This document shows, piece by piece, positions 1-64,000 of a stretch of DNA of 64,000 nucleotides. Below the pieces are notes generated by a model. That model did not search any database and had not been told where the DNA came from. It saw only the letters and a list, made by a program, of their open reading frames with translations. The DNA is from Silvimonas terrae (lineage in GTDB: Bacteria > Pseudomonadota > Gammaproteobacteria > Burkholderiales > Chitinibacteraceae). How positions within the stretch are numbered: position 1 is the stretch's first letter; each line of letters begins with the position of its first letter. The stretch spans positions 124,001-188,000 of the forward strand of contig NZ_JACHHN010000004.1 of assembly GCF_014202765.1 (NCBI RefSeq), given 5' to 3'. The position numbers and the translations under genes were made by a program.

Positions 1-2272
1 GCGTCTCGATAATCGAGCCATCCGGCTTGGCCATCAGGCCCCGCATACCCGCCAGCTGGCGAATCTGTGCCGCAGAACCCCGGGCGCCGGAGTCAGCCAT
101 CATGTACAGGGAGTTGAACGATTCCTGATCAACTTCCTTGCCTTCGGCGTTAACGACCTTTTCCTTGCCCAGTTGGTCCATCATCGCCTTGGCGATCTGG
201 TCACCAGCACGACCCCAGATATCCACAACCTTGTTGTAGCGCTCGCCTTGCGTCACGAGACCGGAGCTGTATTGCTGCTCGATTTCCTTGACTTCGGCGT
301 TGGCGGAGGCCAGCAGCTCAATCTTCTTGGCCGGGATCAGCATGTCATCCACGCAGATCGATACGCCACCGCGGGTGGAGTAAGCGAAACCGGTGTACAT
401 CAGTTGGTCAGCAAACACCACCGTGTCTTTCAGACCACAACGACGGAACGATGCATTGATCAAACGACCAATTTCTTTCTTCTTCAGCGACTTGTTGATG
501 TAGCTGAAGTCCAGACCCTTAGGCAGGATTTCCGACAGGATGGCACGGCCGACGGTGGTATCACGACGCACCATCTTGTGTTGCCATTCGCCGCTTTCGT
601 CCTTGAACCATTCTTTCAGGCGCACGGAAACGCGCGTCTGCAGGGTCACGAATTTGTTTTCATATGCGCGCTGGGCTTCTTTCACGTCGATGAACGACAT
701 GCCTTCGCCCTTGCCGTTAATGGCTTCGCGCGTCATGTAGTACAGACCCAGCACGATATCCTGGGACGGCACGATGATCGGCTCGCCGTTGGCAGGCGAC
801 AGCACGTTGTTGGAGGCCAGCATCAGCGTGCGGGCTTCCATCTGCGCTTCCAGCGACAGCGGGACGTGAACAGCCATCTGGTCACCGTCGAAGTCGGCGT
901 TGAACGCCGCGCAAACCAGCGGGTGCAGCTGGATCGCCTTGCCTTCGATCAGCACCGGCTCAAACGCCTGAATACCCAGACGGTGCAGCGTCGGCGCACG
1001 GTTCAGCAGAATCGGATGCTCGCGGATGACGTCTTCCAGAATGTCCCACACCACCGCTTCTTGCGATTCAACCATCTTCTTGGCGGCCTTGATGGTGGTC
1101 GCCAGACCCATCACTTCAAGGCGATGGAAGATGAAAGGCTTGAACAGTTCCAGTGCCATCAGTTTCGGCAAGCCGCACTGATGCAGACGCAGGTATGGGC
1201 CCACGGTAATGACGGAACGACCCGAGTAGTCAACGCGCTTGCCCAGCAAGTTCTGACGGAAACGACCGCCCTTACCCTTGATCATGTCAGCCAGCGACTT
1301 GAGCGGACGCTTGTTGGCGCCAGTCATGGCCTTGCCACGACGACCGTTATCCAGCAGCGAATCAACGGACTCTTGCAGCATGCGCTTTTCGTTACGCACG
1401 ATGATGTCCGGCGCGCGCAGTTCCAGCAGACGCTTCAGACGGTTGTTCCGATTGATCACGCGACGATACAGATCGTTCAGGTCAGACGTCGCGAAGCGAC
1501 CGCCATCCAGCGGCACCAGCGGACGCAGTTCCGGCGGCAGCACCGGCAGCACTTCCAGCACCATCCAGTCTGGCTTGATACCGGACTTGTGGAAGGCTTC
1601 CAGCACCTTCAGGCGCTTGGCAATCTTCTTGATCTTGGTTTCGGAAGAGGTCGAATCGAGTTCCGCACGCAGCGAAGCGATTTCGTTCTCGGCATCCAAG
1701 TTACGCAGCAGTTCACGGATACCTTCGGCACCCATCAACGCGACGAACTCGTCACCGTACTCTTCAACCTTGTCGAAGTAGTCTTCTTCGGTCAGCAGTT
1801 GACCGCTCTGCAGCGGGGTCATACCCGGCTCAGTCACGATGAATGCTTCGAAGTACAGCACGCGCTCGATATCACGCAGGGCGATATCCAGCACCATACC
1901 CAGACGCGACGGCAGGCTCTTCAGGAACCAGATGTGCGCAACCGGGCTAGCCAGTTCAATGTGGCCCATGCGTTCGCGGCGAACCTTGGACAGCGTGACT
2001 TCAACGCCGCACTTTTCGCAGATCACACCACGATGCTTCAGACGCTTGTACTTGCCGCACAAGCATTCGTAATCCTTGATCGGCCCGAAAATACGGGCGC
2101 AGAACAAACCATCGCGTTCCGGCTTGAACGTACGGTAGTTGATGGTTTCCGGCTTCTTCACTTCGCCATACGACCAGGACCGGATTTTCTCCGGCGACGC
2201 CAGACCAATCTTGATCGCGTCAAATTCTTCGTCCTGGGTGACTTGCTTGAAGAGTTCGAGTAAGCCTTTCAT
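1..2272 (-). CDS. rpoC: RNA polymerase beta' subunit, partial (3' end outside window)
   Basis: Catalytic beta' subunit of RNA polymerase. Only about the first 757 residues are in the window; the reading frame is open to base 1. The N-terminal zinc-binding cysteines are visible (C70, C72, C85, C88), and the Mg-binding catalytic NADFDGD motif lies near residue 460. The ATG at 2272 has AGGAG ten bases upstream. It lies 88 bp downstream of rpoB on the same strand and is the last visible gene of the tuf-secE-nusG-rpl-rpo cluster. Identification is certain; the C-terminal half cannot be judged from this window. Confidence 0.98.
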
Positions 2273-2301
2273 CTCTGTCTTTCTCCTGTGAGGGTGAGGA
2301 A

Positions 2302-2355
2302 GTCAGGTGTGAGGTACCTGCTCGCATCAAGCGGCGGGCACCCCTCACACCTCAC
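2302..2355. repeat. GTGAGG-type hairpin between rpoB and rpoC
   Basis: Two 13-base arms, 2302-2314 and 2343-2355, are inverted with one mismatch around a 28-base loop. The right arm read on the minus strand is GTGAGGTGTGAGG. The same 13-mer, as an inverted pair, occurs between murI and nth, and its GTGAGGT unit is tandemly repeated after nth. It would be transcribed in the rpoB-rpoC spacer; there is no U-tract, so it is not an ordinary terminator. Confidence 0.7.
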
Positions 2356-2360
2356 ATGGT

Positions 2361-5300
2361 TCAGTTCGTTTCCAGATCGATATCGATACCGAGCGAGCGG
2401 ATTTCCTTCACCAACACGTTGAAGGATTCCGGCATGCCGGCGTCGATGCGATGGTCGCCCTTGACGATGTTTTCATAGACCTTGGTACGGCCATTCACAT
2501 CATCGGACTTCACGGTCAGCATTTCCTGCAAGGTGTATGCCGCACCGTAGGCTTCCAGCGCCCACACTTCCATTTCACCGAAGCGCTGACCACCGAACTG
2601 GGCCTTACCACCCAACGGCTGTTGCGTCACCAGCGAGTACGGACCGGTCGAACGAGCGTGCATCTTGTCGTCAACCAGGTGATGCAGTTTCAGATAGTGC
2701 ATCACACCGACCGACACCTTGCGCTCGAACGGCTCGCCAGTACGGCCATCAAACAGCTGCATTTGCGTCTTGGTGGCGTTGAAATTCAACAGACCCGTAC
2801 GCGCATCGGCGTCCGGATAAGCCAGATCCAGCATGGTATGAATTTCAGCTTCCTTGGCGCCATCAAACACCGGGCTGGCAAACACCATACCCTTGCGCAG
2901 ACCGCCCGCCAGGCGCAGTACTTCGTTATCAGACAGGTTGGCGATGTCTTCTTGCTTGCCCGTCGAGTTATAGATCTGGTCGATGTATTCGCGCACTTCT
3001 GCCACCTGGCGCTGTTCACGCAGCATGGCATCAATACGTTGACCGATACCCTTGGCAGCCCAGCCCAAGTGAACTTCCAGAATCTGACCGATGTTCATCC
3101 GCGACGGCACGCCCAACGGGTTCAGCACGATGTCGACGGTAGTACCATCCGCCATATACGGCAGATCTTCCACTGGCAGAATCTTGGAAACCACACCCTT
3201 GTTACCTTGACGACCGGCCATCTTGTCGCCTGGTTGCAGGCGACGCTTCACCGCAACGTACACCTTGACCATCTTGATCACGCCCGGCGGCAGTTCATCG
3301 CCCTGGGTGAGCTTGCGCTTCTTGTCTTCAAAACGCAGGTCAAAGTCGGCCTTCATCTGGGCCACGAGATCCTTCATGGATTCAAGTTGGCGCGCAGCTT
3401 CTTCATCAGCCAGACGGATGTCGAACCAGTCTTGGCGCGGAGTCAGATCGGCCAGGTATTCCTTGGTGATCTCGGCGCCCTTGGCCAGCTTTTTCGGACC
3501 GCCATTGACGACCTTACCGACAATCATGCGCTCGATACGTTCGAACAAGTCGTTCTCAACGATACGCAGTTGGTCGTTCAAGTCGGTGCGATAACGACGC
3601 AGTTGTTCATCAATGATGGCCTGGGCGCGCTTGTCACGCTCTACGCCTTCACGAGTAAACACTTGAACGTCGATCACGGTACCGGTCATGCCAGACGGCA
3701 CGCGCAGCGAGGTGTCCTTCACATCGGAGGCTTTCTCACCGAAGATCGCACGCAGCAGCTTCTCTTCCGGCGTCAGCTGGGTTTCACCCTTAGGCGTCAC
3801 CTTACCGACCAGCACGTCACCAGCCTCAACTTCAGCACCGATGTACACCACACCGGACTCATCCAGACGGCCCAGCATGCGCTCGGACAGGTTGGAGATA
3901 TCGCGGGTGATTTCTTCCGGGCCCAGCTTGGTATCACGCGCCATCACCGACAGTTCTTCGATGTGGATCGACGTGTAGCGGTCATCTGCCACGACGTTTT
4001 CGGAGATCAAGATCGAATCTTCGAAGTTGTAACCGTTCCACGGCATGAACGCGATGGTCATGTTCTGACCCAGCGCCATTTCACCCAGGTCAGTAGACGC
4101 ACCGTCAGCAATCACGTCGCCCTTGGCGATGCGATCACCGCGCTCGACCACCGGACGCTGGTTGATGTTGGTGTTCTGGTTGGAACGGGTGAACTTGGTC
4201 AGGTTGTAGATATCCACACCGGTTTCGCCGGCTGGCGTTTCGTCGTCGTTCACACGAATAACGATACGGTTGGCATCCACGTAATCAACCACACCACCGC
4301 GCAGCGCGGCCACAGCCGTACCCGAGTCGACCGCACAAGTGCGTTCGATACCGGTACCGACCATCGGCTTTTCAGCGCGCAGGCAAGGCACAGCCTGACG
4401 TTGCATGTTCGAACCCATCAACGCACGGTTCGCATCATCGTGTTCCAGGAACGGAATCAGCGAAGCAGCAACGGACACGATCTGGCTCGGGGCCACGTCC
4501 ATGTACTGCACGCGATCCGGCGTGACGATGATGGTTTCACCGTGTTCACGGCAGGTCACCATGTCGTCGATCAGCGTGCCGGCAGCGTCCAGCTCGGCGT
4601 TAGCCTGAGCGATGACGTACTTGCCTTCTTCAATGGCCGACAGGTATTCGATCTGGTCGGTGACCTTGCTGTCGATCACTTTGCGATACGGGGTTTCGAG
4701 GAAGCCGTATTCGTTGGTGCGCGCATAGCAAGACAGCGAGTTGATCAGACCAATGTTTGGACCTTCCGGCGTTTCAATCGGGCACACACGACCATAGTGA
4801 GTCGGATGCACGTCACGCACTTCAAAGCCGGCGCGTTCACGCGTCAAACCACCCGGGCCAAGGGCCGAAACACGGCGCTTGTGGGTAATTTCAGACAGCG
4901 GGTTGGTCTGGTCCATAAACTGCGACAGCTGTGACGAACCGAAGAATTCCTTGATCGCGGCCGAAACAGGCTTGGCGTTGATCAGGTCATGCGGCATCAG
5001 GTTGTCGGATTCAGCTTGCGACAGACGTTCCTTCACCGCGCGCTCAACGCGAACGAGACCGGCGCGGAACTGGTTTTCGGCCAGTTCGCCCACGGAACGT
5101 ACGCGACGATTGCCCAAGTGATCGATGTCATCGACTTCGCCACGGCCATTGCGCAGTTCGATCAGGATTCCGATCACAGCAATGATGTCGTCAACGGACA
5201 GCGTGCCGGTGCCTTCCAGACCCTGCGGACCCACGCGCTCGTAGAAACGACGCTGCCAGCCCGGTGCCTTCTCTTCCAGACGATCCGGATAGGCGCGACG

Positions 5301-6533
5301 GTTGAACTTCATGCGACCCACGGCCGACAGATCGTAACGATCTTCAGTGAAGAACAGACCCTTGAACAACGCTTCTACTGCGTCTTCAGTCGGCGGTTCG
5401 CCTGGGCGCATCATGCGATAGATGGCAACCTTGGCGGCGTACTGGTCAGCCACGTCGTCATTGCGCAGGCTGGCGGAAATGTACGCACCTTGATCCAGGT
5501 CGTTGATGTACAGCACGCGCACTTCTGCCACGCCAGCCTGGTCGAACTTGATCACGGTTTCTTCGGTGATCTCTTCGTTACCACGCAGGATGATTTCACC
5601 GGTTTCCGGGTGAACCACGTTGTGAGCAGCCACACGGCCAATCAGGAAATCGACCGGCACAGCCAGACGCTTCAGACCAGCAGTCTGAATGTCGCGAATG
5701 CTCTTGGCGGTAATGCGCTTGTCTTTCTGGACCAGCACCTTGCCATCTTCAGCCACGATGTCGAACTTGGCGACTTCGCCCTTCAGGCGTTCCGGCACCA
5801 GCTCCATGAACAGACCATCCTTGCCCATCTGGAAGGTGTCGGTGTCATAGAACTCTTCCAGCATGCGTTCCGGGCTGTAACCCAGCGCCTTGAGCAGGAT
5901 GGAAACCGGCATCTTGCGACGACGGTCGATCCGGAAGAACAGCAAGTCCTTCGGGTCGAACTCGAAGTCCAGCCAGGAGCCGCGGTACGGAATAATCCGT
6001 GCCGAGAACAGCAGTTTGCCCGAGCTGTGGGTCTTGCCCTTGTCATGCTCGAAGAACACACCAGGAGAGCGATGCAGCTGAGACACAATCACGCGCTCAG
6101 TGCCGTTGATGACGAATGAACCGTTACGGGTCATCAGCGGGATTTCACCGAAGTAAACATCCTGCTCTTTGACTTCCTTCACGGTGGGCTTGGCTGCTTC
6201 GCGATCCATGATCACGAGGCGTACACGCGCACGCAAAGGCGCAGCAAACGTGATGCCACGCTGCTGACATTCAATCACATCAAACGGCGGCTCGCCCAGC
6301 ACATAGTGGACGAACTCAAGGCGCGCATTCTCGTTGTGAGACACAATCGGGAAGATGGAGGTAAACGCAGCCTGAAGGCCGACAACGGTACGGTCGGCAA
6401 TCGCAGAACCCAACTGCAAAAACTCGTTATACGAGTTGATCTGGGTGGCCAGCAAAAACGGAACATCAAGAACGTTCGCGCGCTTTGCAAAGCTCTTACG
6501 AATGCGTTTCTTCTCAGTGAACGAGTAATTCAT
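2361..6533 (-). CDS. rpoB: RNA polymerase beta subunit
   Basis: Beta subunit of RNA polymerase, about 1390 residues, a normal length for betaproteobacteria. The protein begins [15 protein letters not shown]; an upstream in-frame start at 6578 was rejected because the ATG at 6533 gives the family N-terminus and has GGAG upstream. The rifampicin-pocket region is present ([22 protein letters not shown]), as is the C-terminal clamp-binding region ([16 protein letters not shown]). It lies 199 bp downstream of rplL across a hairpin, probably an attenuator, and is followed by rpoC. Confidence 0.99.
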
Positions 6534-6682
6534 ACTCACAAGCTCTCCATGGAGTAAGGCGCAGAAGACAAACCGCAAATCGCAGCCCTGGACTGCGGGA
6601 AAACGGTCTGTGGTTTATCCACTGCGTCACACTACCTTCTCAGGTAGTTATCAACAGCCAACAGCGTCATTGCAACAAGCGC

Positions 6683-6712
6683 AAAAGGGCAGACGGATTA
6701 CTCCGTCTGCCT
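6683..6712 (-). terminator. rplL-rpoB intergenic attenuator/terminator hairpin
   Basis: A perfect 10-bp stem (6688-6697 with 6702-6711) and a four-base loop, read on the minus strand as GGCAGACGGA with its complement, followed by CCCTTTTG. The short U-run suggests partial termination. The position matches the rplL-rpoB attenuator known in enterobacteria, where it sets the ratio of ribosomal protein to polymerase subunit synthesis. Confidence 0.75.
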
Positions 6713-6732
6713 TTCTAACGTCACAAGGACGA

Positions 6733-7107
6733 TTACTTCACTTCGGCAGTTGCGCCAGCCTCAACCAGTTTCTTCTGGATGGCTTCAGCGTCAGCCTTGG
6801 CAACAGCTTCCTTAACAGCCTTCGGAGCGCCGTCAACCAGGTCTTTAGCTTCCTTCAGACCCAGGCCGGTCACTTCACGAACAACCTTAATCACCGAAAC
6901 CTTGTTGGCGCCAGCGCCGGTCAGGATAACGTCGAATTCGGTCTTTTCTTCAGCAGCAGCAGCGCCAGCGCCAGCAGCAGGGCCAGCAACAGCAACAGCA
7001 GCAGCGGAAACGCCAAACTTCTCTTCGAACGCCTTAACCAGGTCGTTCAGTTCCATCACGGTCAAGCCAGCAACGGCTTCGAGGATATCTTCTTTGGACA
7101 ATGCCAT
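6733..7107 (-). CDS. rplL: 50S ribosomal protein L7/L12
   Basis: Acidic stalk protein of the large ribosomal subunit, 124 residues, which recruits GTPase factors. The N-terminal dimerisation helices ([20 protein letters not shown]) are followed by an Ala/Gly-rich hinge at about residues 38-55. The C-terminal globular domain begins near EKTEFDVIL. It lies 42 bp after rplJ, with which it is normally co-translated and co-regulated. All expected features are present. Confidence 0.99.
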
Positions 7108-7149
7108 TTGGTAATACTCCTGAAATTCTTTGTATGAATCGAAATCGGG

Positions 7150-7683
7150 TTAAACAGCTTCGGCCGGAGCTTCTTCTGCAGCAGGGGCGGCTTCGCCACC
7201 ACCTTGCTTCTCTGCCAGGGCGGCAAGGGCGCGGGCAAAGCCAGCAACCGGTGCTTTCATGACATACAGCAGCTTCGACAGCAGTTCTTCACGGCTCGGG
7301 ATCGATGCGAGGGCGGCAACGCCAGCAGCATCCAGAACCTTGCCATCATAAGAACCAGCCTTGATGACGATCTTGTCGTCTTTCTTGGCAAAAGCGTTCA
7401 ACACCTTGGCTGCAGCAACAGGGTCTTCGGAAATACCGTAAACCAGCGGGCCGACCATATGGTCAGCCAGACCGGCAAACGGTGTACCTTCAACCGCGCG
7501 GCGTGCCAGCGTGTTCTTCAGAACGCGCAGGAAAACGCCGGACTCACGAGCCTGCTTGCGCAGGAGAGTCATGCTGGCAACCTCGATCCCGCGATACTCG
7601 GCGACGACGAGTGTCTGAGCCTTGGCAACTTCTGCCGAGATCTCAGCAACGACGGCCTTCTTGTCTTCGAGATTGAGACTCAA
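7150..7683 (-). CDS. rplJ: 50S ribosomal protein L10
   Basis: Stalk base protein L10, 177 residues, which binds 23S rRNA and carries L7/L12 dimers. The N-terminal region [15 protein letters not shown] is typical, and the C-terminal tail (about 160-177) is Ala/Glu-rich as usual for L7/L12 docking. The gene is separated from rplA by about 229 bp, the place where the L10-binding autoregulatory leader lies in other bacteria. It is directly followed by rplL. Confidence 0.98.
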
Positions 7684-7912
7684 GGTCTACCTCCATTTGC
7701 TATGAACAGGTGCGCTTTGGGCACACCTCCAATCAAACGGCGACCAGTCCATCAGGAGCCCACCCCAAGGGGCGGAAAAACCATGACTTATTGGGACCAC
7801 CGTCTGCGCAGGATAAAGACCTGTTACAGCCAGCCTTTCATTAAGCAACTTGCGTCGCACCTGCGGTCTTTGACATTCCCGGCCGGAACAAACCAGCCGG
7901 GCCCAAAGTTAA
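7684..7912 (-). promoter_or_regulatory. rplJL leader region (probable L10 leader)
   Basis: A 229-bp non-coding gap between rplA and rplJ, upstream of rplJ in the sense of transcription. In many bacteria this interval carries the rplJL promoter and the mRNA site where L10-L7/L12 represses translation. A small inverted pair (AGGTG/CACCT at about 7709-7729) lies just upstream of rplJ. I could not verify the consensus fold by eye, so the assignment is positional. Confidence 0.4.
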
Positions 7913-8608
7913 TTACGCAACCAGCGAAGCGGTATCAACGCGAACGCCGACGCCCATCGTGCTGGATACGGCCAGCTTCTTCAGGTAAACACCCTTGGCA
8001 GCAGCCGGTTTTGCTTTTTGCAGTGCATCGACCAGCGCATCCAGGTTGGCGCGCAGATCAGCAGCTTCAAACGAAGCACGACCGATGGTAGCGTGAACGA
8101 TACCAGCCTTGTCGGTACGGTATTGAACCTGACCGGCCTTGGCGTTCTTCACAGCCTCGGCAACGTTCGGAGTCACAGTACCAACCTTCGGGTTCGGCAT
8201 CAGGCCACGCGGACCAAGGATCTGACCCAGTTGACCCACGATACGCATCGCGTCCGGGGAAGCGATCACCACGTCGAAGTCCATATTGCCAGCCTTGATG
8301 GACTCAGCCAGGTCTTCGAAACCTACGATCTCTGCACCAGCAGCCTTGGCCGCTTCAGCGTTGGCACCTTGCGTAAACACAGCAACGCGCACGTGCTTGC
8401 CAGTACCCTTCGGCAGCACAACGGAACCACGAACAACCTGATCCGATTTACGTGCATCAATACCCAGGTTCACGGCGATATCGATCGATTCGTTGAACTT
8501 GGCGGTAGCAGCACCCTTGACCAGCGCAATGGCTTCATCAACGGCGTAGAACTTGTTGCGATCAACACTAGCCTTCAGGGCGGCGAGGCGCTTGGAAATC
8601 TTTGCCAT
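7913..8608 (-). CDS. rplA: 50S ribosomal protein L1
   Basis: Large-subunit protein L1, 231 residues, which forms the L1 stalk and represses its own operon. The start at 8608 ([12 protein letters not shown]) was chosen over an upstream in-frame start at 8674 because it gives the family N-terminus and the frame then abuts rplK. The conserved segments [11 protein letters not shown] and PNPKVGTVT are present. The gap to rplK is one base, so the two are translationally coupled. Confidence 0.98.
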
Positions 8609-8609
8609 G

Positions 8610-9041
8610 TTACACACCCTCCACTTCAAGACCCATGGAACGGGCGGAACCAGCCAGAATGCGCACAGCAGCATCCATATTGGCAGCAGTCAGGTCAGCC
8701 TGCTTGGTCTTCACGATTTCTTCGAGCTGAGCGCGGGTTACCTTGCCAACCTTGTCGGTATGCGGCTTCGGCGAACCCTTGGTGATACCAGCAGCCTTCT
8801 TCAGCAGAATGGTTGCGGGCGGGCTCTTCATCACGAAAGTGAAGGACTTGTCTGCAAACGCAGTAATCACCACCGGAATCGGCAGACCCGGCTCAATGCC
8901 TTGGGTCTGGGCGTTGAACGCCTTGCAGAATTCCATAATATTCAGACCGCGCTGACCAAGAGCCGGGCCGATAGGAGGCGACGGATTGGCTTTACCAGCG
9001 GGCACTTGCAGCTTGATATAGCCGACAATTTTCTTTGCCAC
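8610..9041 (-). CDS. rplK: 50S ribosomal protein L11
   Basis: Large-subunit protein L11, 143 residues, of the GTPase-associated centre. The proline-rich N-terminal [20 protein letters not shown] and the C-terminal rRNA-binding domain ([13 protein letters not shown]-like end, here [13 protein letters not shown]) are intact. It follows nusG by 85 bp and abuts rplA. Confidence 0.99.
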
Positions 9042-9126
9042 AGTATTTCTCCAAAATGGGTATAGCGCGGATTACTCCGCTCCCCGAAAGCACCTTGCGG
9101 TGCACCTACTGCAGATTGATCCGGCC

Positions 9127-9660
9127 CTAGACCTTTTCAACCTGCCCAAAATCGACATCAACCGGCGTTGCGCGACCAAAAATCAACACGGAGACCTTGA
9201 GACGACTCTTGTCGTAGTCAATATCTTCAACGGTTGCATTGAAGTCCGCGAACGGACCATCGGTCACGCGCAACACTTCGCCCACTTCAAACAGAATTTT
9301 GGGCTTGGGCTTCTCAACACCCTCCTGCATCTGATGCAGGATAGCCTCAACTTCGCGCTGCGAAATCGGAGCCGGGCGATTACCGGAACCACCCACAAAA
9401 CCAGTCACCTTTGGGGTGGACTTCACCAAGTGCCAGGTTTCGTCAGTCATATCCATTTCCACGAGCACGTAACCCGGGAAAAACTTGCGTTCGGTCAAGG
9501 CTTTACGACCATCCTTGATTTCCATGACTTCTTCGACCGGCACCAGAATCTGACCGAACATGTGCTGCACACCAGCACGTTCAATGCGCTCTTTCAGCGC
9601 CTTCTGGACACTCTTCTCAAAGCCGGAATAGGCGTGAACCACATACCAACGCATTGCCAT
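9127..9660 (-). CDS. nusG: Transcription termination/antitermination factor NusG
   Basis: NusG, 177 residues, which binds RNA polymerase, couples it to the ribosome or Rho and suppresses pausing. The NGN domain is N-terminal ([20 protein letters not shown]). The C-terminal KOW domain is visible as [18 protein letters not shown] at about residues 125-145. It sits 18 bp after secE in the standard secE-nusG pair. Confidence 0.99.
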
Positions 9661-9678
9661 ACAAATACCTCGCGGTTG

Positions 9679-10032
9679 TTATTTACGCCCAAGGATCACG
9701 TCGTAGAACACCCACGCCAGACCTGAATCCACAGCCCACATGAACAGCGCGAGCACACCAACGAACGCAAACACAATACCAGTGACCTGCCAGGTCTCTT
9801 TACGAGATGGCCAGACCACTTTCTGCGCTTCTTTGACAGAATCGCGCGCGTAATCAACGAAATCGCGACCGGGCTGCGAAAACCAGACCGTGGCAGCGGC
9901 CAGCAGCAAGCCGGCAATCACTGCAAGAACACGCAATGCACCCTGATTGGCAGGCACGATGTAAAAACCAGCCACACCGATAGCCACCAATGCGACAGCA
10001 GCCGTTACTTTTAGTTTGTCGACGCTTTCCAT
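9679..10032 (-). CDS. secE: Preprotein translocase subunit SecE
   Basis: Inner-membrane subunit that stabilises SecY in the Sec translocon, 117 residues with three hydrophobic segments (about 10-30, 34-50 and 85-110), as in the proteobacterial long form. The conserved amphipathic segment EAQKVVWPSRKET is at about residues 65-78. It lies between tRNA-Trp and nusG, the usual arrangement. Confidence 0.97.
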   Translation of the reverse strand: MESVDKLKVTAAVALVAIGVAGFYIVPANQGALRVLAVIAGLLLAAATVWFSQPGRDFVDYARDSVKEAQKVVWPSRKETWQVTGIVFAFVGVLALFMWAVDSGLAWVFYDVILGRK

Positions 10033-10104
10033 GAGCCTGCTTAATCTGGATCACAAAATAAAATAGAGCCGTTCCCCACTGGAAACGGCCCCAAAACTAA
10101 ACCG

Positions 10105-10180
10105 TGGCAGGCGAGGAGGGTTTCGAACCCCCAACCCCCGGTTTTGGAGACCGGTGCTCTACCAATTGAGCTACTCGCCT
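10105..10180 (-). tRNA. tRNA-Trp (CCA anticodon)
   Basis: A 76-base cloverleaf with 7-bp acceptor stem AGGCGAG/CTCGCCT, discriminator G and an encoded CCA. The anticodon loop reads CTCCAAA, anticodon CCA. It lies between tuf and secE. Confidence 0.98.
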
Positions 10181-10231
10181 ACGGGGAAAGGGCGGAATTA
10201 TATACCACCCTCACCTTTATTGTGAAGCTCT

Positions 10232-11422
10232 TTACTCAACGATCTTGGCAACAACGCCAGCGCCAACGGTACGGCCACCTTCGCGGATCGCGAAGCGCAG
10301 ACCTTGTTCCATGGCGATCGGGGCGATCAGGGCAACAGTGATAGTCACGTTGTCACCTGGCATCACCATTTCAGTACCTTCCGGCAGGCTGATCGCGCCA
10401 GTCACGTCGGTAGTACGGAAGTAGAACTGCGGACGGTAGTTGCTGAAGAACGGGGTGTGACGACCACCTTCATCCTTGGACAGCACGTAGATCTCGGCAG
10501 TGAACTTGGTATGCGGGGTGATGGAGCCCGGCTTGGCCAGAACCTGACCACGCTGGACGTCTTCACGCTTGGTACCACGCAGCAGCGCGCCGATGTTGTC
10601 GCCAGCCTGACCTTGATCCAGCAGCTTGCGGAACATTTCCACGCCGGTGCAAGTGGTCTTGACGGTCGGAACGATACCCACGACTTCCAGTTCTTCGCCA
10701 ACCTTGATGATGCCGCGCTCAACACGACCGGTCACAACAGTACCGCGACCAGAGATCGAGAACACATCTTCAACCGGCATCAGGAAGGTACCGTCGATGG
10801 CACGCTCCGGTTCCGGAATGTAGCTGTCCAGTGCGTCGGCCAGACGGAAGATGGCGGGTTCGCCGATTTCCGATTGGTCGCCGTTCAGGGCCAGCATGGC
10901 GGAGCCGTGGATGATCGGGGTGTCATCACCCGGGAAGTCGTACTTGGACAGCAGGTCACGCACTTCCATTTCAACCAGTTCCAGCAGCTCGGCGTCATCC
11001 ACCATGTCGCACTTGTTCAGGAACACGAGGATGTACGGAACGCCAACCTGGCGGGCCAGCAGGATGTGCTCGCGGGTTTGCGGCATGGGGCCGTCAGCAG
11101 CCGAACACACCAGGATCGCGCCGTCCATCTGCGCAGCACCGGTAATCATGTTCTTCACATAGTCAGCGTGACCCGGGCAGTCGACGTGCGCGTAGTGGCG
11201 GGTTGCGGTTTCGTATTCAACGTGTGCGGTGTTGATCGTGATACCGCGAGCCTTTTCTTCCGGCGCGCTGTCAATCTGGGAGTAGTCTTTGGCTTCGCCA
11301 CCGAACTTCTTGGACAGAATGGTGGTGATCGCTGCGGTCAGCGTGGTCTTGCCGTGGTCAACGTGACCGATGGTACCAACGTTGACGTGCGGCTTCGTAC
11401 GCGCAAACTTTTCCTTAGCCAT
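10232..11422 (-). CDS. tuf: Elongation factor Tu
   Basis: EF-Tu, 396 residues, the GTPase that delivers aminoacyl-tRNA to the ribosome. G1 is [10 protein letters not shown] at about 19-28, the G3 region is DCPGHADY, and G4 is NKCDMVD. The start at 11422 ([16 protein letters not shown]) was chosen over an in-frame start at 11494 that would run into the tRNA-Thr gene. It is flanked by tRNAs on both sides, the tufB arrangement. Confidence 0.99.
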
Positions 11423-11466
11423 GATATTTCCTTCTCGAGAACCTGAAATATACCAGCGAATAATGG

Positions 11467-11541
<75 letters not shown>

Positions 11542-11549
11542 GCATTCTT

Positions 11550-11623
11550 TGGAGCGGGTGAAGGGAATCGAACCCTCGTCATAAGCTTGGAAGGCTTCTG
11601 CTCTACCATTGAGCTACACCCGC
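11550..11623 (-). tRNA. tRNA-Gly (TCC anticodon)
   Basis: A 74-base cloverleaf: acceptor stem GCGGGTG/CACCCGC, encoded CCA, anticodon loop CTTCCAA, anticodon TCC. The outermost pair of the anticodon stem is a mismatch (G-A). It lies eight bases upstream of tRNA-Thr. Confidence 0.97.
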
Positions 11624-11713
11624 TTTATCCGGAACAAAAACTATCTAAATACGAACAACATATATTTAATTAGTCTCATCACGGGGAGCGGATATACTTC
11701 ACGCCGCGTAATC

Positions 11714-11798
11714 TGGTGGAGGGAGAAGGATTCGAACCTTCGAAGGCAGAGCCGTCAGATTTACAGTCTGATCCCTTTGACCGCTCGGGAATCCCTCC
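11714..11798 (-). tRNA. tRNA-Tyr (GTA anticodon)
   Basis: An 85-base class II tRNA with a long variable arm. Acceptor stem GGAGGGA/TCCCTCC, discriminator A, encoded CCA, anticodon loop CTGTAAA, anticodon GTA. It is the first gene of the tRNA-tuf-secE-nusG cluster. Confidence 0.98.
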
Positions 11799-11812
11799 TG
11801 AATGAGGAGCGC

Positions 11813-11841
11813 ATTATGGCTAGAGCCCCCGCCCCTGTCAA
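11813..11841 (-). promoter_or_regulatory. Sigma-70 promoter of the tRNA-Tyr/Gly/Thr-tuf cluster
   Basis: On the minus strand TTGACA (11841-11836) is followed after exactly 17 bases by CATAAT (11818-11813). Transcription would begin near 11806, about eight bases upstream of tRNA-Tyr. The -35 box and spacing are consensus and the -10 box has one mismatch, as expected for a strong stable-RNA promoter. Confidence 0.85.
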
Positions 11842-12252
11842 ACACTTTCGCCCACAAGATCACAACAAAAGCGTCATGTCTTTGAAAAAAGGCGAAATTT
11901 TTTACGCTCTTCCACCTACAGAAGGCCGTCCTCGCCCTCTCAGACCGCCCTTGGCGCCCAGGCCCAACTTGCCAAAATAGTGCAAATAAACCTGCCTACT
12001 GCTCATTTTTCTACCTTCTCCGAACCAATCCTGCCCTCTGTGCAGTTCGTTTTAGCGGAACACCACCAGGACTTGCCCTTTCACCACAAGTATGGTGCGT
12101 ATGTATCTCGTGCGCGCGTGCGCGCGGTGACCTGCCCCGACACCCCCCCCACCTCGGGACAAACCGACAAGCACCCACGCCGCTGCCATGAGAGTGCATC
12201 AGTCAAATTCCTTTACCTTTTGCGGACTTATGAATATTTTCTTGCAGAAGTG
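11842..12252. other. Non-coding interval between divergent tRNA promoters
   Basis: About 410 bp between the tRNA-Tyr cluster promoter and the tRNA-Phe promoter. It contains a C-run (about 12143-12151) and alternating purine-pyrimidine stretches (GCGCGCGTGCGCGCG near 12110-12126), but I see no convincing gene, RNA fold or repeat. Small open frames here lack ribosome binding sites. Confidence 0.6.
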
Positions 12253-12281
12253 TTGACACCAAAATGCCCATAGTGTTTAAT
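12253..12281 (+). promoter_or_regulatory. Sigma-70 promoter of tRNA-Phe
   Basis: TTGACA (12253-12258), a 17-base spacer and TTTAAT (12276-12281). The predicted start is near 12288, about eight bases before the tRNA. The -35 box is perfect consensus. Confidence 0.88.
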
Positions 12282-12295
12282 TCGGTCCTCTCGAA

Positions 12296-12371
12296 GGCCA
12301 GTTAGCTCAGTTGGTAGAGCAGCGGATTGAAAATCCGCGTGTCCGTGGTTCGATTCCGCGACTGGCCACCA
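12296..12371 (+). tRNA. tRNA-Phe (GAA anticodon)
   Basis: A 76-base cloverleaf: acceptor stem GGCCAGT/ACTGGCC, discriminator A, encoded CCA, anticodon GAA. It is a single-gene unit with its own promoter and terminator. I looked for a duplicated 3' end that would mark an integrated element and found none within the next few kilobases. Confidence 0.98.
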
Positions 12372-12383
12372 GATTATGGAAAA

Positions 12384-12408
12384 GCCGACTCTTTGAGTCG
12401 GCTTTTTT
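12384..12408 (+). terminator. Terminator of tRNA-Phe
   Basis: A 7-bp stem GCCGACT/AGTCGGC with a five-base loop followed by six T residues, starting 13 bases after the tRNA CCA end. Confidence 0.93.
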
Positions 12409-12777
12409 GCATTTCGCTTTATGCAAATCGCATTCGATGCCCAATTGCCAATCTGCAATGGATTTGCGCAATGCATTTGTAATATCTATCTGCCGGGCAA
12501 AACAAATCGCGAAACCTGGTGGTGCGCCCATCACCGTTCATCTGGCGACCCTCACCGCTCTTCCTGTCGCGCTTACCCAGCCTTTTCACAGGCGATTATG
12601 GTTCTGTCCCGAGCGTGTACATGACGCCACACTTGGCGCTTTAGTAATTGCCAACGTGATTATCAGTATCGTCTAATCCCTTACCAGTAACGCCAGCAAA
12701 CAATTCGCCAATTGCCGAATTCCGCTGACCAGCAAAATCTGTTGAACATTCAATTGAAATACCCCGAGGAAGCGAAA
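12409..12777. other. Intergenic region before the lipoprotein gene
   Basis: About 370 bp between the tRNA-Phe terminator and the lipoprotein gene at 12778. It presumably holds that gene's promoter, but I cannot single out convincing -35/-10 boxes. An open frame crosses it without a plausible start signal; I see no gene. Confidence 0.5.
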
Positions 12778-13788
12778 ATGAAAGTATTCAAGCGGCCGGT
12801 GAGCAATTTCTTTCCGGTACTGAAATTCCTGGCGCTGCCGGCTGTTGCTGCCGCTATTGCCCTGTCGGGTTGTAATGGCGCAGCAAATGGCAACTCGCTC
12901 CTTAATGGTTCGAGCACATCCAGCACCTCTACTACCGGCTCTACGACAACAACGCCAGCGGCCAAGCTGACTTTGCTGCTGAGTAGCACCAATGTCTCTG
13001 CGACTAGCGCCGTGAATGTGACTGCTCGTGTTCTGGATGCCAACAATATCTTGCTGGCCAACAAGGCAATCACCGTGGCAACGTCCAGCGGCGCCATTGC
13101 AAACATCTCCAATGGCGGTGTTACGGATGCTAGCGGCCTTGTCACCTTCAGCGTCACAGCCCCCGCAGGTGCGACATCTGGCTCGATCACTGTTACTGTT
13201 ACTGCCGATTCGATCCAGCAAACAGCCACGCTGAACATCATGGGTAATACCGCAGCGTCCATCAAGCTGGGCGCTGGCAATGGCGTAGCCGAACTGGACA
13301 CCACCCGCTGGGAAGTGCCGTACAACGCACTGGTAACCGACGCCAGCGGCAACCCGATGCCCAACGCAACCGTTCAACTTACCATTACACCGTTGAACTG
13401 GTATCAGGGCTACTTTTACGTCCCCACCGGTGCAACAACCTGGGCACAGCACGTTTCCAGCAGAATTGATTGTACTTCTGGGGGCAATTGCAATCCCGCG
13501 ACGATTTCTCCGTCCACCACTCTCGTTACGGATTCCACCGGTTTTGTCACTTTTAACGTGATCTATGCGAAGAGCTTTGCCTATTGGGCAGATGTCAGCG
13601 TGACGGCGACGACTAGCCTGATCGGTGGCGCAACGACAGACACGATGCAATTCACCTTAACCGGGCAAGCTGCTGTTTATAAAGATGTAACCGTCGCCCC
13701 GCCGGGACAATGCAGCCCGTTCAACTCAACTCCGAACCAGTTTGGCACCCAGACTATTGGCAGCACGACCATTTCAACTGGTTGTTAA
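12778..13788 (+). CDS. Secreted lipoprotein with bacterial Ig-like domains
   Basis: A 336-residue exported protein of unknown role. A signal segment (about 10-30) ends in the lipobox LSGC, so Lgt would attach lipid to the cysteine. A Ser/Thr linker follows, then a domain resembling bacterial Ig-like group 1 repeats (about 55-150), with the strand pattern VTARVLDANNILLANKAITV and ASGLVTFSVTAPAGATSGS. A second similar module is at about 180-310. The ATG at 12778 follows GAGGAAGC; an upstream in-frame start at 12712 was rejected. It stands alone between two terminators. Adhesion or envelope structure is possible but unproven. Confidence 0.85.
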   Translation: MKVFKRPVSNFFPVLKFLALPAVAAAIALSGCNGAANGNSLLNGSSTSSTSTTGSTTTTPAAKLTLLLSSTNVSATSAVNVTARVLDANNILLANKAITVATSSGAIANISNGGVTDASGLVTFSVTAPAGATSGSITVTVTADSIQQTATLNIMGNTAASIKLGAGNGVAELDTTRWEVPYNALVTDASGNPMPNATVQLTITPLNWYQGYFYVPTGATTWAQHVSSRIDCTSGGNCNPATISPSTTLVTDSTGFVTFNVIYAKSFAYWADVSVTATTSLIGGATTDTMQFTLTGQAAVYKDVTVAPPGQCSPFNSTPNQFGTQTIGSTTISTGC

Positions 13789-13806
13789 TCAAGAAAAGCT
13801 AGCTTA

Positions 13807-13852
13807 AAAACAAGCCCCCTTGGCAGTGACTGCCAAGGGGGCTTGTTTATTT
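13807..13852. terminator. Bidirectional terminator between lipoprotein and ATL genes
   Basis: A perfect 16-bp stem (13811-13826 with 13830-13845) and a three-base loop, flanked by A-rich and T-rich sequence on either side. It can stop both the plus-strand lipoprotein gene and the minus-strand gene ending at 13865. Confidence 0.92.
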
Positions 13853-13864
13853 AGACAGGCAGGT

Positions 13865-14182
13865 TCAATCGCCTGCTTCACCGAACCAACCATATTGCTC
13901 CAGATCGATCCTCCCTCCACTCCCAAACTCCACCCCTTCCGCCTCCAGCAAAAACCGCTGCAAGTCATCATTCCCATCCAGTCCGCGCGGACTGATGCGG
14001 CCCTGGCTGTTCACTACCCGATACCACGGAATGCCATCGTCCATACAGCGCCCCACCATGCGTGCATTGCGTGGAAAGCCGGCAAGGCGGGCTACCGCAC
14101 CATAGGTACATACCTTCCCTTTCGGGATTTGCAGCACCACCGTCTGCACGGCAAGGCGGATGGCATGGCTTTTTGCGGTCAT
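13865..14182 (-). CDS. Alkyltransferase-like (ATL) DNA repair protein
   Basis: A 105-residue protein of the O6-alkylguanine DNA alkyltransferase fold. Where active methyltransferases have PCHR, this has PWYRVV (about residues 61-66): the acceptor cysteine is tryptophan. That is the hallmark of ATL proteins, which bind O6-alkylguanine and flag it for nucleotide excision repair without removing it. The recognition helix segment YGAVARLAGFPRNARMVG is present. The ATG at 14182 follows GGAG at a good distance; the TTG upstream at 14194 has none. It lies beyond the ilvD terminator. Confidence 0.88.
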   Translation of the reverse strand: MTAKSHAIRLAVQTVVLQIPKGKVCTYGAVARLAGFPRNARMVGRCMDDGIPWYRVVNSQGRISPRGLDGNDDLQRFLLEAEGVEFGSGGRIDLEQYGWFGEAGD

Positions 14183-14194
14183 GCGTTGCTCCAA

Positions 14195-14224
14195 ATAAAA
14201 ACGGGACGGCAGAACCGTCCCGTT
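14195..14224 (-). terminator. Terminator of ilvD
   Basis: A 9-bp perfect stem (14201-14209 with 14215-14223) followed on the minus strand by TTTTTATTT. It lies 19 bp after the ilvD stop and just upstream of the ATL gene. Confidence 0.88.
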
Positions 14225-14242
14225 GCATGGTGTTGTTTATGC

Positions 14243-16099
14243 TTACTTGCGTTCCACTTGCGACACATCACGCACCGCGCCGGTATCGGCACTGGTGGTC
14301 ATGGCCGCATAAGCGCGCAGCGCGGCGCTGACAAAGCGTTCACGATCCACCGGTTTCCAGGCGTCTTTGCCTTTCGCTTCCATCTTTGCACGGCGGTGGG
14401 CGAGTTCTTCGTCGGTTACCCGCAAGTTGATAGTGCGATTGGGGATATCGATATCGATGGCATCGCCCTCTTGCACAAGGCCAATCGCGCCACCTTCGGC
14501 GGCTTCCGGCGATGCATGACCAATCGAGAGGCCCGATGTCCCGCCAGAGAAACGGCCATCTGTCAGCAGGGCGCAGGCTTTGCCCAAGCCCTTGGACTTA
14601 AGGTATGAGGTCGGGTACAGCATTTCTTGCATACCTGGGCCACCCTTGGGGCCTTCGTACACGATCACGACCACGTCACCCGCAACCACCTGGTCTGCAA
14701 GAATAGCTTCAACTGCATCATCCTGGCTCTGGAACACGCGCGCCCGGCCAGAGAACTTCAGGATGGAATCATCCACGCCCGCTGTTTTTACAATACAACC
14801 CCGCTCGGCAATATTGCCGTAGAGCACGGCCAGACCGCCGTCCTGACTGTAGGCGTGTTCTTTGCTGCGGATACAACCCTCGGCACGATCGTTATCCAGT
14901 GTGGGGTAACGCATGGATTGCGAGAAAGCGATGGTCGTCGGGATGCCCCCCGGCGCAGCGCGGTAGAAGTGATGGGCGACGCTGTCGTTTTCGGCCTGCA
15001 TGATGTCCCACTTGGCCAGTGCGTCGGCCATGGTCGGGGCATGTACAGTACTGACATCACGCTTGATCAGGCCCGCGCGATCCAGTTCGGCCAGAATGGC
15101 CATCACACCACCGGCACGGTGCACGTCTTCCATATGGTATTTCTGTGTGGCCGGGGCCACCTTGGCCAGGCACGGTACTTTGCGGCTGATCGCGTCGATC
15201 TGCGCCATCTTGAAGTCCACACCGGCTTCAGAAGCAGCCGCCAGCAAGTGCAGCACGGTGTTGGTGGAGCCGCCCATCGCCACATCGAGACTCATGGCGT
15301 TTTCAAAGGCTTCCACCGTAGCGATATTGCGTGGCAGGACAGACTGGTCTTCCTGCTCATAATAGCGACGTGCCAGCTCGACAATGGTGCGGCCAGCCTG
15401 CAAGAACAACTGTTTGCGGTCTGCGTGGGTCGCCAGCAGCGAGCCATTGCCTGGCAATGACAGCCCCAGTGCCTCGGTCAGGCAGTTCATGGAGTTGGCG
15501 GTGAACATCCCGGAGCAAGAGCCACAGGTTGGGCAGGCAGAACGCTCCATGGAGGCCACTTCAGCATCCGACACATTCGGGTTTGCGGCTTCAATCATGG
15601 CGTCGATCAAGTCAACGTGACGCTCTTCACCGCGCCAGTTCACCTTGCCGGCCTCCATTGGCCCGCCGGAAACAAAGATCACCGGAATATTGAGGCGCAT
15701 GGCGGCCATCAACATCCCCGGGGTGATCTTGTCGCAATTGGAAATACACACCAGTGCATCGGCACAGTGGGCGTTCACCATGTACTCCACCGAATCTGCG
15801 ATCAGATCGCGGCTGGGCAGGCTGTACAGCATGCCGCCGTGGCCCATGGCGATACCGTCATCGACGGCAATGGTGTTGAATTCTTTGGCAATGCCGCCGG
15901 CTTTTTCAATTTCGCGCGCCACCAGCTGGCCCAGGTTATGCAGATGCACGTGGCCGGGCACGAACTGGGTGAAGGAGTTGGCAATGGCGATGATCGGCTT
16001 GCCGAAATCGTCATCTTTCATGCCGGTAGCACGCCACAAGGCGCGGGCACCGGCCATATTGCGGCCGTGGGTAGAAGTGCGGGAACGATAGGCTGGCAT
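14243..16099 (-). CDS. ilvD: Dihydroxy-acid dehydratase
   Basis: IlvD, 618 residues, dehydrates dihydroxy-acids to 2-keto acids in isoleucine and valine synthesis. Iron-sulfur ligands are seen in [10 protein letters not shown] (about 122) and [11 protein letters not shown] (about 192-202), and GRFSGGTSG is near 490. The start at 16099 ([20 protein letters not shown]) gives the family N-terminus; an in-frame start at 16177 was rejected. Divergent from lgt, with its own terminator. No other ilv genes are nearby. Confidence 0.98.
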
Positions 16100-16247
16100 A
16101 TTACGTGTCCTGAAAAACCGGAAAGGCCCTGCTGTCACATGCAGCAGAAACCACCGTTTGATGAATGACTCAAGCATACCGCGAACCGCGTCCGTACCCG
16201 GGGTGTGGGTGGCGCAATCCGTTGAGTGAAACAGGCTTTTGGCGCGT

Positions 16248-16274
16248 TTGGGTTAAAAGGCGTTGCTGTATAAT
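16248..16274 (+). promoter_or_regulatory. Probable promoter of lgt
   Basis: TATAAT at 16269-16274 is a perfect -10 box about 30 bp upstream of the lgt ATG. The -35 region is weak (TTGGGT at 16248, 15-base spacing, or an overlapping TTTGGG at 16-base spacing). Confidence 0.55.
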
Positions 16275-16303
16275 GCCCGATTTTATCCAAAAGCCCGCCT
16301 CAC

Positions 16304-17161
16304 ATGCTAATTCACCCGCATTTCAACCCGGTCGCCGTGAAAATCGGTCCGATCGCGATCCACTGGTACGGGCTGATGTACCTGGTCGGCTTCCTGCTGT
16401 TTTTGGTGCTGGGCCGCCGTCGCATCAAGCTTGGCCGCCCCGCGGGCTGGCAATTGAACGAACTGGATGACCTGTTGTTCTATGGCGTGCTTGGGGTGAT
16501 TCTGGGCGGGCGTCTTGGTTATGTATTGTTCTATAAGCCGGATTTTTATTTCAGCCATCCGTTCGATATTTTCAAAGTGTGGGAAGGCGGTATGTCTTTC
16601 CATGGTGGCTTTATCGGCGTGCTGGTTGCCATGTGGGTATTTGCCTACAGAACCCGGCGCCGCTTTTTTGCCGTAACCGACTTTATCGCCCCACTGGTGC
16701 CGTTGGGGCTGTTGTTTGGCCGGCTGGGCAATTTCATCAATGGCGAGCTATGGGGCCGCGTCACCAGCCCTACCCTGCCGTGGTCCATGGGTTTTCCGTC
16801 TGCCGCCAACGCCGATGCAGCTGCCGCGCTGCGCAGCCCGCAATGGCAACAATGGTTGGTGGAATACGGCATGTTGCCGCGTCACCCGTCCCAACTGTAC
16901 GAGATGTTGACCGAAGGCTTGTTGTTGTTTGTGGTGCTGTACGGCTACTCCACCCAACCACGAAAAACCGGCCAGATCTCCGGCTTGTTCATGTTCGGCT
17001 ACGGCCTGTGCCGCTTCTGTGTGGAATTCACCCGCGAGCCGGATGATTTCCTCGGACTGCTGCAATTTGGCCTTTCCATGGGCCAGTGGTTGTCGCTGCC
17101 GATGATTCTGCTGGGGCTGCATTTGTTCTGGTGGTCGTCCCGCGGGCGCGACCGCGTCTGA
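16304..17161 (+). CDS. lgt: Phosphatidylglycerol-prolipoprotein diacylglyceryl transferase
   Basis: Lgt, 285 residues, a polytopic inner-membrane enzyme that transfers diacylglycerol to the lipobox cysteine of prolipoproteins. Signature segments are [12 protein letters not shown] (about 98-110) and [14 protein letters not shown] (about 140-153), with several hydrophobic helices. Several lipobox proteins in this window (12778, 38459, 44506) would be its substrates. It is divergent from ilvD and followed by a terminator. Confidence 0.98.
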
Positions 17162-17183
17162 GTCTGGGCCTGAGCCAAAGAAA

Positions 17184-17211
17184 AAGCACCGTCACCGCGG
17201 TGTTTTTTTTT
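17184..17211 (+). terminator. Terminator of lgt
   Basis: Stem CACCG/CGGTG (17187-17191 with 17198-17202) with a six-base loop, then eight T residues. It lies about 25 bp after the lgt stop. Confidence 0.85.
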
Positions 17212-17304
17212 ATTGCCGATCCGCAGCACATATTGCGTGGCCCACATCGCGAAACTGGCGCCTGTGCTAGTGTCCAGTGGATTGTCTTTCACAGGTATCT
17301 TCAC

Positions 17305-17817
17305 ATGTCCGAAACCCTGCTGGCCGATGGCAATATCTGGTGGTGGCTGGTCGCCATCGGGCTGATGCTGACGGGCCTTGTCGGCACCGTTCTGCCCATG
17401 TTGCCCGGCACACCATTTCTGTTCTTCGGCATGCTGGTGGCAGCCTGGATCGACGGTTTTACCCGCGTGGGCTATATCACCCTGGGTATCTTGCTGGTCC
17501 TGATGCTGTTTTCTGCCGTGCTGGACTGGATGGCCAGTGCACTCGGGGCCAAACATGCCGGTGCCAGCAAACAGGCGGTCAGCGGCGCCGTGCTGGGCTC
17601 TTTTGTCGGCATGTTCTTCGGCATTCCGGGGCTGATCCTCGGACCGTTCATTGGCGCAGTGCTGGGCGAGCTTTATGCCCGCCGCAGCGTGGTACAAGCC
17701 GGCAAAGCCGGCGTAGCCACCTGGCTTGGCCTGGTGCTCGGGGCGATCGCCAAAGTCGCCATCGCCCTCATGATGCTGGGCATCTTCCTGTCGGTGTGGT
17801 TATTCAACCACCCGTAA
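17305..17817 (+). CDS. DUF456-family inner-membrane protein
   Basis: A 170-residue protein with four to five hydrophobic helices (about 10-35, 38-70, 85-120, 135-168). It contains the glycine-rich segment GIPGLILGPFIGAVLGEL typical of the DUF456 family. Function is unknown. The ATG at 17305 was chosen because the longer frame from 17086 overlaps lgt and starts with non-family sequence. It lies between the lgt terminator and the AT-rich islet. Confidence 0.85.
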   Translation: MSETLLADGNIWWWLVAIGLMLTGLVGTVLPMLPGTPFLFFGMLVAAWIDGFTRVGYITLGILLVLMLFSAVLDWMASALGAKHAGASKQAVSGAVLGSFVGMFFGIPGLILGPFIGAVLGELYARRSVVQAGKAGVATWLGLVLGAIAKVAIALMMLGIFLSVWLFNHP

Positions 17818-18067
17818 CGCAATACAGCATTTATTTCAGGCATTCCCTAAAACCAACCTCAAGCCTACGCCACGACTAGACCAGCGTTGGATTGCTTACC
17901 CGATAGAATCTACGCACCGTTTTTTGTTTGACACGCGTCAAGCGGCTCATAGCCTCCCACGTAGCATCCTGCTGAAATATTTCTGAGCCCAATGTTCGTA
18001 ACTGGTTCGACCAGGTTTGCGTATGTTCCGTGTTCAGTTCTGATCTGGATGAGGGAGAGTGAACCAA
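17818..18067. other. Left boundary of the AT-rich islet
   Basis: A 250-bp gap between the DUF456 gene and the first islet gene. Composition shifts from GC-rich to AT-rich within it. A minus-strand open frame (17876-18151) overlaps the start of the next gene and has no recognisable features; I do not call it. No integrase or att-like repeat is visible. Confidence 0.5.
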
Positions 18068-18763
18068 GTGAGCGCGGACTACATACAGCCACATCCTTGC
18101 GGCCACTTCATACATAGCGCGCCGAATCTTTATATTCTTGTCCGCTATCAATCGACAAAAGTAGCGCCTGACTATTGCCTCGCAAGCTGTGAATTTCTTG
18201 ATGATACCGACCCCACAAAAGGCAAAGGTCTGGCCACATACCTTTCTCTTTTCGACGCATATCTTGCAGCAGCATTTTCATGCAAACCCGGAGAACAATG
18301 GCGCGTCCTCCCTGCCTCATCTTTTGATCCACGTGATCTGATTGATGCAAATTATGGCCAGCTTCATTACTTTGTTCATTTTGGCTGGGCTGCAGCCGAT
18401 CGTAAGATCTTTCGGCGCACTCAAGGGGGCCTTGCTAGTGTCTACGCCCTGGACACGATTCAATCGGATCAATCGATCCCCCTTTATATTGAAATACACA
18501 TTCCTGATGAAGATCTCGCGCATTACGTTTTCCTGCGCGAGCAGGCAGGCTTGTTTGCTCACAAAGAGCATGATCTGTCATTTGCACTGATGGATGAGCA
18601 GCAGCGTCTACAGCAGGTTTCGTTAGCCATCGCAGCTCTGCCCGCCCAACACGCAGTCGGTACCGTCAGCCAGCTCGCGTTCTATGACTTCAATTTCGCT
18701 CAATGGCTTTTCGTTCCAATTGAAAAATTTAATGATTTTTACAAAGAAGGGGGTATTTCATGA
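18068..18763 (+). CDS. Unrecognised protein, first gene of the PAAR/effector islet
   Basis: A 231-residue, soluble-looking protein without signal peptide or membrane helices; I do not recognise the family. It is rich in aromatic residues (YFVHFGWAAADRKIF near 104-118, FYDFNFAQWLF near 210-220). GTG at 18068 is preferred because GGGAG lies ten bases upstream; GTG at 18059 has almost no spacing. Its stop overlaps the next ATG (ATGA at 18760). That coupling to a PAAR gene suggests an adaptor or chaperone for T6SS cargo loading. It does not obviously match DUF4123 or DUF1795 adaptors. Confidence 0.7.
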   Translation: MSADYIQPHPCGHFIHSAPNLYILVRYQSTKVAPDYCLASCEFLDDTDPTKGKGLATYLSLFDAYLAAAFSCKPGEQWRVLPASSFDPRDLIDANYGQLHYFVHFGWAAADRKIFRRTQGGLASVYALDTIQSDQSIPLYIEIHIPDEDLAHYVFLREQAGLFAHKEHDLSFALMDEQQRLQQVSLAIAALPAQHAVGTVSQLAFYDFNFAQWLFVPIEKFNDFYKEGGIS

Positions 18764-19356
18764 CCGAAATTCGCTACGCCCTACGATATGGAGATAAAAC
18801 CACTCGGGGAGGAATGCTTATCGCCTCGGGCAACGGTGTCATTCATCACAACGCGCCTGTGGGCATTGAAGGGGACATTGCAACCTGCCCACAATGCCAT
18901 TCAACTGGGGCTGTTTACAATGATTGCCAACCAGATTTCAATATTGAAGGCAAGCAGGTCCTGGTCAGCGGGGCCAAAGTTTATTGCAAATGCCCAAACC
19001 ATCCGATTATGCTACCTTCAAGGCATGACTTTATAATTCATGTCAATCGCGAGAAGGCCAGAATTACTCCAGCCAAAATGGCTCGTCAAAACTCTGCGGG
19101 CGACCTTCCGTTTAATCTACAATTTCTGATAAAAAGCAAAAAAACACAATTACCACAGATAAATACTTCATACAAAATAACACTTGAAAGTGGCGAAGAA
19201 TTTATCGGAACAACAGACTTGAACGGTTTAACCCAGATCGTCTCGGCATCCTATGCAGCAAACGCAAAAATTGAGGTCCCCTACCATGACAACAATACAA
19301 CAGCACCGCATGACACCGACCACGGAACCGACCCCTGTTGTTGTGACCATAGCTGA
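18760..19356 (+). CDS. PAAR-domain protein (T6SS spike tip) with C-terminal extension
   Basis: A 198-residue protein. Residues about 10-85 form a PAAR-type domain: GDKTTRGGMLIASGNGV, then GIEGDIATCPQC and KQVLVSGAKVYCKC, with Cys/His positions suited to a metal at the spike tip. Residues about 133-185 resemble the small beta-sandwich (transthyretin-like) modules seen in T6SS spike proteins (YKITLESGEEFIGTTDLNG). The tail is Cys/His-rich, ending CCCDHS. PAAR proteins cap VgrG and carry toxins. The last 71 bp overlap the next gene in another frame. No VgrG or T6SS core gene is in the window, so it would be an orphan cargo unit. Confidence 0.85.
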   Translation: MTEIRYALRYGDKTTRGGMLIASGNGVIHHNAPVGIEGDIATCPQCHSTGAVYNDCQPDFNIEGKQVLVSGAKVYCKCPNHPIMLPSRHDFIIHVNREKARITPAKMARQNSAGDLPFNLQFLIKSKKTQLPQINTSYKITLESGEEFIGTTDLNGLTQIVSASYAANAKIEVPYHDNNTTAPHDTDHGTDPCCCDHS

Positions 19357-19918
19357 AAAAGAATTGAGTGGTGCCCAATGGGTCACCAAGTATCCCGGCA
19401 GTAGCGATACAGCCGACCTTGAAGAGGATTTCAAAATTGCTACAGAGAGTTTTCTTGCTGCGCTGAGACTTGCAAAAGCGACAGTTTACATCGCCGCCAC
19501 TTTCAGGCCTCCCGAAAGAGCATATCTCATGCATTGGTCCTGGAAGATTGCCCACAAGAAAGTGAAGCCAGAAAAAGTCCCCGCCAGAAGTGGCATTTTA
19601 ATTGAGTGGGATCATGGCGATGAAGAAAAATCCATTCAGGCAGCCAAGTCCATGGTAAGCAGTTATGGGATGGACGGATTAAAGGTCGCGCCTGCATTGA
19701 GTAGCAGGCACACAGAAGGAAAAGCAATTGACATGTCCATTGCTTGGTCATCCAAAGTTCTCACTATATCCGACGCCTCCGGCAAAGAGATCGAAATAAA
19801 GGAAGGGGTAAAAAATGGAATGAATAGCGAATTACACAAAATTGGAGAAAGCTATGGAGTAATAAAATTCAAATTGGGGGCAAAAGACAAACCACACTGG
19901 TCATCGGACGGAAAATAA
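19286..19918 (+). CDS. Putative T6SS peptidoglycan peptidase effector (M15/LAS type)
   Basis: A 210-residue protein. The C-terminal half carries the metallopeptidase signature SRHTEGKAID (H142, D149) and DKPHW (D201, H204). This matches zinc ligands His, Asp and His plus the acidic catalytic residue of M15-type D-Ala-D-Ala or L-Ala-D-Glu peptidases. Residues 1-60 are poorly defined and there is no signal peptide, as expected for a toxin delivered by a spike. The ATG at 19286 follows GAGGT; the ATG at 19253 has no site. It overlaps the PAAR gene by 71 bp in the +1 frame and ends two bases before the next gene. Predicted target: periplasmic peptidoglycan of competitors. Confidence 0.75.
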   Translation: MTTIQQHRMTPTTEPTPVVVTIAEKELSGAQWVTKYPGSSDTADLEEDFKIATESFLAALRLAKATVYIAATFRPPERAYLMHWSWKIAHKKVKPEKVPARSGILIEWDHGDEEKSIQAAKSMVSSYGMDGLKVAPALSSRHTEGKAIDMSIAWSSKVLTISDASGKEIEIKEGVKNGMNSELHKIGESYGVIKFKLGAKDKPHWSSDGK

Positions 19919-19920
19919 TC

Positions 19921-20229
19921 GTGAAAAAGTCAATCATGTTTCTAACATTATGTGTGCCAGTGATTGTTTTAGGGCAGACAAACAAAATCCCGCCAGATAT
20001 CAAATCTTTTATTTCAAACTCAGAGAATTGCCAACATTTTGCAGGTGAGTGGGATGTGAGTCTATCCTCTCAGCAGAAATCTGACATCAACAGCAACATT
20101 GATAAATATTGTTCAAAAGCGCATAGCCAGCATGCAAATCTGAATAAAAAATATAAGAAAAACAAGGAAATGATGGCGATCATCAAAAAAACCATCAAGG
20201 AGAATGATGCAGTGTCTAGTTATGAGTAA
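19921..20229 (+). CDS. Small exported protein, candidate immunity protein
   Basis: A 102-residue protein starting at GTG two bases after the peptidase gene. Residues 1-18 form a signal peptide (KK, hydrophobic core, VLG-QT cleavage region), so the mature protein is periplasmic. Two cysteines (C37 in ENCQHFAGEWD, C64 in DKYCSKAH) could form a disulfide. The rest is Lys-rich and probably helical. An exported small protein directly behind a peptidoglycan-degrading toxin is the classic position of an immunity protein. Function is inferred from context only; AT-rich like its neighbours. Confidence 0.7.
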   Translation: MKKSIMFLTLCVPVIVLGQTNKIPPDIKSFISNSENCQHFAGEWDVSLSSQQKSDINSNIDKYCSKAHSQHANLNKKYKKNKEMMAIIKKTIKENDAVSSYE

Positions 20230-20307
20230 CAGGAAGGCGGCGGATCTTTGCTTGTCATTGATATAAAGCATACACCGCCTCATCCTGCTAACTTGTACTC
20301 AATCCAC

Positions 20308-21414
20308 TCAAAACCAGCGCTTGTACTTGAAATAACCGGCCAGGCTAACTGCAATGGCCACCATCACGCCCAGCAACACGTAATAGCCATTGTGCGTATG
20401 CAACTCCGGAATATTCTCAAAGTTCATGCCATAAATACCCGCCAACAGGCTCAGCGGCAGAAAGATGGTGGTAATCACGGTCAGCACGCGCATTTGCAGG
20501 TTCATGCGGTGAGATTGCAAAGACAGGTAGGTATCCTGCAGGCTGCCCACCAGATCTCGCAGCGCCTCCACGCTTTCGATCAGCTGCACGGTATGGTCAT
20601 ACACGTCCCGCAGATAAAGCTGGGTTTCCGTGCGAAAGAAATCAGGCTCATCGCGCTGCAAGGTGTTGATCATTTCGCGCAGCGGCCATAGCCCGCGTTT
20701 GACCGCCAGCAAAGAGCGCCGCAGATTCTGGATTTCTCCCAGATGATCAGGGCCGATGCCCGCCTCAAAACTGTCTTCCACGGCTTCAATACGCTCACCA
20801 ATGGCTTCCAGCACGGTGAAGTAGCGGTCCACCAGTTTGTCGAGCATGGAGTACACCAGGTAATCCGCCCCCCAGCGGCGTAGCTGCGATTGTTCGTTTT
20901 GCAGCGCCTCGCGTATCCCCTTGAACGAGCCTGTCGGGCGCTCCTGAAAGGTCAGCACCCAGTTCTGGCCCAGCACGATGGCGATCTGTTCGCTTTCGAT
21001 ATCCGCGTTGTCATCCGCATGCACAAGGCGCGCGGTAATGAACAGATAACCCTGGTAGACCTCCACCTTGGCGCGCTGGCCGGTATTGAGGATGTCCTCC
21101 ATCACCAGCGGATGCAGGCCAAAGTGCCGACCGATGGTCTTGATGAAGTCCGTGTTGGACAAACCGTGCACGTTCACCCAGACGGTGTGATCGGGGCGGG
21201 GCGCGGGTAGATTGCAATCGGTCGGGCTCAGCGGATGCGACGACAGATCATCCGTCTGCGGCCCGAATTCAATCAGGGTTGCCAATGACTCCTGCGTGGG
21301 CGCATCTCCCACATAAACCAGGGTTCCGGGTTGCAAACCGGCTTTGTCTGCGCGCGGGTGGTGCCTTACGCGTTGTGTTCTGTGATTGCCAGTTCGTGAC
21401 CGACGGTTTGCCAT
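20308..21414 (-). CDS. corA: CorA-family magnesium/cobalt transporter
   Basis: A 368-residue channel-type divalent cation transporter. There is a large N-terminal cytoplasmic domain with a coiled-coil region (about 190-300), then two C-terminal helices with the signature YGMNFENIPE (GMN at 329-331) in the pore loop. The ATG at 21414 lies inside the 3' end of ppx (49-bp overlap); GGAGGA nine bases upstream supports it. It is probably co-transcribed with ppx. Magnesium is the default substrate. Confidence 0.93.
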   Translation of the reverse strand: MANRRSRTGNHRTQRVRHHPRADKAGLQPGTLVYVGDAPTQESLATLIEFGPQTDDLSSHPLSPTDCNLPAPRPDHTVWVNVHGLSNTDFIKTIGRHFGLHPLVMEDILNTGQRAKVEVYQGYLFITARLVHADDNADIESEQIAIVLGQNWVLTFQERPTGSFKGIREALQNEQSQLRRWGADYLVYSMLDKLVDRYFTVLEAIGERIEAVEDSFEAGIGPDHLGEIQNLRRSLLAVKRGLWPLREMINTLQRDEPDFFRTETQLYLRDVYDHTVQLIESVEALRDLVGSLQDTYLSLQSHRMNLQMRVLTVITTIFLPLSLLAGIYGMNFENIPELHTHNGYYVLLGVMVAIAVSLAGYFKYKRWF

Positions 21415-22841
21415 GCGTGGGTTTCCTCCATCAATGCATGCCGGGTAAGTGGGCGGGCATCCAGCCAGCCCTTGGGCAGTTTGAGCGTATAACGCTTGCC
21501 GGTGGCATTGAGCGTACAGTCAGGATCAGGATCGTCGTGCCGGGCACGGTGAATAATGCACGCCAGCCGCAGCGCCAGCACCGCTTGCCACAGTGCTTCG
21601 CCGGAAGGTTTGCCGGCTTTTTCCAGCTTGCCGCGTTGAGCCAGGACCAAAGAGGCCAGTTGCGCTTGCTCGCGCCGGGAAAATCCTGGCATATCGGCGT
21701 GTTGCAGAATGTAGGCGGAATGCTTGTGATAGCTGGTGTGCGAGATCGACCGCCCCACCTCATGAAGCATGCCGGCGTAGTACACATCCAGCGCCAGTGC
21801 CGCATTCACCTGCGGCATGGTTTGTGCCAGATGCAGCGCCAGCGCGCCGACCCGCTGCGCCTGCGCGGCATCGGCGTGATAGCGGCGCAAAAAGCCGTTG
21901 ACGGTCTGGGTACGAATATCGTGTTGGCCGTGGCGACCAAGCAGGTCATACAGCACACCATCCCGCAGCGCGCCCTGGGTGATCTGCATGCGCTCGATCC
22001 CCAACAGGTCAAACACTGCGGCCATGATGGCAAAGCCGCCGGCCAGCACCGGGCGACGGTCATCCCGCAGTCCGTTGAGCTTGACCTTGTCCACATGGCC
22101 GGCCTCCAGCAGGATCTGCCGGATACGCGTCAGGCCGGCGCGGGTGATGCCACCACTGGCGATATCATTCAGTTCCATTACGTCGGCCAATGAACGCGCC
22201 GTGCCAGACGTGCCGATGGCCATTTGCCAGTGACGCGCGTGGAACTCTTGTTCCAGTGGCTGGATGACTTCCCCAGCCGCAATTTCCGCCGCCGCCATCC
22301 GGTCAGGCGTGATAATGCCATTGGGAAAAAAGCGCAGGCTCCAGGACACGCAACCCATCAAGGTACTTTCAGTAACCAGGGGAGTGTGCTGGCGGCCGAC
22401 GATGAATTCGGTGGAGCCACCACCGATGTCCACGACCAGACGCTTCTCCCGCGAGGATGGCAGGCTGTGCGAGGCGCCCAGGTAAATCAGCCGTGCTTCT
22501 TCCCGACCCCCGATGATTTCAATGGGAAACCCCAGCGCGGCTTCGGCCTGGGGTAAAAAGGTCTGCCCGTTTTTGGCGACCCGGAAGGTATTGGTGGCCA
22601 CAGCGCGGACCTGATCGGCGCGCAAGCCACGCAGACGCTCACCAAAGCGAGCCAGTGCCTCCAGCGCTTGCTGTTGGGCGTCTGCTGTCAGGTAATTGCG
22701 TTCATCAAGACCGGCACCGAGGCGCACGGTTTCTTTAAAGGTATCCAGCGGCACCACCGTGCTTTCCAGCACGCGCGCCACTTGCAGTCGAAAGCTGTTG
22801 GAGCCGAGGTCAACGGCGGCGATCAAATGGTCGTCGGCCAT
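21366..22841 (-). CDS. ppx: Exopolyphosphatase (Ppx/GppA family)
   Basis: A 491-residue enzyme that hydrolyses polyphosphate, or pppGpp in GppA members. The actin-like ATPase fold is marked by AVDLGSNSFRL at the N-terminus and VVDIGGGSTEFI near 145. The C-terminal HD-type domain is longer than in Ppx1-only proteins, so GppA activity cannot be excluded. The ATG at 22841 is preferred to nearby in-frame starts (22847, 22865) because of its spacing from GGA. It lies downstream of phoU across a terminator, matching a phosphate metabolism grouping. Confidence 0.93.
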   Translation of the reverse strand: MADDHLIAAVDLGSNSFRLQVARVLESTVVPLDTFKETVRLGAGLDERNYLTADAQQQALEALARFGERLRGLRADQVRAVATNTFRVAKNGQTFLPQAEAALGFPIEIIGGREEARLIYLGASHSLPSSREKRLVVDIGGGSTEFIVGRQHTPLVTESTLMGCVSWSLRFFPNGIITPDRMAAAEIAAGEVIQPLEQEFHARHWQMAIGTSGTARSLADVMELNDIASGGITRAGLTRIRQILLEAGHVDKVKLNGLRDDRRPVLAGGFAIMAAVFDLLGIERMQITQGALRDGVLYDLLGRHGQHDIRTQTVNGFLRRYHADAAQAQRVGALALHLAQTMPQVNAALALDVYYAGMLHEVGRSISHTSYHKHSAYILQHADMPGFSRREQAQLASLVLAQRGKLEKAGKPSGEALWQAVLALRLACIIHRARHDDPDPDCTLNATGKRYTLKLPKGWLDARPLTRHALMEETHAWQTVGHELAITEHNA

Positions 22842-22973
22842 GCGCATTCCAGGTAGGTTGAACAAGGTGAAAGGCGGCAGATGACGGCCGCAGTCAGCCC
22901 AACATAGCGAACGATGGCGTGGCTGGCAATTGGCGACATGACCTGGTCAACCCAATTGGCATGAAGCAGACAA

Positions 22974-23002
22974 GAAAAAAGCGGCTCAAGGCCGCTTTTT
23001 TC
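22974..23002. terminator. Terminator between phoU and ppx
   Basis: Stem GCGGC/GCCGC with a five-base loop, framed by six A residues on one side and six T residues on the other. It ends phoU transcription on the minus strand. Confidence 0.88.
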
Positions 23003-23049
23003 GTTCATCCACATCCACCCACCACGGTGCACTGTTGGCACCACGCAGC

Positions 23050-23766
23050 TCATTCGCCTTCGCGCGGGGTCAGGATCAGGCGCTCAACTTCTTCCTGGCT
23101 CTTGTGGCGGATATCCAGACCCTTGACCAGGAACACCACTTGCTCGGCCACGTTCACGGCCAGATCACCAATGCGTTCGATCGCCTTGGCGATCCACAGA
23201 ATATCCAGCGTCAGCGAAATGGTGCGTGGATCTTCCATCATCAAGGTGATCAACTGGCGTTGCAGGCTGCGGTATTCATCATCCAGACGGCTATCGTCAC
23301 GGATCACCTGGGTAGCTTGCAGCACATCCAGGCGCGCAAATGCGTCCAGCGCCTTGGAGAGCATATCCAGCGCGTCTTCAGCGATGTGATTGAGCTCGTT
23401 AAAGCGCGGTACTTGCAGACGGCCGCTGTCATAAATGTTCTTGGCACGGCGGCAGATACGGGCAGCCTTGTCGCCAATGCGCTCCAGGTCTTCCACCGAT
23501 TTGATCACGGTCATGACCATACGCAGATCACCGGCGGCCGGTTGGCGGCGGGCAATCATGTGAATGCACATGTCATCCAGTTGCACGTGCATCTGGTTCA
23601 CACGTTCTTCCTGTTCCAGCACCTTGTTCACAATGACAAGGTCACCGGACGCCAGGGCTTCCATGGCCAGACGAACCTGTTCTTCGACCAGCCCCGCCAT
23701 ACCCAGCACGTTGGAACGAATTGCCTCAAGTTCTGTATCGAATTGCTTGGAAATGTGTTCGGCCAT
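23050..23766 (-). CDS. phoU: Phosphate transport regulator PhoU
   Basis: A 238-residue all-helical protein with two PhoU repeats. The metal-binding motifs are ERIGDKAARICRRA at about 95-108 and ERIGDLAVNVAEQ near 197. PhoU links the Pst transporter to PhoR/PhoB signalling and limits phosphate uptake. No pst genes are in view; the neighbour is ppx. The ATG at 23766 has GGAG nine bases upstream. Confidence 0.97.
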   Translation of the reverse strand: MAEHISKQFDTELEAIRSNVLGMAGLVEEQVRLAMEALASGDLVIVNKVLEQEERVNQMHVQLDDMCIHMIARRQPAAGDLRMVMTVIKSVEDLERIGDKAARICRRAKNIYDSGRLQVPRFNELNHIAEDALDMLSKALDAFARLDVLQATQVIRDDSRLDDEYRSLQRQLITLMMEDPRTISLTLDILWIAKAIERIGDLAVNVAEQVVFLVKGLDIRHKSQEEVERLILTPREGE

Positions 23767-23887
23767 TGAGGCAGTCTCCGACTGAGTGCGGTTTGTTATC
23801 TAAGCGCGGTAACATAACACGGGTTTGTTACCAATATGTTGCAAGTCCATGGCAGGCCAGCCTGACCCGCCATGCACCCCGCCATTT

Positions 23888-24544
23888 TTACTTATAGGTC
23901 TTGACGCCTTCTGCCGTGCCCAGCAACAAGACATCGGCACGACGACACGCAAACAAACCGTTGGTGACCACACCGACGATCTGGTTCAACTGGGTTTCCA
24001 GCTTGGTGGCCTCAGAAACCTGCCAGCCATGGACATCCAGAATCACATTGCCGTTATCTGTAATCACGCCTTCACGATAGGCCGGGTGGCCACCCAGTTT
24101 GACGATCTCGCGGGCGACGTAAGAACGCGCCATCGGGATCACTTCTACCGGGACGGGAAATTTGCCCAGCACGCTGACGTATTTGCTTTCGTCCGCGATA
24201 CAGATGAATTTCTCGGCCACGGCGGAGACAATTTTCTCGCGCGTCAGCGCCGCGCCGCCGCCCTTGATCATTTGTAACTGGTGATTGATTTCATCCGCGC
24301 CATCCACGTACACCGGCAGTTTGTCGATGGTGTTGAGATCAAATACTTCAATCCCAAGGCCCATCAGGCGCTTGACGCTGGCTTCGGACGAGGACACGGC
24401 ACCCTTGATCCGGCCCTTGATGGTGCCCAGCGCATCAATAAAGTAATTGGCCGTCGAGCCTGTGCCCACGCCAACAATGCAGTCATCCGGCACGTATTGC
24501 AGGGCCGCGCGGCCTACAGCTTCTTTCAGTTCGTTTTGCGTCAT
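23888..24544 (-). CDS. rpiA: Ribose-5-phosphate isomerase A
   Basis: RpiA, 218 residues, interconverts ribose-5-phosphate and ribulose-5-phosphate in the pentose phosphate pathway. Conserved segments: [15 protein letters not shown] (about 25-39), YVDGADEIN (about 78-86) and [11 protein letters not shown] (about 93-103) with the catalytic Asp/Lys region. GGAG nine bases upstream supports the ATG. It stands alone between phoU and a MarC gene. Confidence 0.98.
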
Positions 24545-24726
24545 CGGGTCAAGCTCCGTTAGTGGAAAACAGCGTGCCGGCCGGTGCCGGTGAATGGTCG
24601 CAATTGTAGCAGGCGCACGCTAGCCTGGAGCCGCTAACACGACCCAGTGCTGGTGAGGCACGCCAAACGAAGACAGTACGTGTGGTACGGAACGTAACGA
24701 CGCCAGCAGGGTTGTGTTCGCGGCGC

Positions 24727-25338
24727 TCAATGCAGAGTGGAAAGCCAGGTGCGAATACCGGCCAGCAACATTTCCACGGCAATAGCCGTCAAGATCAGGC
24801 CCATCAGGCGTTCAAAGGCCTGGGTCAGGCGCTCGCCCAGCCAGTAGCTGATCCGTTCGGAAAACAACAGGGTCAGGCCACAGATCAGCATGGTGATCGC
24901 CAATGCACCCACCCATTCCCACAGTCGGTCCGGATCGTGCGAGACCAGCAACAGCACGGTGGCAAGGGCCGAAGGGCCCGCCAACAGCGGCACCGCCAGC
25001 GGCACAATGAAGGGTTCGCCAGACGGCGCGCCATCCCCAAATACGCCATCGGCCTTGGGGAAGATCATTCTGAGGGCGATCAAAAACAGGATGATGCCAC
25101 CGGCAATGCCCAGCGAAGTCTCGGACAAATGCATGACCTGCAAAAAGCCCTGACCAAACACCATAAACGCCAGCAAGATGCAAAACGCCACCAGCGTTTC
25201 CCGCAAGATGACCTTGACCCGGCGCGCTCGCGGCACTTTCTTTAGCAGGGAAACAAACAGCGGCAAACCGCCCAGCGGATCGGTCACCAACAGTAGCAAG
25301 ACCAGTGCGGAGAAGAATGTATGTGTCATATGCGCCAT
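24727..25338 (-). CDS. MarC-family inner-membrane protein
   Basis: A 203-residue membrane protein with six hydrophobic segments and the family N-terminus VTDPLGGLPLFVSLL (about 18-32) plus PLAVPLLAGPSALATVLLL near 112-130. The MarC/YhgN family was once linked to antibiotic resistance, but its function is unknown. Two ATGs (25338 and 25329) are possible; neither has a strong ribosome site. Divergent from the FTR1 gene, with a Fur-box-like palindrome between them. Confidence 0.88.
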   Translation of the reverse strand: MAHMTHTFFSALVLLLLVTDPLGGLPLFVSLLKKVPRARRVKVILRETLVAFCILLAFMVFGQGFLQVMHLSETSLGIAGGIILFLIALRMIFPKADGVFGDGAPSGEPFIVPLAVPLLAGPSALATVLLLVSHDPDRLWEWVGALAITMLICGLTLLFSERISYWLGERLTQAFERLMGLILTAIAVEMLLAGIRTWLSTLH

Positions 25339-25417
25339 TCTCGCATATCGGTCTGGTAATAATTTGACCTGCCTTTAATTTCCCAGGCTTGATCTAAGTT
25401 TGGCAATCCAGAATAAT

Positions 25418-25438
25418 AAATGAGAATAGATCGCATTT
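25418..25438. promoter_or_regulatory. Fur-box-like operator
   Basis: A 21-bp imperfect palindrome with half sites AAATGAGAAT and TCGCATTT. It matches the common Fur operator pattern (AAATGAGAAT and its mirror) at 18 of 21 positions by my alignment. It lies 92 bp upstream of an FTR1 iron permease and about 80 bp upstream of the divergent MarC gene. Iron-dependent repression of the permease is the natural reading. Confidence 0.65.
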
Positions 25439-25529
25439 AATGTATCAAGTCATGCCCGGCCCCGCTCAGGCGGTTGCGCGATTGACCGACTCGGCATGAC
25501 ACGCGCCCGCCTGGCGCCATAAGGAACTC

Positions 25530-26390
25530 ATGGCCAATATCCTGTTTGTTGTCTGGCGCGAGAGCGTGGAAGCGCTGCTTGTGATCGGTATCCTGTTTGC
25601 CTGGCTGCGCAACGCCGGGCTGAACCAGGGGATGAAGTATCTGTGGGGCGGTGTGGTGGCCGGCCTTGCCCTGGCAGGTGCCCTGGCTGGCGCCATGATG
25701 GCGCTGGAAAGCGTATTGCCGGATGGCTCAATCGAATATTTCCAGCTGGCCATGGTGCTGATCGCCAGTGGCTTGATCGTGCAGATGGTGTTCTGGATGC
25801 GCATTCACGGCCGCACGCTCAAGAAAGAACTGGAAGGCGAGATGTCGCAAGCTGCGGCCAAAGCCAACTGGTGGGGGCTGATGGTGGTGGTCATGCTGGC
25901 GGTCGCGCGCGAAGGCTCGGAAGCCGTGGTATTCCTCTACGGCCTCGGGCTGGGTTCAGGTAGCGTGGGCCAAACCATTCTGGCGATTGTGCTGGGCCTG
26001 GCGCTGGCATTCCTGACCTTCTGGTTGCTGCAACAAGGCGGCAAGATTTTCTCCTGGCGGCTGTTTTTCAAGATCACCGAAATCATGTTGCTGTTCCTGG
26101 CGGCATCCATGCTGATCAACGGCGTGGAACGTATGATCGGGCTGGACTGGATTCCAGGCCTGGTTGATCCGCTGTGGAATACCTCGATGGTACTGGATGA
26201 CACCAGCCGCTTTGGTGGTGTGGTCGGCGCGTTGACCGGTTACCGGGCACAGCCGGCACTGACCATGGTGCTGGTGTACGCGGCGTACTGGATTGCCGTC
26301 GTGGTGGCACTCAAGCGTGTGAGCGCAAAGCAGAACAAGCCCAAGCCGGCCCCGGTGGCAGCGCAAGCCGCCAGTCAGTCCGGTCGCTAA
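25530..26390 (+). CDS. FTR1-family iron permease
   Basis: A 286-residue polytopic membrane protein. The two iron-binding REXXE motifs of the FTR1/EfeU family are present: RESVE (about 10-14) near the N-terminus and REGSE (about 131-135), each within a hydrophobic helix. It imports ferric (or oxidised ferrous) iron. There is no EfeO or EfeB gene alongside, so an accessory oxidase would be encoded elsewhere. The C-terminal tail is Lys/Ala-rich and cytoplasmic. A Fur-like box lies upstream and a terminator downstream. Confidence 0.92.
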   Translation: MANILFVVWRESVEALLVIGILFAWLRNAGLNQGMKYLWGGVVAGLALAGALAGAMMALESVLPDGSIEYFQLAMVLIASGLIVQMVFWMRIHGRTLKKELEGEMSQAAAKANWWGLMVVVMLAVAREGSEAVVFLYGLGLGSGSVGQTILAIVLGLALAFLTFWLLQQGGKIFSWRLFFKITEIMLLFLAASMLINGVERMIGLDWIPGLVDPLWNTSMVLDDTSRFGGVVGALTGYRAQPALTMVLVYAAYWIAVVVALKRVSAKQNKPKPAPVAAQAASQSGR

Positions 26391-26411
26391 GCCTGACGTG
26401 GTAGACCCAAC

Positions 26412-26437
26412 AAAGCCGCCCTGACCGGGCGGTTTTG
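26412..26437 (+). terminator. Terminator of the FTR1 gene
   Basis: Stem CCGCCC/GGGCGG (26416-26421 with 26427-26432) with a five-base loop, followed by TTTTGTTTTG. Confidence 0.8.
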
Positions 26438-26536
26438 TTTTGTGCCGCTGTTACGCAGGCAAATGTGCAGGGCTGTGTCCTCCAGCGGCGGGCGGGATCG
26501 TTACAATAAGCTAACCCACCTTCGATCCGGCCAATC

Positions 26537-27109
26537 ATGAGCGATATCGCAGCCCCCACCGCCCCCATGGCGATTACCCCCTGGACGCTCTTTTACACTT
26601 TCGCCAGCATGGGCCTGCAGGGCTTTGGCGGCGTCATGGCCTGGGCCAGGCGCATTCTGGTCGAAGACCGTGGCTGGGTGGATAACCGCGAGTTCACAGA
26701 GTTACTGGCGCTCTCGCAAATTCTGCCCGGCCCCAACATCTGCAATCTGGCCAGCATTCTGGGTTATCGCTGGTGTGGTGTCCGTGGCGCGGTGGCCGCC
26801 GTGGTGGGTCTGTTAGGGCCATCCGGACTGATCGTGCTGGGGATTGGCGCCCTCTATGAGCATTACCAGAACGCGCCAGGGGTTGAGGGCGCAGTCCATG
26901 GCATGACGGCCGTGGCGGTGGGGCTGGTGTTTGCGGCAGGCGTGAAGCTGGCACAAAGCCAGCCGCGCAACCTGCGTGGCCCGGTGCTGGGCATCGCCGC
27001 GCTGATTGCCGTTGCCGCCTTGCACTGGCCGCTGGTGTGGGTGTTGGGCGTATTGATCCCGCTGGCTCTGGTCCTGGAATGGCGCAGCAGCCGGAGTACC
27101 AACCCATGA
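26537..27109 (+). CDS. Chromate transporter, first half-size CHR subunit
   Basis: A 190-residue membrane protein matching one half of the CHR (ChrA) family: FASMGLQGFGG near 22-32 and LALSQILPGPNICNLA near 56-71 are the family signature. Short CHR proteins occur as pairs with opposite membrane topology. Its stop overlaps the start of the second subunit (ATGA at 27106). The family exports chromate or takes up related anions; the true substrate here is not known. Confidence 0.9.
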   Translation: MSDIAAPTAPMAITPWTLFYTFASMGLQGFGGVMAWARRILVEDRGWVDNREFTELLALSQILPGPNICNLASILGYRWCGVRGAVAAVVGLLGPSGLIVLGIGALYEHYQNAPGVEGAVHGMTAVAVGLVFAAGVKLAQSQPRNLRGPVLGIAALIAVAALHWPLVWVLGVLIPLALVLEWRSSRSTNP

Positions 27110-27627
27110 GCATCCTGATCCAGCTCTTTCTGCAGTTTGTATTGATCAGCCTGCTGGCCTTTGGCGGGGCCAGCGCCACCCTGCCAGAAATGCACCGCTT
27201 TCTGGTGGTGCAGCATCATTGGGTGGATGACCACACTTTCAGTTCGCTCTACGCCATCTCTCAGGCTGCTCCCGGCCCCAATGTGTTGTTCGTCGCCCTG
27301 TTTGGCTGGCATGTGGCGGGGCTGGCCGGCGCGGCGGTCACCCTGTTTGCCATGTGTATCCCTGCTGCGCTGCTGGCTTTGCTGGTGGAGCATTATATGA
27401 GTCGCTACCCGCACCACACCTGGCACCTGGTGCTGCGCCGGGCGCTGGCGCCGATCACCATCGGGCTGGTTTTTGCTACGGCCCTGATTGTGTTTCAAGG
27501 CGCGCCGGTGCACATCGGCGCAATTTTGCTGGTGATTGCCACCACCTGGATCACCCTGCGGACCCGTTTCAACGCCTTGTGGCTGATTGCCCTTGGCGCC
27601 TTGCTGGGCGTGCTGGGCTGGGTCTGA
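27106..27627 (+). CDS. Chromate transporter, second half-size CHR subunit
   Basis: A 173-residue partner of the preceding gene, with the matching signature LAFGGASATLPEM (about 16-28) and AISQAAPGPNVLFVALFG (about 49-66). The ATG at 27106 overlaps the upstream stop, so the two subunits should be made in similar amounts. An in-frame start at 27037 was rejected because it lies inside the upstream gene and gives non-hydrophobic sequence. Confidence 0.9.
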   Translation: MSILIQLFLQFVLISLLAFGGASATLPEMHRFLVVQHHWVDDHTFSSLYAISQAAPGPNVLFVALFGWHVAGLAGAAVTLFAMCIPAALLALLVEHYMSRYPHHTWHLVLRRALAPITIGLVFATALIVFQGAPVHIGAILLVIATTWITLRTRFNALWLIALGALLGVLGWV

Positions 27628-27719
27628 CAACCTGTCAAACCCGACCTTGCGGCCCGCAGCAGGGCCATCCATGCTAAAGCGCTTACCCAAACCCGTTCTT
27701 TATCAGTGGATAACCCCCA

Positions 27720-28109
27720 ATGTCTTTGATGAATCATGTCTCGGTCGGCACCAACCAGTTTGATACTGCCACCCGGTTTTACGATGCCGTCATGGCCGCG
27801 CTCGGCGCCAAACGGGTGATGGAATTTCCGGGTGCGGTTGCTTATGGCCACCAGGTACCGGAATTCTGGGTGCAACGCCCGTATGACGGCAAAGATGCCG
27901 GCTCGGCCAATGGCGTTCACTTTGGTTTTAACGCCGCCAGCAAAGCGCAAGTGGACGCATTTCATGCCGCCGCACTCGCTGCCGGTGGCACGGATGATGG
28001 CAAGCCTGGTCCGCGCGTGGATTACGGCGCGCAATATTACGGTGCGTTTGTACGTGATCCGGATGGCAACAAGATCGAAGCCATGTTCTGGGATGAAAGC
28101 GCCGCGTGA
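27720..28109 (+). CDS. VOC-family (glyoxalase/dioxygenase-like) protein
   Basis: A 129-residue metal-binding fold protein of the vicinal oxygen chelate superfamily: paired beta-alpha-beta-beta-beta modules, with MNHVSVGTNQFDTATRFYD at the start and FVRDPDGNKIEAMFW at the end (H and E as likely metal ligands). Similar to many uncharacterised lactoylglutathione lyase-like proteins; the substrate cannot be given. A terminator follows. Confidence 0.88.
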   Translation: MSLMNHVSVGTNQFDTATRFYDAVMAALGAKRVMEFPGAVAYGHQVPEFWVQRPYDGKDAGSANGVHFGFNAASKAQVDAFHAAALAAGGTDDGKPGPRVDYGAQYYGAFVRDPDGNKIEAMFWDESAA

Positions 28110-28130
28110 ATACGCCTGCGCCATTAAACA

Positions 28131-28158
28131 AAAAAAGGGCCTCACTGAGGCCCTTTTT
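28131..28158. terminator. Bidirectional terminator between VOC and ndh genes
   Basis: Stem GGGCCTC/GAGGCCC around a three-base loop (28137-28153), with A6 on the left and T5 on the right. It serves convergent genes on both strands. Confidence 0.9.
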
Positions 28159-28181
28159 GCTGGTTCGCTTCTGCCGCCGTA

Positions 28182-29387
28182 TCAAGCCACCACCGGGATC
28201 AGCGGATCAGCCGCGGCAAATGCCTCAGCGCGGTCGGCTGCGGGCGGGTAAATCCATACGGTGCAGATTTGTGTCTTGAGGGATTTGGCCTCTTCCCTCA
28301 CCAGCTTGACCTGGCGATCCCACCCTTCGGTGTACACCGCACCCCACGCGCCCAGATCCAGGCAGGTCACATATTTGGGCTGGCTATACGGGATTGGCGT
28401 GACGCCCAGCAAATCAGCGGCGACGTTGTTGCCCGCCGAGCGCCCCAAAGCAATCGCGTGCTGGCAGGTCATCAGGGCGTAGTTACCCAGATCATCGGTT
28501 GCGGCATAAGCCGTGTCACCAGTGGCGAAAATATCGTTCTGACCGATCACCTTCAGATGTTCATCGACATGCAGGCGGCCGTGGGCATCGCGTTCACCCG
28601 GCACCTGTTCGGTGAGTGCATTGGCGCGCACACCGACAGTCCAGACTACGGTTTTGGCCTCGATACGCCGGCCGTCTGTCAACGTCACACCATCGGCATC
28701 CACTGCGGCGACGCCCGCGTTCAGGCACCATTCCACACCCAGCTCCGCGCAAGCCTCGGCAATCACCGGGCGGATTTCCTCGCCCAGGCTGCCACCTGCT
28801 TGTTCGCCCCGATCCACGACAATCACCTTCACCCTGGCGTCGTTCCCCAGCGCGGCGCGCAAGCGTGCCGGCATTTCGGTCGCGGTTTCGATCCCGGTAA
28901 AACCACCCCCGGCCACCACCACGGTATTGCGGGCGGCAGATTCAGGCAGCGTATTCAAGGCCTTGATGTGCGCCTCCAGCCGCATGGCGTGCTCAATCTG
29001 GTCCACATCGAATGCAAACTCGCTCACGCCAGCCAAGGTGGGCCGGACCACCCGGCTACCTGTCGCCAACACCAGTTTGTCGTAACTGAAACTGACTTCC
29101 TCGCCGTGCTCGTCGGTGTACTGCACGCGCTTGCCGGCGACATCAATGGTTTTGGCCATCCCCTTGATGAACTTCACCCCAACAGCGGCAAACAGTTCGG
29201 CCAGCGGGGCTTTCATCTGGTGCACTTCTGATTCGTAAAAACGCGGGCGCACACGCAGTTCTGCGGCGGGAGCCAGCACGGTCACTTCGACATCGACGCG
29301 GCCTTCTTGATCCAGCAAACGGGCCGCGCTCAGCGCGCTCCACATGCCACCAAAACCAGAACCGAGCACCAGAATGTGTTGTTTCAT
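28182..29387 (-). CDS. Type II NADH dehydrogenase-like FAD oxidoreductase
   Basis: A 401-residue flavoprotein. The N-terminal FAD-binding motif is VLGSGFGGMWSA (about 6-17), the second dinucleotide fold is VVVAGGGFTGIETATE (about 160-175), and the FAD-ribityl motif is IFATGDTAY (about 292-300). Similar proteins pass electrons from NADH to quinone without pumping protons. The C-terminus lacks an obvious membrane helix, so peripheral attachment is likely. It is divergent from an Rrf2-type regulator; its promoter is covered by a perfect palindrome. Confidence 0.88.
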   Translation of the reverse strand: MKQHILVLGSGFGGMWSALSAARLLDQEGRVDVEVTVLAPAAELRVRPRFYESEVHQMKAPLAELFAAVGVKFIKGMAKTIDVAGKRVQYTDEHGEEVSFSYDKLVLATGSRVVRPTLAGVSEFAFDVDQIEHAMRLEAHIKALNTLPESAARNTVVVAGGGFTGIETATEMPARLRAALGNDARVKVIVVDRGEQAGGSLGEEIRPVIAEACAELGVEWCLNAGVAAVDADGVTLTDGRRIEAKTVVWTVGVRANALTEQVPGERDAHGRLHVDEHLKVIGQNDIFATGDTAYAATDDLGNYALMTCQHAIALGRSAGNNVAADLLGVTPIPYSQPKYVTCLDLGAWGAVYTEGWDRQVKLVREEAKSLKTQICTVWIYPPAADRAEAFAAADPLIPVVA

Positions 29388-29454
29388 TTTTCAATATCCG
29401 ACAAGTAAAAAGGCTGTTACTGATCGCCGTCTGTTGACCCCACGTCGACGACCC

Positions 29455-29492
29455 ATAACTACGACTATAATGATCGTAGTTATGCTTTGCAA
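29455..29492 (-). promoter_or_regulatory. ndh-like promoter overlapped by a perfect palindromic operator
   Basis: Arms ATAACTACGA (29455-29464) and TCGTAGTTAT (29474-29483) form a perfect 10-bp inverted repeat with a nine-base spacer. On the minus strand TTGCAA (29492-29487), a 17-base spacer and TATAGT (29469-29464) form a promoter for the flavoprotein gene, with its -10 box inside the palindrome. The divergent Rrf2 gene encodes the obvious candidate repressor. Confidence 0.65.
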
Positions 29493-29544
29493 CTGCCTGG
29501 CGCACCAACAAATCACACAACAGGCCGCGCCAAAACGCACAACC

Positions 29545-29574
29545 TTGTGATTGCAAAGACAAAAATGCTAATAT
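29545..29574 (+). promoter_or_regulatory. Probable promoter of the Rrf2 gene
   Basis: TTGTGA (29545-29550), 18-base spacer, TAATAT (29569-29574), about 28 bp upstream of the ATG at 29602. The ribosome site GGAG is at about 29592. Confidence 0.55.
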
Positions 29575-29601
29575 GTACGACAAATTCGGTCGGAGATTAA
29601 A

Positions 29602-30159
29602 ATGGCGCTCTACAGTGCCGGTGTGGAATACGGCATTCACTGCCTGTTGTTTCTGGTGGATGAGCATGGCCAGAGTCGGGAAGCCAGCGTGCGAGATCTG
29701 GCAGAACTACAAGGCGTGCCGCTGGAATACCTGGCCAAGGTGTTTACCAAACTGGCCCGGGCCGGCCTTGTGGCCGCCACCGAGGGCGTGCGGGGCGGGT
29801 TCCGGCTGGCCAGAGCGCCGGAACAGATCAGTGTGCTGGATATCGTGGCGGCCATTGATGGCCCCAAAGCCATTTTTGACTGCCGGGAAGTGCGCGAGCG
29901 CTGCGCCATCTTTGACGAGACCGCGCCGGCCTGGGCGGTAAAGGGGCCGTGTGCCATTCACAAGGTCATGCTGGATGCGCAGCAACACATGGAAGCTGCG
30001 CTGGCCCGGCAGAACATCCTTGATCTGGCCCGCCAGGTAGGGCAAAAAGCGCCGGCACAATTTGCGACGCAAGTGAATCGCTGGCTGGGTGAACGCCGGG
30101 ATAACAAAGGGGCCGGTAACCCGCCTGAGGTCATCCCGCTGGTGAAAGTGCCAGACTGA
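29602..30159 (+). CDS. Rrf2-family transcriptional regulator
   Basis: A 185-residue DNA-binding protein. The N-terminal winged helix (about 1-70) has the Rrf2 pattern YGIHCLLFLVDEHG and GVPLEYLAKVFTKLARAGLV. Three cysteines (C94, C101, C117) lie in the region where Rrf2 proteins bind an Fe-S cluster, but the spacing (6 then 15 residues) differs from IscR and NsrR. It could sense redox, NO or iron-sulfur status. The C-terminal tail is longer than in IscR. Divergent from the NADH dehydrogenase gene, its likely target. Confidence 0.9.
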   Translation: MALYSAGVEYGIHCLLFLVDEHGQSREASVRDLAELQGVPLEYLAKVFTKLARAGLVAATEGVRGGFRLARAPEQISVLDIVAAIDGPKAIFDCREVRERCAIFDETAPAWAVKGPCAIHKVMLDAQQHMEAALARQNILDLARQVGQKAPAQFATQVNRWLGERRDNKGAGNPPEVIPLVKVPD

Positions 30160-30184
30160 ACTACGCGCGCCAATGACCGCCAAT

Positions 30185-30213
30185 AAAAAACGGGACGCCA
30201 GGTCCCGTTTTTT
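30185..30213. terminator. Bidirectional terminator between Rrf2 gene and gltD
   Basis: Stem CGGGAC/GTCCCG with a five-base loop, six A residues to the left and seven T residues to the right. It serves the convergent Rrf2 and gltD genes. Confidence 0.9.
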
Positions 30214-30251
30214 TATGTTCTCTTGATTGATTGGCGCTTCACATCAGCAAC

Positions 30252-36262
<6,011 letters not shown>

Positions 36263-36575
36263 GGCACGTCCCTTTGAAAGCGGCCCGCAAAACCCGGTCG
36301 GCCGCGTGGTGCTGGCTATCCCGGCCCTTGTGGGGCGAGGCTTGGTCAGCAGCGCAAATACGTTGGCAAGCGCAAGCGAAAAGGCGTTAATTTTACCAAT
36401 GCATCAGGGTTTTCCACAATGCTGTTCACCCTGAGTGTAGGCAAAGCCGCCAGCGACTTGCCATGCCTGTTTTATATGGGCGCCGGACTGCCAGAAAAAA
36501 GCGCGGCAAAAGCGACGCCAATCAGTTCAGATTTATCCGGCGTACAGCTAGAATTGCGGCTTTTGGGGAGCCGCC
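36263..36575. other. Divergent gltB-murI promoter region
   Basis: A 313-bp interval with no convincing gene. It must hold the gltBD promoter (minus) and the murI promoter (plus). A TAGAAT box at about 36549 with a poor -35 is the best plus-strand candidate. The murI ribosome site GGGGAG is at about 36565. Confidence 0.45.
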
Positions 36576-37394
36576 ATGTCACAACCGCAAGCATCCTGCC
36601 CGATTGGGGTTTTTGACTCCGGCGTCGGCGGTCTGACCGTCGTGCGTGCGCTGATGGACCGTCTCCCCTTTGAGAACATTGTCTACTTTGGCGATACCGC
36701 CCGCGTGCCCTACGGCGTGAAGTCGGTCTCCACCATTGAGCACTTCACCCTGCAGATTGTGGATTTCCTGCAAAAGCAGCAGGTGAAGATGCTGATCATT
36801 GCCTGTAACACCATGGCCGCTGTCGCCGCCGAAAAAGTGCGGGAAGTCTCGCCGCTGCCGGTGCTGGATGTCATTGAAGCCGGCGCGCGCTGCGCGGTGC
36901 AAAGCACCCAAAGCGGCGGGATTGGCGTAATTGGCACGCCCACCACCATCAACTCCAACGCCTACGCCCGCGCCATTCACAGTCTGGGTCAGCAGTACCA
37001 CGTGTATTCGCAAGCCTGCCCGCTGTTTGTGCCGCTGGTAGAAGAAGGCTGGCTGGAGCACCCGGTCACCCGCCTGACCGCCGAGGAATACCTCAAGCCG
37101 GTATTTGTCGAACAGATCGACACGCTGGTGCTGGGCTGTACACACTACCCGCTGCTCAAACCCCTGTTGTCTGATGTGGCCGGCCCGCGCCTGAAACTGG
37201 TGGATTCCGCCATTGCCATTGCCGACGAAACCGCACAGTTGCTGCAAGAACAAGGCCTTGCCAACCCACAGCGCACCATGCCGGACTACCGTTATTTCGT
37301 CACCGACGTGCCGTTGAAGTTCCGCAGCGTGGGCGAGCGTTTCCTTGGACGTAACCTGGGCGCAATCGAGCAAGTGAGTATTGATAGACTGTGA
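36576..37394 (+). CDS. murI: Glutamate racemase
   Basis: MurI, 272 residues, makes D-glutamate for peptidoglycan. N-terminal FDSGVGGLTV (about 13-22) and the two catalytic cysteines in IACNTMAA (about 75) and LGCTHYPLL (about 187) are all present. The ATG at 36576 has GGGGAG upstream. It is followed by nth, with a GTGAGG-type hairpin in between. Confidence 0.98.
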   Translation: MSQPQASCPIGVFDSGVGGLTVVRALMDRLPFENIVYFGDTARVPYGVKSVSTIEHFTLQIVDFLQKQQVKMLIIACNTMAAVAAEKVREVSPLPVLDVIEAGARCAVQSTQSGGIGVIGTPTTINSNAYARAIHSLGQQYHVYSQACPLFVPLVEEGWLEHPVTRLTAEEYLKPVFVEQIDTLVLGCTHYPLLKPLLSDVAGPRLKLVDSAIAIADETAQLLQEQGLANPQRTMPDYRYFVTDVPLKFRSVGERFLGRNLGAIEQVSIDRL

Positions 37395-37465
37395 GGCGTG
37401 AGGGGTGAAGCGAAAAAGCCGGCCCCCAGCGTTTTTCACCTCACTCTTCCCACCTCACACCTCAC
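37391..37465. repeat. GTGAGG-type hairpin between murI and nth
   Basis: Outer arms GTGAGGCGTGAGG (37391-37403) and the complement of GTGAGGTGTGAGG (37453-37465), one mismatch. The interior has a short A5/T5 pair around GCCGGCCCCCAGC. It starts inside the murI stop region and ends seven bases before the nth ATG. Same element type as in the rpoB-rpoC spacer. Confidence 0.7.
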
Positions 37466-37471
37466 GCCAAT

Positions 37472-38122
37472 ATGAACAAAGAAAAACGCCACCAGTTCTA
37501 CCAGCGCCTGCAAGAGCTGGACCCCCACCCCACTACCGAGCTGGAATACACCACGCCGTTTGAATTGCTGGCGGCGGTATTGCTATCGGCCCAGGCCACG
37601 GACGTGGGGGTCAACAAAGCCACGCGCAAATTGTTCCCCGTTGCCAATACTCCGGCCACCATTCTGGCGCTGGGGCAGGAAGGGCTGGAGGCTTATATCG
37701 CCACCATCGGCCTGTATCGCAGCAAGGCCAAACACTTGCTGGAGACCTGTCGTATCTTGCTGGAAAAACACGACGGCGCAGTCCCGCAGGATAGAGAAGC
37801 GCTGGAAGCGTTGCCCGGTGTGGGCCGCAAGACGGCCAACGTGGTGATGAATACGGCCTTTGGCCACGCGACCATCGCGGTCGATACCCATATCTTTCGC
37901 GTCGCTAACCGTACCGGTCTGGCGCCAGGTAAAGACGTGCGCGTGGTAGAAGACAAGCTGATGAAGGTGACGCCGCTGGAATTTCGCCAGGATGCGCACC
38001 ACTGGCTGATTTTGCATGGCCGCTATGTTTGCAAGGCCCGGCGGCCGGAGTGCTGGCGTTGTGTGGTCAATGACCTGTGTGATTTCAAGCCCAAAGAGCT
38101 GACGCCCCCGAAGGGGCGCTGA
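37472..38122 (+). CDS. nth: Endonuclease III (DNA glycosylase/AP lyase)
   Basis: Nth, 216 residues, removes oxidised pyrimidines and cuts the abasic site. The helix-hairpin-helix LPGVGRKTANVV (about 113-124) contains the catalytic lysine, and the catalytic aspartate is in VDTHIFRVANR (about 138). The [4Fe-4S] ligands follow the C-x6-C-x2-C-x5-C pattern in CKARRPECWRCVVNDLC (about 187-203). The gene is flanked on both sides by GTGAGGT-type repeats. Confidence 0.98.
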   Translation: MNKEKRHQFYQRLQELDPHPTTELEYTTPFELLAAVLLSAQATDVGVNKATRKLFPVANTPATILALGQEGLEAYIATIGLYRSKAKHLLETCRILLEKHDGAVPQDREALEALPGVGRKTANVVMNTAFGHATIAVDTHIFRVANRTGLAPGKDVRVVEDKLMKVTPLEFRQDAHHWLILHGRYVCKARRPECWRCVVNDLCDFKPKELTPPKGR

Positions 38123-38458
38123 GAGGTGTGCGGTGTGAGGTGTGAGGTGTGAGGTGTGAGGTGTGAGGTGTGAGGTGTGAGGTGTGAGGTGTGAGGTGTG
38201 CCAGATTGTGTGTCCACTTCATCATGCCTCGCAAACCAATACTTCGTCATTCCGGCCTTGAGCCGGAATCCAGGTGTAAACAGGTGTGCCACAGGCACTG
38301 ACAATGGTTTATCAAATGGTTTGCCAGTGTCTGCCCACCTTTGGTGGGCGGACTGGATTCCGGCTCAAGGCCGGAATGACGAGTCTGGGGTATGCATCCT
38401 TCCCCTTCCTCACTCCTCACTCCTCACTCCTCACTCCTCACTCCTCACTCCTCACTCC
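38123..38458. repeat. Composite repeat: two heptamer arrays flanking an inverted REP-like pair
   Basis: The whole convergent gap between nth and the amylase gene is repeats. Left: nine tandem GTGAGGT units (38132-38194, plus a partial). Right: seven tandem CACTCCT units (38411-38459), which on the minus strand are GTGAGGA, differing by one base. Between them a perfect 28-bp inverted repeat lies at 38245-38272 and 38354-38381; each arm is itself a small hairpin (ATTCCGGC/GCCGGAAT), the layout of a REP doublet. The gap could fold into one very long hairpin. Confidence 0.9.
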
Positions 38459-40378
38459 TCACGACTTGAAACTGCCGTCATTCAGCGACTGGCTGCCCGA
38501 GGTGCATGTGGTCACTTCACGGTTGCCGCTGCTCGTGGACTGGTTGCTCTCCCACGTTGCCGTGCTGCCGTTCCATTTCACATACTTGTACTGGATGGCT
38601 GTGCCTGCCGGCAGGGAGACCGTACCGGTCCACGGCACATTGGCGCCGCTGCCCTGAATGGTCAGGGCAACGCCACTGGCTGGCGTCCAGTTACCCAGCG
38701 CAGACTGGTTGCCCACCACATACAGGTTCTGGCCAAAAACAGTGTTGGCATTGGCAATGGTAAAGGTCACCGCGCAAGTACCGGAGCCCGTGCCGCCGCC
38801 CGATGAGCCCGCGCCAGACTTCTGGCCGGTGTAGATTGCCACCGCAGGTACCGTCGCCCCACCGTTGGCCGGCAGCGTGATGGTGGCGTAACCGTTGCCA
38901 TCCACCGTCACACTATCGCTGGCGCAACCCGTGCTGGTCGCCAGGCCATGTGCCACGTTGCAGTAAGTCCCTGCGGCGAGGCCGGTCTGGAAACTTTGGG
39001 TCCAGGCACTGGTGTCGTTATTGAGCGCCACAAAACCCACTGCACCACGGCTGAACGCAATCTGGTTGCCATTACCGGTCACCCAGTTGCTGACGCCCTG
39101 CCCATTGGTGGCAGTGCGGAACTTCACCATATTGGCAATATCACCCCAGCGGTGGACAAAGTCCCAGTTCACATTGATCTGTGCGTTGCCACTGGCGTCA
39201 TACGGGCTGGCCGTTGGCGCATCCTGGTCAATGGTGCTGAAGCGGTAGCCCGACATCACCTGCACCTGGCTGGCATAGGGCCAGGCCAGCATGAAGATAT
39301 TGGCCAGATCAAAGCGCTTGGTGCCAGAAGCATCGTTGGTGGCACCGGTGTAGTTACTGGCGTTGAGCGAATCCGTACCGCTGCGTTCGGTATCCCAATT
39401 ATCCACAAACACCACGGCGTTGGCCGGTTGCACAAAGCCCCACGTGCCGCCCCAATTACCCGGTGTGCCCATCACGGTCGGGATGGAAGCCAGATTCAGC
39501 CCGTTGTTGTTGCGGAAGGTGTCACGGATGGCGTAGGTAAACTGGAATTCGTTGAGCGTGCCGTTCTGGAAATAATCCGAGCGCACCACATTGCCATCCG
39601 GAATCACCTCTTGCGTCACCCACAGGTTTTCACCGGCCAGCGTGGTCGGGTAACTGGATTTCACGTTGTTCAGGATGGTATTGAGGGCATCCGGCTGCTG
39701 ATGCTTGGCGGCGTCGATACGGAACCCGTCCACGCCCAGCGACAGCAGTTTCTTCATGTAGGTTTCGATGACGCTTTGCACGTAGGTGCTTTCGGTCGCC
39801 AGGTCGGGCAGGTTGTTCAGGCGGCAAAACATCACGTTATTGCGATTGCCCGGTGTGCCGTAGTCACTGGACTGGATCTGGCACAGGCTGTGGAAATCGT
39901 TGGCGGAAAACTGCGGGTAAGTCAGCGTGCTGGCATTCCAGCTAGAGCCATCGGTGGCGCTGTAGCCGCTGCTGGAGTCCTGCGACAACTGGTTGACCAC
40001 GATGTCGGCATAGACGCGCACACCGGCGGCGTGACACGTGCTGACCATGTTTTGCAGACCACTCTCCGTCCCCATGCGGCTGGTGAGCGAGCCATAGTTC
40101 ACTGGCTGGAACATATCCCACCAGGCGCCGGCAATCTTGGAGGCCTGCGGCGGCGAGATCTGCACCGCGCCGTAACCATTCGGCCCCAGGAAGGCGGTAC
40201 ATTCCTGGGCGATATCGGTCCATTTCCAGTGGAACATCTGGACCGAGGTATACGCCGGATTAAAACTGCTGGGTGTTGTACTACTGCTGGTGGTGGCTGC
40301 AACGGCGGCACTACCGCCGCCGCACGCGGCCAGTACCGCGCACAGCAGACTGCTTGTGACTGTGAATGCAACTTTCAT
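38459..40378 (-). CDS. Lipoprotein alpha-amylase (GH13) with C-terminal CBM20
   Basis: A 639-residue exported amylase. A signal peptide ends in lipobox LAAC (C19), followed by a Ser/Thr linker. The GH13 barrel has nucleophile D222 (GFRIDAAKH), acid/base E257 and transition-state stabiliser D329 (FVDNWDTER). Region I reads ADIVVNQ, with Gln130 where most family members have His. Residues about 545-639 are a CBM20 starch-binding domain (LYVVGNQSALGNW). Predicted to degrade starch at the cell surface or periplasm. Its stop codon lies inside the heptamer array. Confidence 0.93.
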   Translation of the reverse strand: MKVAFTVTSSLLCAVLAACGGGSAAVAATTSSSTTPSSFNPAYTSVQMFHWKWTDIAQECTAFLGPNGYGAVQISPPQASKIAGAWWDMFQPVNYGSLTSRMGTESGLQNMVSTCHAAGVRVYADIVVNQLSQDSSSGYSATDGSSWNASTLTYPQFSANDFHSLCQIQSSDYGTPGNRNNVMFCRLNNLPDLATESTYVQSVIETYMKKLLSLGVDGFRIDAAKHQQPDALNTILNNVKSSYPTTLAGENLWVTQEVIPDGNVVRSDYFQNGTLNEFQFTYAIRDTFRNNNGLNLASIPTVMGTPGNWGGTWGFVQPANAVVFVDNWDTERSGTDSLNASNYTGATNDASGTKRFDLANIFMLAWPYASQVQVMSGYRFSTIDQDAPTASPYDASGNAQINVNWDFVHRWGDIANMVKFRTATNGQGVSNWVTGNGNQIAFSRGAVGFVALNNDTSAWTQSFQTGLAAGTYCNVAHGLATSTGCASDSVTVDGNGYATITLPANGGATVPAVAIYTGQKSGAGSSGGGTGSGTCAVTFTIANANTVFGQNLYVVGNQSALGNWTPASGVALTIQGSGANVPWTGTVSLPAGTAIQYKYVKWNGSTATWESNQSTSSGNREVTTCTSGSQSLNDGSFKS

Positions 40379-40936
40379 TTTGCTCGGCCTTATCTTGGTT
40401 GTATGACCTTGAGTTGTGGCAAACGCTCCTCCATCTGCCGCCCGAAATCGACCGTATCAAACCGGTTTGGATTTCGTTGGTCAGCCTAATCAGCGGCGTT
40501 GGTGTACTCAACTACAAAACCGGAATGAAACCCGCTACAGCGCCAGTGCACCTGTTGCGCCCAATCCAGTATCCACGCCGTTTTCATGACGCTTAACACG
40601 TGTGAAAGCTGTTTTTTGCGCATCGCAGCATGACCGCATACATCCGATAAACGGCAGCAAAAACCCGGAAAACACCAGCAAATTACACATTAAAACCGGT
40701 GTGGATCAAAAACAGCGTATGTTCCGTCCTCCTGCACGGTTTCAGATAACGCTGGCACAACAATGGCGTTCAGGACTACAAAGAAGTCAGAACAGGCGTT
40801 CTGCGAAAAGCAGAAAACGCCGACCGGCCGGGCAACCACGCCGTGTCATGCTGCCTGCGTCAGCCTGGCCGGGTTGTCATGGCACAACCGCACCAGACCA
40901 TGTCGCGCTCAGGCCAGCTACGTGGGGGAGATCACC
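40379..40936. other. Divergent amylase-lpxO intergenic region
   Basis: 558 bp with several short open frames, none with a good start or recognisable protein. It should contain the amylase promoter (minus) and the lpxO promoter (plus). The lpxO ribosome site GGGGGAG is at 40924-40930. I see no RNA gene or strong operator. Confidence 0.5.
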
Positions 40937-41851
40937 ATGGAAAGCCTGATTATCAAGATTGTGCTGGTTCTGTTGCTGGCCACGGCGATTTTGCGTGTGC
41001 ATTTTCGCGGCCGGGTACGCCACTCCTTGCGTCACCAGGTGTTCGATCATTCCACGCTCACCGCGCCGGTGAACTTGCTGATGTATGCCTGCTCCAGCGT
41101 GCCGCAAACGCCCTTTCTGCCCGCGGATTCCTTTGCCGATCTCAAGGTGCTGCAAACCCACTGGCAAACGATTCGTGATGAAGGTGCCCGTCTGTTGCAG
41201 GCGCAGGAAATCCGCGCCGCGCAACATAACGACGACGCGGGTTTCAACTCTTTCTTCAAATACGGCTGGAAGCGCTTTTATCTGAAGTGGTACGGCGACA
41301 GTCACCCTTCTGCCGAAGAACTCTGCCCGCAAACCACGGCCCTGCTGCGTACCCTGCCCAGCGTCAAGGCGGCCATGTTTGCGTGGCTGCCGGATGGCGG
41401 CAAACTCAACCCGCACCGTGATCCGTACGCAGGCTCCTTGCGTTATCACCTGGGGCTGATTACGCCCAACGATGACCGCTGTTATATCGAGGTTGATGGT
41501 GCGCGTTACAGTTGGCGGGATGGTGAGGGCGTGGTGTTTGACGAGACCTATATCCACCGTGCGGAAAACCACAGCGGCCAGGGCCGTTTGATCCTGTTTT
41601 GCGACATTGAGCGTCCCATGCGTTACCAGTGGGCGGGCGCGTTCAATCGCTGGTTTGGACAATATATTGTTGCCGCCGCCGCATCGCCCAACCGGGATGG
41701 CGACCGGCTGGGGTTGATCAGTCGCTTGTTCCGTTATGCCGACTGGGTGGGGGTGCAGCGCAAGCGTTTCAAACGCTGGAACCCGGTGGTGTACCGGACC
41801 ACCCGCGTGGCGTTGATCCTTGCGGTGGCGGGCGCGTTTTTCCTGCTTTAA
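40937..41851 (+). CDS. lpxO: LpxO-type lipid A / aspartyl-asparaginyl beta-hydroxylase
   Basis: A 304-residue Fe(II)/2-oxoglutarate dioxygenase-like protein with an N-terminal membrane helix (about 4-20) and probably a C-terminal one. The iron site is visible as NPHRDPYAGSLRYHLGL (His/Asp, about 152-168) and FDETYIHRAEN (about 195-205). LpxO adds a 2-OH group to a secondary acyl chain of lipid A at the inner membrane. The ATG at 40937 follows GGGGGAG; the in-frame start at 40763 leads into non-conserved sequence. Confidence 0.88.
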   Translation: MESLIIKIVLVLLLATAILRVHFRGRVRHSLRHQVFDHSTLTAPVNLLMYACSSVPQTPFLPADSFADLKVLQTHWQTIRDEGARLLQAQEIRAAQHNDDAGFNSFFKYGWKRFYLKWYGDSHPSAEELCPQTTALLRTLPSVKAAMFAWLPDGGKLNPHRDPYAGSLRYHLGLITPNDDRCYIEVDGARYSWRDGEGVVFDETYIHRAENHSGQGRLILFCDIERPMRYQWAGAFNRWFGQYIVAAAASPNRDGDRLGLISRLFRYADWVGVQRKRFKRWNPVVYRTTRVALILAVAGAFFLL

Positions 41852-41981
41852 CCGGGTCGGCGGCTGTCAAACCCGTTGTGACAGCAACCACCCGGCTGCC
41901 CGGCTGACACAATCGGTCCTCGACATTGGGCGGCGGTGTTTGTAGTCTGGCGTCCGTTTGTCCGTCCAGATCACCACAATA

Positions 41982-42863
41982 ATGCTCCGTTTCCCGCTCG
42001 CGGCTGTTTTGCTGGCCGCAACCACGCTGGCGCACGCAGCCAGTAGCCAGTGCCCTGCCCGTTTCTTTGGCGGCCATGCGCCTGACCTCTATAACGCCAG
42101 ACTGGAGCACAACACCAAAGCGCTGTGCTTTGATGCCTATGCCGTGTTGTACTCCGGCGTCTCTCTCACGCCACTATGGTCGGCGGAACACATCACCCGC
42201 CAGAGCGTGGAAGCCGCGCGCGATCTGGTGCGCACTGATACCTTTCATGAAGAAACCGCGTTAAGCGGCATGCCGCACCCGACGCTGGAAGACTATGTTC
42301 ATAGCGGCTTTGATCGCGGCCACATGAGCCCCAACGGCGATATGCCCGATAGAACCGCGCAATTCCAGAGCTTTAGCCTCGCCAACATGATCCCGCAATC
42401 GCCCGAGAACAACCGTGGCTTGTGGGCCGGGCTGGAGTCCTCCGTGCGGGATATGGCGGTGCGGGATGGCGAAGTCTACGTGGTCACCGGCCCGATCTTT
42501 GAGGGCGCCAGCATCAAGCGTCTGAACGGGCGCGTACTGGTCCCCACGCACTTGTACAAAGCGGTCTACAACCCGCGTAAACAGCAGGCCGCAGCGTATA
42601 TCACGGCCAATGCGCCGGGCGAGGATTATCAGGTGGTGTCGATTGCCCAATTGCAACAACGCATCGGCATTAACCCCTTCCCTGCACTGCCAGAAGCCGC
42701 CCGCAACCGCGCCATGAGTTTGCCGCCTCCCAAACCCGCCAGCAGCAACGGACATAGTAAAAGCCGTGGCGGGAATATGCTGGATGGCTTGTCCGATGAA
42801 CTGATCCGCTGGATGGAGCGCGAATTCATGCGCATGGTCAGACACCTTATCCACACGCTTTAA
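41982..42863 (+). CDS. Exported DNA/RNA non-specific endonuclease
   Basis: A 293-residue secreted nuclease of the NucA/Serratia beta-beta-alpha-metal family. A signal peptide (about 1-19, ending AHA-ASS) precedes the domain. The catalytic motif DRGHMSP (about 111-117, H114 as general base) and the Asn-containing helix (SPENNRGLW near 144) that holds the metal are present. The C-terminal region (about 235-270) is a low-complexity linker, then a short helix. Predicted to degrade nucleic acid in the periplasm or outside. The ATG at 41982 is preferred to the TTG at 41958. Confidence 0.92.
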   Translation: MLRFPLAAVLLAATTLAHAASSQCPARFFGGHAPDLYNARLEHNTKALCFDAYAVLYSGVSLTPLWSAEHITRQSVEAARDLVRTDTFHEETALSGMPHPTLEDYVHSGFDRGHMSPNGDMPDRTAQFQSFSLANMIPQSPENNRGLWAGLESSVRDMAVRDGEVYVVTGPIFEGASIKRLNGRVLVPTHLYKAVYNPRKQQAAAYITANAPGEDYQVVSIAQLQQRIGINPFPALPEAARNRAMSLPPPKPASSNGHSKSRGGNMLDGLSDELIRWMEREFMRMVRHLIHTL

Positions 42864-42880
42864 CTACCCGGGAGCTTTGC

Positions 42881-43129
42881 ATGGCCACATCTTTTACCCC
42901 CTATGCCAATGAAGCGGATGTACTGGAAATTGGCGGACTGACCCTGGAAAACCGGCTGGATCACGTCAGCGTGTACGGCAGCCTGGACCTGACGCGCGAT
43001 CAGGCCGGCCTGAATGCCGCGCTGACCTTGCAAGCGGCGCTCAACCAGATCGTCACCACATTGCAAAGTGCGACGCTCCCGCAGCACATTGCGCCGCCCC
43101 GCATCAGCGAAACCGACAACCCGTTTTAG
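42881..43129 (+). CDS. Small unrecognised protein (82 aa)
   Basis: An 82-residue protein with no signal peptide, cysteine or membrane helix. It contains an apparent beta-strand segment (LEIGGLTLENRLDHVSVYGSL) followed by a helix. GGGAG eight bases upstream of the ATG supports translation. It lies 17 bp after the nuclease gene and 69 bp before the DUF2252 gene, so it may share a transcript with one or both. I do not recognise it. Confidence 0.65.
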   Translation: MATSFTPYANEADVLEIGGLTLENRLDHVSVYGSLDLTRDQAGLNAALTLQAALNQIVTTLQSATLPQHIAPPRISETDNPF

Positions 43130-43198
43130 CCAGCCGCTGACAGCATGGTCTGACAGCGGCAGCTAGCATGAAACATTGTCGCTACCCGCTGGAGCACC

Positions 43199-44389
43199 AT
43201 GAAAAAACTCCCCCGCCCTGACGAGCGCCGCCCGCTGCTGCTGGCGCGGCGCAACCTGAAAATGGCGCGCTCGCCGCACGCCTATGTGCGTGGCAATACC
43301 GTCCAGTTTTATCAATGGCTGCACAGCCAGCGCGGCCATGCCCTGCCCCACGGCCCGGCCGTCTGGATTTGCGGGGATTGCCATATCGGCAACCTCGGTC
43401 CCCTGGCCGGCGCCGATGGGGAGGTCACCATCCAGATTCGCGATCTGGATCAAACTGTGATTGGCAACCCGGCCCATGATCTGGTGCGGCTGGGTTTGTC
43501 GCTGGCCACCGCCGGGCGCGGCAGTCGCCTGTCTGGCGTGGTTATCGCCCGCATGCTGGAAGAAATGGTGCGCGGCTACGAACAGTCTTTCAGCGGCAAA
43601 CTGCACGATCCGCACCACAAACCCGACGCAGTGCGATTGGTGATGCGCGAAGCCACGGCCCGCTCCTGGAAAGAACTGGCCAAAGAGCGCATTGTCGATA
43701 CCGACCCCATCATTCCGCGCAGCAAGCATTTCTGGCCGTTGTCCAGAGAAGAACGCAAAGCGCTCAGGGATTTGTTTGCCCAACCCGAAGTAAAACAACT
43801 GGCAACCCGGCTGAAATCCCGCGAGGATGACGCACCGGTGACCCTGATCGACGCCGCTTACTGGGTAAAGGGATGTAGCTCCCTGGGTCTGCTGCGTTAT
43901 GCGGTATTGCTTGCAGTGGGTACCGGCAAGCAGCGGGAATTCTGTCTCATGGATGTCAAACAGGCCATCCAGGCCGCTGCCCCCCGCCACGCCCACGCCC
44001 GCATGCCGCGCGACAACAGCCAGCGCGTGCGAGAAGGCGCCTTGCAACTTTCCCCTGCGCTGGGTGAACGGCTGGTCGCGGCCCGTTTTATGGATAACGG
44101 CGTGTTTGTGCGCGAGCTGTTACCCCAGGATCTCAAGCTGGAAATCGACACCATGGAAACCGCAGAGGCCATGCGGGTGGCCCATTATCTGGCCCGTATC
44201 GTCGGCAACGCCCACGCCCGCCAGATGGATGAAGACACGCGCCGCGCCTGGCTGACCGAACTGGGCCAGCGCCACGGCAAAACGCTGGATGCCCCGTCCT
44301 GGTTATGGCAAAGCGTGGTAGAACTGGTGGGCAGTCATGAACAAGGTTATCTGGAGCATTGCCGGCGTTATGCGCTGACCACCCGTTAG
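43199..44389 (+). CDS. DUF2252-family protein
   Basis: A 396-residue cytoplasmic protein. The segment WICGDCHIGNLGP (about 57-69) followed by IRDLDQTVIGNPAHDLVRL (about 80-98) is the DUF2252 signature and resembles the catalytic HxDxxxxN/DxD arrangement of aminoglycoside phosphotransferase-like kinases. A phosphotransferase role is plausible but unproven. It is followed by a good terminator and forms a short plus-strand run with the nuclease and the 82-residue protein. Confidence 0.85.
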   Translation: MKKLPRPDERRPLLLARRNLKMARSPHAYVRGNTVQFYQWLHSQRGHALPHGPAVWICGDCHIGNLGPLAGADGEVTIQIRDLDQTVIGNPAHDLVRLGLSLATAGRGSRLSGVVIARMLEEMVRGYEQSFSGKLHDPHHKPDAVRLVMREATARSWKELAKERIVDTDPIIPRSKHFWPLSREERKALRDLFAQPEVKQLATRLKSREDDAPVTLIDAAYWVKGCSSLGLLRYAVLLAVGTGKQREFCLMDVKQAIQAAAPRHAHARMPRDNSQRVREGALQLSPALGERLVAARFMDNGVFVRELLPQDLKLEIDTMETAEAMRVAHYLARIVGNAHARQMDEDTRRAWLTELGQRHGKTLDAPSWLWQSVVELVGSHEQGYLEHCRRYALTTR

Positions 44390-44415
44390 TTAATTGCAGT
44401 CATGGATTCAGCCAA

Positions 44416-44449
44416 TAAAAAGACCGCCAGAATGGCGGTCTTTTTATTG
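44416..44449 (+). terminator. Terminator after the DUF2252 gene
   Basis: Stem AGACCGCCA/TGGCGGTCT (44421-44429 with 44433-44441), three-base loop, A-run before and TTTT after. It can act on both strands and also ends the convergent lipoprotein gene. Confidence 0.9.
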
Positions 44450-44505
44450 ATGGAGCCAATGCTCCTGTAATGAATGACCAATTCAATGATCCATTCAGCA
44501 ATCCA

Positions 44506-45318
44506 TCAAGATGCTGCGGTCAATTCAAAACCCGGATTATCCGTGTCATTGGTTTTCACCACCAGGACCTTCACGCTATTGGGTGTGACAGCGGAAATAC
44601 CTTGTTGCGGCACCACTGTAATCAGCCAGTCGGCATTGTCATCCAGTGAGGTCGCGGTCGAGGTAAAGATCGGGGTTTTGGAGCCTGCATTGGTCACCAC
44701 GACCGTCACCGAGCCCCCGTCCAGATCAATCGAATCATTGCCGGATGCCGGGTAAGCCGTTTTGAACCCGACATTGCCCGCCACCGGTACCGCGCTAGCC
44801 AGGTTATCAGTGGCCTTCAGCACATACACATCCACACTACCGGCGTTGAACGCAGCATTCAGAATCCGCACGCGGGCCTGGGTAGACAGCAGACCCTTCT
44901 CATACGGATCATCAATCAACACCGCGTCGTTGGTTGCGCTGGTGCCGGCGACAAAGGCATAGGTGTATTTGTGGCCCGTCGCCGCGTTGAATGTGGCCGT
45001 AGAAATGGGTGCGGTCGTGCCGGTCAGGCTGGCGGTCACGGTGGTGGAACCGGTACTGACATCGTAATACGCCTTCACGCCCAGATAAGCCAGGCCGCTG
45101 GCGGAGTTGGTGCCGTTGGTGGCGACATCAACGGTCGGGCCGTCCGGGAAGGCATTGATCACGCGCAGCGCAGGCTTGCTCAGCCCCAGGCGATCATCCG
45201 GGCCATCGTCACCGCCGCAAGCGGTCAGCATCAACAAGGAACCCAGACCGGCAATCAGGGCCACGGCTTTGATCCAGCCAGACAGACCTTTTTTATGACT
45301 TGAATATGCACCCGACAT
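44506..45318 (-). CDS. DUF4397-domain lipoprotein
   Basis: A 270-residue exported lipoprotein: signal helix at about 15-33 with lipobox LTAC, then GGDDGPDD. Two DUF4397-like modules follow, seen as LRVINAFPDGPTVDV (about 51-65) and VRILNAAFNAGSVDVYV (about 151-167). The family is found in cell-surface proteins; its function is unknown. The ATG at 45318 follows GGAGAA; the frame start at 45339 has no site. Confidence 0.85.
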   Translation of the reverse strand: MSGAYSSHKKGLSGWIKAVALIAGLGSLLMLTACGGDDGPDDRLGLSKPALRVINAFPDGPTVDVATNGTNSASGLAYLGVKAYYDVSTGSTTVTASLTGTTAPISTATFNAATGHKYTYAFVAGTSATNDAVLIDDPYEKGLLSTQARVRILNAAFNAGSVDVYVLKATDNLASAVPVAGNVGFKTAYPASGNDSIDLDGGSVTVVVTNAGSKTPIFTSTATSLDDNADWLITVVPQQGISAVTPNSVKVLVVKTNDTDNPGFELTAAS

Positions 45319-45870
45319 GATGAATTCTCCTTCGTTCAATTAGACTTGATCTGCCCATGCAGACCCGGCGGCTGTGAACGAAAGATAAGGCGGCCATTAC
45401 CCCCTTCATACCGGTATGTATCCTTGTTTAAACCAGGAATAAGCTGACATATTCTGACAATGCAGGTTTTAAATACCCACGCCTTAGTCCACCTTCAGGC
45501 AATGAATGGTGAGATAACGCCGACGCTGATTCATTGTATTTATCCGGATAAATCAATCTCTTATCCGGATTGATTGGTAATTCAATCCTGGCTGGCTGAC
45601 AGCCTCACACCGACACGCCCTGTCATCAGCCACTGAACCGGCTACGGCGGTGTATGTCAGACCGTCGGCACGCGCACGGCCCGGTACGCGCGGTATAATC
45701 GCTGCCTTCGCGCTGCGGGCCGCCAGGCCGCGCCGGTCATGCTTCATGCCAAACTGAAATATTCTTAGGTTTACAAAGATTTTGCAGATATAAGCCGACG
45801 CATTAACATGGCGCCCTGGGCTAACTCGCCCGATAATTCCCATAATTTCTGTAACCCACAAGGTTGCTAC
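45319..45870. other. Divergent regulatory region before metNIQ
   Basis: 552 bp with no convincing gene. Notable items are a perfect 12-bp palindrome CATACCGGTATG (45407-45418), overlapping inverted repeats at 45542-45575 (separate entry), and a TATAAT box at 45694-45699 without a good -35. I do not see a known SAM riboswitch fold by eye. Confidence 0.5.
45542..45575. repeat. Overlapping, mutually exclusive inverted repeats upstream of metN
   Basis: Pair 1: ATCCGGATAA (45542-45551) with TTATCCGGAT (45561-45570), perfect, nine-base loop. Pair 2: AATCAATC (45551-45558) with GATTGATT (45568-45575), perfect. The pairs share bases and cannot form together. The element lies about 300 bp upstream of metN. 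Confidence 0.6.
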
Positions 45871-46881
45871 GTGATTGAATTCATTGATGTCCACAAATCG
45901 TTTGATGTGGATGGCCGGGCTGTTCCGGCACTCAACGGTATTGATCTGAAGATCGAAGCCGGTGAAATTTTTGGCATCATCGGCCACTCTGGCGCGGGCA
46001 AGTCCACGCTGGTGCGGCTCATTAACTTGCTGGAAAAACCCACCTCTGGCCGCGTCCTGGTCGATAACCAGGAAATCAGCGCCAGCAATGCGGACGACTT
46101 GCGCGAGCAACGGCGTGGCATTGGCATGATTTTCCAGCACTTCAACCTGCTTTCCAGCAAAACCGTGTTTGATAACGTCGCGTTTCCGCTGCGGCTGGCG
46201 GGGTCTTACTCGCCGGCGCAGATCAAGGAGCGTGTCGGGCAATTGCTGGCCCGCGTGGGTTTGACCGAGCACGCCAGCAAATATCCAGCGCAATTATCGG
46301 GCGGCCAGAAACAACGCGTGGGGATTGCCCGCGCACTGGCGACCAACCCCAAGGTGCTGCTGTGCGATGAAGCCACCAGCGCACTGGACCCGCAAACCAC
46401 CCAATCCGTGTTGCAGTTGCTGGCCGAGATCAACCGCGAGTTCAATCTGACCATCGTGGTGATCACACACGAAATGGACGTGATCCGCCGCATTGGCGAC
46501 CGCGTAGCGGTGCTGGATGCCGGCAAGATTGTAGAAGTAGGCGCGGTGGCGGACGTATTCCTGCATCCGCAACACCTCACCACCCAGCGTTTTGTGCAGG
46601 AAGCCGAAAACGTCGATGAGGCCGATGAGCACGACGCCTTTGCCCACGTGCCTGGCCGCATCGTGCGGCTGACCTTCCGCGGCGAGCAAACCTATGAACC
46701 CGTGCTGGGTCAGGTGGCGCGGGAAACCGGTATCGATTTTTCCATCCTGTCCGGCCGGATTGATCGCATCAAGGACACCCCGTACGGGCAGTTGATCCTG
46801 TCCGTCACCGGCGGCAACCCGGATACCGCCTTGCAACACTTTGCCGATGCCGGCCTGACCGTGGAGGTACTGCGCGGATGA
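45871..46881 (+). CDS. metN: Methionine ABC transporter ATP-binding protein
   Basis: MetN, 336 residues. Walker A is GHSGAGKST (about 38-46), the ABC signature [15 protein letters not shown] is near 140, and Walker B is [12 protein letters not shown]. The C-terminal NIL/ACT-like domain (about 260-336) is the site where methionine inhibits transport. The start is GTG at 45871 (family N-terminus [11 protein letters not shown]), preceded by AAGG. Its stop overlaps the metI ATG by 4 bp. Confidence 0.97.
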
Positions 46882-47543
46882 ACGAACTCTTTACCAATGT
46901 GGACTGGTCCGACATCTGGCAGGCCACGCAAGATACCTTGCTGATGGTCAGTGGCTCGTTTGTGTTCACCATGCTGCTGGGCTTGCCACTCGGGATCATG
47001 CTGTTTCTGACGGACCGCCGCCAGTTGCTGGAACAGCGCGGCATTTACACCCTGCTGGCCGCCATCACCAACATTCTGCGTTCCATCCCGTTTGTGATTC
47101 TGCTGATTACGGTGATCCCGCTCACGCTGTTACTGGTGGGCACGTCTTTGGGCGTTCAGGGCGCCATTGTGCCGCTGGTGATCGGCGCGACCCCGTTCTT
47201 TGCCCGTCTGGTTGAAACCGCACTGCGCGAGGTCGATCGCGGCGTGCTGGAAGCAAGCCAGGCGATGGGCGCCACGACCAGACAAATCGTGTTTGGCGTG
47301 CTCTTGCCGGAATCCCGCCCGGGTTTGATCGCCGGTGCGACGACGACACTTATCACGCTTATCTCTTATAGCGCCATGTCTGGCGTGGTCGGCGGTGGCG
47401 GCCTGGGTGATCTGGCAATTCGCTATGGTTACCAGCGTTTTCAGACCGATGTGATGGTGGTGACCGTGGTCATCCTCATCGTACTGGTGCAAATCCTGCA
47501 AATGATCGGCGACAAACTGGTCGTGCATTTCTCACGCAAATAA
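46878..47543 (+). CDS. metI: Methionine ABC transporter permease
   Basis: MetI, 221 residues, five hydrophobic helices. It carries the cytoplasmic EAA loop [20 protein letters not shown] (about 133-152) that docks on MetN. Translationally coupled to metN (ATGA overlap) and 130 bp upstream of metQ. Confidence 0.97.
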
Positions 47544-47673
47544 GCGGGGTCTGTGCATGCTGCGCCTTTATGACTGTTGATGCGGTGGCATCCGTTCACC
47601 GAAAACATCCAAAACCCAACCCGTTTGTTCCTGTGTGAACACCCGGACAAAACTGCGAAAGGAAACCGCAATA

Positions 47674-48447
47674 ATGAAAAAACTGCTGACTCTGCTGGCC
47701 GCCGCGCTGGCCTTCAACGCCCACGCGGCAGAGAAACTGACCGTGGCCGCCACCGCCGTGCCGCACGCCGAAATTCTGGAATTTGTAAAACCCATCCTCG
47801 CCAAACAAGGCGTGGATCTGGATATCAAAGTGTTCACCGACTACGTGCAACCGAACATTCAAGTGTCGGAAAAACGTCTGGACGCCAACTTCTTCCAGCA
47901 CAAGCCGTATCTGACCGAATTCAACAAAGGCAAGGGCACCAATCTGGTGACCGTGGTGGGCGTGCATGTTGAGCCGTTTGGTGCGTACTCCAGCAAGGTT
48001 AAAAAGCTGGCCGACCTGCCCGATGGCGCCACCGTAGCGATCCCCAACGATGCCACCAACGGCGGCCGTGCCCTGCTGCTGCTGGATAAAGAAGGCGTGA
48101 TCAAGCTGAAAGACGAGAACAACATCTTGTCTACGCCCAAAGACGTTGCGCAAAACCCCAAGCACCTGAAGTTCCGTGAGCTGGAAGCCGCCACCCTGCC
48201 GCGCGTGCTCAACCAGGTAGACCTGGCGCTGATCAACACCAACTACGCCCTGCAAGCCAAGCTGAACCCGACGCGTGATGCGCTGGCCATCGAAGGCGCG
48301 CAATCGCCGTACGTGAACTACCTGGTCGCCCGTCCGGACAACAAGGATAGCGACGCCATCAAGAAACTGGCCGCCGCCCTGACCAGCCCGGAAACAAAGA
48401 AATTCATTCAGGACAAGTACAAGGGTGCCGTTGTTCCAGCATTCTGA
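47674..48447 (+). CDS. metQ: Methionine-binding protein of the MetNIQ transporter
   Basis: MetQ, 257 residues. The signal peptide (1-18, ending NAHA) is a plain signal-peptidase I type; there is no lipobox cysteine, unlike E. coli MetQ, so the mature protein may be free in the periplasm. The NLPA-type body is clear: DANFFQHKPYLTEFN, IPNDATNGGRALLLL and LINTNYALQA. The ATG at 47674 follows AAAGGAAAC; an in-frame start at 47635 was rejected. A terminator follows. Confidence 0.95.
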   Translation: MKKLLTLLAAALAFNAHAAEKLTVAATAVPHAEILEFVKPILAKQGVDLDIKVFTDYVQPNIQVSEKRLDANFFQHKPYLTEFNKGKGTNLVTVVGVHVEPFGAYSSKVKKLADLPDGATVAIPNDATNGGRALLLLDKEGVIKLKDENNILSTPKDVAQNPKHLKFRELEAATLPRVLNQVDLALINTNYALQAKLNPTRDALAIEGAQSPYVNYLVARPDNKDSDAIKKLAAALTSPETKKFIQDKYKGAVVPAF

Positions 48448-48476
48448 CCCGCACCGGGCCTGATCTTGCAGTAGCT

Positions 48477-48505
48477 GAAAAACCCGGCTTTATGCCGGGT
48501 TTTTC
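48477..48505 (+). terminator. Terminator of metNIQ
   Basis: Stem AACCCGGC/GCCGGGTT (48481-48488 with 48494-48501), five-base loop, then TTTT. Confidence 0.88.
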
Positions 48506-48712
48506 CATATCCACCATACCTTGGGTGTGAGCCACTTCACGCCATGGCTACCGTCTGACCAGATCACCTTGCGATAGCTTGCTGCACCGCAAAAAGAAGG
48601 CTATATCCAGAATCGGCGAAGGCTATTACACGCCAAAACAATATAAAGTCAGTCACGAGAAAGTAAGATAGTGCCGTAGCGGGGGTATTTCCGACCACTT
48701 CAGGAGAACAGC

Positions 48713-49288
48713 ATGAAAATGCAAACCTGGTGCGGCGGGCTACTCGCCTTGCTGCTTAGTACCATGGCTCACGCCACGTTGTTCGATGTGAGTTATTCAG
48801 TCACCCGGGGTGATCAGACCCTGCTGGCGTTTTCCGGTTATCTGACTGGTGAACTCTCCGGCAATCTGGTCACCGATATCAGCGACGTTCATCTGACCAG
48901 TTCAATCTGGCCAGAACTGGACACCTTTAGCGTCTTTGGTTGCTGCTCTTTGAAAAAACCGGCGGTGTTTTCGCTCGATGGCAGCCAGAACAGTTTTGTG
49001 CTGGAAAGCAATGCCGGCCATTCAGATCTTGTCTGGTGGCCGCAAACCTTGCTTTCCGGTCAGGCCACTGCCCTGGTTTTCGGCTACAACACCCTCACCA
49101 ACCGGGTGGTGGGGAGCAGTTTCTTCCCGCCCTTCAACGGCAATACCAATACCGTCTGGAGCATGAATGCGGTCAGCGCTGTACCGGAGCCGGAAAGCTG
49201 GCTCTTGCTGGCCGGTGGGCTCGGGGTGATCGCACTGGTCGCCAGAAGACGAACCCGTTCACGCCCGATTGAACTCGTCGCCGCCTGA
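48713..49288 (+). CDS. PEP-CTERM sorting-signal protein 1
   Basis: A 191-residue exported protein. It has a signal peptide (about 1-21, ending AHA) and a C-terminal PEP-CTERM tail: VPEPESWLLL, a hydrophobic helix and an Arg-rich end (RRRTRS). Such tails are processed by exosortase, which usually goes with exopolysaccharide or biofilm matrix. The middle contains a CC pair (FGCCSLK) and DGSQNSF, shared with the next gene. No exosortase gene is in the window. It ends at a terminator. Confidence 0.88.
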   Translation: MKMQTWCGGLLALLLSTMAHATLFDVSYSVTRGDQTLLAFSGYLTGELSGNLVTDISDVHLTSSIWPELDTFSVFGCCSLKKPAVFSLDGSQNSFVLESNAGHSDLVWWPQTLLSGQATALVFGYNTLTNRVVGSSFFPPFNGNTNTVWSMNAVSAVPEPESWLLLAGGLGVIALVARRRTRSRPIELVAA

Positions 49289-49309
49289 GTGCGACTTTGT
49301 TCAAGACCC

Positions 49310-49338
49310 AAAAGGGCAGGGTTCCCCCTGCCCTTTTT
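49310..49338 (+). terminator. Terminator after PEP-CTERM gene 1
   Basis: Stem AAGGGCAGGG/CCCTGCCCTT (49312-49321 with 49326-49335) with a four-base loop and a T-run. Confidence 0.9.
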
Positions 49339-49510
49339 CATGCTACCTGCCGGCTGGCGGCCAGCCGGCCCGGGGCTGATCAATGGCGGCATTTTGCATT
49401 GCAGCACGCAGGGCGCCCAACTATAGACATTCTTGATAAGACCATTCCATACCCGCTCATAACCCGTTGGTGTTGATCCACAACACCAACACTTTGTCAT
49501 GGAGAGCGAG

Positions 49511-50143
49511 ATGAGAATGCACCTTTGGACGCTTGGGCTAGCCACGCTTCTGGCGGCGGGCACCAGTGCGGCCCAGCAGTTCGACTTCAGTTTTGAAATC
49601 AACCAGTCCGGCCTGCCCAATGACGGCGTACTGTTCCAGGGCCACGCTGACGGTGATTTGGCCGGCAATCTGATCACCAATCTATCCAGCATCTTTATTA
49701 CGGTGACGGGCGAGTTGAACGGCTCGCCCCTGACCAACGCGCCAGGCAGCTATTTCGCCAATTACACCTGTTGTGATGCGACAGCGGCAGGAGCTGGCCT
49801 CGGCACTCTTTCGGTGGATGGCTCGCAAAACAACTTCCTGTTTGTCAGTAACTGGATGGGGCAGCCACTATCCATCCTCTGGGATCCACAATCGAGCAGT
49901 GATCCGCAATACGCCAGCTTTACCGCTTATGTCTCCAGCTATTACGGCACGCCCTCCAACGCCACCCAATGGATGGGCGGTCTGTTCCCGGGCTGGAACA
50001 AATTCGACTACAGCGCCTGGACCCTGACTACCGTGCCCAGCGTGCCGGAACCCGAAACCTGGGCCTTGCTGGGTACCGGGTTGATCCTTCCTGCCGCGGC
50101 ACGCTTTCGCAAACGACAACCAGTGACGCACCTGCCGGCCTAG
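49511..50143 (+). CDS. PEP-CTERM sorting-signal protein 2
   Basis: A 210-residue paralogue of the preceding protein: signal peptide (about 1-20), a matching GDLAGNLITNLSSI segment, a CC pair (YTCCDAT), DGSQNNF, and the C-terminal tail VPEPETWALLG, hydrophobic helix and RKR. The ATG at 49511 follows GGAGAGCGAG. Each copy has its own terminator, so the two are separate units that probably arose by tandem duplication. Confidence 0.87.
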   Translation: MRMHLWTLGLATLLAAGTSAAQQFDFSFEINQSGLPNDGVLFQGHADGDLAGNLITNLSSIFITVTGELNGSPLTNAPGSYFANYTCCDATAAGAGLGTLSVDGSQNNFLFVSNWMGQPLSILWDPQSSSDPQYASFTAYVSSYYGTPSNATQWMGGLFPGWNKFDYSAWTLTTVPSVPEPETWALLGTGLILPAAARFRKRQPVTHLPA

Positions 50144-50163
50144 CCCGAAAGGTGCCCCAAAAC

Positions 50164-50194
50164 AAAAAAGGGCAGGATCAACCTGCCCTTTCTT
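50164..50194. terminator. Bidirectional terminator after PEP-CTERM gene 2
   Basis: Stem GGGCAGG/CCTGCCC (50170-50176 with 50182-50188), extended by AAA/TTT, five-base loop. It serves the convergent PEP-CTERM and dioxygenase genes. Confidence 0.85.
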
Positions 50195-50213
50195 ATGGCG
50201 GCAAGCCGTGTAC

Positions 50214-51011
50214 TTATTGCGTGGGCAACTCGCCAAAGCGGTAGATATCCATACCCAGCACGCCTTCGGTAATGGCCGTGTATTCGCGCACCGCCACTTC
50301 TTCATGCGCCGCCCCCATCGCCACAAACAGCGGCAGGATGTGATCTTGTGACGGATGCGCCCGCACGCCGCCAGGGGCCTGAGTACGGTAATTGAGCACG
50401 CCGTCCACATCCCGCGCGGTCACGTGTTCATGCATCCAGTCCATGAACTCTGGCACATACGCCGGAATCTGCGGGCCGCTGGAAACCCCGGGTACGATAT
50501 CCCGCAGGTTATGCGTGATGCTGCCCGAGCCAATGATCAGCACGCCGTCATCCCGCAAGGTGTTCAAGGCGTGGCCCACGGCGTAGTGCCAGTCGGTATC
50601 GCGCCGCAAATCCAGCGCCAGTTGAATGACCGGGATATCCCCTTCCGGGTACATGGATTTGAGCGGTACCCAGGCACCATGATCCAGCCCGCGTTGCGGG
50701 TCCTGGATGATGCTCAGGCCCAACTCGCCAAACTCATCCGCAATTTCCCGCGCCAGGATGGGGTCGCCGGTGACCGGATACTGTTGTTCGTAGAGCGGTG
50801 CCGGGAAACCATAAAAGTCATGGATGGTTTCCAGATCATCCGCAGCGGTCACACCACTGTTTTCATGATGCCAGTGCGCCGACACCATCAGCACCGCACG
50901 CGGACGCGGCAGACTGGCAGCAACACGGGCCCAGGCCTCGCCCGTTGCACCGGCGTCCAGCGCCAGCATGGGTGAGCCATGAGAGACAAACAGGGTCGGC
51001 AAGCGGGACAT
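50214..51011 (-). CDS. DODA-type extradiol aromatic ring-opening dioxygenase (YgiD-like)
   Basis: A 265-residue class III extradiol dioxygenase homologue. Metal-ligand histidines are visible in FVSHGSPM (about 8-15), SAHWHHENSG (about 44-53) and LDHGAWVPL (about 108-116), with GSGSITHNL near 162. YgiD of E. coli opens 4,5-DOPA; the natural substrate is uncertain. GAAGGA precedes the ATG at 51011. It is divergent from the PilZ gene at 51235. Confidence 0.9.
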   Translation of the reverse strand: MSRLPTLFVSHGSPMLALDAGATGEAWARVAASLPRPRAVLMVSAHWHHENSGVTAADDLETIHDFYGFPAPLYEQQYPVTGDPILAREIADEFGELGLSIIQDPQRGLDHGAWVPLKSMYPEGDIPVIQLALDLRRDTDWHYAVGHALNTLRDDGVLIIGSGSITHNLRDIVPGVSSGPQIPAYVPEFMDWMHEHVTARDVDGVLNYRTQAPGGVRAHPSQDHILPLFVAMGAAHEEVAVREYTAITEGVLGMDIYRFGELPTQ

Positions 51012-51234
51012 GATGCTCTTCCTTCAAAGATACGTTTGATTGCTAGTCAGTGTGCATCACGCGTATCAATGTATAAACCAGTCAAAGCACAATGATTTGT
51101 TGCACTAATCGGGACAATACGTCTAGGCAAGTGCGTATTTGGGGTCACACTCATCTGTCACGCTGGTCTGCTGCTTAACGGCAGGGGGCGTTTTCTTGTA
51201 ATGTGTGCAGAAATTGATACTGCAAGCGAAACCC

Positions 51235-51666
51235 ATGCCGGACCATTCTGTACCCAGCCCCAATTTTTTCAGTGCTGGTTTTAACGAAATTCCCGTTCAG
51301 GACATGCGCAAAGAAAGCCGATACCTGGTGAACTGGCGCGTGGCGATCGTGTATTCCGAGACCGAAGAACGGCTATCGTTCCGGGGCCGGGCGTTTGATA
51401 TTTCCAATAGCGGTTTCAGTTTGCACTCTGATTTCAGCTTGCCCGGCTCTGACCGGGTGACGGTGCTGATCAGTATTCCGGCCACCGCCGCCGGTATGCG
51501 CCCCAAGATCGTCGAAGTGAAAAGCCGCGTGGTCTACACCGTGTTGTCTGGCGATTTGTTCCGTACCGGTATCCAGTTTGTTGAATTCAAGGGCGACGGC
51601 AAAAACCTGCTCAAGCAAACCCTGGCCGGACGTGTTCCCGCGCCGGTAGCCATCAAGCCTGAATAA
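51235..51666 (+). CDS. PilZ-domain protein, predicted c-di-GMP binder
   Basis: A 143-residue protein made almost entirely of one PilZ domain. It has both c-di-GMP motifs, RKESR (about 26-30, an RxxxR type) and DISNSG (about 57-62, DxSxxG type), so it should bind the second messenger. The target process cannot be told from sequence. The ATG at 51235 is a reasoned choice; a GTG at 51205 would add ten residues and both lack a strong ribosome site. A GC-rich hairpin without U-tract (51672-51690) separates it from tmk. Confidence 0.85.
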
Positions 51667-51740
51667 GTCCAGGCGGGGTTTCGCCCCGCCATGGCGTTCT
51701 GTGCGACAATCAGACCGATCTTTTCCGGCCCATTTTGACC

Positions 51741-52394
51741 ATGCAAAACCAGCTTGTCCCCCGTGGCCGCTTCATCTCGGTAGAAGGTGTAGATGGTGCG
51801 GGCAAAAGCACCCAGCTTTCCTGGATAGACCGCTGGCTGACCAACGCCCGCATTGCGCACGTGGTTACCCGCGAACCCGGCGGCACGCCGCTGGGTGAAA
51901 AGCTGCGTACCTTGCTGCTGAACGAACCCATGCATCTGGAAACAGAGGCGCTGCTGATGTTTGCCTCGCGCCGCGAGCATCTGGCCGGGGTAATCGAACC
52001 CGCACTGGAACGCGGCGAATGGGTGCTGTGCGACCGTTTCAGCGATGCCACCTACGCCTATCAAGGCGGTGGCCGCGGCTTGGCGCGTGAGAAATTCGAA
52101 GCGCTGGAGCGCTGGGTACAGCTGAGCGGTGCCCGCATGATCCAGCCCGATCTGACTTTGCTGTTTGATGTCCCGCCGGAAATCAGCCAGTCCCGGATTG
52201 CCCAAAGCCGAGAGCTGGACCGGTTCGAGCGCGAAGCCGCCAGTTTTCATGAGCGCGTGCGCAACGCCTATCTGGAACGCGCCCATGCCGCGCCGGAGCG
52301 TTTCCGCATCATTAATGCGGCCCGCCCCATCGACGTCATCCAGCAAGAATTGCATGTGCTGCTCAGTGGCTGGATGCGTGAGTCACTGGCATGA
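51741..52394 (+). CDS. tmk: Thymidylate kinase
   Basis: Tmk, 217 residues, phosphorylates dTMP to dTDP. P-loop [10 protein letters not shown] (about 16-25), DR(F/H) motif [17 protein letters not shown] (about 97-113), LID region near 140-155. The ATG at 51741 is used; the TTG two codons upstream is unlikely. Its stop overlaps the holB ATG (ATGA), as in the common tmk-holB pair. Confidence 0.98.
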
Positions 52395-53419
52395 CGCAAT
52401 ACACGCTTTACCCCTGGCAAGAAGGCGCGTGGCAGCAGTTGATGCACGATCCGGCACGCCTGCCCCATGCGCTCTTGCTGACCGGTGAACCCGGCATTGG
52501 CAAGCGCCGTTTTGCCGAGCGCCTGGCCGCCTGGTACCTGTGCGAACACCCGGATAAACGCCTTGCCCCCTGTGGCGAGTGCGATGGCTGCCGCTGGCAG
52601 GCTGCCGGCAATCACCCGGATTTCCGCATTCTTGCGCCCAGTGACCCGGTGGATGAGGAACTGGAAGACACCACCAAGCCTAAGCGCAAGCAGCCCATTA
52701 TTGGCGTAGAAGATATCCGCGACCTGACCGATTTTGTGAACCTCTCCTCCCATCGCAACGGGGCGAAGGTGACGCTGGTCTATCCGGCCGAAGCCATGAA
52801 TACCGCCGCCGCCAATGCTTTTCTGAAAACGCTGGAAGAACCACCTGCGGGCGCCCAATTCATTCTGGTCACCCATCAGGCAAGGCGCTTGCTGCCGACC
52901 ATTCGCAGCCGCTGCCGCGTGCTGGCCCTGACCACGCCGGACACCGCCGCCGCAACCACCTGGCTGGAAGAACAAGGCGTGCGTGATGCGGCCGTCCACC
53001 TGGCCCATGCCGGCGGCTCGCCACTGGCCGCGCAAGAAGACGCCCAGGCCGAATGGTTGCCACTGCGGGCCAGCGTGCTGGACCAGATCAGCGCACCGCA
53101 GCATCTGAATGTGCTGGGGCTGGCTGCCGAAATCGAAAAAGCGAAGATCGAGCCGGCCAGAGTGATCGAATGGCTGCAGAAATGGACCCACGATCTGATT
53201 ACTTTGGGCATGTCCGGGCGGATTCGCTATTATCCAGATCGAACCGACGCACTGACCAAACTTGCGCCAAGAGCAAGCCGTATGCTGGTTTACGTCGACC
53301 GCTTGCAACAGGCACAACGCCTGGCGCACCATCCGCTCAATGCGCGGCTGGTTTTTGAATCGTTACTGTTCGACTACCTGGCCGCGTTGCGCGGCAAGCT
53401 GACAGGAAACCTGCCATGA
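52391..53419 (+). CDS. holB: DNA polymerase III subunit delta'
   Basis: HolB, 342 residues, the stator subunit of the clamp loader. The AAA+ fold has a degenerate P-loop GEPGIGKR (about 32-39), zinc-binding cysteines in CGECDGC (about 61-67) and the sensor segment [18 protein letters not shown] (about 145-162). It overlaps tmk by 4 bp upstream and the pilZ gene by 4 bp downstream. Confidence 0.97.
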
Positions 53420-53781
53420 ACGAACCCGTACGCACCGGGACCACCCGCCCTGGTGTGCTATCGCTGAACATCAAGGAAAAGGCGGCGCTGTATGCGTCGT
53501 ATATGCCTTTTGTGAAAGGCGGCGGCATTTTCATTCCGACCAACAAGCCGTACCGGCTGGGTGACGAGGTGTTCATGCTGTTGTCGCTGCTGGACGATCC
53601 GGCCAAGATTGCGGTCTCCGGGCACGTCATCTGGCTGACCCCGCCCGGCGCGCACAACAACCACCAGCAGGGCATTGGCGTGCGTTTTTCCGGCAACGAA
53701 GCCGGCGCACAAGCCCGCAAGAAGATCGAGGCTTTGCTGGGCGGTTACCTGCAATCTGCCCGCACCACCCATACCATGTAG
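53416..53781 (+). CDS. pilZ: PilZ-type protein of the tmk-holB-pilZ operon
   Basis: A 121-residue PilZ-fold protein resembling the original PilZ of type IV pilus biogenesis. It lacks the RxxxR motif at the N-terminus and lacks DxSxxG, so it probably does not bind c-di-GMP. The pattern GGGIFIPTNKPYRLGDEVFMLL, SGHVIWLTP and GIGVRFS is characteristic. Position directly after holB (ATGA overlap) is conserved in many gamma- and betaproteobacteria. It is followed by a terminator hairpin. Confidence 0.93.
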   Translation: MNEPVRTGTTRPGVLSLNIKEKAALYASYMPFVKGGGIFIPTNKPYRLGDEVFMLLSLLDDPAKIAVSGHVIWLTPPGAHNNHQQGIGVRFSGNEAGAQARKKIEALLGGYLQSARTTHTM

Positions 53782-53819
53782 GACGCTTACCCGTTCCAGG
53801 GTAGCAACTCATTGATTTA

Positions 53820-53856
53820 CAATAAACAGGCCGCAAGTTTTGCGGCCTGTTTGTTT
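53820..53856 (+). terminator. Terminator hairpin after pilZ
   Basis: A perfect 13-bp stem (53824-53836 with 53840-53852), three-base loop, arms beginning and ending AAA/TTT. It may only reduce read-through into the DNase gene 37 bp further on. Confidence 0.8.
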
Positions 53857-53892
53857 CTTGCCGCCAACCGCCTCGCTCGTACCGGATTGCCC

Positions 53893-54669
53893 ATGTTTGT
53901 TGACTCGCACTGCCACCTGAACTTCCCTGACCTCGTCACCAACCTGGACGCGCATCTGGCCGCCATGGTCGATAACAAGGTCAGCCACGCGCTGGTGGTC
54001 GCAGTCAACCTGCCCGACCTGCCCGGTGTGCTTGCTCTGGCCCAATCCCAACCCAACCTGTTTGCCTCGGTCGGGGTCCACCCGGATTACGAAGATACGA
54101 TCGAGCCCACGGTAGAAGGGCTGGTCGAACTGGCCCGGCAACCCAAAGTGATCGCCATTGGTGAAACAGGACTGGACTATTACCGGCTGGAAGGCGATCT
54201 GGAATGGCAGCGTGAGCGTTTTCGCACCCATATTCGGGCCTCTAAGAAAACCGGGCTGCCGTTGATCATTCATACCCGCTCTGCCTCAGCCGACACCATC
54301 CGCATCATGCAAGAAGAAGGCGCGGACGAGTTTGGCGGGGTGATGCATTGTTTTACCGAGAGCTGGGACGTCGCCAAGGCGGCGATTGATCTCAATTTCT
54401 ACATTTCCTTCTCTGGCATTGTCACCTTCAAGAAGGCGGAAGAACTCAAGGAAGTGGCCAAGCGCGTGCCGATGGAGCGCATGCTGATCGAAACCGATTC
54501 GCCCTATCTGGCCCCGGTGCCGTTTCGCGGCAAGATGAACCAGCCGGCATGGGTCCGGCATGTGGCCGAACATATTGCCGAATTGCGCGGCGAGCCCTTG
54601 AGCCGTATCGCAGAAGCCACTACTGACAACTTCTTCCGCCTGTTTGCCCAGGCCCGGAGCGCGCAATGA
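53893..54669 (+). CDS. TatD-family metal-dependent hydrolase (YcfH-like)
   Basis: A 258-residue TIM-barrel nuclease-like protein. Metal ligands: DSHCHL at the N-terminus (HxH), GETGLDYY near 92 (Glu), IIHTRSA near 129 (His), GVMHCFTES near 154 (His), ETDSPYLAP near 204 (Asp). The family trims DNA ends in repair or acts on D-aminoacyl-tRNA. The start at 53893 gives the canonical N-terminus; the longer frame from 53812 overlaps the terminator. It overlaps the next gene by 4 bp. Confidence 0.93.
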   Translation: MFVDSHCHLNFPDLVTNLDAHLAAMVDNKVSHALVVAVNLPDLPGVLALAQSQPNLFASVGVHPDYEDTIEPTVEGLVELARQPKVIAIGETGLDYYRLEGDLEWQRERFRTHIRASKKTGLPLIIHTRSASADTIRIMQEEGADEFGGVMHCFTESWDVAKAAIDLNFYISFSGIVTFKKAEELKEVAKRVPMERMLIETDSPYLAPVPFRGKMNQPAWVRHVAEHIAELRGEPLSRIAEATTDNFFRLFAQARSAQ

Positions 54670-55445
54670 GCGCCCCGGCTGAAGTGACGCTGCTGGGGGT
54701 CGGGTCTTCCGGCGGGTCCCCTGCGCTGGGCTGCAAGTGCGCGACGTGCACCTCAACCGACCCCAAAAACCGCCGCACCCGCGCCAGCGCCGTGATCAAG
54801 GCCGGCGGCCTGACCTTGCTGATCGATACTGGGCCAGACCTGCGCCAGCAAGTGCTGCGGGAAGGCCTGCTGCATATTGATGCCGTGCTGTACACCCATC
54901 CGCACGCTGATCATCTGCATGGGATTGATGATCTGCGCGCGTTCTGCTGGCTTAACCGGGCGGCCATTCCGGTCTTTGGCAACACCTTGATGGCAGAGCA
55001 CATCAAGAGTCGTTTCAGCTATACCCTGTTCCCGCCCAGCGATTACTGGGACAAACCGGTGCTCACGCTGACCGAGATTGATGATCGGCCGTTCGAGTTC
55101 AAGGGTGTGACCATCACCCCCATTCCGCTCATGCACGGCAAGTGGCCGATTCTGGGTTACCGGGTGGGCAATGTGGCCTACCTGACCGATGTATCGCACA
55201 TTCCGGAAGAGAGCTTTGCCCGGCTGGAAAATCTGGACGTCTTGTTTCTGGATTGTTTGCGCCCCATTCCGCACCCGACTCATTTTGGGGTCGATCAGGC
55301 CCTGGAGGCCGCCCAGCGCATCAAGGCGCGCCGTACCGTGCTGATCCACATGACGCACGAACTGGAATTCAACGCGCTGTCGGCCCGCCTGCCTGATGGC
55401 ATCGAAGTGGGCTACGATGGCTTGCAGGTCACTGCGGAGCGCTAA
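54666..55445 (+). CDS. PhnP-like metallo-beta-lactamase-fold phosphodiesterase
   Basis: A 259-residue MBL-fold hydrolase. The binuclear site motif is THPHADHLHG (about 78-87), with later ligands in LTDVSHI and the C-terminal HMTHELE. An N-terminal cysteine cluster GCKCATC (about 22-28) is like the structural zinc site of PhnP, which hydrolyses cyclic ribose phosphates. No phn genes are near, so the role may be general cyclic phosphodiester removal. It starts within the tatD-family stop (ATGA). Confidence 0.88.
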   Translation: MSAPAEVTLLGVGSSGGSPALGCKCATCTSTDPKNRRTRASAVIKAGGLTLLIDTGPDLRQQVLREGLLHIDAVLYTHPHADHLHGIDDLRAFCWLNRAAIPVFGNTLMAEHIKSRFSYTLFPPSDYWDKPVLTLTEIDDRPFEFKGVTITPIPLMHGKWPILGYRVGNVAYLTDVSHIPEESFARLENLDVLFLDCLRPIPHPTHFGVDQALEAAQRIKARRTVLIHMTHELEFNALSARLPDGIEVGYDGLQVTAER

Positions 55446-55448
55446 GTC

Positions 55449-55833
55449 ATGAGCCAGACCCCGGATCTGAACGTACTTGGGCATGCCCCTTGTGGCTTGC
55501 AGCATGGACCCGCTGACCGGTTTCACGCGGGATGGCTGCTGCCAGGATCACCCGCTGGATACCGGCAAGCACACCGTGTGTGTGGAAGTCACGGCCGAGT
55601 TTCTGGCGTTTTCCAGATCACGCGGCAATGATCTGTCAACGCCGCGGCCAGAATGGGGCTTTGGCGGGCTTAAGCCGGGCGACCGCTGGTGTCTGTGCGC
55701 CGCGCGCTGGATTGAGGCGCTAACGGCGGGTAACGCGCCCAAAGTCATCATGGCGGCCACCCATGAGTCCATCCTGGAACATGTGTCGCTGGAAACCCTG
55801 GTGAGCTTCTCGCTGGATTACTCCCGCCACTAA
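55449..55833 (+). pseudogene. DUF2237-family gene with an apparent one-base frameshift
   Basis: The family usually starts with an NVLG segment followed by PL-x-x-CS-x-DP. Here MSQTPDLNVLG is read from the ATG at 55449, three bases after the previous stop and with GGAG upstream. The continuation MPLVACSMDPLTGFTRDGCC lies in the +1 frame from about 55483. Removing one G of the GGG at 55479-55481 joins them into one normal protein of about 127 residues. The downstream frame runs clean to 55833 (LSTPRPEWGFGGLKPGDRWC). It is a recent mutation, a sequencing error, or the gene starts at a weak TTG/ATG inside. Confidence 0.75.
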
Positions 55834-55933
55834 CGCCCACGCTGCGCAAGCAGAGCCAAGCAGGCGTACCCCGCTGTGCCATGCAACCTGCATAATGGCT
55901 GCAAACACATCGCAGCAAGACCCAGGGGAACCC

Positions 55934-57037
55934 ATGCGCTCAGGCAATATCCTCACGCTGGCCGGTTGGCGGCACGGCAGGCTCCACACCCAGCACGGCC
56001 GGATCAGCCAGATCGATGCCCGCCCCGATTCGCCAGACAGCAATACCGACGCCCTCATCCTGCCCGGTTTTGTGGATCTGCATGTGCATGGCGGCGATGG
56101 CGCCAACATCATGAACGGCGCGGCTGCGGCAGAGAGCATCTCCCGCATGCATGCGCGCCACGGCACGACGTCGCTGCTGGCCACCACCGTCAACGCCCCG
56201 CATGAACGGCTTTTGCCCCTCTTGCAACAACTGGCCGCCCCCATTGCCCAGCGCCCGCAAGATGGCGCGCGCTTTCTGGGCGTGCATCTGGAAGGCCCCT
56301 ATGTGAACCCGGGCCGGCTGGGGGGCTTGCCCAATCATGCCCGCCCGGCGGTGATTGCCGAACTTGAACAATATATGGCGGCGGTTCCCGTGCGGATTGT
56401 GACGCTCTCCCCTGAGATCGCCGGCCACGATGCCATCATTGAGTGGCTGGCCGCGCGGGGCGTGCGCGTGCAAGTGGGCCATTCCATTGGCACGTATGAA
56501 GAAGGCGTCGCCGCGCTGGAACGCGGCGCGGCCGGTTTCACCCATCTGTACAACGCCATGTCGCCGCTGGGCCACCGTGCGCCAGGCATGGTCGGTGCCG
56601 CGCTGGCGCACGCCGAATACAGCGAGTTGATCCCGGACCTGATCCACGTCCACCCTGGTGCCATAAAAGTGGCACTGCGGGCGATTCCCAAGCTGTATTG
56701 CGTCACCGACGCCTCGCTCGCGACCGGCTTGCCAGACGGCGACTACGACAAAGACGAAGGGCGTGTGATTACCAAATGCATGGGCGGCGTCCGACTGGCA
56801 GACGGCACCCTGGCGGGTAGCGCCCTGACCATGGACCAGGCTTTGCGCAATCTGGTCAGCATTGGTCTGTCACTGGAAGACGCCTCGCACCGCTTGTCCC
56901 GCAACCCGGCTGACTACCTGGGCCTGGCCGACCGCGGGCGGATTGGTGTGGGTGCCTGGGCGGACTGGGTGGTCCTGGACAGGCAATTGAATGTGCAGCA
57001 GGTGGTGGTTGAGGGGGATGTGGTTTATACGGCGTGA
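55934..57037 (+). CDS. nagA: N-acetylglucosamine-6-phosphate deacetylase
   Basis: NagA, 367 residues, deacetylates GlcNAc-6-phosphate in amino-sugar and chitin/peptidoglycan recycling. The amidohydrolase barrel has DLHVHGGDG (about 47-55), GVHLEGPYVNP with the metal-binding Glu (about 115-125), GHSIGTYEEG and FTHLYNAMSP (about 193-202), and VTDAS with the catalytic Asp (about 258-262). AGGGGAA precedes the ATG at 55934. No nagB, nagE or regulator is adjacent. Confidence 0.96.
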   Translation: MRSGNILTLAGWRHGRLHTQHGRISQIDARPDSPDSNTDALILPGFVDLHVHGGDGANIMNGAAAAESISRMHARHGTTSLLATTVNAPHERLLPLLQQLAAPIAQRPQDGARFLGVHLEGPYVNPGRLGGLPNHARPAVIAELEQYMAAVPVRIVTLSPEIAGHDAIIEWLAARGVRVQVGHSIGTYEEGVAALERGAAGFTHLYNAMSPLGHRAPGMVGAALAHAEYSELIPDLIHVHPGAIKVALRAIPKLYCVTDASLATGLPDGDYDKDEGRVITKCMGGVRLADGTLAGSALTMDQALRNLVSIGLSLEDASHRLSRNPADYLGLADRGRIGVGAWADWVVLDRQLNVQQVVVEGDVVYTA

Positions 57038-57522
57038 TGCGCGGCCGAGGCGGGAGGTGATTGCCGTTTGATTTTGGGGGCTGCGGTTGAAGTTGCTTTT
57101 GACGTACCTCCCCTTCGGCAGCGCCGAGCATCGTAGCGGGGCCCGGGGTTTCGGCGAGGGGTGTCTGAGCGTAGCGAGTTCCCGAGCCTGCCGGGCCACG
57201 CGAGAAGCACAGGGGATTCGCGAAGCGAACGCTGTCGTCGGGGTCGCCTTTCTTTTGGTTACTTTTCTTTGGCGAAGCAAAGAAAAGTAACGTGCTCCGG
57301 GCACCCCCGGTATATAAAACACCCGCGCCGGCAGGCGCTAACAACCCGGCAACAATATGAACCAGGCCAGCCACCCCGGATTCCCGCTACCGCTCGGGCT
57401 ACGCAATGGTGCTAGCCCGCAAAGGCCACCTGCGGCGGCCAACTGGATTCCGGCCTCCGCCGAAATGACGACATGATCTGCAACTGCGGACTCAAACACG
57501 TCGCCCACCACTAAAAAGAAAA
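57038..57522. repeat. Dispersed repeat cluster between nagA and pagL
   Basis: A 485-bp gap with no credible gene. At its centre GTTACTTTTCTTT (57258-57270) and its perfect complement (57279-57291) form a 13-bp hairpin around GGCGAAGC. It is embedded in a longer GC-rich segment (about 57100-57330) of a kind I recall as widely repeated in beta- and gammaproteobacterial intergenic DNA. Near 57440-57470 is a degenerate copy of the ATTCCGGC REP-like arm seen at 38.2 kb. Confidence 0.65.
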
Positions 57523-57541
57523 AAGCCCGCTTGTGCGGGCC
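57523..57541 (-). terminator. Terminator of pagL
   Basis: Stem GCCCGC/GCGGGC (57525-57530 with 57535-57540) and four-base loop; on the minus strand it is followed by TTTTTTCTTTTT. Confidence 0.88.
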
Positions 57542-57580
57542 TTTCACTTTCCGGCATCCAGCAGGTCCATCACTAACCAC

Positions 57581-58117
57581 TCAGTCGAAGTGGTACCCGT
57601 AACGCACCAGCAGAAAATCCACACCAGGGTTCGGTTTATCCAGACCGGCGTTGGAGAAATGATGGAAGTTGATCCCCAGTTCCTGCTTGCCGCCATCAAA
57701 GCGGCAGCCCCCGCCAATACGGTCAGAAAACTGCGGATGCGAAGTCAGATCGTGATCATCAGCAATTTTGTGTTCTGTCAGATAGGCCACGCCGACACCA
57801 GCCTCTACAAACGGCGAACACCAGCTTTCGCTCTTGAACTGGTAACGGAACATGGGGACGATATCCACGTCATAGGCCGTGGTGTCCTGCACCCGCCAGG
57901 CACCGCCAGCGAATTCCCAGTAACCGGTTACATAGCCCACGCTGGTTTCCAGCCAGCGCACATTCCAGTCCCAACCCACCGACAGGCGCAGGGTGTTGGG
58001 CGTATTTTCGCCGTGGGGCCGCGTGGTCTCACCGACGGCGGCATTGAACGTGTCAAACGGTGCGGCCCCTGCATACGCAGCTGAGGCCAATAGAATAGTC
58101 AGCAGTGTCTTTTTCAT
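57581..58117 (-). CDS. pagL: Lipid A 3-O-deacylase PagL
   Basis: A 178-residue outer-membrane beta-barrel enzyme that removes the 3-O-linked acyl chain of lipid A. A signal peptide (about 1-18) precedes alternating hydrophobic strands. The active-site segment FHHFSNAGLDKPNPG (about 151-165, catalytic His/Ser) is the family hallmark, and the C-terminal strand ends YGYHFD with terminal aromatic pattern. Deacylation lowers endotoxicity and changes membrane packing. It stands alone with its own terminator. Confidence 0.92.
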   Translation of the reverse strand: MKKTLLTILLASAAYAGAAPFDTFNAAVGETTRPHGENTPNTLRLSVGWDWNVRWLETSVGYVTGYWEFAGGAWRVQDTTAYDVDIVPMFRYQFKSESWCSPFVEAGVGVAYLTEHKIADDHDLTSHPQFSDRIGGGCRFDGGKQELGINFHHFSNAGLDKPNPGVDFLLVRYGYHFD

Positions 58118-58402
58118 GGCGCGGGTATATTACTCTGTAATGAATTTAATCAAACACAAAAACAGATTTCGATAAAACGGACAATCAGCGGGGCACAACA
58201 TAGCACCCCGGCATCATACCCGCCGCAAGGTAATCTACTGACTAACATGTCAGATGCATGACCATTTTGTGGCGATCTCGCCCATTTAAAGATGCGTCGT
58301 AATGATGAATTCATCACCGGCCATTTGTCTTACAATCACGCCTATCCGGCATGAGCCGATGCCAACCCGCCGCGCCAGACGCGTGGCCTGAATGGAGCGC
58401 GT

Positions 58403-59716
58403 ATGCAGTCCAGTGATTTGGTGCAGTGGTTTCGTCAAGCCGCCCCGTATATCCACGCCTTTCGCGGGCGTACTTTTGTGATTGCGCTGGGTGGTGAAGT
58501 TGTTCGTGACGGCCGCTTTTTTACGCTCACCCACGATATCAACCTGCTGACGAGCCTGGGCGTGCGTCTGGTGGTGGTGCACGGTGCGCGGCCCCAGATC
58601 GAAACCCGCATGGCTGAGCGCGGGCTGGACATGCACTACCACAAAGGGGTGCGCGTGACCGATGCCGAAACGCTGGAATGCGTCATCCAGGCGGTCGGCC
58701 AGGTACGGGTGGATATTGAATCCCTGTTGTCGATGGGTCTGGCCAATTCACCCATGGCCAACGCGCATATTCGCGTGTCCGCCGGCAATTTTGTCACCGC
58801 CCAACCCATGGGCGTGCGCGATGGGCTGGATCTCTTGTATACCGGCGAAGTACGCAAGGTCGATACCACGGCCGTCAATTACCGGCTGGAGGACGGCGAG
58901 ATCGTCTTGCTGTCTACGCTGGGTTACTCACCGACCGGCGAAGTGTTCAACCTGACGCTGGAAGACGTCGCCACCAGCGCCGCCATTGCGCTGCGGGCGC
59001 ACAAGCTGCTGTTCCTGTTCGGCCATGAAGGCGTGGTCGATGCCAGCGGCGAGCTGCAGACCGAAATGACCGCGCTGGAGGGTGAGCAATTCCTGGCCGC
59101 CAACCCGAACGTCAATGAAGATGTGCGGCTGTATCTGCCCTGCGCCATCAAGGCGGTGCGGCGTGGCGTGGCCCGGGCCCACCTGGTCAGCCACAACGAA
59201 GACGGCGCCATGCTGATGGAGCTATTCAGCCACGAAGGCGTCGGCACCATGATCTCGCGCGAAACGCTGGAAACCCTGCGCCAGGCGGTGATTGATGATG
59301 TCGGGGGTATGTTGCAGCTGATTGAGCCGCTGGAAGAACAAGGCGTGCTGGTCAAGCGCGGGCGGGAATTGCTGGAGCGGGAAATCAACCGCTATTCCGT
59401 GCTGGAGCACGATGGCAAGATCATCGGTTGCGTCGCGGTACACCCCTTCCCCGATAGCCAGATGGCAGAAATGGCATGTCTGGTGGTCCACCCGGATTAC
59501 CGGGATGAAGACCGGGGCGCCGTGTTGTTGCGCCATGTGGAGCAACAAGCCCGCAGTCAGGGCCTGCGCTCACTGTTTGCGCTCACCACCCGCACCTCGC
59601 ACTGGTTTGTGGAGCGTGGCTTTACCCATGGCACGGTCGACGAATTGCCCATGGAAAAAAAGAGCCTCTACAACTATCAGCGTCGGTCCAAGGTATTCAT
59701 CAAGTCTCTGCTCTGA
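58403..59716 (+). CDS. argA: N-acetylglutamate synthase
   Basis: ArgA, 437 residues, the first step of arginine synthesis. The N-terminal amino-acid-kinase-like domain (about 1-290; FVIALGGEVV, VVHGARPQIE) binds the arginine feedback inhibitor. The C-terminal GNAT acetyltransferase domain (about 295-437; MACLVVHPDYRDEDRGAVLL) transfers the acetyl group. Length and layout match the classical bacterial NAGS. No other arg gene is nearby. Confidence 0.97.
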   Translation: MQSSDLVQWFRQAAPYIHAFRGRTFVIALGGEVVRDGRFFTLTHDINLLTSLGVRLVVVHGARPQIETRMAERGLDMHYHKGVRVTDAETLECVIQAVGQVRVDIESLLSMGLANSPMANAHIRVSAGNFVTAQPMGVRDGLDLLYTGEVRKVDTTAVNYRLEDGEIVLLSTLGYSPTGEVFNLTLEDVATSAAIALRAHKLLFLFGHEGVVDASGELQTEMTALEGEQFLAANPNVNEDVRLYLPCAIKAVRRGVARAHLVSHNEDGAMLMELFSHEGVGTMISRETLETLRQAVIDDVGGMLQLIEPLEEQGVLVKRGRELLEREINRYSVLEHDGKIIGCVAVHPFPDSQMAEMACLVVHPDYRDEDRGAVLLRHVEQQARSQGLRSLFALTTRTSHWFVERGFTHGTVDELPMEKKSLYNYQRRSKVFIKSLL

Positions 59717-59842
59717 CTCGCCCCGCCAACACCCCGCAGGCCCACTGTCATGCTCGCAGCGGGCCTGTGTTGTACCTCGCCAGTGACCGCATGACAGCGT
59801 TATAGTCGGACGGTCGTCTTTGCTGTTTATCCAGGAAATACC

Positions 59843-60457
59843 ATGCGCTTTGACCTCTGGCTGGCCTTTGTCCTCACCACCCTGCTGATCTCTGCCACAC
59901 CCGGCCCCAATATGTTGCTGATGCTTTCGCACGGCACACGTTACGGCTGGAAAGCCACCACTGCCACCATGGCCGGTGCGTGCGCGGGTCTGGCCATTCT
60001 GTTTACCGCGTCGGCTTTTGGACTGGCCGCGATCCTGGCCACATCCGCCACTTTGTTCCTGCTGCTGAAACTGGTGGGTGCAGCCTATCTGGTTTACCTG
60101 GGTATTCAGTGCTGGCGTGCCGGCGAAACGCTTGCCCTGCCCCGCGCCAACAGCAACAGCACGGCCAGCCGCTTCCGGCTGGGACTGACGGTCGCCTTAT
60201 CCAACCCCAAGGCCATTTTGTTTGCGGGTGCGTTTCTGCCGCAGTTCATTGATCCGCACCTGCCACAGCAAGCGCAATGGGGCGTGCTGTTGCTCTCGTT
60301 CTTCGTGATTGAATCGAGCTGGCAGATTGCCTACGCCGCGGGTGGTGCGCGGCTGGCAGCGTGGCTGCAGCAACCCAAACGGGTACGCTGGTTCAACCGG
60401 GGTTGCGGAGGCGCGTTCTTTGCCGTGGGCGGTTTGCTGGCGCTGGCACGCCAGTAA
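59843..60457 (+). CDS. LysE/RhtB-family amino acid exporter
   Basis: A 204-residue inner-membrane protein with about six helices. The family N-terminal signature is ISATPGPNMLLMLSHGTRYG (about 16-35), and LGLTVALSNPKAILFAGAFLPQF (about 113-135) is also conserved. Members export lysine, threonine, homoserine or leucine; the substrate here cannot be told. A terminator follows. Confidence 0.93.
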   Translation: MRFDLWLAFVLTTLLISATPGPNMLLMLSHGTRYGWKATTATMAGACAGLAILFTASAFGLAAILATSATLFLLLKLVGAAYLVYLGIQCWRAGETLALPRANSNSTASRFRLGLTVALSNPKAILFAGAFLPQFIDPHLPQQAQWGVLLLSFFVIESSWQIAYAAGGARLAAWLQQPKRVRWFNRGCGGAFFAVGGLLALARQ

Positions 60458-60474
60458 GCGTATGCCAGGCCCAA

Positions 60475-60503
60475 ACAAAAACCCCGCTGATGCGGGGTTT
60501 TTG
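60475..60503. terminator. Bidirectional terminator between LysE gene and panC
   Basis: Stem CCCCGC/GCGGGG (60482-60487 with 60492-60497), four-base loop, A-run on the left and T5 on the right. Confidence 0.88.
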
Positions 60504-60552
60504 TTTGCTTGCCACCAGGCTCAGAGATCGATTTCCAGCAACGTAGCCCGGC

Positions 60553-61392
60553 TCACAAATCAATTTCCAGATTATCAATCAAGCGCGTCTTGCCAAGGCG
60601 CGCTGCAATCAGCCAGACAATATGGTGATCGGTATGGGTCGCCGGCTTGAGCGTGTGGGCATTGCGCGCTTCCACGTAGTCAATCTGGCTCCAGCCGCGC
60701 GCGGTCAGATCGGCAATGGTTTCATTGGCGAGTTTCTCGTAATCCCGTTCGCCCGCCACGATGGCGTCCCGCATGCGGGTCAGGTGAAAGTATATCCGCG
60801 CGGCTTCCACGCGCTCCTCCGGGCTCAGATAACCATTACGTGAGGACAACGCCAGGCCACTCTCCGCCCGGCCGGTATCGACCGGGATGATACGCAGCGG
60901 CATGTTCAGCTCTTCGACCATGCTCTGGATCACGAACAACTGCTGGTAGTCCTTTTTGCCAAAACAGGCCACTGTCGGCTGAACAATGTTGAACAGCTTG
61001 GTCACCACCGTGGCGACGCCCTGGAAATGCCCAGGCCGGAACGCACCGCACAGTTCATCCTGAATGGCGGGCGGGTCCACCTTGTAGTGCTGCACCACGT
61101 GCGGATACAGCTCTTTTTCATCCGGCGCAAACACGATGGCATTGGGGGCAATTTCTTCGATCAGCGCAGCGTCAGAGGCCAGCGTGCGCGGGTAGCGGTC
61201 AAAGTCTTCGCCCTGACCAAACTGCAGGCGGTTCACAAACAGGCTCACCACCACGTGCGGTGTTTCTGCCAGCGCCGCACGGACTAGCGCCATATGGCCC
61301 TGATGCAGGTTACCCATGGTCGGCACAAACGCCACTTGATCCACGGTGGCGCGCCAGGCGCGCAATTCAGCGATGGTATGGATGATTTTCAT
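60553..61392 (-). CDS. panC: Pantothenate synthetase
   Basis: PanC, 279 residues, joins pantoate and beta-alanine using ATP. The nucleotidyl-transferase HIGH-like motif is [13 protein letters not shown] (about 25-37). The KMSKS-like segment [12 protein letters not shown] (about 182-193), [13 protein letters not shown] and FGKKDYQQL are present. It is the last gene of the pcnB-folK-panB-HD-panC run, 34 bp after the HD gene. Confidence 0.98.
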
Positions 61393-61426
61393 GACAAACC
61401 TGAAAAAGGGTTAAACAGGGGGACGC

Positions 61427-62038
61427 TTATTCGTCCTGGGCGGCACCCAGATCACCACGTGCCACCGCCGCGATCAGTTGTTGTTCAATCTGCGGCCACA
61501 GCGTCGGGAACATGCCGGAGATTTTCGGGTGGTTCATGCGCGTGACCTGGTCGATGCGAATGCCATTCTCACGCCAGCTTTGGCCGGCGCTATTGAGGTT
61601 CTGCAAGACCGGCATCATGCGGTCAATGGCGCGGGCATAACGTGCCTCGGCGCTGGTGCCCGTGGTGAACTCGCGCCACAACGCATACATCTGTGCGCCG
61701 GTCTCTGCCGGCAAGAGGCCGAATATCCGCTGTGCCGCCGCTTCTTCCTTGGCCTCGGCGGCGGCGCGGCCGGCGGCATCGTACACATTGACGTCCCCGG
61801 CATCGATCTCGGGAATATCATGCACCAGCAGCAATTGGACGACGGCGCCGATCTCAACCGGTTCTGAGGCGTGCGGCAATACCGACATGGCCAGCAGACA
61901 AATCTGCCAGCTATGTTCGGCGGTGTTTTCATAGCGGGTTTGTCCCAGCGGACGGTTCTTGCGCAGCACGCCTTTGAGCTTTTCCAGTTCCAGCACAAAC
62001 GCGGTGATGGCAGCAAAATCGGCGGTCGGTGTGCTCAT
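61427..62038 (-). CDS. HD-domain phosphohydrolase (YfbR/HDDC2-like)
   Basis: A 203-residue metal-dependent HD hydrolase. The HD ligands are visible as ENTAEHSWQICLLAM (His42), LLLVHDIPEIDAGD (HD at about 73-74) and a later Asp in ARAIDRMMPVL near 139. Relatives are 5'-deoxynucleotidases acting on dNMPs. The start ATG overlaps the panB stop by one base and panC follows at 34 bp, so it is co-expressed with pantothenate synthesis. The physiological substrate is unknown. Confidence 0.87.
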   Translation of the reverse strand: MSTPTADFAAITAFVLELEKLKGVLRKNRPLGQTRYENTAEHSWQICLLAMSVLPHASEPVEIGAVVQLLLVHDIPEIDAGDVNVYDAAGRAAAEAKEEAAAQRIFGLLPAETGAQMYALWREFTTGTSAEARYARAIDRMMPVLQNLNSAGQSWRENGIRIDQVTRMNHPKISGMFPTLWPQIEQQLIAAVARGDLGAAQDE

Positions 62039-62829
62039 CAGAAGGAATGCTCTTCCGCCGGGAACGTACTGCCCTTGACGGCCTTGACGTAGTTTTCCAC
62101 CGCGCCCTGAATGCTGCTGGCGCCGGTCATGAAGTTCTTCACAAAGCGCGCTTTCTTGCCCGGATAAATGCCCAGCATGTCGTGCAGCACCAGGACCTGA
62201 CCATCACAGTTCACGCCCGCACCAATCCCGATGGTGGGAATGGAGAGCAATCCGGTCACGGCGGTGGCGACGGCAGCCGGCACCATTTCCATCAAGACAA
62301 GGCTGGCCCCGGCGGCTTGCAGCGCCAGCGCGTCACGCTTGAGGGTTTCGGCCTCGGTATCGGTCTTGCCCTGTACTTTGTAGCCACCGTACAGGTTGAC
62401 GGATTGCGGCTGCAGGCCAATGTGTACGCAAACCGGAATACCCCGGTTCACCAGAAAATCCACGGTCTCGACCATGACCATGCCGCCTTCCAGCTTGACC
62501 ATTTCTGCGCCGGCCTGCATCAGGCGCACGGCGCTATCAAATGCCTGCTGTGGGCTGGCCTGATACGCGCCAAACGGCAGATCCGCCAGCACCATGGCGT
62601 CTTTGGTGCCTTTGGCGACGCAAGCGGTGTGGTAAATCATGTGATCCAGCGTCACCGGCAGCGTGGAGCTCTGGCCCTGAACGGTGTTGCCCAGCGAATC
62701 CCCAATCAGCAGGACATCGACACCGGCTTCATCCAGCAATGTGGCAAAGCTGGCTTCGTAACAGGTCAGCATGGCGATCTTCTGACCATCCTGCTTCATC
62801 TTGTTCAGGGTATTGACGGTGACTTTCAT
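62038..62829 (-). CDS. panB: 3-methyl-2-oxobutanoate hydroxymethyltransferase
   Basis: PanB, 263 residues, makes ketopantoate from 2-oxoisovalerate and methylene-THF. Conserved segments: [29 protein letters not shown] (metal/substrate) and HIGLQPQSV. The start at 62829 ([12 protein letters not shown]) follows AGGAAG; a longer in-frame start at 62874 was rejected. One base overlaps the HD gene. Confidence 0.98.
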
Positions 62830-62913
62830 GGTTTTGACTTCCTGTCGAAAACGGCTAACCGGTGCAGAAAACATGGGCGCAGCGCCAGATTGGTGCAGCG
62901 CGCCAATCGCAGT

Positions 62914-63402
62914 TTAGCCCAACGGGTGCAGGGTCTGGCTCGCGACTTTCCCCAGGAAGGCCGTTGCAAGGCCAAGTCCGGGGATCACGACATCCGGGGC
63001 AATTTCGGCAAGTGGCACCAATACAAAGGCGCGCTCGTGCATGCGGGGGTGCGGAATGATCAGATGCGCGTCTTGCCGGGTGATGTTGTCATACAACAGT
63101 ACATCCAGGTCCAGTGTGCGCGGCGCGTTGCGAAAGGTGCGCTGACGCCCCTGGAGCGATTCAATCTGCAACAAACCTTGCAAGAGTTCATCCGGGGTGA
63201 GGCTGGTGGCCAGTTCTGCCACGGCATTCACAAAATCAGGCTGGTCTGCGTACCCCACCGGGGCCGACGCATAAAAGCGCGAACAGGCCACCAGCGTTGT
63301 TTGGGGTAACTCACCCAGGGCACTCACGGCAGCCGCCAATTGCGCCGCCGGGTCATCCAGATTAGCGCCCAGCGCAATAAAGGCGCGGTGCAACGTGTTC
63401 AT
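62914..63402 (-). CDS. folK: HPPK, 2-amino-4-hydroxy-6-hydroxymethyldihydropteridine pyrophosphokinase
   Basis: FolK, 162 residues, pyrophosphorylates the pterin in folate synthesis. Typical segments: FIALGANLDDP near the N-terminus, YADQPDFVNAVAEL (about 51-64), RNAPRTLDLDVLLYD (about 91-105, metal-binding Asp pair) and IPHPRMHERAFVLVPL (about 115-130). Its ATG overlaps the pcnB stop (TAATG). Folate cofactor is used by PanB next to it. Confidence 0.97.
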   Translation of the reverse strand: MNTLHRAFIALGANLDDPAAQLAAAVSALGELPQTTLVACSRFYASAPVGYADQPDFVNAVAELATSLTPDELLQGLLQIESLQGRQRTFRNAPRTLDLDVLLYDNITRQDAHLIIPHPRMHERAFVLVPLAEIAPDVVIPGLGLATAFLGKVASQTLHPLG

Positions 63403-64000
63403 TACTCGGCGCCACCACTACTCTCGCCGCCCGGCTTGGCCGCACCACCCGCTTTACCCGTGGGCTTGCGGCGGCGGCGTTTGCGATCCGGCCCTTTTTG
63501 CGGACCGGTTACGCGGGCGATCATGGCAGAACGGGTATCGTCGTCACAGAACTGGAACTGCGTCCACCATTCCACCAGCTCTTTATCCACCAGCCCGCAT
63601 TCACCGCGCAGGGCCAGAAAATCATAGGCGGCGCGGAAACGCTGTTGTTCAAACAGGCGGAACGGCCGGCTGCCCACGCGCTGTTCAAAGCGCGGTTGCA
63701 GCAACCAGATTTCTTTCATGGCTGCGCCATAACGGTTGGGGATAGCCAGCCGTTTTTCGACGTTGGTTTCCACTTCGTTCATGGCCGCCATCAGCGCCGG
63801 CACGGTGTGCTCACCCGCCGCCAGCTTCTTCTGCCAGGAGGCTTCCACCTCATGCCACAACAAAGCAGCAAACAGGAAGCCGGCAGAAACGGGCTTGTCT
63901 TCGGCCAGACGCTTGTCGGTATTGGCCAGCGCCTTTTGCAAGAACGCGGTGGTCTGCGGCGTCTTCAGCAGTTGATCAAGCACCGGGAACAGATACTTGT
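63402..64000 (-). CDS. pcnB: Poly(A) polymerase I, partial (5' end outside window)
   Basis: The C-terminal 198 or so residues of PcnB, which adds poly(A) tails that mark RNA for decay. Visible are the segment KYLFPVLDQL at the window edge, FLFAALLWHEVEASWQ and RFRAAYDFLALRGECG. The C-terminus is a basic, glycine-rich tail (GPDRKRRRRKP) expected to bind RNA. The nucleotidyltransferase domain lies outside the window. It is the upstream gene of the folK-panB operon; the pcnB-folK-panB order is common. Confidence 0.94.
   Translation of the reverse strand, partial: KYLFPVLDQLLKTPQTTAFLQKALANTDKRLAEDKPVSAGFLFAALLWHEVEASWQKKLAAGEHTVPALMAAMNEVETNVEKRLAIPNRYGAAMKEIWLLQPRFEQRVGSRPFRLFEQQRFRAAYDFLALRGECGLVDKELVEWWTQFQFCDDDTRSAMIARVTGPQKGPDRKRRRRKPTGKAGGAAKPGGESSGGAE

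Follow-up and report, generated by a model that had tools for sequence, protein, structure and literature searches.

A dispersed family of heptamer-built hairpins at gene ends and operon junctions in Silvimonas terrae and some of its relatives

In the 64,000-nucleotide stretch of the Silvimonas terrae genome analysed here (the window), the convergent genes nth and alpha-amylase are separated by a composite of two inverted heptamer arrays, two palindromes, two spacers and a core (Table 1); a murI-like gene, with an Asp/Glu racemase domain, neighbours the element on the nth side. TRF reports period 7 at both ends, with 11.1 copies and 97% matches at 38123-38200 and 8.0 copies and 100% matches at 38407-38462. 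The exact units downstream of nth number nine, as an earlier sequence-only reading of this DNA had counted, and those by the amylase gene number eight on the - strand (38408-38462), where it had counted seven. A partial unit and one imperfect GTGCGGT precede the first exact + unit, and the last unit of the A-array holds the amylase stop codon. The perfect inverted pair, previously given as 28 bp, spans 30 nt; its description as a doublet of small palindromes holds, as does that of the arrays as inverted and nearly complementary, with a mismatch at every seventh base. Across the window, double heptamers (at most one mismatch) occur at 21 places versus 0.41 +/- 0.64 in shuffled sequence, and 0 of 100 shuffles reach 21. 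The suggestion that the whole junction could fold as one giant hairpin was borne out: 346 nt form one long predicted hairpin, both as RNA (-216 kcal/mol, z -16.7) and as DNA (z -17.0), with 0 of 100 shuffles as good in either case. Within 38123-38462, no intrinsic terminator (a G+C-rich stem followed by a T run) was listed by a scan that is not fully sensitive, as it also missed a terminator-like hairpin in the related genome G001. Rfam at gathering score gave five matches in the window, all tRNA and none on the element, and a known RNA family was rejected on this basis.

Table 1 Features at and around the nth/amylase junction, with positions in the window.
Feature	Position	Strand	Remarks
T-array, GTGAGGT heptamers	38123..38200	+	imperfect start, then nine exact units at 38135-38196; directly 3' of the nth stop codon
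Left spacer	38201..38243	+	TGTGCCAGATT... also behind other T-arrays of the genome (L153, L158)
Palindrome 1	38244..38273	+	repeated motif GTCATTCCGGCCTTGAGCCGGAATCCAG, dRS3-like
Core, 79 nt, small hairpins	38274..38352		near-same core in L153 and L191; core start also in L139
Palindrome 2, inverted	38353..38382	-	perfectly complementary to palindrome 1 over 30 nt
Right spacer GTCTGGGGTATGCATCCTTCCCCT	38383..38406	-	near-identical by the A-arrays of L139, L153, L159, L166 and L175
A-array, eight GTGAGGA heptamers	38407..38462	-	amylase stop codon within the last unit
nth, endonuclease III	37472..38122	+	stop codon 38120-38122
Alpha-amylase, C-terminal CBM20 starch-binding domain	38459..40378	-	stop codon 38461-38459 on -
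Class B intercistronic hairpin, murI/nth	37391..37465	+	mixed heptamers in both arms; murI stop codon inside
Class B-type hairpin, rpoB / next gene	2302..2355	-	next gene presumably rpoC

The nth/amylase element is one copy of a dispersed heptamer-hairpin family, found in this genome (G000) and in some relatives. Exact triple heptamers occur at 197 places genome-wide, and array starts number 52 versus 4 in the control; this is the fair comparison, the reversed-pattern control counts of 101 and 84 being inflated because A-arrays match the reversed pattern. Palindromes (at most three mismatches) occur at 111 places versus 0 in the control, as doublets in several copies and singly in others. These two contrasts reject slippage confined to the locus, an origin that the sequence-only reading had reserved for the case of no other copies in the genome and no variation between strains; the genome-wide search returns other copies. 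The convergent setting described earlier is correct here, and the family also sits at gene ends and inside operons.

Two classes can be told apart. Class A, to which the nth/amylase copy belongs, is a mosaic in the order T-array, spacer, palindrome, core, palindrome, spacer, A-array, whose spacers, palindromes and cores are common to several copies; the right spacer GTCTGGGGTATGCATCCTTCCCCT is missing next to the A-arrays of L152 and L163. Class B consists of about 4+4 mixed GTGAGGN units between co-directional genes, such as murI/nth. The unit has six fixed bases and a free seventh in strict 7-nt phase, and arrays hold 2 to 19 units. Among homogeneous arrays that have at least four units and an identified neighbour, a stop codon precedes the T-array in 12 of 12 cases and A-arrays face a gene start in 9 of 11 (P = 7e-5), with gene ends taken from a home-made codon-usage caller rather than from annotation. 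From G002, G005, G008, G030 and G035, 18 to 20 stretches each were taken, a sample of the arrays they hold. Of a set of 80 loci, five were used (L031, L032, L038, L043 and L048). The distant genomes G387, G393, G144, G297, G100 and G424 also carry heptamer arrays; statements on stop codons leave them out because of few stretches and poor gene calls.

The arrays fit closely to stop codons. In G000, 36 of 37 stop-side arrays start at most 13 nt from a stop codon, where the null gives 7.6 with a maximum of 18 in 20,000, and in the long-gap subset 20 of 21 do so (null 1.9). Ten of the 37 start at -4, the stop codon being the TGA of the first unit. The fit is weaker in G005, with 8 of 17 arrays within 13 nt. 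We also observe that every GTGAGGN unit contains a TGA, which the 7-nt period places in all three frames.

Arrays turn over between close species. G000 and G002, two species of one genus, carry at the same stop codon 10 and 4, 4 and 17, or 4 and 13 exact units, respectively; the copy-number variation expected earlier between strains is thus seen, at the level of species. Of 14 array-bearing stop codons of G000, an array is present at 6 in G002 and at none in G001, and the 8 that are bare in G002 indicate that the genes concerned can do without the element. The G000 region exceeds that of G001 by 87-328 bp in the 12 loci for which enough DNA was available. At the nth junction, G002 shows the layout of G000 with different internals (cores and spacers), and G001 has another spacer with a terminator-like hairpin (z -5.9). 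These comparisons show class A in places for which a relative carries a different spacer; at nth, that spacer folds in the manner of an intrinsic terminator.

At L146, one of the 14 stop codons, G000 seems to keep a terminator-like stretch 3' of the element.

Class B recurs inside operons. A GTGAGG...CCTCAC arrangement was found at the junction between rpoB and the next gene in 12 of 12 family genomes examined; at the hairpin in the window, that next gene is presumably rpoC. The sucC-sucD spacer bears class B in 3 of 12 genomes and then measures 139-147 nt, versus 21-30 nt without it. For the aceE-aceF and rpoB-rpoC spacers, predicted folding surpasses that of shuffled sequence in 12 of 12 genomes (z -2.5 to -8.8), results for the spacers at ilvN and carA are mixed (z between +0.1 and -7.4), and the same operon junctions carry hairpins in several genera.

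In class B, the opposed seventh bases avoid complementarity: 8 of 111 are Watson-Crick pairs versus 29.6 expected, and 0 of 20,000 permutations were as low, in a count that keeps orthologous junctions common to several genera. The class excludes elements that contain ATTCC and GGAAT, the register was set with seventh bases masked, and the three G002 elements and those with homogeneous arms were dropped, reducing 62 elements to 51, of which 49 have opposed pairs. The full set of 62 gives 15 of 142 versus 38.4 expected, and one random pair per element gives 1-3 of 49 in three draws (P at most 0.0005). The effect is significant alone in three of five genera, G005 and G008 only leaning the same way. 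Read in the mRNA sense, after seven elements outside co-directional gene pairs had been dropped, G.U oppositions number 5 versus 9.5 expected (P = 0.04) and A.C oppositions 14 versus 12.4. Since G.U is avoided while A.C stays at expectation, this pattern points to an avoidance acting in RNA rather than in DNA. Within the six-base cores, 84 of 231 opposed unit pairs deviate; compensatory change was sought and found in 1 of the 84, identical in both arms, and such uncompensated changes do not support base-by-base selection on core pairing. Changes that keep a G.U pair are weakly preferred (20 versus 10, P = 0.10), and wobble asymmetry between the arms is likewise weak (P = 0.06 and 0.10).

Inverted heptamer arrays by stop codons are already published for Xanthomonas; the seventh-base avoidance is the new part. 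In the sections covered of that work (PMC4692102), the GGGAATC/GGGANTN heptamers are intergenic, mostly four per array and often arranged as inverted pairs that converge (Xcc has 70 of these, Xac 75), with the G-rich strand shortly downstream of stop codons or, on the non-coding strand, shortly upstream of starts; they occupy the same junctions in related species at variable length and were read as quadruplex-forming. The arrays described here are similarly inverted and near stop codons on the coding strand, but they have another unit, T- and A-arrays have only GG runs where a quadruplex calls for three G, and class A carries palindromes, whereas a composite of this kind is not reported in those sections. 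We examined 13 inverted Xanthomonas pairs, drawn from 30 loci among the 114 places of a single genome and from three nth stretches, two of them of other Xanthomonas, under a looser opposed-base rule than in the main test: position 5 of the unit is complementary between arms in 31 of 39 cases versus 20.2 expected, and position 7 is at chance (13 of 35 versus 13.3), so that such hairpins do not generally require a seventh-base mismatch. In the same stretches, 14 of 28 stop-side arrays are located between -11 and +13 relative to the stop codon.

A REP is a single conserved palindrome and often has a RAYT partner. Those of E. coli, in the part of PMC12306157 covered, are stem-loops no more than about 15 nt away from stop codons; they are said either to make ribosomes stall and so lower translation or to block exonucleases, with nrdAB as a named case. 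Here too, stem-loops stand near stop codons, including a class B element at an nrdA-like junction (L174, named by eye), but the stems are built of heptamers. The inverted doublet of short palindromes in many copies, as in REPIN/RAYT systems, is present. By contrast, the RAYT partner proposed by the sequence-only reading did not appear: the genome (99.99% complete) has 0 matches to PF01797, the Y1-type transposase, in a search whose control responded in 5 of 14 genomes, and a RAYT origin was rejected. Neisseria, we assume, belongs to the same order, Neisseriales. In its dRS3 and intergenic mosaic elements, 20-bp ATTCCC(N8)GGGAAT palindromes flank variable cores of 30-160 bp (PMC3898611, passages covered). 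The present family resembles them in its short palindromes with ATTCC...GGAAT ends and its variable cores (79 nt here, others elsewhere). It departs from them in palindrome form, ATTCCG(N9)CGGAAT occurring at 45 places and the dRS3 form at 3 in 54 G000 stretches, with both palindromes here of the former, and in the terminal heptamer arrays of class A, which the passages covered do not mention. The TAACTGA heptamers of Beggiatoaceae likewise form 7-nt tandem arrays between genes, contain stop codons within the unit and are patchily distributed, but in the sections covered they are direct repeats (169 sets, one indirect) that mostly lie immediately upstream of start codons (PMC4679880). The BrickBuilt MITE of Porphyromonas gingivalis is likewise a dispersed intergenic element with a tandem array, but its 23-nt minisatellite is internal, and the element lies 49-591 nt from coding sequences instead of flush with stop codons (PMC4596501, in the part covered).

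The earlier reading had mentioned neither the flush fit to stop codons nor the intercistronic class nor the statistical avoidance of seventh-base pairing. From these sequence patterns, we lean towards a family made of a dispersed mosaic repeat (class A) and a wider set of heptamer-stem hairpins (class B), which would work at RNA 3' ends and between cistrons, spread by recombination and be resized by slippage. The hairpin would act in RNA, either as a 3'-terminal barrier on the upstream message or, inside operons, as a bridge from the stop codon to the ribosome site. The periodic mismatches may interrupt the long stem and so keep it from forming an unbroken duplex that, for instance, RNase III could cut, or from behaving as an unstable DNA palindrome. 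We infer, with donor and recipient pairs untraced, that copies may have spread via recombination or gene conversion through heptamers and palindromes. Arrays would grow and shrink by slippage, and growth at a stop codon should stay harmless because each array brings stop codons in all three frames.

Slippage could also be the whole story, the arrays being mostly neutral simple-sequence repeats in which GTGAGG seeds at stop codons grew and persisted because each unit supplies a stop, with the partner array and the hairpin as side effects. The widely different unit numbers between close species, the long homogeneous arrays, the ten arrays whose first unit provides the stop codon, the presence of one GTGAGG at the stop codon in 2 of 14 array-free G001 orthologues and the restriction of exact triple heptamers to 13 of 37 family genomes all agree with this, but the T/A polarity of the inverted partners, the spacers, palindromes and cores that copies have in common, avoided seventh-base pairing and hairpins at the same operon junctions across genera make it rather unlikely. 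We regard as improbable a miniature element of the REPIN/MITE type, mobilised by a transposase and ending in the heptamers or the palindromes: its dispersed copies with conserved parts, inverted palindrome doublets and presence or absence between close species are countered by the lack of PF01797 matches in the genome, by a left boundary that falls on the stop codon and by interiors that differ between G000 and G002 at one junction. Moreover, no target-site duplication was seen by eye at the examined junctions, whose repetitive ends could hide short ones, and no match of at least 40 nt to the relative's spacer was found ahead of the resumption of synteny. Iterons, in which the heptamers bind a protein as DNA or RNA and the hairpin is secondary, would explain six fixed bases in strict phase beside a free seventh and the roughly four units per arm of class B, and a role as regulator sites has been suggested for other intergenic heptamers (PMC4679880, sections covered); a merely free seventh base would not, however, explain the avoided pairing of opposed seventh bases, unit number runs from 2 to 19, and we judge this very unlikely. 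A G-quadruplex or other non-B DNA function, despite the published precedent of G-rich heptamers at the same positions (PMC4692102, sections covered), is scarcely credible, as GTGAGGN has a run of three G only if its seventh base is G, and quadruplexes are rejected by sequence for T- and A-arrays.

We tentatively raise one further possibility, that the periodic non-pairing might itself be under selection. Repeats of six pairs and an obligatory mismatch would build stems that span from the stop codon to the next ribosome-binding site and fold a long spacer so that stop and start stay neighbours, the mismatches shielding the helix from enzymes that process double-stranded RNA. Class A composites would bring the same architecture to gene ends, replacing ordinary terminators. 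Neither the hairpin repeats between bacterial genes nor bacterial heptamer repeats, both long-standing puzzles, have a function that is generally accepted, and one family here links the two. It offers a handle on them, a free position that avoids complementarity beside six conserved pairable positions, at many junctions of several genera. Should this avoidance operate in RNA, the role of the hairpin and the enzyme that it has to escape would be questions testable with a few constructs. Finally, the comparison of close species suggests that gene 3' ends are being rewritten by a mosaic repeat.

The + strand of the element between the convergent nth and alpha-amylase genes carries nine exact GTGAGGT units (T-units), and the - strand carries eight with the sequence GTGAGGA (A-units). 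The first array directly abuts the nth stop codon, and the outermost GTGAGG of the second array supplies, with its TGA, the stop codon of the amylase gene. Inside lies a perfect 30-nt inverted pair with 79 nt separating its arms; each arm is a copy of a dRS3-like palindrome of the ATTCCG(N9)CGGAAT form, hereafter the palindrome. The 346-nt element folds as a single hairpin (z -16.7 as RNA, -17.0 as DNA), with heptamer arms made of six-pair runs separated by single U.U mismatches.

These building blocks recur in the 4.83-Mb Silvimonas terrae genome (G000), which its nth (82% to that of Chitinibacter tainanensis) places in the Chitinibacteraceae, other relatives being closer. We found exact triple heptamers at 197 places, 52 array starts versus 4 with a reversed control, and 111 palindrome places (up to three mismatches) versus none in the control. 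In 53 G000 stretches around arrays and palindromes, with arrays listed by script, two classes were distinguished. Class A is a mosaic ordered (GTGAGGT)n - spacer - palindrome - core - palindrome - spacer - (TCCTCAC)m. The seven G000 copies with both ends visible (L152, L153, L159, L163, L166, L175 and the window) have A-units at one end and T-units, mixed in the case of L163, at the opposite end. The spacer on the A-array side is near-identical in the window and in L139, L153, L159, L160, L166, L171 and L175; L145 has a short version, and L152 and L163 have none. Copies vary in core, spacer variant and number of units, and in some of them one end is missing. Class B elements lie between co-directional genes and have two arms in inverted orientation, with mixed GTGAGGN units numbering about four in each; the first arm often leads into GTAAAACC, and the core between the arms is unrelated. 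They occupy murI-nth and rpoB-rpoC in the window and, elsewhere, sucB-lpd-sucC-sucD, aceE-aceF, ilvN-ilvC, nrdA-nrdB, iscS, fliP and transporter operons, junctions named by eye, with sucC and rpoB confirmed by profile. Across the wider class, exact triple heptamers were present in 17 of 369 genomes, G000 included; the unit is thus rare, yet occurs outside the family.

Coordinates of the elements and variant arrays
Feature	Location	Position	Description
nth/alpha-amylase element	window	38123-38462	
L163	G000 C6:8000-14000	~3110-3187	short T/G heptamer array continuing as a GTGCGGT unit series; variant heptamer adjoins standard unit
L181	G000 C1:490500-496500	2347-2878	three palindromes, 255-bp period, similar sequence in between

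The L181 stretch is a mosaic element amplified blockwise; at what seems to be the same stop codon, G000 has a single unit, against a heptamer array of 16 units (L240) in the relative G002. In five other G000 stretches (L179, L183, L184, L185 and L186), the palindromes have, as judged by eye, arrays of hexamers or similar units on their flanks in place of heptamers, for example (AAAACC)n, (CAACGG)n and (GCTGTT)n, often in inverted orientation on either side of the element; these stretches perhaps form a parallel composite family. Draft G000 contigs break at arrays (ends of C3, C5, C12 and C13, start of C11) and at a palindrome (start of C10), and counts of the longest arrays are therefore probably too low.

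The arrays are tied to stop codons. Among 73 arrays from 41 G000 stretches, a gene stop codon lies 5' of 37, of which 36 start -11 to +13 nt from it, versus 7.6 +/- 2.2 expected for random placement in the same gaps (maximum 18 in 20,000 trials). Ten start at -4, with the stop codon within the first unit, and in the long-gap subset 20/21 lie near the stop codon versus 1.9 expected. Where the neighbour is known, all 12 homogeneous T-arrays of at least four units follow a stop codon, while 9/11 such A-arrays face a gene start (T/A polarity, P 7e-5). Counts from 18 to 20 stretches per genome place 14/16 stop-side arrays of G002, 17/18 of G008, 14/16 of G030 and 13/16 of G035 within -11 to +13, and only 8/17 of G005. 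Six genomes yielded 51 class B elements between co-directional genes. Of these, 47 have a first arm that starts -11 to +10 nt from the stop codon, and 38 have a last arm that ends 5-20 nt upstream of the start codon, about at the ribosome-binding site.

Class B arms avoid pairing at the seventh base. We masked the seventh bases, folded each element to obtain the register and then compared the opposed seventh bases. Only 8 of 111 opposed pairs were Watson-Crick, versus 29.6 +/- 4.6 expected (51 elements from five genera, including orthologous junctions common to several genera), a value reached in none of 20,000 permutations. No such pair occurred in 41/49 elements, and drawing one random pair per element gave 1-3/49 over three draws (P at most 0.0005). 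By genus, the counts were 2/37 in G000 (P 0.003), 0/14 in G030 (P 0.014), 0/15 in G035 (P 0.005), 4/24 in G005 (P 0.12) and 2/21 in G008 (P 0.09). In mRNA sense (44 elements, 92 pairs), G.U was low (5 versus 9.5 expected, P 0.04) and A.C was not reduced (14 versus 12.4), as would be expected, within these small numbers, if avoidance acted on the transcript. Xanthomonas GGGANTN hairpins were analysed in much the same way, though opposed bases were defined less strictly. They showed no avoidance at position 7 (13/35 complementary versus 13.3 expected) and were clearly complementary at position 5 (31/39 versus 20.2 expected), indicating that masking and folding alone are not the source of the effect. 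In the class A nth/amylase element, T opposes T, so the rule holds trivially. Deviations within the six-base cores are common and matched in the opposite arm in 1/84; changes keeping G.U outnumber those breaking it by 20 to 10 (P 0.10).

The closest relative compared, G002 (nth 98%), shares the overall layout of the element next to nth, with nine T-units and two A-units; its spacers and core differ. In G001 (nth 96%), the element is absent and the junction has 65 nt with a terminator-like hairpin, which a simple terminator scan missed. We compared 14 other array-bearing G000 stop codons, with identity as low as 73-77% in some pairs (L147, L158). G002 has an array at six of them, with exact units in G000/G002 of 4/17 (L140), 7/4 (L143), 4/7 (L146), 6/5 (L150), 4/13 (L163) and 10/4 (L166), and none at the other eight; G001 has no array of at least two units at any, and a single GTGAGG at the stop in 2/14. 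Twelve loci had enough DNA to locate the point where synteny is restored: it lies 148-383 nt past the stop codon in G000 and 19-126 nt past it in G001, which makes the region 87-328 bp longer in G000. Since almost no spacer remains past the stop codon on the array side, and no match of at least 40 nt to the G001 spacer precedes the synteny point in G000 at these loci (short remnants are possible), the element seems to replace the spacer from the stop codon on, rather than inserting within it. At L146, a terminator-like stretch is apparently kept in G000 and also present in G002; by eye, terminator-like hairpins occur at the G001 junctions L146, L166 and L172. Related species fill the murI-nth spacer differently (stretches L193 and L194, upstream of nth in G001 and G003): that of G001 carries another repeat, AATCCACC...GGTGGATT, which recurs in other stretches, and that of G003 is only 7 nt long.

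The spacer downstream of rpoB has, in all 12 family genomes examined, GTGAGG 4-5 nt past the stop and CCTCAC just upstream of AGGAG or TGGAG before the next start, and a strong hairpin follows aceE in all 12. Class B follows sucC only in G000, G002 and G030, the last from another genus (139-147 nt, versus 21-30 nt in the other nine), and ilvN and carA spacers fold variably (z +0.1 to -7.4; one carA spacer is only 10 nt). Class B therefore looks old at some junctions and recently gained at others. In the G005 aceE-aceF hairpin (L378), both arms are of other heptamers, approximately GRGAAGN, a unit-wide replacement with pairing kept.

In Xanthomonas, heptamer arrays in inverted orientation have been described close to stop codons and are seen there as quadruplex formers; as here, four units are preferred, and so is the coding strand after a stop codon (PMC4692102). 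dRS3/NIME mosaics are described in Neisseria (PMC3898611), TAACTGA heptamers in Beggiatoaceae (PMC4679880) and a minisatellite MITE in Porphyromonas (PMC4596501), and E. coli REPs within 15 nt of the stop are reported to stall ribosomes (PMC12306157). Among the papers listed by searches of the open-licence literature, no account of GTGAGGN hairpins or seventh-base avoidance was seen.

Against the mechanism proposed here we count the unmatched core deviations, the weak G.U preference and the eight array-free stop codons in G002. From anatomy, folds and turnover, we infer that the arms probably bring the stop codon close to the far end of the element in one long stem, in which the periodic mismatches would prevent a continuous duplex. 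Unit number would be altered by slippage, and whole or partial composites would move via recombination between copies. At gene ends, the stem would block 3'-to-5' exonucleases and perhaps transcription, standing in for a conventional terminator. Within operons, its role would be to shield the message upstream and to hold the stop near the next start.
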